Origin: an uncultured Pseudomonadota bacterium
Lineage (GTDB): Bacteria > Pseudomonadota > Gammaproteobacteria > Burkholderiales > Eutrophovitaceae
Reading direction: 5' to 3'
Length of the DNA stretch: 23,075 bases
NCBI GenBank assembly: GCA_913057845.1
Contig: CAJXPC010000001.1
Span: forward strand, 1 to 23,075
The position numbers and the translations under genes were made by a program. Shown piece after piece: positions 1 through 23,075 of this stretch (within the stretch, counting starts at the first letter, position 1; each line of letters starts with the position of its first letter). The notes under the pieces were generated by a model. That model saw nothing but the letters and a program-made list of their open reading frames with translations, made no database searches and had not been told where the DNA came from.

Positions 1-45
1 GATGTAGAGAGGTCTCGTGGGCTCGGAGATGTGTATAAGAGACAG
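1..45. other. Illumina Nextera i7 adapter (artefact)
   Basis: This is not genomic sequence. Positions 12-45 match the Nextera read-2 transposase adapter, and 27-45 are the 19-bp Tn5 mosaic end (AGATGTGTATAAGAGACAG). Positions 4-11 (GTAGAGAG) are the reverse complement of index CTCTCTAC, and 1-3 fit the end of the P7 primer. The block is the exact reverse complement of 23026-23070. An open frame entering from this block translates the adapter into a peptide ending MCIRDR, which is an artefact. Confidence 0.98.
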
Positions 46-478
46 AAAAAGCACATGGACTGGAGGCCTCAAGGCGGTTGGAAAAACGGTAGATGAGGCG
101 CTCTGGGTTTATCAAGAAATCAAAACTCTCGAAGATGCTGGCGCATACGCCGTGGAGGTTGAGGTCGTTCCGGAGGAGCTCTTGATCGAGATCAGTAAGC
201 GCACCACTTTGCTTACCTCTTCAATTGGCGGTGGTAAAGGTGGTGACATCCAATTTTTGTTTGCTGAAGATATTTTGGGTAATAGTCCGCCGCCTTATCC
301 TAGGCACTCGAAGCAGTATCGAAAAATTTATGAGCTGCAACAAGCAATTCATAACGAAAGAGTTGGTGGGTTTAAAGATTTTATCCAGGATGTTCAGGGC
401 GGAACATTTCCTGGGCCAGAGCATGTGATCAGAGCCGCTGATACACTGATCGGCGAGTTTCTTGAGTGCATTGACTGA
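46..478 (+). CDS. panB: 3-methyl-2-oxobutanoate hydroxymethyltransferase (PanB-like), 5'-truncated
   Basis: About 143 C-terminal residues of a PanB-family (beta/alpha)8 barrel enzyme; the N-terminal half lies beyond the contig end. PanB transfers a hydroxymethyl group from methylenetetrahydrofolate to 2-oxoisovalerate, giving ketopantoate, in the cytosol. Visible motifs are the segment ending GLKAVGKT, AGAYAVEVEVVPEEL with the conserved catalytic-region Glu before VVP, and a glycine-rich stretch (SSIGGGKGGDIQF) followed by FAEDILG and a PRHSKQYRK-type segment. The GGGKGGD form differs from the GxGxxxDGQ form of classical E. coli PanB, so this may be a PanB paralogue. The first genuine codon is at 47 and the stop is TGA 476-478. 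An SDR and a transporter follow on the same strand, so a catabolic role (retro-aldol of ketopantoate) is possible but unproven. Confidence 0.85.
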
Positions 479-602
479 GTGGTCAGTATGCGCCAAGACG
501 TTAAATGAAGTGCTATCGGGCAGAGAAGTGCTTTAACTTGTTCATATAACTAGCCTGCGAGATTGATAAAAATAAATAGGCTGTAAATTGGAGCTATTGA
601 GG
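479..602. other. Intergenic spacer between panB-like gene and SDR
   Basis: A 124-bp non-coding gap. It contains a short direct repeat (GAAGTGCT twice, about 508-535) and an A/T-rich stretch near 560-580 that could hold a promoter. I find no convincing -35/-10 pair and no terminator hairpin. GGAG at 590-593 serves as ribosome binding site for the next gene. Confidence 0.4.
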
Positions 603-1358
603 ATGCAAGGACCATTACTAGAAGGAAAAACAATTATTGTCACTGGTGGTGCCACTGGCATTGGGCAGGCGTTCGCGCTCACTAGCGCAGCCTATGGCGC
701 TCGAGTCATGATTGCGGATCTCAACTCTGCAGATGAGACTCTTGAGCTAATAAAAAAAAATGGTGGTGAGGCGTCTTACGTAAAAACGGATGTGAGTGAT
801 GAGGCGTCTGCAAAGGCAATGGCGCAAGCAGCTGTTAAGTGGAGTGGGCGCGTCGATGGCCTTATCAATAATGCGGCGTATTTTAGGGAGGTGAAGCTCA
901 CGCCTTTTGAGGAGATCTCAACCGAAATATGGGATCGAATTTTTGACGTTAACGTCAAAGGTATTTGGCAGTGTTGTAAGGGAGTGATGCCCGCGATGCG
1001 CGAAAGCGGCGGTGGTAGCATCATCAATATATCTTCTGTTGTCGCAGTTGCTGGGCAGCCCGGATACTTGCATTACGTGGCAACAAAGGGCGCAGTACTC
1101 TCGATGACGAAAGGCCTCGCCAAGGAGTGTGGATCAGCAAACGTACGTGTCAATACCATCGCTCCTGGGTTTGTGATTACGGATGCCACAAAAGATCGCC
1201 CTATTGAATGGCAGCAGAGTTTCTTGAAGGCGAGAGCTATTTCGCGCGAAGAACGGCCAACCGATTTGGCTGGAACTGCTGTGTATTTATTATCTGAGCT
1301 GTCCTCGTTTGTATCGGGCCAGACTATCGTTGTCGATGGCGGACACATAATGTACTGA
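603..1358 (+). CDS. SDR family NAD-dependent oxidoreductase
   Basis: A classical short-chain dehydrogenase/reductase of 251 residues, the usual length. The Rossmann motif TGGATGIG is at about residues 14-21 and NNAA is at about 88. The catalytic Ser (INISS) and YVATK (YxxxK) are correctly spaced. The second beta strand ends in an acidic residue (MIADLN), which favours NAD(H) over NADP(H). The C-terminal VDGGH is typical. I chose ATG 603 because GGAG at 590-593 lies 9 nt upstream; an in-frame TTG at 588 would add five residues but lacks a good site. Only 16 bp separate it from the downstream transporter, so the two are probably cotranscribed. The substrate cannot be read from sequence; the neighbours suggest a hydroxy acid or alcohol. 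Confidence 0.9.
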   Translation: MQGPLLEGKTIIVTGGATGIGQAFALTSAAYGARVMIADLNSADETLELIKKNGGEASYVKTDVSDEASAKAMAQAAVKWSGRVDGLINNAAYFREVKLTPFEEISTEIWDRIFDVNVKGIWQCCKGVMPAMRESGGGSIINISSVVAVAGQPGYLHYVATKGAVLSMTKGLAKECGSANVRVNTIAPGFVITDATKDRPIEWQQSFLKARAISREERPTDLAGTAVYLLSELSSFVSGQTIVVDGGHIMY

Positions 1359-1374
1359 AGTACAGGAGCAATAG

Positions 1375-2697
1375 ATGCGCAAGTTGGCTCTACATTGGCA
1401 AATTATTATCGCGATTGTTCTTGCCGGGATCACTGGTTCAATTGTTAAACATTACTCGCAAGACGGGGAGTCAGTGGCGGTCCTAGGCTTAGAGCTGAAC
1501 GCGGTTTTTGAATACGTCGGTCAATTATTCCTTAATGCTCTGAAAATGATTATTGTCCCGTTGATCGCATCCTCCATTATTGTAGGGATGTGTGGGATGG
1601 GTAGTTCTGGAGCTAAGTTAGCAAAAATTGGGACGCGTACGTTATTGTTTTATGCCGTAACAACGTTGTTTGCGATACTTGTTGGCTTGGCGATGATTAA
1701 CTTGGTTGCGCCAGGTCAATACGAAGGTCGGCCAGTCGGTGATTTGTTGGCTTTTGAAAGTCATGACGTATCTGCCCTTCAAGAGAAAATTGAAAATAAG
1801 GGTTCAACTGACGTCGCCGAAATTTTTCTGCGCATGGTCCCGCCTAATATTATTAAAGCCTCTGCAGAGGGGCAGATGCTCGGGATAATCTTTTTCTCGA
1901 TCTTGTTTGGATTTTTCATTACAAAATTATCTGATGAGTTGCGGCATCCTTTTCAGCGTTTTTGGGACGCGACGTTTAAAGTCATGATGGGAATGACGGA
2001 GTGGATAATGAAATTCGCGCCAATCGGGGTTTTCGCACTCGTTGCTGGTGTTATTGCAAAGACGGGTTTTGATGCGGCTCGGCCGTTAGCGGTTTTTTCA
2101 CTCACGGTTTTGGGTGCTTTGTGCATTCATGCGCTTGTCGTATTACCTTTGCTACTGCGTAGCCTTGCGCGGGTGAACCCGTGGGCGACTCTTCGGGCAA
2201 TGTCCCCGGCAATTCTTACCGCATTTTCAACGGCTTCTTCATCCGCAACTCTGCCTGTTTCCATGAAGAGCTTGGAGAAAAATGTTGGCGTCTCGAATAG
2301 TGTGTCTAGTTTTGTACTGCCGCTGGGAGCGACGGTCAATATGAATGGTACGGCGCTCTATGAGTGTGCTGCTGCGATGTTTATTGCTCAAGCGTATGGG
2401 TTGGATCTGACCCTTGGTGTTCAATTTACGATAGTCGTGGTGGCGCTGTTAACCTCAATTGGTGTTGCCGGAGTCCCTTCCGCCTCATTGGTGGCCATAG
2501 CGATTATACTGGGCGTGATTGGACTACCGGTAGAGGCTATAGGTGTTCTTATGGTTTTTGATCGTGTTTTGGATATGTGTCGAACTAGTGTGAACATTTG
2601 GGGGGATGCCGTATGTGCCACTATCATTGCTCGACTCGAGGGCGAAAAAACTCAGGTGGATTTGGATTTAAAGTCTGCTCAATCTAGTCTCGACTAA
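1375..2697 (+). CDS. Dicarboxylate/amino acid:cation symporter (DAACS family, GltP/DctA-like)
   Basis: An inner-membrane secondary transporter of 440 residues that imports acidic amino acids or di/tricarboxylates with Na+ or H+. All core family motifs are present: MIIVPLIASSI in the N-terminal half, the serine-rich hairpin STASSSATLPVS (about 285-296), the NMNGTALYE cation-site motif (about 322-330), the GVPSAS re-entrant loop (about 366-371), and the C-terminal DRxxDxxRTxxNxxGD signature (about 397-413). Ribosome site AGGAG at 1364-1368 lies 6 nt before ATG 1375. It is probably in an operon with the upstream SDR. Its 3' end overlaps the convergent MATE gene by 14 bp. The substrate is not determinable; in this setting a hydroxylated or branched carboxylate is an attractive but untested guess. 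Confidence 0.92.
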   Translation: MRKLALHWQIIIAIVLAGITGSIVKHYSQDGESVAVLGLELNAVFEYVGQLFLNALKMIIVPLIASSIIVGMCGMGSSGAKLAKIGTRTLLFYAVTTLFAILVGLAMINLVAPGQYEGRPVGDLLAFESHDVSALQEKIENKGSTDVAEIFLRMVPPNIIKASAEGQMLGIIFFSILFGFFITKLSDELRHPFQRFWDATFKVMMGMTEWIMKFAPIGVFALVAGVIAKTGFDAARPLAVFSLTVLGALCIHALVVLPLLLRSLARVNPWATLRAMSPAILTAFSTASSSATLPVSMKSLEKNVGVSNSVSSFVLPLGATVNMNGTALYECAAAMFIAQAYGLDLTLGVQFTIVVVALLTSIGVAGVPSASLVAIAIILGVIGLPVEAIGVLMVFDRVLDMCRTSVNIWGDAVCATIIARLEGEKTQVDLDLKSAQSSLD

Positions 2698-4027
2698 CTT
2701 TGTGTTCGGTGATCGCTCCGATCACCTTAGGTAACTGCAAATACATCGTGAGGGTTCGATAGAAAAAATGACTGAGTAGCGCGATCCATAGACCGAGATT
2801 TCCCAGGTCCTCCAGACTTTTCCAAGTGATGAAAAATAGCAGTGTTGAAACAAGCATGCTATTTCTCATTAAGGCGGTCGCCGTTGCACCAATAAAAATC
2901 CCATCGAGCTGAAAACACCAAACCCCGATAAATGGTGTGAGCGCAGCAAAAATCACATACTCCTTGGCTGTCTCACGTATAGAGTTGTCGACAGTAATGA
3001 AATCAATGATATCAGGCCCATAAACCAGCAAAGATATAGAGATCAAGGTTGCAATGCCACCCGCCCACATTGTGGTTAACTTAGCGGCATCAGAAAAATA
3101 ACGTCGAGAATTTTTGCCGACCGATTCACCAATAAACTTCTCAGTGGCAAAGGCTATTCCGTCTAAAAAATACGCGGAAACGGTCATGAAATGAAGCAGT
3201 ACCGCGTTCGCTGCAAGTACGGTGTCTCCGAAAGCCGCGCTGCTTGCAGTAAACCAGGTGAATACAACGATTAAAGCCAGAGATCGGACCAGAATGTCGG
3301 CGTTAACCGATAGGTTTTTGATCATTTTTTGCTTGGCTAAAATCCTTTTAATGTCCCATGCTCCGGCAAGCCTGTTTTGAAGCATCAATACGATAACTAT
3401 GCCTGCTCCAGCCGCGCCATATTCTGAGAGCAACGTGCCGAGAGCGACTCCTTTTACCCCCATGTTTAGGCCGAGCACAAAAAGAATATCCAACAACATA
3501 TTGCTCACGTTGAGAAGTAGTTGTAACGCCAAGGCATGTCGTGCTTTCCCAACAGCAATAAGCCAGCCTATTAGTGCATAATTGATTAGTGTGGCAGGAG
3601 CTGACCAAATCCGAATGTCGAAGTATTCGTTTGCTAGTAGTTCTACGCGGGGGCTGCCATGTATCAAATAAAATGATAATTCACTTATAGGATGTTGTAG
3701 TGAGATTAGTGCGAGTCCGATAATGACTGCCAGCAGAGCGGAACGTCCGAGTGTTGCGCGAATTTCCTCTTGATCATTTGCTCCCACGGCTTGAGATGTT
3801 AGGCCAGCTGTCCCCATCCTCAGAAATCCAAACGCCCAATAAATGAAGGTGAATATCATTGACGCGATGGCAACTGAGCCAATCAGCGCTGGATCGGGGA
3901 CCCGGCCAATGATTATGGTATCAACGACTCCAATGAGGGGCGTTGATACGTTGGCAATCATGATGGGGATCGCGATTTTAAATAGATCTTTATGGCCGAT
4001 AGACCCGAGCCCTTTTCCGAGCGTCAT
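2684..4027 (-). CDS. MATE family efflux transporter (DinF-like)
   Basis: A polytopic inner-membrane protein of 447 residues with about 12 hydrophobic segments in two homologous halves. It matches the MatE/DinF family: an early IAIPIMIANVSTPL helix, VDTIIIGR, and FLRMGTAGLTSQAVGA in the first half, with LDGIAFATEKFIGE and FQLDGIFIGAT in the second. MATE proteins export cationic compounds or metabolites using Na+ or H+. ATG is at 4025-4027 with no clear Shine-Dalgarno sequence. It is the last gene of the minus-strand hcm cluster, 40 bp after the gamma-CA-like gene, so cotranscription is plausible. The stop overlaps the end of the convergent symporter by 14 bp. Cargo is unknown. Confidence 0.9.
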   Translation of the reverse strand: MTLGKGLGSIGHKDLFKIAIPIMIANVSTPLIGVVDTIIIGRVPDPALIGSVAIASMIFTFIYWAFGFLRMGTAGLTSQAVGANDQEEIRATLGRSALLAVIIGLALISLQHPISELSFYLIHGSPRVELLANEYFDIRIWSAPATLINYALIGWLIAVGKARHALALQLLLNVSNMLLDILFVLGLNMGVKGVALGTLLSEYGAAGAGIVIVLMLQNRLAGAWDIKRILAKQKMIKNLSVNADILVRSLALIVVFTWFTASSAAFGDTVLAANAVLLHFMTVSAYFLDGIAFATEKFIGESVGKNSRRYFSDAAKLTTMWAGGIATLISISLLVYGPDIIDFITVDNSIRETAKEYVIFAALTPFIGVWCFQLDGIFIGATATALMRNSMLVSTLLFFITWKSLEDLGNLGLWIALLSHFFYRTLTMYLQLPKVIGAITEHKVSRD

Positions 4028-4067
4028 TTTATTATTCGCGAACCGTGGTTAGGGGCGCTGTGAGCGT

Positions 4068-5111
4068 CTACGAATTTTTCTTATAGTTCTTGCTGTATTG
4101 CTTGTAGACATCAACGCCAACCGAGAAAAGTTTTGTGTTTTCCTCCGAAAGAGGTCGAGATTCTTTCGCTGGACTTCCCGACCAAATCATTCCTTCGGTG
4201 ACTACAGTATTAGGAGCGGTAACTGCGCCTGCAGCTACGACGCCCCCATTTTGAACGATGGTTCCTTTTCCTATTGTTGAGCCCATGCCAATGATGCAAG
4301 TGTCGCCAATGTCACAAGCGTTTAGTTGAACGTTATGTCCTATGGTCACGCGTGCCCCAATTTTTAAATGCTCGCCGGAGTCTAGAGTAATTCGTGAGTT
4401 GTCTTGAATGTTGCTCGCCGCTCCTAATGAGACTGAAGCATCTTGTGCGGCGATTTCAACGCCAAACCAGATGCTTGACTCTGCGGCCATTTCTAACTGA
4501 CCTACGACGTTTGCCGTGGGGGCAATATAAGAGTCAAATCTAGAATTTTCCGCGACGCCCTGTCCTGGCTCATGATTAATTTTGGCTACTGGTTTTTTGG
4601 AAAGGACCCATTCTGCACCGGCTCCGTGTTTTCTAGATTTAACGATGCCTCGAAGTTCTTCAAGCTCGGCGGCTTCAATTTTTCGTACCGGTTTGGCGGG
4701 GACTCCATGGTATAGCCAGCCGGGCTCAAGCTGTTTGCCGGGGGGAACAACGCTATCGCTGCAGACTACAGACCCTTTGCCCACGCTCGCGTTATCCATG
4801 ACTACAGCATGTTCGCCAAGCAGGCAATCCTCTGCAATTGTACATCCGTGTACGAGACCAAACCTACCCACGGTTGCGCGATTGCCCAACGTCGCGCCAT
4901 AGGCGCTATCAGCAATATGAACTGTTGCATACTCGCCAAACCAACATTCCGAGCCAACGTTAATTGTTTCTCCATCGGCTCGGAGAGTGACAAGATCTTC
5001 GAAGTGACAGTGCTCACCTATCGTAGTTCGACCGATAATGGAGACCCAACGTTTGCTTGAGCAGTTCTTGGAGATCTTAGGATGGAAATCCAGGTAAGGG
5101 ATGATGTTCAT
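4068..5111 (-). CDS. Tandem gamma-carbonic-anhydrase-like (left-handed beta-helix) protein
   Basis: A 347-residue protein made of two complete hexapeptide-repeat beta-helix domains (about 1-150 and 190-325), each resembling single-domain gamma-CA/YrdA/PaaY proteins of about 180 residues, joined by a charged linker. Each half ends in the family's post-helix motif (YHGVPAKPVRKI; WSGSPAKESRPL). The three zinc-ligand positions read His65, Arg83, His88 in half one and Thr242, His259, Asn264 in half two, so neither half alone has a complete site. Half one keeps RxD (44-46); half two keeps NIQD (234-237). ATG 5111 is preferred over TTG 5120 because AGG lies 9 nt upstream and the MNIIPY start is typical of the family. 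It lies 62 bp downstream of hcmA. It could be a carbonic anhydrase, an acyltransferase-like protein or a scaffold. Confidence 0.85.
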   Translation of the reverse strand: MNIIPYLDFHPKISKNCSSKRWVSIIGRTTIGEHCHFEDLVTLRADGETINVGSECWFGEYATVHIADSAYGATLGNRATVGRFGLVHGCTIAEDCLLGEHAVVMDNASVGKGSVVCSDSVVPPGKQLEPGWLYHGVPAKPVRKIEAAELEELRGIVKSRKHGAGAEWVLSKKPVAKINHEPGQGVAENSRFDSYIAPTANVVGQLEMAAESSIWFGVEIAAQDASVSLGAASNIQDNSRITLDSGEHLKIGARVTIGHNVQLNACDIGDTCIIGMGSTIGKGTIVQNGGVVAAGAVTAPNTVVTEGMIWSGSPAKESRPLSEENTKLFSVGVDVYKQYSKNYKKNS

Positions 5112-5173
5112 GTGTGGCAACCTACTCTCTTTTGTGATTTATAACAATTGCAGTTGAGCAGCAAACCACCGAC

Positions 5174-6862
5174 TTAAAACACTGGATTTTCCCGGTACGT
5201 ACCCCAGATCGTTCTGAGTTTTTCAACGATATCGCCCATTGTTGCGCCGGCGTCAACCAGCTCAATAGTGATTGGCATGATATTTTTTGTCTCGTCTTTC
5301 GCAACCTCGAGTAGTTTGTTGAGGAGGCTTTCTATTTGGTCGTTGTCACGTGTGGCGCGCACATTTTGTAGGCGACTGATTTGTCTGTCTGCAGTAGTCG
5401 GGTCATGAGGATGGGTTTTAATATCTGCTTTTTCATCTTCCTCTACGTATTTATTGACCCCGATAACTGGCTTCTGCCCATCTTGTTTCTTGAGGGCTGT
5501 CTCATAGGCGAAGTCGGCAATGTGTTTTTGAAACCAACCCTCTTCGATTAGTTTGATGGTGCCGCCCTTTTCTTTAACTTCTTCCAAGATTTCAAAAATT
5601 TTGGTTTCATATTGTGTAGTGAGGTTCTCTAGGAAGTATGAGCCACCCAATGGGTCAATGACATTTGCAACATTGGTTTCATCAGCGATCACTTGTTGCG
5701 TTCGAAGCGCAATCTTCATCGCTTCTTCAGTGGGAATCGCAAACGCTTCATCCATGCCATTTGTATGTAGACTTTGAGCGCCTCCAAGGACGGCTGCCAA
5801 GGCTTGCACTGTCGTTCGCATGATGTTTACTTTGTACTGTGGTTTGGTCAGAGAGGCTGCCGCTGTTTGACAGTGAAAGCGTAGGCGCATCGACTCAGCT
5901 TTTTTGGCACCAAATTGATTTTTCATGATCTTAGCCCAGACTCTACGGGCAGCACGAAACTTAGCAATTTCTTCAAAGAAATCTGCCTGACAGACGAAGA
6001 AAAATGCGAGTCTCGGTGCAAATAGGTCGACATCCATGCCGGTTTTAACAACCTCTTCGACGTAGGTTGTTGCGTTAGCCATCGTGAACGCTATTTCGTG
6101 CAGCGGAGAGGAGCCGGCTTCGCTGATGTGGTACCCCGAAATGTTTATTGGGTTGTACCGTTTCATATTTTCTGCGCAGTATGTGATGCAGTCCCTAACG
6201 ATTCGCACGGATGGTGAAATGGGGTAGATATATTCTTTTTGTGCTACATATTCTTTTAAAATATCCGCTTGAACCGTCCCGGAGAGCTTGTTGAGATCGT
6301 TTCCGCGCCGTTTTGCTAGCGCGATATACATGGCGAGTAGGATCCATGCGGTTGGGTTGATTGTCATGGAAACAGAAATGTTTTCTAAATCTATTTCATC
6401 AAATAAAGCCTCCATATCAGCCAGTGTGTCGATGGCCACTCCTTCTCGGCCCACCTCTCCATCGCTCATCGGATGGTCTGAGTCATAACCCATCAGTGTG
6501 GGCATGTCGAAGTCCGTTGATAGGCCCGTTTGACCTTGCGAAATCAGATATTTGAAACGATTATTGGTGTCTTCTCCTGTGCCAAATCCTGCGATCTGCC
6601 GCATGGTCCAGTATCGGCTTCTATACATCGTTGGGTAGGGGCCCCTAGTGAAGGGATATTGACCAGGAAGGCCAATGTCATCAATGGGTATGTCTTTCGT
6701 GTCGAGGGCGGTATATGTTCTTTTTACCGGAAAGCCACCTAGGGTATAAAATTCATCTTCGCGCTCAGGTTGTTTATTAAGAAAAGCGCTGACTTCAGTG
6801 TCTTCCCATAGTTCTAACTGTTTAGCAAGTTGGGTTGGATCCATTTTGTTAAGTGTGCTCAT
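5174..6862 (-). CDS. hcmA: 2-hydroxyisobutyryl-CoA mutase, large subunit
   Basis: The 562-residue catalytic subunit of a split B12-dependent acyl-CoA mutase: a substrate-binding TIM barrel with no cobalamin domain. It would catalyse 2-hydroxyisobutyryl-CoA to 3-hydroxybutyryl-CoA in the cytosol. The residues that set substrate choice in this family are visible. Ile90 (WTMRQIAGF) replaces Tyr89 of methylmalonyl-CoA mutase and Phe of isobutyryl-CoA mutase. Asp117 (LSTDFD) replaces Ala. Gln208 (VAQKEY) replaces the carboxylate-binding Arg207. His245 (SGYHISEAG) is kept. The numbering coincides with that of HcmA of Aquincola tertiaricarbonis. AGGA lies 7 nt before the ATG. The gene follows the MeaB-type GTPase by 12 bp and hcmB lies just beyond, giving the mutase/chaperone/B12-subunit set. 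Automatic pipelines would probably label it methylmalonyl-CoA mutase. A related branched-acyl mutase remains possible. Confidence 0.9.
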   Translation of the reverse strand: MSTLNKMDPTQLAKQLELWEDTEVSAFLNKQPEREDEFYTLGGFPVKRTYTALDTKDIPIDDIGLPGQYPFTRGPYPTMYRSRYWTMRQIAGFGTGEDTNNRFKYLISQGQTGLSTDFDMPTLMGYDSDHPMSDGEVGREGVAIDTLADMEALFDEIDLENISVSMTINPTAWILLAMYIALAKRRGNDLNKLSGTVQADILKEYVAQKEYIYPISPSVRIVRDCITYCAENMKRYNPINISGYHISEAGSSPLHEIAFTMANATTYVEEVVKTGMDVDLFAPRLAFFFVCQADFFEEIAKFRAARRVWAKIMKNQFGAKKAESMRLRFHCQTAAASLTKPQYKVNIMRTTVQALAAVLGGAQSLHTNGMDEAFAIPTEEAMKIALRTQQVIADETNVANVIDPLGGSYFLENLTTQYETKIFEILEEVKEKGGTIKLIEEGWFQKHIADFAYETALKKQDGQKPVIGVNKYVEEDEKADIKTHPHDPTTADRQISRLQNVRATRDNDQIESLLNKLLEVAKDETKNIMPITIELVDAGATMGDIVEKLRTIWGTYRENPVF

Positions 6863-6874
6863 GAATTTTCCTAA

Positions 6875-7846
6875 TTAGAAAGCAATTTTTTTCAGAAGGT
6901 CATTAGATGCTGTGAAAGGGTCTAGTTCTCGCCTAGCAATTTGCTCCACAACATCTTGAATTCTTTTGTTGGTTGATTTGTAAAACTGACTGCGCAATAA
7001 ATCTTCAGCAGTTTTAAACGTTCGATACTCTGCGATGTTTCGTAAACGTTCTTCTCCTAATTCGGTGGTGCGATGGACGTCTCTATGGCGATCCAAGGTG
7101 GCTATTAAGGTGTCTATTCCTTCGCCGGTTTCAGAGCTCGTCCCCACAACGGGAACTTGCCAAAGTGGTTTGCCTCCACGATCTTTGATTGCTATGTTCA
7201 CGCCCATGGCGAGCATGATTTTTAGGTCTGTAATAGTTCTATTTGAGTCTGACCGATCACATTTGCTCACAACATGAATGTCGGCTATCTCCAGAATGCC
7301 TGCTTTGATCGCCTGCACGTCGTCACCGAGTCCGGGTGCTGAAACTACCAGTGTCGAATGCGAGGCTTTCGCGATTTCAACCTCATCTTGGCCGACCCCA
7401 ACGGTTTCAATGATAATGACGTCGAAGCCTACTGTGTCTAAAATGTCTACAGCAGTTAAGGCCGAACGTGCGAGGCCTCCCGTAGAGCCCCTTGTGGCCA
7501 TGCTGCGAATGAACACCCCTTCGTCCATTACGAGATTGGTCATTCTGATTCTGTCACCAAGGATTGCCCCACCTGAAAATGGGCTGGAGGGATCGATTGC
7601 GATGACGCCCACCCTGCGACCGTCCTTTCGGATGGTTTCAACTAACTTGCTGACGAGTGTTGATTTTCCGCTGCCGGGAACTCCCGTTAGTCCTACGATG
7701 TGCGCACGACCCGCTGCTCTGTAGATTGCCCCGAGAGAGCTAAGTGTTTCGTCATCATTCGATTCGGCGCGTGACATCAGTCGGCTGGCCGCACGCAGAT
7801 CTCCTTTTTTAAGTCGCGCAACTAAATCGGCAGATGAAATGGGCAT
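6875..7846 (-). CDS. meaH: MeaB/ArgK-type G3E GTPase, mutase chaperone
   Basis: A 323-residue G-protein that gates cobalamin loading and protects or reactivates B12 mutases. The P-loop GVPGSGKS is at residues 55-62 after LTG, followed by IAIDPSSPFSGGAILGDRIRM (switch region), MATRGSTGG, an ETVGVGQDEVE Walker-B/switch segment and VSKCDRSD at the guanine-specificity (NKxD-type) position. Length and motif order match MeaB/ArgK. It lies between hcmB (21 bp upstream) and hcmA (12 bp downstream), so its client is almost certainly HcmAB. The name meaH follows the homologous gene in described 2-hydroxyisobutyryl-CoA mutase clusters; meaB would be the generic name. The start at ATG 7846 has no strong Shine-Dalgarno sequence, which suggests translational coupling to hcmB. 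Confidence 0.92.
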   Translation of the reverse strand: MPISSADLVARLKKGDLRAASRLMSRAESNDDETLSSLGAIYRAAGRAHIVGLTGVPGSGKSTLVSKLVETIRKDGRRVGVIAIDPSSPFSGGAILGDRIRMTNLVMDEGVFIRSMATRGSTGGLARSALTAVDILDTVGFDVIIIETVGVGQDEVEIAKASHSTLVVSAPGLGDDVQAIKAGILEIADIHVVSKCDRSDSNRTITDLKIMLAMGVNIAIKDRGGKPLWQVPVVGTSSETGEGIDTLIATLDRHRDVHRTTELGEERLRNIAEYRTFKTAEDLLRSQFYKSTNKRIQDVVEQIARRELDPFTASNDLLKKIAF

Positions 7847-7867
7847 TGGTGTGATTGATCGATATTG

Positions 7868-8275
7868 TTAACGAGGACCGCGTTCTTGCACTAGTTTTTC
7901 GAGGCGCGCAACGATTTCTTTAGGGGTTGTGTCTTGTAAAAGCAGTTCTTTGACGCCCATGTCCCTAAGGGGAATCACATCCTCGTCAGGCACAACGCCG
8001 CCCACGACAACAATTGTGTCTTCGGCATCCTTGTCTTTCAGTAGTCGCATGATCTTGGGGCAGATAGTCATGTGGGCGCCTGATAGCAGGCTCACGCCAA
8101 GAATATCAACGTCCTCTTGTACGGCTGCGTTCACTACCTCTTCAGGTGTTCGGTGTAAGCCGGTGTATATGACGTCCATGCCGGCATCTCGTAGGGTTCT
8201 GGCGACCACTTTGACGCCTCGGTCATGCCCGTCTAGCCCGACTTTCGCTAATAAAACTCGAATTGGTAAGCTCAT
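7868..8275 (-). CDS. hcmB: 2-hydroxyisobutyryl-CoA mutase, cobalamin-binding small subunit
   Basis: A 135-residue stand-alone B12-binding domain. It carries the base-off/His-on signature: DGHDRG near residues 15-20, where the His replaces dimethylbenzimidazole as the lower cobalt ligand, then SLLSGAH (SxL) near 62-68 and a VVVGGVVP glycine motif near 88-95. The length is that expected of a separate HcmB/IcmB subunit. Translation starts at ATG 8275 with AGGA 8 nt upstream. It is the first gene of the minus-strand run hcmB-meaH-hcmA-gammaCA-MATE and is preceded by a 280-bp non-coding region that should hold the promoter. It would pair with HcmA to form the active mutase. It is unlikely to serve IcmF, which has its own B12 domain. 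Confidence 0.9.
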   Translation of the reverse strand: MSLPIRVLLAKVGLDGHDRGVKVVARTLRDAGMDVIYTGLHRTPEEVVNAAVQEDVDILGVSLLSGAHMTICPKIMRLLKDKDAEDTIVVVGGVVPDEDVIPLRDMGVKELLLQDTTPKEIVARLEKLVQERGPR

Positions 8276-8555
8276 GAGTGGTTCCTAACCCAACATTAAA
8301 TAGATTAAAGTAAGCGCACACTATCATCATTGATCATTCATTATAATGATATGATGTCAACCTTGTGTACACGGCCGGCTTTGTGATTATCAAATAAATT
8401 ATTGTATACGGAATGCAATAATAATGCTTAGTAAGCCCGAAGTCTAAAAATCCAGCTCAAACTGTTGCTATTAATTTGATCTGTAATTCTCCCTGAAGTT
8501 TATGGATTCAGTCGGCAGAAGCGTAGGCCAACCAGCTTCTGCCGAAATATTGGTG
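8276..8555. other. Non-coding region between icmF and hcmB, with nested inverted repeat
   Basis: A 280-bp A/T-rich gap expected to carry the hcm promoter (minus strand) and the 3' end of icmF. At 8325-8356 there is a nested inverted repeat: outer CATCAT/ATGATG and inner ATCATT/AATGAT around CATTAT. On the minus strand TTGACA (8355-8360) and TATAAT (8340-8345) are both perfect boxes, but only 9 bp separate them, so they cannot form one normal sigma70 promoter. GTGTACAC (8365-8372) is an 8-bp palindrome. An icmF-proximal hairpin is listed separately. No ORF or RNA gene is recognisable. Confidence 0.55.
8512..8545 (-). terminator. Strong hairpin downstream of icmF
   Basis: A perfect 11-bp inverted repeat, TCGGCAGAAGC (8512-8522) and GCTTCTGCCGA (8535-8545), with a 12-nt loop, starts 10 nt after the icmF stop codon on the minus strand. 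The stem is GC-rich, but the sequence after it in the direction of transcription (CTGAATCC...) is not a U-tract. It is therefore either a weak or factor-assisted terminator or a 3'-end stabilising hairpin that marks the end of the ilvB-IPFOR-icmF transcript. Confidence 0.55.
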
Positions 8556-11500
8556 CTACATAGACCTTCGATATTTCCCGCCCACCTCAAATAAAGCATG
8601 GCTGATTTGTCCTAGCGAACATACGTGAACGGCATCCATGAGGACTTCGAATACGTTTTGATTTTGAATGACGGCAGTTTGCAGCCGCTCCAGCATCATC
8701 GGGGATTCGCCGCTGTGTTGCTCTTGGAAAGTTTGGAGTCGGTTGAGTTGAGACTGCTTCTCTTCTTCGGAGGAGCGAATTAAATCGACCGTTTCCGGTG
8801 TTGTGTCCCCGTTCGGATTTAGGAATGTATTAACGCCGATTAGCGGATAGCTGCCATCATGTTTTTTGTGCTCATAATACATTGACTCTTCCTGGATCTT
8901 CCCTCTTTGGTATCCTAGTTCCATGGCCCCTAAAACGCCCCCGCGCTCGGAAATTGATTCGAATTCCTTTAGCACGGATTCTTCCACCAAGTCGGTGAGT
9001 TCTTCAATAATAAAGCTGCCTTGGCTGGAGTTTTCATTTTTCGCCAGGCCCCATTCACGATTGATGATTAACTGTATTGCCATGGCGCGACGCACACTCT
9101 CTTCTGTAGGTGTGGTGATGGCCTCATCATAGGCATTTGTGTGCAGAGAGTTGGCATTATCATAAGTCGCGATTAGGGCTTGTAGTGTGGTTCTGATGTC
9201 ATTGAAGTCAATTTCTTGCGCGTGCAGCGATCGACCGGATGTTTGGCAGTGGTATTTGAGTTTTTGAGATCTCTCGTTTGCTCCGTACCGGTCTCGCATC
9301 GCGACAGCCCATATCCTTCGAGCCACTCTACCGATTACGGTGTATTCGGGATCCATTCCATTACTGAAAAAGAAACTCAAATTTGGTGCGAAATCATCAA
9401 TTTTCATGCCGCGCGCTAGATAAGCTTCAACGAATGAAAATCCGTTACTTAGCGTAAATGCAAGTTGTGAAAGCGGATTGGCTCCAGCTTCGGCAATATG
9501 GTAGCCGGAGATGGAGACCGAGTAGAAGTTCCTGACATTTTGGTCTATGAAGTACTGCTGTACGTCACCCATGACTTTTAAACTGAACTCAGTAGAAAAA
9601 ATGCATGTGTTTTGTCCCTGATCTTCTTTGAGAATGTCAGCTTGCACTGTTCCTCTCACGGAGTTTAGGGTTTGTTTTTTGATACTATCTTTTTCGGCTA
9701 CAGAGGGTTCTCGGCCTTCTTTTTCCTTGAACTTGTCGTACTGTTGATCGATCGCAGTGTTCATAAACATGGCGAGAATCGTTGGTGCTGGCCCATTGAT
9801 CGTCATGGAAACGCTGTTCGTTGGCGCACAGAGATCAAATCCCGAGTAGAGAACTTTCATGTCCTCAAGTGTGGCAATCGATACGCCTGAGTTACCAATT
9901 TTCCCGTATATGTCGGGTCTTAGGTCTGGATCAAAGCCGTATAACGTAACGGAGTCGAAAGCTGTTGATAGTCGTTTTGCTGGCATATCTTTAGATAAAA
10001 GATGAAAGCGTTTGTTTGTTCTAAACGCATCCCCTTCGCCCGCAAACATTCTTGTTGGGTCTTCATTTTCTCTTTTAAAAGGAAATGCGCCTCCGGTGAA
10101 TGGGAAATATCCGGGGACGTTCTCGAGCATTAGCCATTTAAGAATTTCACCATGGTCCTCAAATTTAGGTAATGAGACCCGAGGTATCAGACTCCCCGAT
10201 AAGGTCTGATATTTAAGTTCGGTACGAATCTCTTGTTCTCGTATTGTTACAACGTGGTGCTCTCCCGAGTATGCACTTTGGAGTTTTGGCCAATTAGAGA
10301 GGAGGTTTTTGCTATCTGGATGAAGTTGACGGTCTCGCTCTGAGGCCAAACGTTGAATGTGCGACACATCCTCATCTGTCTCTTCCTTCACTATGGCAGC
10401 CACAGATTGGAGTTGTTGACGTTCGCGTGCTATGAGTGATTCGCTGACCACGCGCTTTTTGTATGAACGTACGGTATCTGAAATTTCCGCAAGGTACCGC
10501 GCTCTATCAGGCGGAATAATACTGGTAATGTTTGTCGAGCATTTACCTTCGACGGTAGGTAGTTTTCTGCCTACTCGCACCAGGCCATGGTCAACCAGAG
10601 CATCGGCGACAGTGTGGTAGAGCGCGGTAACCCCGCCATCATTGAATCGCGATGCGGTCGTTCCGAAAACGGGCATTGCACTCGGACTTTGGTTGAATTT
10701 CTGTTGATTGCGTTGATATTGTTTTGATACGTCCCGAAGTGCGTCTTCAGCGCCACGGCGATCAAATTTGTTGATCGCAACGAGATCAGCAAAGTCAAGC
10801 ATGTCTATCTTCTCAAGTTGGCTGGGTGCGCCGTATTCTGGAGTCATGACGTATAGGGATAAATCTACAAAAGGCACAATTGCGGCATCACCTTGGCCAA
10901 TGCCTGAGGTTTCGATGATGATTAAATCAAATCCGCCACATTTACATGCCGCTATAGCTCCAGGCAGGCAATCAGCTACCTCGCTCCCCCCGTTTCGGGT
11001 GGCGAGTGAGCGCATATATATTTTCACGCCGTCGAGCGCATTCATTCGAATGCGATCACCCAATAAAGCGCCGCCGGTTTTACGTCTAGATGGATCCACT
11101 GCTATGACTGCGATGTTGAGATTGTCCCCCTCATCAAGCCTAAACCGTCGAATTAGTTCATCGGTCAAAGAGGATTTCCCTGCCCCTCCAGTGCCAGTTA
11201 TTCCTAAGACAGGAATCTTGCCCGCCAAACTCTCCGCGTGGTCCAACACGCTTTGATAGAAATCGCCATCTATAGATTTATCTTCGATAGCTGAGATCAC
11301 TCTCGCAATCTCACCGTGAGCAGATTTGGAGATTGAGTCAAGGGATCCTACTAAAGCGGGTGATTTCGCCTCCCGTGCTCGTTGGATCATGTCGTCGATC
11401 ATTCCCTGAAGACCCATGGTGGCACCATCTTCGGGGGAGTAAATTTTCGATACGCCGTATTCGTGTAGCTCTTTAATTTCAGATGGAACGATGACGCCAC

Positions 11501-11822
11501 CCCCCCCGCCAAACACCTGAATATGTCCGGCGCCTCTTTCGCGGAGCAGGTCGATCATATATTTGAAATATTCGATATGACCGCCTTGATAAGAGCTAAC
11601 AGCGATGCCTTTCGCATCCTCTTGAACCGCAGCTGTAACGATTTCGTCAACAGAGCGATTGTGTCCGAGGTGAACAACTTCCGTACCGCTGCCTTGCAGC
11701 ATTCGTCTTATGATATTAATAGAGGCATCATGGCCATCGAAAAGGCTGGCAGCAGTCACAAATCTTACTTTTGCCCCAATGCTGGTGGGCTTGGTAAGCG
11801 GGTCGTCTTTTAAGTTTGTCAT
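8556..11822 (-). CDS. icmF: Fused isobutyryl-CoA mutase IcmF (B12 domain, G-protein, mutase)
   Basis: A 1088-residue single-chain B12 enzyme interconverting isobutyryl-CoA and n-butyryl-CoA. Order of domains: cobalamin-binding (about 15-155, lower-ligand His31 in DGHD, SSYQGGH, GGGGGV); MeaB-like GTPase (about 200-420, P-loop GTGGAGKSS 210-218, ETSGIGQ 304-310, NKFD 351-354); linker (about 420-540); mutase barrel (about 545-1088). The specificity residues are Phe593 (RMFAGEG) and Gln737 (DQGQNTC), the pair used by IcmF, not the Tyr/Arg of methylmalonyl-CoA mutase. SGYHIAEAG carries the active-site His. The length is normal for IcmF. It lies 114 bp after the 2-oxoacid ferredoxin oxidoreductase, which could supply isobutyryl-CoA. 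Translation starts at ATG 11822 with only a weak GAG upstream. Some IcmF proteins also accept isovaleryl- or pivalyl-CoA. Confidence 0.95.
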
Positions 11823-11936
11823 TAGTTCTCGGTGCTCAAAATGAAAGGTGTAGAGCTATCGTAAAATTTTTTACAGGCCCTGCGGCTCTTTTAATAAATC
11901 ATTTGCCTCATCAAAAGTGTGATCGCTTTATTGTTT

Positions 11937-14900
11937 TTACGCTGCTTTTTGCCCAGTTCCTTCATAAGCTTTTTCACGAATTTGGCCCCAGCGCGCATAA
12001 AATCTATCGATCGCCTCCAATTTTACATGACCATAGCCTCTTATTTCCGATGGTAGCGCAATGACCTCCTTCAGCGCAGCTGTAGTAAAAGCCGCTGAGC
12101 CGTCGAGGCTTTCCTCAACCATAGTGATGTAATCGTCCACCAGCTGTCTTTCTTTTCTTCGTTCGTCAGTTTTTCCAAAAAGATCCAGAGCCGACCCTCG
12201 AAGGAATTTCAACTTGGCGAGCGGTTTGAAAAGATACCTCATCCAGCCGCCGTATTCTGTTTTGATTAAATGCCCCTTTGCGTCTCGTTTTGCAAATAAA
12301 GGGGGGGCTAAGTTAAAGCGTATCTTAAAGTTCCCGTCGAACGTGTCACGCAGGTTCTTCAAGAAGGCGGGGTCAGCGTACATTCTCGCGATTTCATATT
12401 CGTCTTTATAAGCCATGAGATCAAATAAATGTCTCGCAAAGGATATGCTCAGTGATTGTTTTTCTTCGTGTGATTCATTGCGTGATTCATTTTGTTTGTG
12501 TATGCGCAGGACTTCGCTTTCATAACGCTTGGCATAAGCATGATTTTGGTATCGAGTCAGTCGCTTGATCCGGTCATCGAGTATGTCGAAGAGAGACGCC
12601 GTGTCGTGCTCCAACTCAGGTTTATTCGGGTTTGCCCGTTCAGTAACAGTGGCTTCATCGATGGCGGCATAGCGTCCCCAAAGAAATGCTTCTTTATTCG
12701 CTTCTGTAGCAACGCCGTTCAGTTCGATAGCCTTTATAAGAGATGCTTCTGCTAGCGGGACCCGTCCTTTTTGGAACGCTAAGCCGAGCATAAAGAGGTT
12801 GGTTGCAATTGAGTCTCCGAGTAAGCGTGTCGCGAGCTGTGTGGCGTTGATGAATGTAGCCTGATTCGCTACAGATTCGTTGATGACTGTCGCGAGTTGT
12901 GCTTTGGGGAACTCCCAATCTCTATCTTGCGTGAACGCTCCGGTGGGCTGATCATGGGTATTGATGATCGCCGTCGTTCTCCCCGAGCGTGTTTTTGAAA
13001 TAGCGTCTTGACCGCCAGCAGTTAGCATATCGCACCCTAGCAATAGATCAGCTTCTCCAGTTGCAATTCGTTGAGCGCGTATTTGACGATCTTGTTGGGT
13101 GATACGGACGTGAGAAGTAACGGCCCCATTTTTTTGGGACATGCCTGTCATATCAAGTACAGAAATTCCTTTTTTTTCAAGGTGTGCTGCCATGCCAAGA
13201 AGAGCGCCTACTGTTATGACGCCAGTACCCCCGATACCTGTAATATAAATATTGTATGGGTCTTCGCCAAGTGTTGGAATGGTTGGCGTAGGCAAATTTG
13301 GCAATTCAGCGGAATCATTGATCTTCAGTCTTGATTTCTTCGGTATGCCCCCCTCTATCGTCACAAAGCTGGGGCAAAATCCTTTTGCGCAGGAGTAGTC
13401 TTGATTGCATGATGACTGGTCAATCGTTCTTTTTCGGCCAAGCACTGTTTCGATGGGAAGTATTGATGTGCAATTTGACGCTAAGCCACAGTCACCACAA
13501 CCTTCGCACACATCGGTGTTGATATATAAACGTTTTTTGGGTTTTGGGAGCTCGCCGGTCTTGCGTCGTCGCCTTTTTTCTGCAGCGCACGTTTGATCAT
13601 AGATTAAGATGGAAGCGCCTTTTATGCGTTGCATTTCTTCTTGAGTGATTGCTAATTCGTCTCGGTGAACGATTTTGGTCGGGGCCTTGATTGTGTGGTT
13701 GCCGCGGTATCGGCCGAGATCCTCAGTGACCACAACAATTTCTTTGATGCCTTCGCTGTAGAGTTGTTCAACAATCATCGGGACGGTCAAAATGCCATCA
13801 ATTGGTTGCCCGCCGGTCATTGCGACGACATCGTTATAAAGAATTTTATAGGTGATGTTAATGCCCGCGGCGATGGATGCGCGTATCGCGAGTGAGCCTG
13901 AGTGGAAATACGTCCCATCACCTAAGTTGGCGAAAACATGACCTCTCTTTGAGAACGGCGCTTGGCCAATCCAGGCAACTCCCTCGCCGCCCATTTGCGA
14001 CATGGTTTTGTTCTGCTTTGGATAAATTGCGGTTGCCATGACGTGGCAACCAATTCCGGCAAGAGCAAGACTCCCTTCGGGAACTTTTGTTGAGGAGTTA
14101 TGAGGGCAGCCGGAACAGTACCAAGCAGGACGATGTGGGGTATCTACTGCCCGTGCTAGAACCGCCTCTTTAGAATCTAGAAAGTTGAGTTGAGCCGTTA
14201 GCTCGGCGCTGTTATGAAATCGATTTATTCGCGACGCAATGACCCTGGCAATTTGTGCAACGGAAAAATCCGCCTTCGCAGGTAGCAGCCACTCTCCTCG
14301 CTGACGGACCCATTCTCCTTTGTCATCAAATTTTCCAATAATCCTTGGGCGAACGCTTGGATCCCAGTTGTAGAGTTGCTCCTTAAGTTGATATTCGACC
14401 ATCTGTCGTTTTTCCTCGACAACGAGAATTTCCTGAAGCCCACGAGAAAACTCCCTGATGCCGTCGGGCTCAAGGGGCCAAGGCATGGTTACTTTAAACA
14501 GTCGTATACCAACGTTGGTGACCTCTGATTCGGATATCCCTAATTCGTCTAGAGCTTCAAGAACGTCCATGTAGGATTTTCCAGAGGCAACGATACCGAG
14601 TTTGGCGCTTGGGCAATCAATGGTGATATGGTTAAGGCGATTGGCCCTGGAGTAGGCAAGTGCTGCGTAGATTTTATAATCTTGCATCAATGCTTCTTGG
14701 TCTCGAGCTTGGACGCCTAAGGTTTTGCTTGATAGCCGGCAATTGAGCCCACCTGCTGGCATGATGAAGTCATCAGGAATGATAATTTCGGGTTGAAGAA
14801 CATCTGCGTTAATCGAGGCTGAAGATTCGACTGTGTCTGCCAATGCTTTAAATCCAACTGCGCAACCTGAGAAGCGAGACATGGCAAAGCCATGCAACCC

Positions 14901-15440
14901 TAATGTTAAATATTCCTCGACGTTACTCGGATAGAGCACCGGAATCATTGATGCAGAAAAGAGGTGATCGCTTTGGTGTGGCAGGGTTGATGAGTATGCT
15001 CCGTGATCATCCCCGGCAACGAGAAGCACGCCTCCATGTTTGGAGGTGCCGTGATAATTCAAATGTTTAAATACATCTCCGCAACGGTCAACGCCGGGCC
15101 CTTTGCCATACCAAAGACCAAAGATGCCATCGTATTCTGTGTTGCCTGTAAGGTGGACTTGTTGCGTCCCCCAAACGGCTGTTGCCGCCAGTTCTTCATT
15201 GACGCCAGGGACAAATTTGACATTGTGCGCATCCAGATAGGGGGCGGCTTTCCATAGAGCCTCATCAAGCCCGCCAAGTGGAGATCCTCGGTAACCGGAA
15301 ACGAATCCACCCGTCTTTAGGCCGAGGGCCTCATCGCGCTGTTGTTGCACGAGCATCAAGCGGACTAATGCTTGGATTCCGGTGAGATAAACCCGACCAC
15401 CGGTTGCAACGTATTTATCTTCGAGAGTTACTAATTTCAT
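11937..15440 (-). CDS. Indolepyruvate/2-oxoacid ferredoxin oxidoreductase, fused single chain
   Basis: A 1167-residue fused enzyme that oxidatively decarboxylates aryl or branched 2-oxoacids to acyl-CoA, CO2 and reduced ferredoxin. Order of domains: N-terminal pyrimidine-binding region (GFVSGYRGSPLGG, about 44-56); ThDP-binding region entered through WYCSGCPHNSST and GDG; cysteine-rich Fe-S segment (CEGCGDCGLASNC and CNQDYSCAKGFCP) for a [4Fe-4S] cluster; then the gamma-type catalytic domain (GIGGTGVITVGALL, MTGMSQKNGAVTSHV). This is the proteobacterial fused architecture, in contrast to the two-subunit IorAB of archaea. Ribosome site AAGGA lies 7 nt before ATG 15440. It lies between ilvB (75 bp) and icmF (114 bp). 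With IcmF next door, 2-oxoisovalerate to isobutyryl-CoA is a likely reaction, but phenylpyruvate or indolepyruvate cannot be excluded. Confidence 0.93.
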   Translation of the reverse strand: MKLVTLEDKYVATGGRVYLTGIQALVRLMLVQQQRDEALGLKTGGFVSGYRGSPLGGLDEALWKAAPYLDAHNVKFVPGVNEELAATAVWGTQQVHLTGNTEYDGIFGLWYGKGPGVDRCGDVFKHLNYHGTSKHGGVLLVAGDDHGAYSSTLPHQSDHLFSASMIPVLYPSNVEEYLTLGLHGFAMSRFSGCAVGFKALADTVESSASINADVLQPEIIIPDDFIMPAGGLNCRLSSKTLGVQARDQEALMQDYKIYAALAYSRANRLNHITIDCPSAKLGIVASGKSYMDVLEALDELGISESEVTNVGIRLFKVTMPWPLEPDGIREFSRGLQEILVVEEKRQMVEYQLKEQLYNWDPSVRPRIIGKFDDKGEWVRQRGEWLLPAKADFSVAQIARVIASRINRFHNSAELTAQLNFLDSKEAVLARAVDTPHRPAWYCSGCPHNSSTKVPEGSLALAGIGCHVMATAIYPKQNKTMSQMGGEGVAWIGQAPFSKRGHVFANLGDGTYFHSGSLAIRASIAAGINITYKILYNDVVAMTGGQPIDGILTVPMIVEQLYSEGIKEIVVVTEDLGRYRGNHTIKAPTKIVHRDELAITQEEMQRIKGASILIYDQTCAAEKRRRRKTGELPKPKKRLYINTDVCEGCGDCGLASNCTSILPIETVLGRKRTIDQSSCNQDYSCAKGFCPSFVTIEGGIPKKSRLKINDSAELPNLPTPTIPTLGEDPYNIYITGIGGTGVITVGALLGMAAHLEKKGISVLDMTGMSQKNGAVTSHVRITQQDRQIRAQRIATGEADLLLGCDMLTAGGQDAISKTRSGRTTAIINTHDQPTGAFTQDRDWEFPKAQLATVINESVANQATFINATQLATRLLGDSIATNLFMLGLAFQKGRVPLAEASLIKAIELNGVATEANKEAFLWGRYAAIDEATVTERANPNKPELEHDTASLFDILDDRIKRLTRYQNHAYAKRYESEVLRIHKQNESRNESHEEKQSLSISFARHLFDLMAYKDEYEIARMYADPAFLKNLRDTFDGNFKIRFNLAPPLFAKRDAKGHLIKTEYGGWMRYLFKPLAKLKFLRGSALDLFGKTDERRKERQLVDDYITMVEESLDGSAAFTTAALKEVIALPSEIRGYGHVKLEAIDRFYARWGQIREKAYEGTGQKAA

Positions 15441-15515
15441 CGACTTATCCTTTTGGGATTTGATGTTAGGGCCGAGTGGTGGTTGGATAAACCGCGTTTC
15501 GGGTCTTGCGTATCG

Positions 15516-17288
15516 TTAGGCTGAATCTTCTCGGTAGAACACGCCCTCCTTAAGAAGAATTTGGTTGTGAGGTACCCCAGCCGGCATCATGGGGAAACAG
15601 TTTTCTTGCTTTTCTACCGCGACCTCTAAAAAATATGGGCCAGCATGTTTTAAGCAACGTTCGATTGCATCATCTAGGTCACGTGGCTTTGTAATCCGCT
15701 CCGCTGCCCACCCAAATCCTCGCGCTACTGAAACAAAATCTGGAAGCGCTTCGGTGTAGCTGTGGCTATAACGCCCACCATAGTTGAATTCTTGCCACTG
15801 GCGAACCATACCCATACACTCGTTATTCGACAAAATCACCTTGACGGGGGTGTTATGTTGGACGGCTGTTGAGAGTTCTTGAATGTTCATTAAGATAGAG
15901 GCATCTCCAGAAACGCAAATCACAGTTTTCTCTGGGTGCGCGACTTGAGCGCCTATGGCGGCAGGTAAGCCATACCCCATTGTGCCTGCGCCGCCAGAGG
16001 TCAGCCAGTGACCCGGTTTTTCAAATAACAAGTGTTGAGCTGCCCACATTTGATGTTGGCCAACATCGGTTGCAATGATCGGGTTTGTGTTCTTGGTCGC
16101 TTTTTGGATGGCCTGCATCAGCGATTGAGGGACGATCGTATCTTCTTTGGTCTCAAAGTTCAGCGAATTGACGCTTTGCCAGCGTTGGATCTGCTTCCAC
16201 CACGGTTGTATGTCTGACTGAGTATCGATTGTTGTTTCTAGTGCTTTGATGAGTGCCGATAAAACGACTCCGCAATCTCCTGCGAGTCCGACATCGACGC
16301 GCACCAGTCTGTTAATTGAGCTAGGGTCAATATCAATATGAATTTTCTTTGAGTGTGGGGCAAACGTTGCCACGTCTCCCGTAACCCGGTCGTCAAAGCG
16401 AGCGCCAACACATACGATGAGATCTGAGTCATGTAGGGCTAAATTTGCTTCGAGAGTGCCGTGCATGCCGGGCATTCCGATAAATTGCGGATGAGAGCCT
16501 GGAAACGCTCCAAGTCCCATTAGTGTGAGGGTGCAGGGCGCTTGGGTCATCTGTATTAGTTTTGCGAATATTTCACACGCTGTCGATCCTGAATTGATTA
16601 AGCCCCCACCGCCATAAATAATTGGTTTTTTTGCTCGAAGTATTAGTTCGACAGCCTGATTGATGTCGTTCCCGGAGGGTGGGTCGCGCTTGGATTTGGT
16701 CTGCGATGGGGGGGCATCTTCTGTATTGATCAGTTGAGCTTGAATGTCCTTTGGAAAATCGATGAGCACTGGGCCAGGTCTTCCAGACGTGGCGTGTTGA
16801 TGTGCCTCTTCAGTGCGACGAACAACCTCATCGATGCTGAGAATTTGAGTCTGCCATTTGGTCACGGTTTTGGCGATGCCCATCGCATCACATTCTTGAA
16901 ATGCCTGAGTTCCTATGAGTGGTTTGGCGACTTGTCCGCTGATACAAATAATAGGAATGGAATCGCTGATTGCATCAAGTAGCCCGGTTGTAGTGTTGCT
17001 CATGCCTGGTCCGGATGTAACCAGAACGACACCTGGTTTTCCGGTGGTGCGCGCATAACCCTCTGCCGCATGAACGGCCGCTTGTTCATGCCGAACCAAA
17101 ATATGGCGAAGCCGTTTTTCGCCATAGAGCGCATCGTAAATCGGCAATACTGCGCCACCGGGGTAGCCAAAAACAGTATCCACCCCCAAATTGACTAAGG
17201 TTTCAACCAGAGCACTGGCTCCCGACCTTGGAGGGGTCGTGTGGGAGCCAGTGGTAGTCGCTACGGGGGTAGTCGTTAAAGTTTCCAT
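15516..17288 (-). CDS. ilvB: Acetolactate synthase, large (catalytic) subunit
   Basis: A 590-residue ThDP/FAD enzyme of the anabolic AHAS type, condensing pyruvate with pyruvate or 2-oxobutyrate for valine, leucine and isoleucine synthesis. Catalytic Glu68 lies in [37 protein letters not shown] and FDDRVTGD support the core and FAD regions. [12 protein letters not shown] with a later [18 protein letters not shown] gives the ThDP site and the AHAS-specific active-site segment. A Thr-rich, low-complexity stretch of about 20 residues precedes the domain. ATG 17288 is preferred over TTG 17294, though neither has a Shine-Dalgarno sequence. No ilvN regulatory subunit is adjacent, so it must be encoded elsewhere or be absent. 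It is divergent from an Lrp/AsnC gene and lies 5 nt from an 18-bp palindrome, so control by that regulator is likely. Confidence 0.93.
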
Positions 17289-17293
17289 GTTCA

Positions 17294-17311
17294 AAGCTTA
17301 TAGATAAGCTT
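17294..17311. promoter_or_regulatory. 18-bp palindrome before ilvB, candidate operator
   Basis: AAGCTTAT-AG-ATAAGCTT is an 8-2-8 inverted repeat ending 5 nt before the ilvB ATG. It lies in the ilvB/Lrp divergent region and could bind the Lrp-type regulator. In the ilvB mRNA it could also fold over the translation start, where no Shine-Dalgarno sequence is visible. Confidence 0.5.
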
Positions 17312-17322
17312 GCGGAAAGTGC

Positions 17323-17357
17323 TTCTTATTTTCTAATAAAATCGGATATAATAAGAA
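17323..17357 (+). promoter_or_regulatory. Promoter and inverted repeat upstream of the Lrp-type gene
   Basis: TATAAT (17347-17352) is a perfect -10 box 34 bp before the regulator ATG, with a weak -35 (TTCTTA, 17323-17328, spacing 18). TTCTTATT (17323-17330) and AATAAGAA (17350-17357) form an inverted repeat that brackets the promoter, a layout consistent with autoregulation by an Lrp/AsnC protein. The spacer is very A/T-rich, which fits Lrp-family DNA preference. Confidence 0.5.
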
Positions 17358-17386
17358 AAATTTCCTTATTTTTTATAAAAATTAGC

Positions 17387-17872
17387 ATGAAAATAACAAA
17401 ATACGATTTAAAGATACTATCTGTTCTTCAGGAGAATGCGCGTTCTAGCTTACAAGAAATCAGTGCGCGAGTCGGTTTGTCGAGCACGCCTTGTTGGAAT
17501 CGTATTAAGAAAATGGAGGGCGCCGGCATCATCCAGGGATACACTGTGCAGGTTGATCCCAGTGTCTTAGGATATCGGGAATCGGTGATCGTGCAGGTCA
17601 CGTTAGATAACCACTCTGACGAGACTTTGTTTGAGTTTGGCAAGCAATTGGAGAAGATCCCAGAGGTGTTGGAGGCGTCATTGGTCTCTGGAGATTACGA
17701 TTATTACATCCGTATCGCGGTGAAAGATACTCGAGACTATGAGCGATTGTTGCGGGAGAGTTTGTATAGAATTCCAGGGATTCGTCATACTAAGTCGACT
17801 TTTGTGTTGCGTACTCTGAAAGATAGGTCAATACCACTGCCGAGCGAGCCGGTTCATGGGGCGAACCTATGA
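17387..17872 (+). CDS. Lrp/AsnC family transcriptional regulator
   Basis: A 161-residue feast/famine regulator. The N-terminal helix-turn-helix (about 5-55) has the family pattern YDLKILSVLQENARSS, EISARVGLSSTPCWNRIKKME and GIIQGYTVQVD. The C-terminal RAM ligand-binding domain (about 65-145) includes VSGDYDYYIRIAVKD and an IPGIRHTKSTFVLR strand. Such proteins form octamers that sense amino acids, often leucine, valine or other branched compounds. It is divergent from ilvB, with 98 bp between the start codons containing two inverted repeats, so ilvB and the downstream oxidoreductase/icmF genes are its natural targets. No Shine-Dalgarno sequence is evident before ATG 17387. A BtuF-like gene follows on the same strand after about 40 bp. 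Confidence 0.93.
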   Translation: MKITKYDLKILSVLQENARSSLQEISARVGLSSTPCWNRIKKMEGAGIIQGYTVQVDPSVLGYRESVIVQVTLDNHSDETLFEFGKQLEKIPEVLEASLVSGDYDYYIRIAVKDTRDYERLLRESLYRIPGIRHTKSTFVLRTLKDRSIPLPSEPVHGANL

Positions 17873-17912
17873 TGAGTTGTAATCAAGGATTGAGTGTAAA
17901 GGAGTGTCCATC

Positions 17913-18704
17913 TTGTTAGACGCGGCAGGTATTGAGCACGAAGTAACTTCTGGAACAACCCGAATCATGTGCGCAGTACCGAGCATTACCGAACTGCTTT
18001 TTGAATTGGGGTTGGGAGATAAGGTTGTCGGTCGAACGGGGTTTTGTTTTCATCCGAAAGATGAGGTTAAACGTGTTCCAAAAATTGGCGGCACGAAAGA
18101 TTTTGACTTAGAAAAGCTGCGATTACTTCGTCCTACGCATCTGATTGTTAATGTTGATGAGAATCCTAAGGAGTTGGTTGACTCCGCGCGCGAATTTATT
18201 CCTAATATCGTCGTAACGCATCCGCTTGGACCCAAAGATAATGTGTCTTTATATCAATTAATGGGGTATCTATTTCGAGCGACAGAACAAGCTAAACGAT
18301 TGACGGAGCTTTTTTTGCGGTCTTATCAATCTGCTATAGATCAGACGAGTCAGCTTAATCGTGAGCGTGTGTTGTATCTTATTTGGAAAAAGCCTTGGAT
18401 GACTATTGGTCAGGATACGTACATCGCTCGGGTTTTGGCCTCCGTGGGGTATGATCAGATTGAATTAAATAGTCCGATTCGATATCCCGAAATAAAGGTT
18501 GAATGTCTCGCCGGCAAGGTTGATCATATTTTACTGTCGACAGAGCCTTTTGCTTTTCGGAGAAGAGATGTTCTAGAGCTCGAGGCTGCGGTATGTCTTT
18601 CCGGTAAGCCTAGGGTTTCTTTGATTGATGGCGAGATGACATCTTGGTACGGCTCGCGGGCAATACAGGGTTATGACTATTTGGCAGCTTTTAGGGCCGC
18701 TTAG
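17913..18704 (+). CDS. BtuF-like substrate-binding-fold protein without signal peptide
   Basis: A 263-residue helical-backbone periplasmic-binding-fold protein of the BtuF/FhuD type. The family opening CAVPSITELLFELGLGDKVVGRTGFC-type segment is present near residue 20, followed by VPKIGGTKDFDLEKL, RPTHLIVN and a C-terminal lobe with ISRVLA-like YIARVLASVG. Unlike true BtuF it has no N-terminal signal peptide or lipobox, and no BtuC/BtuD genes are nearby. I prefer TTG 17913 because AAGGAG (17899-17904) lies 8 nt upstream; GTG 17904 would add three residues but its own ribosome site would be poor. It follows the Lrp-type gene by 40 bp. With two B12 mutase systems in the window, cytosolic corrinoid or metal binding is an inference. 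Ligand unknown. Confidence 0.8.
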   Translation: MLDAAGIEHEVTSGTTRIMCAVPSITELLFELGLGDKVVGRTGFCFHPKDEVKRVPKIGGTKDFDLEKLRLLRPTHLIVNVDENPKELVDSAREFIPNIVVTHPLGPKDNVSLYQLMGYLFRATEQAKRLTELFLRSYQSAIDQTSQLNRERVLYLIWKKPWMTIGQDTYIARVLASVGYDQIELNSPIRYPEIKVECLAGKVDHILLSTEPFAFRRRDVLELEAAVCLSGKPRVSLIDGEMTSWYGSRAIQGYDYLAAFRAA

Positions 18705-18742
18705 GTTTGCTGTTTCGCCACCGAATAATAAAGATGGTGTTG

Positions 18743-18776
18743 AGCACTTTGAATACAGAATTCAAAGTGCTATGAT
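18743..18776 (+). promoter_or_regulatory. 12-5-12 palindrome overlapping the gntR promoter
   Basis: AGCACTTTGAAT (18743-18754) and ATTCAAAGTGCT (18760-18771) form a perfect inverted repeat around ACAGA. A plausible sigma70 promoter overlaps it: -35 TTGAAT (18749-18754) inside the left arm and -10 TATGAT (18771-18776) starting at the last base of the right arm, with 16-bp spacing. This places the palindrome where a repressor would block RNA polymerase, so it is a good candidate operator for the GntR/FCD protein encoded next. It lacks a T-tract on either strand, which argues against a terminator. Confidence 0.6.
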
Positions 18777-18806
18777 TCGTCTCGTGTCGTTCCTACTCAA
18801 CAAACT

Positions 18807-19469
18807 GTGCCGAATATGAATAGATTGAAGCCACAGCCTACGCTGGTCGATCAGGTCTATGAGGCGATTCTTTCTGATATATCTGAGGGAAAGTTTGATG
18901 AGAAAAATCGACTCAAGCAGGAGGAAATAGCAGAATCATTAGGGGTTTCGCGCCAGCCGGTTCAGCAGGCGCTGTTGTTACTTCGTAGTGATGGGTTGGT
19001 GCGTGACGCACCGGGTCGCGGTTTGGTTGTGTCACCTCTAGAATTCGATTTTGTGAGGGATTTGTATGAGGTGCGCGCCGCAATTGACAAGTTAGCTACT
19101 GGGAAAGCAGCGGAGAGAGGGGCGAAATTAGCCTCAGAAGACGGGGAAGACTACCTAGAGGCTGGTCGTCGTGCGCTCAGCAGTGGCTCAATTGCTGAGC
19201 TGATTGCCGCTGATGTTAATTTCCATTTTTTTATTTACGGACTCGCAGGCAATCCATTGATAGCCGAAACCAGTCGCCCTCATTGGAACTTTTTGCGGCG
19301 TGTTATGGGGCAGGTGCTTCTTAAGGGGGAGCCCCCGGTCGAGATTTGGAACCAGCACGCTGACATACTTGGAGCGGTGATCGAAGGCAATGTAGGTGAG
19401 GCAGAGCGATTAGCTGGTGATCACATCGTTCAGGCGCTAATTGCGCTGGAGCAAAAGCTTAAAGCTTAG
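18807..19469 (+). CDS. GntR family regulator, FCD (FadR) subfamily
   Basis: A 220-residue regulator. The N-terminal winged helix (about 10-75) has LVDQVYEAILSDISEGKF, LKQEEIAESLGVSRQPVQQALLLL and GLVRDAPGRGLVV. The C-terminal all-helical FCD domain (about 85-215) has DLYEVRAAIDKLA, an AADVNFHFFIYGLAGN helix and a terminal DHIVQALIALE helix with the His/Asp residues that usually bind metal and a carboxylate effector. The annotated GTG 18807 and the ATG at 18816 are both possible; neither has a Shine-Dalgarno sequence and the leader is short. It is the first gene of a three-gene run with the acyl-CoA ligase (39 bp) and ThDP lyase (24 bp), so it probably represses that operon in response to the acid or its CoA ester. 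Confidence 0.9.
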   Translation: MPNMNRLKPQPTLVDQVYEAILSDISEGKFDEKNRLKQEEIAESLGVSRQPVQQALLLLRSDGLVRDAPGRGLVVSPLEFDFVRDLYEVRAAIDKLATGKAAERGAKLASEDGEDYLEAGRRALSSGSIAELIAADVNFHFFIYGLAGNPLIAETSRPHWNFLRRVMGQVLLKGEPPVEIWNQHADILGAVIEGNVGEAERLAGDHIVQALIALEQKLKA

Positions 19470-19508
19470 CCTCAAGTTCTGTGTCTTTAGAAGAATGTTA
19501 GATAAGTT

Positions 19509-21158
19509 ATGAATATTTCAGAGTATAAAACCTTGTACCACACCCTGTGTGACACTGTTGCCTCTTACCCGGATAGGGCCGCTTATTGCGTTCCGCCAAT
19601 GAAGGGGAGGAGCTACCACCCTGACGGTTGGGAAATTACATGGGGACAGGTTTTAGAACGGGTAGAAGCTAAAAAAAATGTTTATGCGAAAGCTGGGGTA
19701 GGGCATGGTCATCGCGTTGCGATTTTGTTTGAGCAAAGGCCGGAGTTTTTCTTTCATTATTACGCGCTCAACGCGCTTGGTGCCGGTATCGTCCCGATCA
19801 ACCCTGACTATCGCATTGAAGAAATTAAGTATGTAATTGAGCACTCTGAAGCGACTTTAGCTGTGTGTGTTGATGCCCGCTTGGCAGAGCTGGTGTCTAT
19901 AGCGAACTCGATCAGCAGCAATCTGGAAGTTGTATCGTTTGATTCATTTCCTGATGAATTGCCACTAATGCCTGCCGCGCCGCGCCATGATGAGCCGGAT
20001 GCTGACACGGAGGCGGCGCTTCTGTATACATCGGGGACAACTGGAAGGCCGAAGGGTTGTATCCTTACAAATGAATACTTTCACACTTTTGGTGAAAGTT
20101 ATTTTTATGCCGGGGGTCGACTTGGTTTCCGAGAAGAGGGGGAGCGGTTGTACAACCCTTTGCCTTTGCATCACGCCAATTGCTTGTCGATTTCAACGCC
20201 CGCAATGTTAATGAGTGGCGGTTGCTTAATTTTCCCCGACAGATTCCATGCAAGCACTTGGTGGAAAGATCTCGTTGCTACCAAAGCAACGGCTGTTCAG
20301 TTCCAGGGAATTATTCCTAACATTTTGCTGAAGTTGCCGGAGGAGCCCGAAGAGCGGCAACATCAAGTGCGCTTTGCGCTTTGCGCCGGTATCGAGCCCA
20401 GCCATCATGAGGTTTTTGAAAAGCGCTTCGGCTTTCCCGTTGTTGAAATGTGGGCCATGTCTGAAACTGGAAGAATTATTACGGATAACTTTGAGCCTCG
20501 CAAAATTCAAACACGCTCGTTTGGAAAAGAGAGTCAATGGGTTGAGGCGCGAGTCTTTGATGAAAACGATAATGAATTATCTCCTGGTAAACCGGGTGAG
20601 CTGGTGATTCGAAGTAATGGTGCTGAGCCGCGTCAAGGATTTTTTTCTGGTTATTTGAAAAATGAAGAGGCAACTGAGGAAGCTTGGAAGAGTGGTTGGT
20701 TCCATACGGGTGACGCGGTTATCCAGGATGAAGAGGGCTTCTTTTACTTTTTAGATCGTAAGAAAAATATCATCCGCCGATCAGGGGAGAATATCGCCGC
20801 AGCCGAGGTGGAGGCGTGTTTGACCGCTCATGAGCGTGTCAAGCAGGTAGCTGTCATCGCGGCCCCTGATGAGGTTCGCGAAGAAGAAGTTATGGCCTGC
20901 GTTGTAGCAAAGTTTCCCGAAGACGTTAATGGCACGGAGGGACAAGCTAAGTTTGCGAATGAATTGTTCGATTGGTGTTATGAGCGTATCGCTTACTTCA
21001 AGGCGCCAGGATGGGTATTATTTATAGATACTCTCCCTTTAGGGACTTCAGCAAAAGTTCAAAAGATTCATATTTTTCCGCCTGGAATAGATCCGCGACA
21101 GCAGGATGGATCCATTGATTTGAGGTCGCGTAAAAAACAAAAAATGCAAACCACTTAA
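19509..21158 (+). CDS. AMP-forming acyl-CoA synthetase (ANL superfamily)
   Basis: A 549-residue adenylate-forming ligase that activates a carboxylic acid with ATP and CoA. The P-loop YTSGTTGRPKG is at 173-183. MWAMSETGRI is the A5 adenine region, GWFHTGD the A7 Asp motif and DRKKNIIRRSGENI the A8 hinge. LPLGTSAKVQK near the C-terminus supplies the catalytic Lys of A10. It resembles CaiC/medium-chain or hydroxyacyl ligases in layout. It is followed by the 2-hydroxyacyl-CoA-lyase-like gene after 24 bp and preceded by gntR, so the substrate is most likely a 2-hydroxy acid; 2-hydroxyisobutyrate is the attractive candidate because it would also feed HcmAB. The start at ATG 19509 has only a weak A/G-rich upstream site. 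The substrate assignment is inference. Confidence 0.88.
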   Translation: MNISEYKTLYHTLCDTVASYPDRAAYCVPPMKGRSYHPDGWEITWGQVLERVEAKKNVYAKAGVGHGHRVAILFEQRPEFFFHYYALNALGAGIVPINPDYRIEEIKYVIEHSEATLAVCVDARLAELVSIANSISSNLEVVSFDSFPDELPLMPAAPRHDEPDADTEAALLYTSGTTGRPKGCILTNEYFHTFGESYFYAGGRLGFREEGERLYNPLPLHHANCLSISTPAMLMSGGCLIFPDRFHASTWWKDLVATKATAVQFQGIIPNILLKLPEEPEERQHQVRFALCAGIEPSHHEVFEKRFGFPVVEMWAMSETGRIITDNFEPRKIQTRSFGKESQWVEARVFDENDNELSPGKPGELVIRSNGAEPRQGFFSGYLKNEEATEEAWKSGWFHTGDAVIQDEEGFFYFLDRKKNIIRRSGENIAAAEVEACLTAHERVKQVAVIAAPDEVREEEVMACVVAKFPEDVNGTEGQAKFANELFDWCYERIAYFKAPGWVLFIDTLPLGTSAKVQKIHIFPPGIDPRQQDGSIDLRSRKKQKMQTT

Positions 21159-21182
21159 GCCCACTAAATTTTTGGAAAAAAC

Positions 21183-22904
21183 ATGTCATTGATGCCATTG
21201 AACGAAAACATGAGTGCTGGCGTGATTGCCCGATTTTTAAAATCTCAAGGGGTTGATCGAATTTTTTCCTTATGTGGTGGACACATCATGCCCATTTGGA
21301 TGCGTGCTGATGCGGAGGGAATACAGATTATAGATGTGCGTGATGAGCGAGCTGCAATTTATATGGCGCATGCGCACAGCGAGTTAACGGGGAAGCTTGG
21401 CGTCGCATTAGTCACGGCGGGGCCAGGGGTGACTAATGCGATGACTGGAATTGCTAATGCGCATGTTGCCCGGGCATCTATTCTTGTTCTGTCGGGACTT
21501 CCACCTAGGGCACAAGAAAACCGTGGCGCACTGCAAGATATCGTGCACACGGATCTTCTTAAGTCGATCACTCGTTATGCGCGAACGGTTCGACAATCTA
21601 GTTTGGTGTTACAAGAGCTCGACGAAGCGGTTTCTCGAGCCATGGGAGCTGGAGGGGAGCCTGGGCCGGTGTATCTAGATTTTCCAACGGATGTTCTCCG
21701 AGAAGAGGTGCCTAGAGCCATTCAGATGTTGGAGCACTTCAGACCCAAGATCATTCGGCCTTTACTTCCCCATGCGGATGATGTCGCAGAGGCGGTGAGA
21801 GTTTTATGGGGTGCTAAAAAACCGTTAGTAATTTCTGGGCGAGGAGCTCGTGGTGCCCAAAAAGAGTTATGTGAATTTTTAGATAAGCTTGGTGCGGTAT
21901 ATCTTGATACCGGCGAGAGTAAGGGTTTGGTGCCAGACAGCCACCCATCCGTTGTCGCGGCAATGCGGGGTAAGGTCATGGGCGATGCCGATGTTGTTGT
22001 GACTTTGGGTCGGCGCCTGGATTTCCAACTAGCGTATGGATCTCCGGCTGTTTTTGGTTCGGCTAAGTTCGTCCGAATAGGAGAAGTCCCGACCGAAGTG
22101 CGTGACAACAGACGTGGGGATGTGGAGATTCATGCAAATCCTGCTAAAACTTTGGAAGCCATTAACCAGTGCGTGGGGACGCGAATTTCTGCCGTGGATA
22201 AGGAGTGGGCAAAGTCACTTCGTTTAAAGCACGAGGAGCGAGCGCAACGGCTGGCTGAGTCGATGTTGACTGCGCCATCCGATGATCAGGGACGCATTCA
22301 TCCTAATAGAGTGCTTGCTGAGATGCAAAAGCAAATGGGTAAAGATTCAGTTGTTGTTGCAGATGGCGGTGATTTTCTTGCTTTTGCGCGTGTGGGTTTG
22401 AATGCGACTACGTACCTTGACCCTGGTTCGCTCGGGTGTATTGGAATTGGAACTGCATTTGGTATTGCCGCCAGCCTCGCTTGTCCTGGTAAAGATGTTG
22501 TGGTGGCGACTGGTGATGGGGCATTTGGGTTCAATGCAATGGAGATTGATACGGCCGTGCGCCACAAGGCACCCGTGCTTATTGTTGTGGCCAATAACGG
22601 AGCATGGCAAATCGAGGTTCATGATCAAACTGATACGCACGGTAAGGTTGTAGGGACTAAGCTACAGGTTTCAAATTATGCGCAGATGGCGCAAGCTTTT
22701 GGGATGTACGCGGAAAGAGTGACATCGGCAGACGATCTAGAGGGGGCGATTAAACGAGCGATGCAAAATAGGCCCGCGCTATTGGATGTTTTGGTGTCTC
22801 CTGAGGCGAAGTCCTCTGATGCAAAAACTGGCTTGGCTTGGGTGCCTGATTTGCAGGCTCTTGCCGCATGGGATGATGCGGAAAAAGCCTGGCGTCAGGA
22901 TTAG
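21183..22904 (+). CDS. ThDP-dependent lyase, 2-hydroxyacyl-CoA lyase-like (ILVBL/HACL2 type)
   Basis: A 573-residue ThDP enzyme with the three-domain AHAS/oxalyl-CoA decarboxylase fold. Catalytic Glu55 is in RDERAA. CGGHIMPI (31-38), TAGPGVTNAMTG (78-89), QENRGALQDI (111-120) and GPVYLDFPTDVL (161-172) match the ILVBL/HACL2 group. GDGAFGFNAMEIDTAV (444-459) and NNGAW (471-475) form the ThDP/Mg site. It lacks the AHAS-specific MGMVRQWQ segment seen in ilvB of this window, so an acetolactate synthase label would be misleading. HACL-type enzymes cleave 2-hydroxyacyl-CoA to formyl-CoA plus an aldehyde or ketone; a described actinobacterial relative splits 2-hydroxyisobutyryl-CoA to acetone and formyl-CoA. 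The preceding ligase gene fits this. Its stop overlaps the convergent glutaredoxin gene by 4 bp. Exact substrate unverified. Confidence 0.82.
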   Translation: MSLMPLNENMSAGVIARFLKSQGVDRIFSLCGGHIMPIWMRADAEGIQIIDVRDERAAIYMAHAHSELTGKLGVALVTAGPGVTNAMTGIANAHVARASILVLSGLPPRAQENRGALQDIVHTDLLKSITRYARTVRQSSLVLQELDEAVSRAMGAGGEPGPVYLDFPTDVLREEVPRAIQMLEHFRPKIIRPLLPHADDVAEAVRVLWGAKKPLVISGRGARGAQKELCEFLDKLGAVYLDTGESKGLVPDSHPSVVAAMRGKVMGDADVVVTLGRRLDFQLAYGSPAVFGSAKFVRIGEVPTEVRDNRRGDVEIHANPAKTLEAINQCVGTRISAVDKEWAKSLRLKHEERAQRLAESMLTAPSDDQGRIHPNRVLAEMQKQMGKDSVVVADGGDFLAFARVGLNATTYLDPGSLGCIGIGTAFGIAASLACPGKDVVVATGDGAFGFNAMEIDTAVRHKAPVLIVVANNGAWQIEVHDQTDTHGKVVGTKLQVSNYAQMAQAFGMYAERVTSADDLEGAIKRAMQNRPALLDVLVSPEAKSSDAKTGLAWVPDLQALAAWDDAEKAWRQD

Positions 22905-23025
22905 CTGTTTAGATAATTATTTAACGCTTCGCTATCGCCAATATAATTCCCGTTAATGAAGATTTGCGGCACGGTTTGCTCGCCAGTAACAGCCCCAATA
23001 ATGCGACTTCGGGTTTGGTGTGAAA
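22901..23025 (-). CDS. Glutaredoxin, C-terminal fragment (truncated by contig end)
   Basis: Reading the minus strand from the adapter junction gives 41 residues ending in TAA (22901-22903). They contain RSRIIGAVTGEQ, the cis-proline and glutathione-binding motif TVPQIFINGNYIGDSEAL, and a short terminal helix NNYLNS. TVPQ-F-NG-IG is diagnostic of glutaredoxin C-termini. The CPYC/CGFS active site lies beyond the contig end, so the class cannot be told, and fusion to a peroxiredoxin or other domain is possible. The fragment has no start codon in the window. It is convergent with the ThDP lyase, and the stop codons overlap by 4 bp (22901-22904). Confidence 0.85.
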
Positions 23026-23075
23026 CTGTCTCTTATACACATCTCCGAGCCCACGAGACCTCTCTACATCTCGTA
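23026..23075. other. Illumina Nextera i7 adapter (artefact)
   Basis: Positions 23026-23059 are the reverse complement of the Nextera read-2 adapter, beginning with the mosaic end CTGTCTCTTATACACATCT (23026-23044). Index CTCTCTAC (Nextera N707) is at 23060-23067 and the start of the P7 sequence (ATCTCGTA) at 23068-23075. Genomic sequence ends at 23025. Confidence 0.98.

Follow-up and report, generated by a model that had tools for sequence, protein, structure and literature searches.

The window, that is the whole stretch of 23,075 nucleotides that was analysed, is one entire contig of a 1.87-Mb assembly (309 contigs, 86.8% complete). The gene under study is on the minus strand, where the following features are found.

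4068-5111, minus strand: tandem gamma-carbonic-anhydrase-like (gamma-CA-like) gene, 347 amino acids, ATG at 5111 and stop at 4068-4070
4617-5111, minus strand: half one, residues 1-165, a beta-helix with a short C-terminal helix (147-159), from AlphaFold secondary structure, PDB sequence matches and the tree
4071-4556, minus strand: half two, residues 186-347, a beta-helix with a long C-terminal helix (323-345), from AlphaFold secondary structure, PDB matches and the tree
5174-6862, minus strand: hcmA, large subunit of the 2-hydroxyisobutyryl-CoA mutase type, directly upstream of the tandem gene with a 62-base gap, best PDB match 4r3u (981.6 bits)
6875-7846, minus strand: MeaB-type G-protein chaperone (TIGR00750, 312.6 bits, cut-off 240.75)
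7868-8275, minus strand: hcmB, B12-binding small subunit (TIGR00640, 149.5 bits, cut-off 57.45)
8556-11822, minus strand: icmF, fused isobutyryl-CoA mutase (NF045497, 1903.3 bits, cut-off 1500)

The entry closest to HcmA, 4r3u, is a solved 2-hydroxyisobutyryl-CoA mutase. A promoter and terminator scan of 3900-8700 gave numbers near the shuffled mean. The region 18807-22904 holds a GntR-like regulator (assigned by eye), an acyl-CoA ligase and a 2-hydroxyacyl-CoA lyase (NF058623, 806.1 bits, cut-off 600). With this lyase and HcmAB on one contig there are possibly two 2-hydroxyisobutyryl-CoA routes, one by cleavage and one by rearrangement. At the contig end, positions 11-44 resemble an adapter, presumably the Nextera transposase adapter; an ORF (17-478) has its start within this sequence, so that its N terminus is probably an artefact.

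Relatives of the tandem protein come from three protein searches with 443, 1386 and 754 matches. The best 120 were taken in each case, giving 360 distinct tandem proteins that were selected on overall score and not on their ligands. Their identity to the window protein is 30-100% with a median of 39%, and 194 are below 40%; two of them (P0001, P0002) match it at 100%. Three of the alignments are A1 (the window protein and 44 others), A2 (the window protein and 117 of the 120 in the first list) and A6 (one locus protein and 77 of the 120 in the third list). Met1, at the ATG at 5111, is nearly invariant in A2, and 4068-5111 read on the plus strand contains many stops.

The proposal of an earlier note that two gamma-CA-like beta-helices are joined in one chain agrees with the AlphaFold model and with the alignments to gamma-CAs, in which both halves are so folded. 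The monomer models of the window protein and of a relative (pTM 0.93 and 0.94) have both halves confidently packed, and a left-handed beta-helix with an antiparallel C-terminal helix is seen in both halves of the window protein and in half two of the relative (AlphaFold, VIA alignments). Pfam places hexapeptide-repeat and related beta-helix models on the protein. The best PDB sequence matches of half two are mitochondrial gamma-CAs, while those of half one are bacterial gamma-CA-like proteins. Among the NCBIfam models the best match is the gamma-CA model NF050158, which aligns in two stretches with a score of 174.3 against a cut-off of 250; four relatives score 169.3, 167.7, 203.2 and 155.1, all below 250. 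The PaaY model TIGR02287 gives 99.4 against a cut-off of 319.6 and the CaiE model 80 bits against 305. The names carried by such proteins in the sources include gamma carbonic anhydrase family protein, carbonic anhydrase/acetyltransferase-like protein, CaiE and hypothetical protein. No second gamma-CA match was found in the same assembly at E 0.001.

The residues of the metal site are distributed between the two halves as follows; T1 and T2 denote corners of the beta-helix and the counts refer to the 360 listed tandem proteins.

4974-4982, minus strand: Arg44-Ala45-Asp46 (RxD), corner T2 of half one, Arg44 and Asp46 kept in 360/360
4917-4919, minus strand: His65, gamma-CA ligand 1 (position of Cam His81, HMMER alignment), 360/360
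4863-4865, minus strand: Arg83, ligand-2 position of half one, ligand lost, Arg in 318/360 and His in 6/360
4848-4850, minus strand: His88, gamma-CA ligand 3 (position of Cam His122, HMMER alignment), 360/360
4401-4412, minus strand: Asn234-Ile-Gln236-Asp237 (NIQD), corner T1 of half two, N in 347/360, Q in 360/360 and D in 359/360
4386-4388, minus strand: Thr242, ligand-1 position of half two (ligand-1 column), ligand lost, His in 30/360
4335-4337, minus strand: His259, gamma-CA ligand 2 (position of Cam His117, HMMER alignment), 360/360
4320-4322, minus strand: Asn264, ligand-3 position of half two (ligand-3 column), ligand lost, His in 32/360

The HMMER alignments with solved gamma-CAs pair His65 with ligand 1, Arg83 with ligand 2 and His88 with ligand 3, and in half two they pair His259 with ligand 2. 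Thr242 faces a His in one of the three HMMER alignments shown, with gaps in the remaining ones, and an alignment with 41 single-domain gamma-CAs places both Thr242 and Asn264 in His columns. The two triads, His65-Arg83-His88 and Thr242-His259-Asn264, had been assigned in the earlier note; the codons were checked with the ATG at 5111 and the assignments are right. Neither half (H-R-H, T-H-N) has three His ligands within one domain. Half one holds ligands 1 and 3 and half two ligand 2, as had been claimed, and the RxD pair in half one (Arg44, Asp46) and the N-I-Q-D motif in half two (234-237) are present where the note had them. Its premise, one monomer supplying ligands 1 and 3 and its neighbour ligand 2, is stated for the Methanosarcina thermophila enzyme Cam in the available text of PMC4519908, where N-x-Q is also described as part of the Cam hydrogen-bond network and the loss of iron in air is mentioned. 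For Gln75 and Arg59 of Cam, the literature searched (open-licence PMC papers) gave no statement of the subunit that donates them.

Conservation of the complementary split had been set beforehand as a sequence test of the idea. None of the 360 listed relatives is gapped at a key position of either half, and the division His65 and His88 against His259 is kept in every one of them, with the second-sphere residues likewise divided. Arg44, Asp46, His65, His88, Gln236, His259 and Asn260 are invariant; position 234 is Asn in 347 and Ser in 13, and position 237 is Asp in 359. Ligands 1 and 3 of half one together with ligand 2 of half two give a complete set in 360/360, while the full reciprocal triad occurs in 0/360. 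The genome loci show the same three His (6/6 and 6/6), these being partly the same proteins as in the lists. A full His triad is absent from both halves in 341 of the 360, so that by sequence only there is one complementary combination, and one complete site among the interfaces, in these 341.

The other 19 listed proteins have a full triad in one half: in six it is half one and in 13 it is half two, these 13 being the ones with His at both lost positions. The six carry neither the Asn nor the Gln by which the site of half one would be complete; the 13 all lack the Arg needed for half two, and a single one of them has the Asp. These 19 proteins (P0022, P0024, P0028, P0090, P0185, P0253 and 13 of P0015-P0058) are either reversions or old states. 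In the third list (P0241-P0360) half two has Arg at 221 in 45 of 120 and Asp at 223 in 36 of 120, and the same state is noted for the loci L087 and L088. Arg221 and Asp223 occur together in 17 of the 360, so the second-sphere division is incomplete in places, and the retention in the third list is an apparent intermediate state of the division.

Asn260 (4332-4334), just after ligand 2, is found in all 360 listed tandem proteins but in only 9 of 41 single-domain gamma-CAs, and on these sequences it appears to be a mark specific to the tandem family. Arg83, kept in 318/360, is more conserved than expected of a decaying site. A decaying gene was ruled out by the conservation of the site residues.

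The 41 single-domain gamma-CA loci used as controls were among the best matches of the genome searches and are not a random draw. One of them (L035) is gapped at the His columns and was dropped from the His count. All three His lie within one domain in 40/40 scorable controls, the Arg is present in 41/41, the residues at D61, N73 and Q75 in 40/40 each and that at D76 in 39/40, in what we take to be Cam numbering. The eight residues thus normally reside together in one domain. Set against 40/40 undivided controls, the division of the His in the tandem proteins is, judged from the sequences, beyond chance. A random choice of half for each of the eight residues would give a clean division in 2 of 256 cases, an arithmetic that ignores linkage between residues.

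In an unrooted tree built from both halves of 40 tandem proteins and from 40 of the 41 single domains, a branch with support 100/100 separates the half ones from all other rows, and another with 100/99 does the same for the half twos. Five tree rows (both halves of P0245 and P0251 and half two of P0012) had a deviant letter make-up. This grouping fits a two-domain form that arose once and passed the split on to its descendants.

Mapping the residues on the AlphaFold strands, with face labels inferred from the strand spacing, residues 236-237 and 259 of half two lie on T1, the turn between faces 1 and 2, with 234 on the strand just before, and 221, 223, 242 and 264 lie on or at T2, the turn between faces 2 and 3. 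Arg44, Asp46, His65 and His88 belong by homology to T2 of half one. According to the models, half one retains the T2 half-site and half two the T1 half-site. Conservation follows the same pattern. In 247 rows the values for T1, T2 and T3 are 2.74, 3.40 and 2.77 bits in half one and 3.70, 2.48 and 2.59 in half two. The corner positions of half one were obtained from those of half two by a fixed offset, by which a few may be off by one. In the 360 listed proteins, weighted by similarity and without the site positions, the values are 2.67, 3.21 and 2.55 in half one and 3.44, 2.45 and 2.54 in half two, while 40 single domains, also without the site positions, give 3.14, 2.95 and 2.63. A single domain thus has two raised corners and a tandem half one. 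The dead corner of half one is slightly above its outer corner (2.67 against 2.55), and Trp57, on this other corner, is conserved in two of three sets. The dead corner is therefore not simply eroding; its surface may still have some use, and Arg83 may close it. Coupling between the halves (247 rows, effective number 66.5) gave no readable pattern in the top inter-half pairs.

The split, its conservation, the corner-wise conservation and the grouping of the halves in the tree are direct observations. They would be explained by a single fusion of two gamma-CA domains, with one half-site retained in each. Half one would give the RxD corner with ligands 1 and 3, half two the N-x-Q-D corner with ligand 2, and one complete metal site would lie where the T2 corner of half one meets the T1 corner of half two, with His65, His88 and His259 binding one metal where the halves touch. 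At the reciprocal interface, T2 of half two against T1 of half one, the site would have been lost and conservation at the level of the interface released. A metal-bound hydroxide would then attack CO2 or a thioester. The protein is in all probability a single-chain, pseudo-heteromeric metalloenzyme of the gamma class in which complementary half-sites form one complete metal site, most likely in cis; we infer that the two corners meet in space and that a metal is bound there within one chain.

For CO2 hydration as the chemistry the chances are roughly even, and CO2 is put slightly ahead of a thioester, a weak lead, because N-x-Q is kept; a small remainder of the probability falls to structural or other roles. 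The same composite site might instead hydrolyse acyl-CoA thioesters in the manner of PaaY and release the CoA tied up in shunt or dead-end products formed by the adjoining mutases, which is a real but somewhat doubtful possibility. The evidence for it comes partly from the matches to the PaaY and CaiE models, which are below cut-off, and partly from the known enzymes, since PaaY is a zinc-dependent thioesterase with gamma-CA architecture and its homologue TrlF has thioesterase and carbonic anhydrase activity (PMC11110157, in the portion available). The genomic neighbourhood bears on it in both directions. Among 100 relatives searched, with the own genome included, the tandem protein is found in 11 at E <= 1e-90, and hcmA orthologues, at E <= 1e-180, in seven genomes that all have the tandem protein as well. 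Immediately upstream of the tandem gene, in the same orientation, seven of the 11 have hcmA and four have icmF. The four are congeners (G001, G002, G004, G006) without an hcmA match at E 1e-180, in which the tandem gene comes directly after icmF, an arrangement that looks like the window's without the intervening hcmB-meaB-hcmA block. At E <= 1e-60 the tandem protein was found in eight of 385 Alphaproteobacteria, two of which (G687, G764) have the order meaB-hcmA-tandem, and in six of 398 genomes in a search of the phylum, the own genome included and three being further genomes of the g157 group. The remaining six Alphaproteobacteria and the three g157 genomes had no hcmA, hcmB, meaB or icmF match in the stretch fetched.

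The tandem gene is therefore directly after the gene of a B12-dependent acyl-CoA mutase, on the same strand, in 13 of the 22 genomes with neighbours read (nine hcmA, four icmF), and the place in a 2-hydroxyisobutyryl-CoA mutase cluster to which the earlier note drew attention is real in these 13. It was not found, in the stretch fetched, in the other nine, five of them Methylobacterium-like g157 genomes and four of family f190, where the neighbours include MoaE, an AI-2E transporter and a dehydrogenase of the isocitrate/isopropylmalate type; this counts against a thioesterase serving the mutases. The link to acyl-CoA mutases is thus pronounced in certain lineages but missing from others, and a function that depends on the mutase is unlikely. 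A general co-occurrence with hcmA was also rejected. With only the first few candidates per genome scored, the 385 Alphaproteobacteria gave eight genomes with the tandem gene and seven with hcmA (E <= 1e-190), an overlap of two (G687, G764), so that at these cut-offs five have hcmA without the tandem gene and six the tandem gene without hcmA.

That the tandem protein is the sole carbonic anhydrase of its genome is unsupported, as two Pro_CA (beta) matches are over the cut-off. Among 17 genomes of the family, ten have beta-CA matches and one an alpha-CA match. Two genomes (G002, G003) have neither, and the tandem protein is their only gamma-CA match among those listed, a weak hint that it is the sole carbonic anhydrase there.

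A site in trans is unlikely. Half one would then pair with half two of another chain, for example with three chains building two three-domain rings. The canonical fold is a trimer (PMC4519908, as far as available), three tandem chains have six domains, enough for two rings, and the conserved Arg83 and Trp57 on the other corner of half one could serve a further contact. Conservation at the T2 corner of half two (2.45, without the site positions) nevertheless does not exceed that at the outer corner (2.54), and the confident packing of the halves within the chain in both monomer models makes cis the preferred arrangement.

There is little to recommend a structural or scaffolding protein without catalysis, as considered for the plant complex I domain. 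Plant CAL subunits without two of the ligands still assemble and the plant domain gave no measurable activity (PMC7447434, from the part available), and no paper on the tandem family was found in the open-licence PMC literature, yet eight residues of the metal site and its second sphere are retained in 347 to 360 of the 360 listed proteins at 30-100% identity, which a pure scaffold would not require. Separate homotypic trimers (AAA, BBB), with the conserved His serving another purpose or with sites completed by a third His in some members, can hardly be the case: gamma-CAs are trimers (available text of PMC13261364) and all three His are found in six half ones and 13 half twos of the 360, but each interface would be short of a ligand in the 341 others, and one corner per half is raised, not two.

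With a composite site in cis as the preferred reading, the family might, tentatively, represent an obligate two-domain, one-interface, one-site gamma-CA outside the three-fold ring, a working branch of monomers or dimers. As part of the same tentative reading, its other interfaces would be free of constraint, which the conservation by corner suggests, and the branch would have evolved once and been kept in Alpha- and Betaproteobacteria. If this were true, a class whose carbonic anhydrases are known as trimers would include working monomeric or dimeric members.

Already known are the fold, the positions of the ligands and the concept of a heteromer with a single surviving site. A tandem or divided gamma-CA with complementary half-sites in a single chain was not found in the literature searched (open-licence PMC papers). 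In CamH/YrdA-type gamma-CAs each domain carries all the residues and a trimer has three equal sites, whereas the tandem protein has one half-site per half. The copies in a homotrimer each need both sides of the site, so that the subunits cannot specialise; in a single-chain tandem they can, each half keeping one side. PaaY, CaiE and TrlF share with the tandem protein the gamma-CA architecture and an association with acyl-CoA metabolism, but PaaY orthologues are homotrimers (PMC11110157, part of the text) and the tandem protein is below the PaaY and CaiE cut-offs. The only two-beta-helix chain listed among the structures is the Desulfovibrio 'putative acetyltransferase' 3c8v, which superposes over about 300 residues and both halves with both models, yet at 15% identity and with a length of 461-464 residues; a search by its code, at title and abstract level, found nothing related.

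The closest parallel is the one drawn in the earlier note, the CA/CAL domain of plant mitochondria, and the comparison is apt. The plant domain is a heterotrimer with one zinc site (PMC7447434, PMC7567890, both in part). The CAL subunit has lost two His and CA1 of Vigna radiata one as well (same sources); in V. radiata CAL2 the two are Ala147 and Arg152 (PMC7447434), which gives a precedent for Arg in the place of a lost ligand, perhaps at another ligand than in Arg83. Like the tandem protein, the plant and algal complex I CA/CAL domain is built from unequal units with one surviving zinc site at one interface. It differs in that its subunits are separate and bound to complex I and its site lies between two CAs, whereas one ORF holds both complementary halves of the tandem protein. 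Checked domain by domain, the 341 listed proteins without a full triad in either half would wrongly be called inactive. The tandem family can be regarded as a bacterial counterpart of the plant complex I CA/CAL domain, the activity of which is unmeasured according to the available part of PMC7447434, and as a system where ligand mutants can be introduced into one half at a time.
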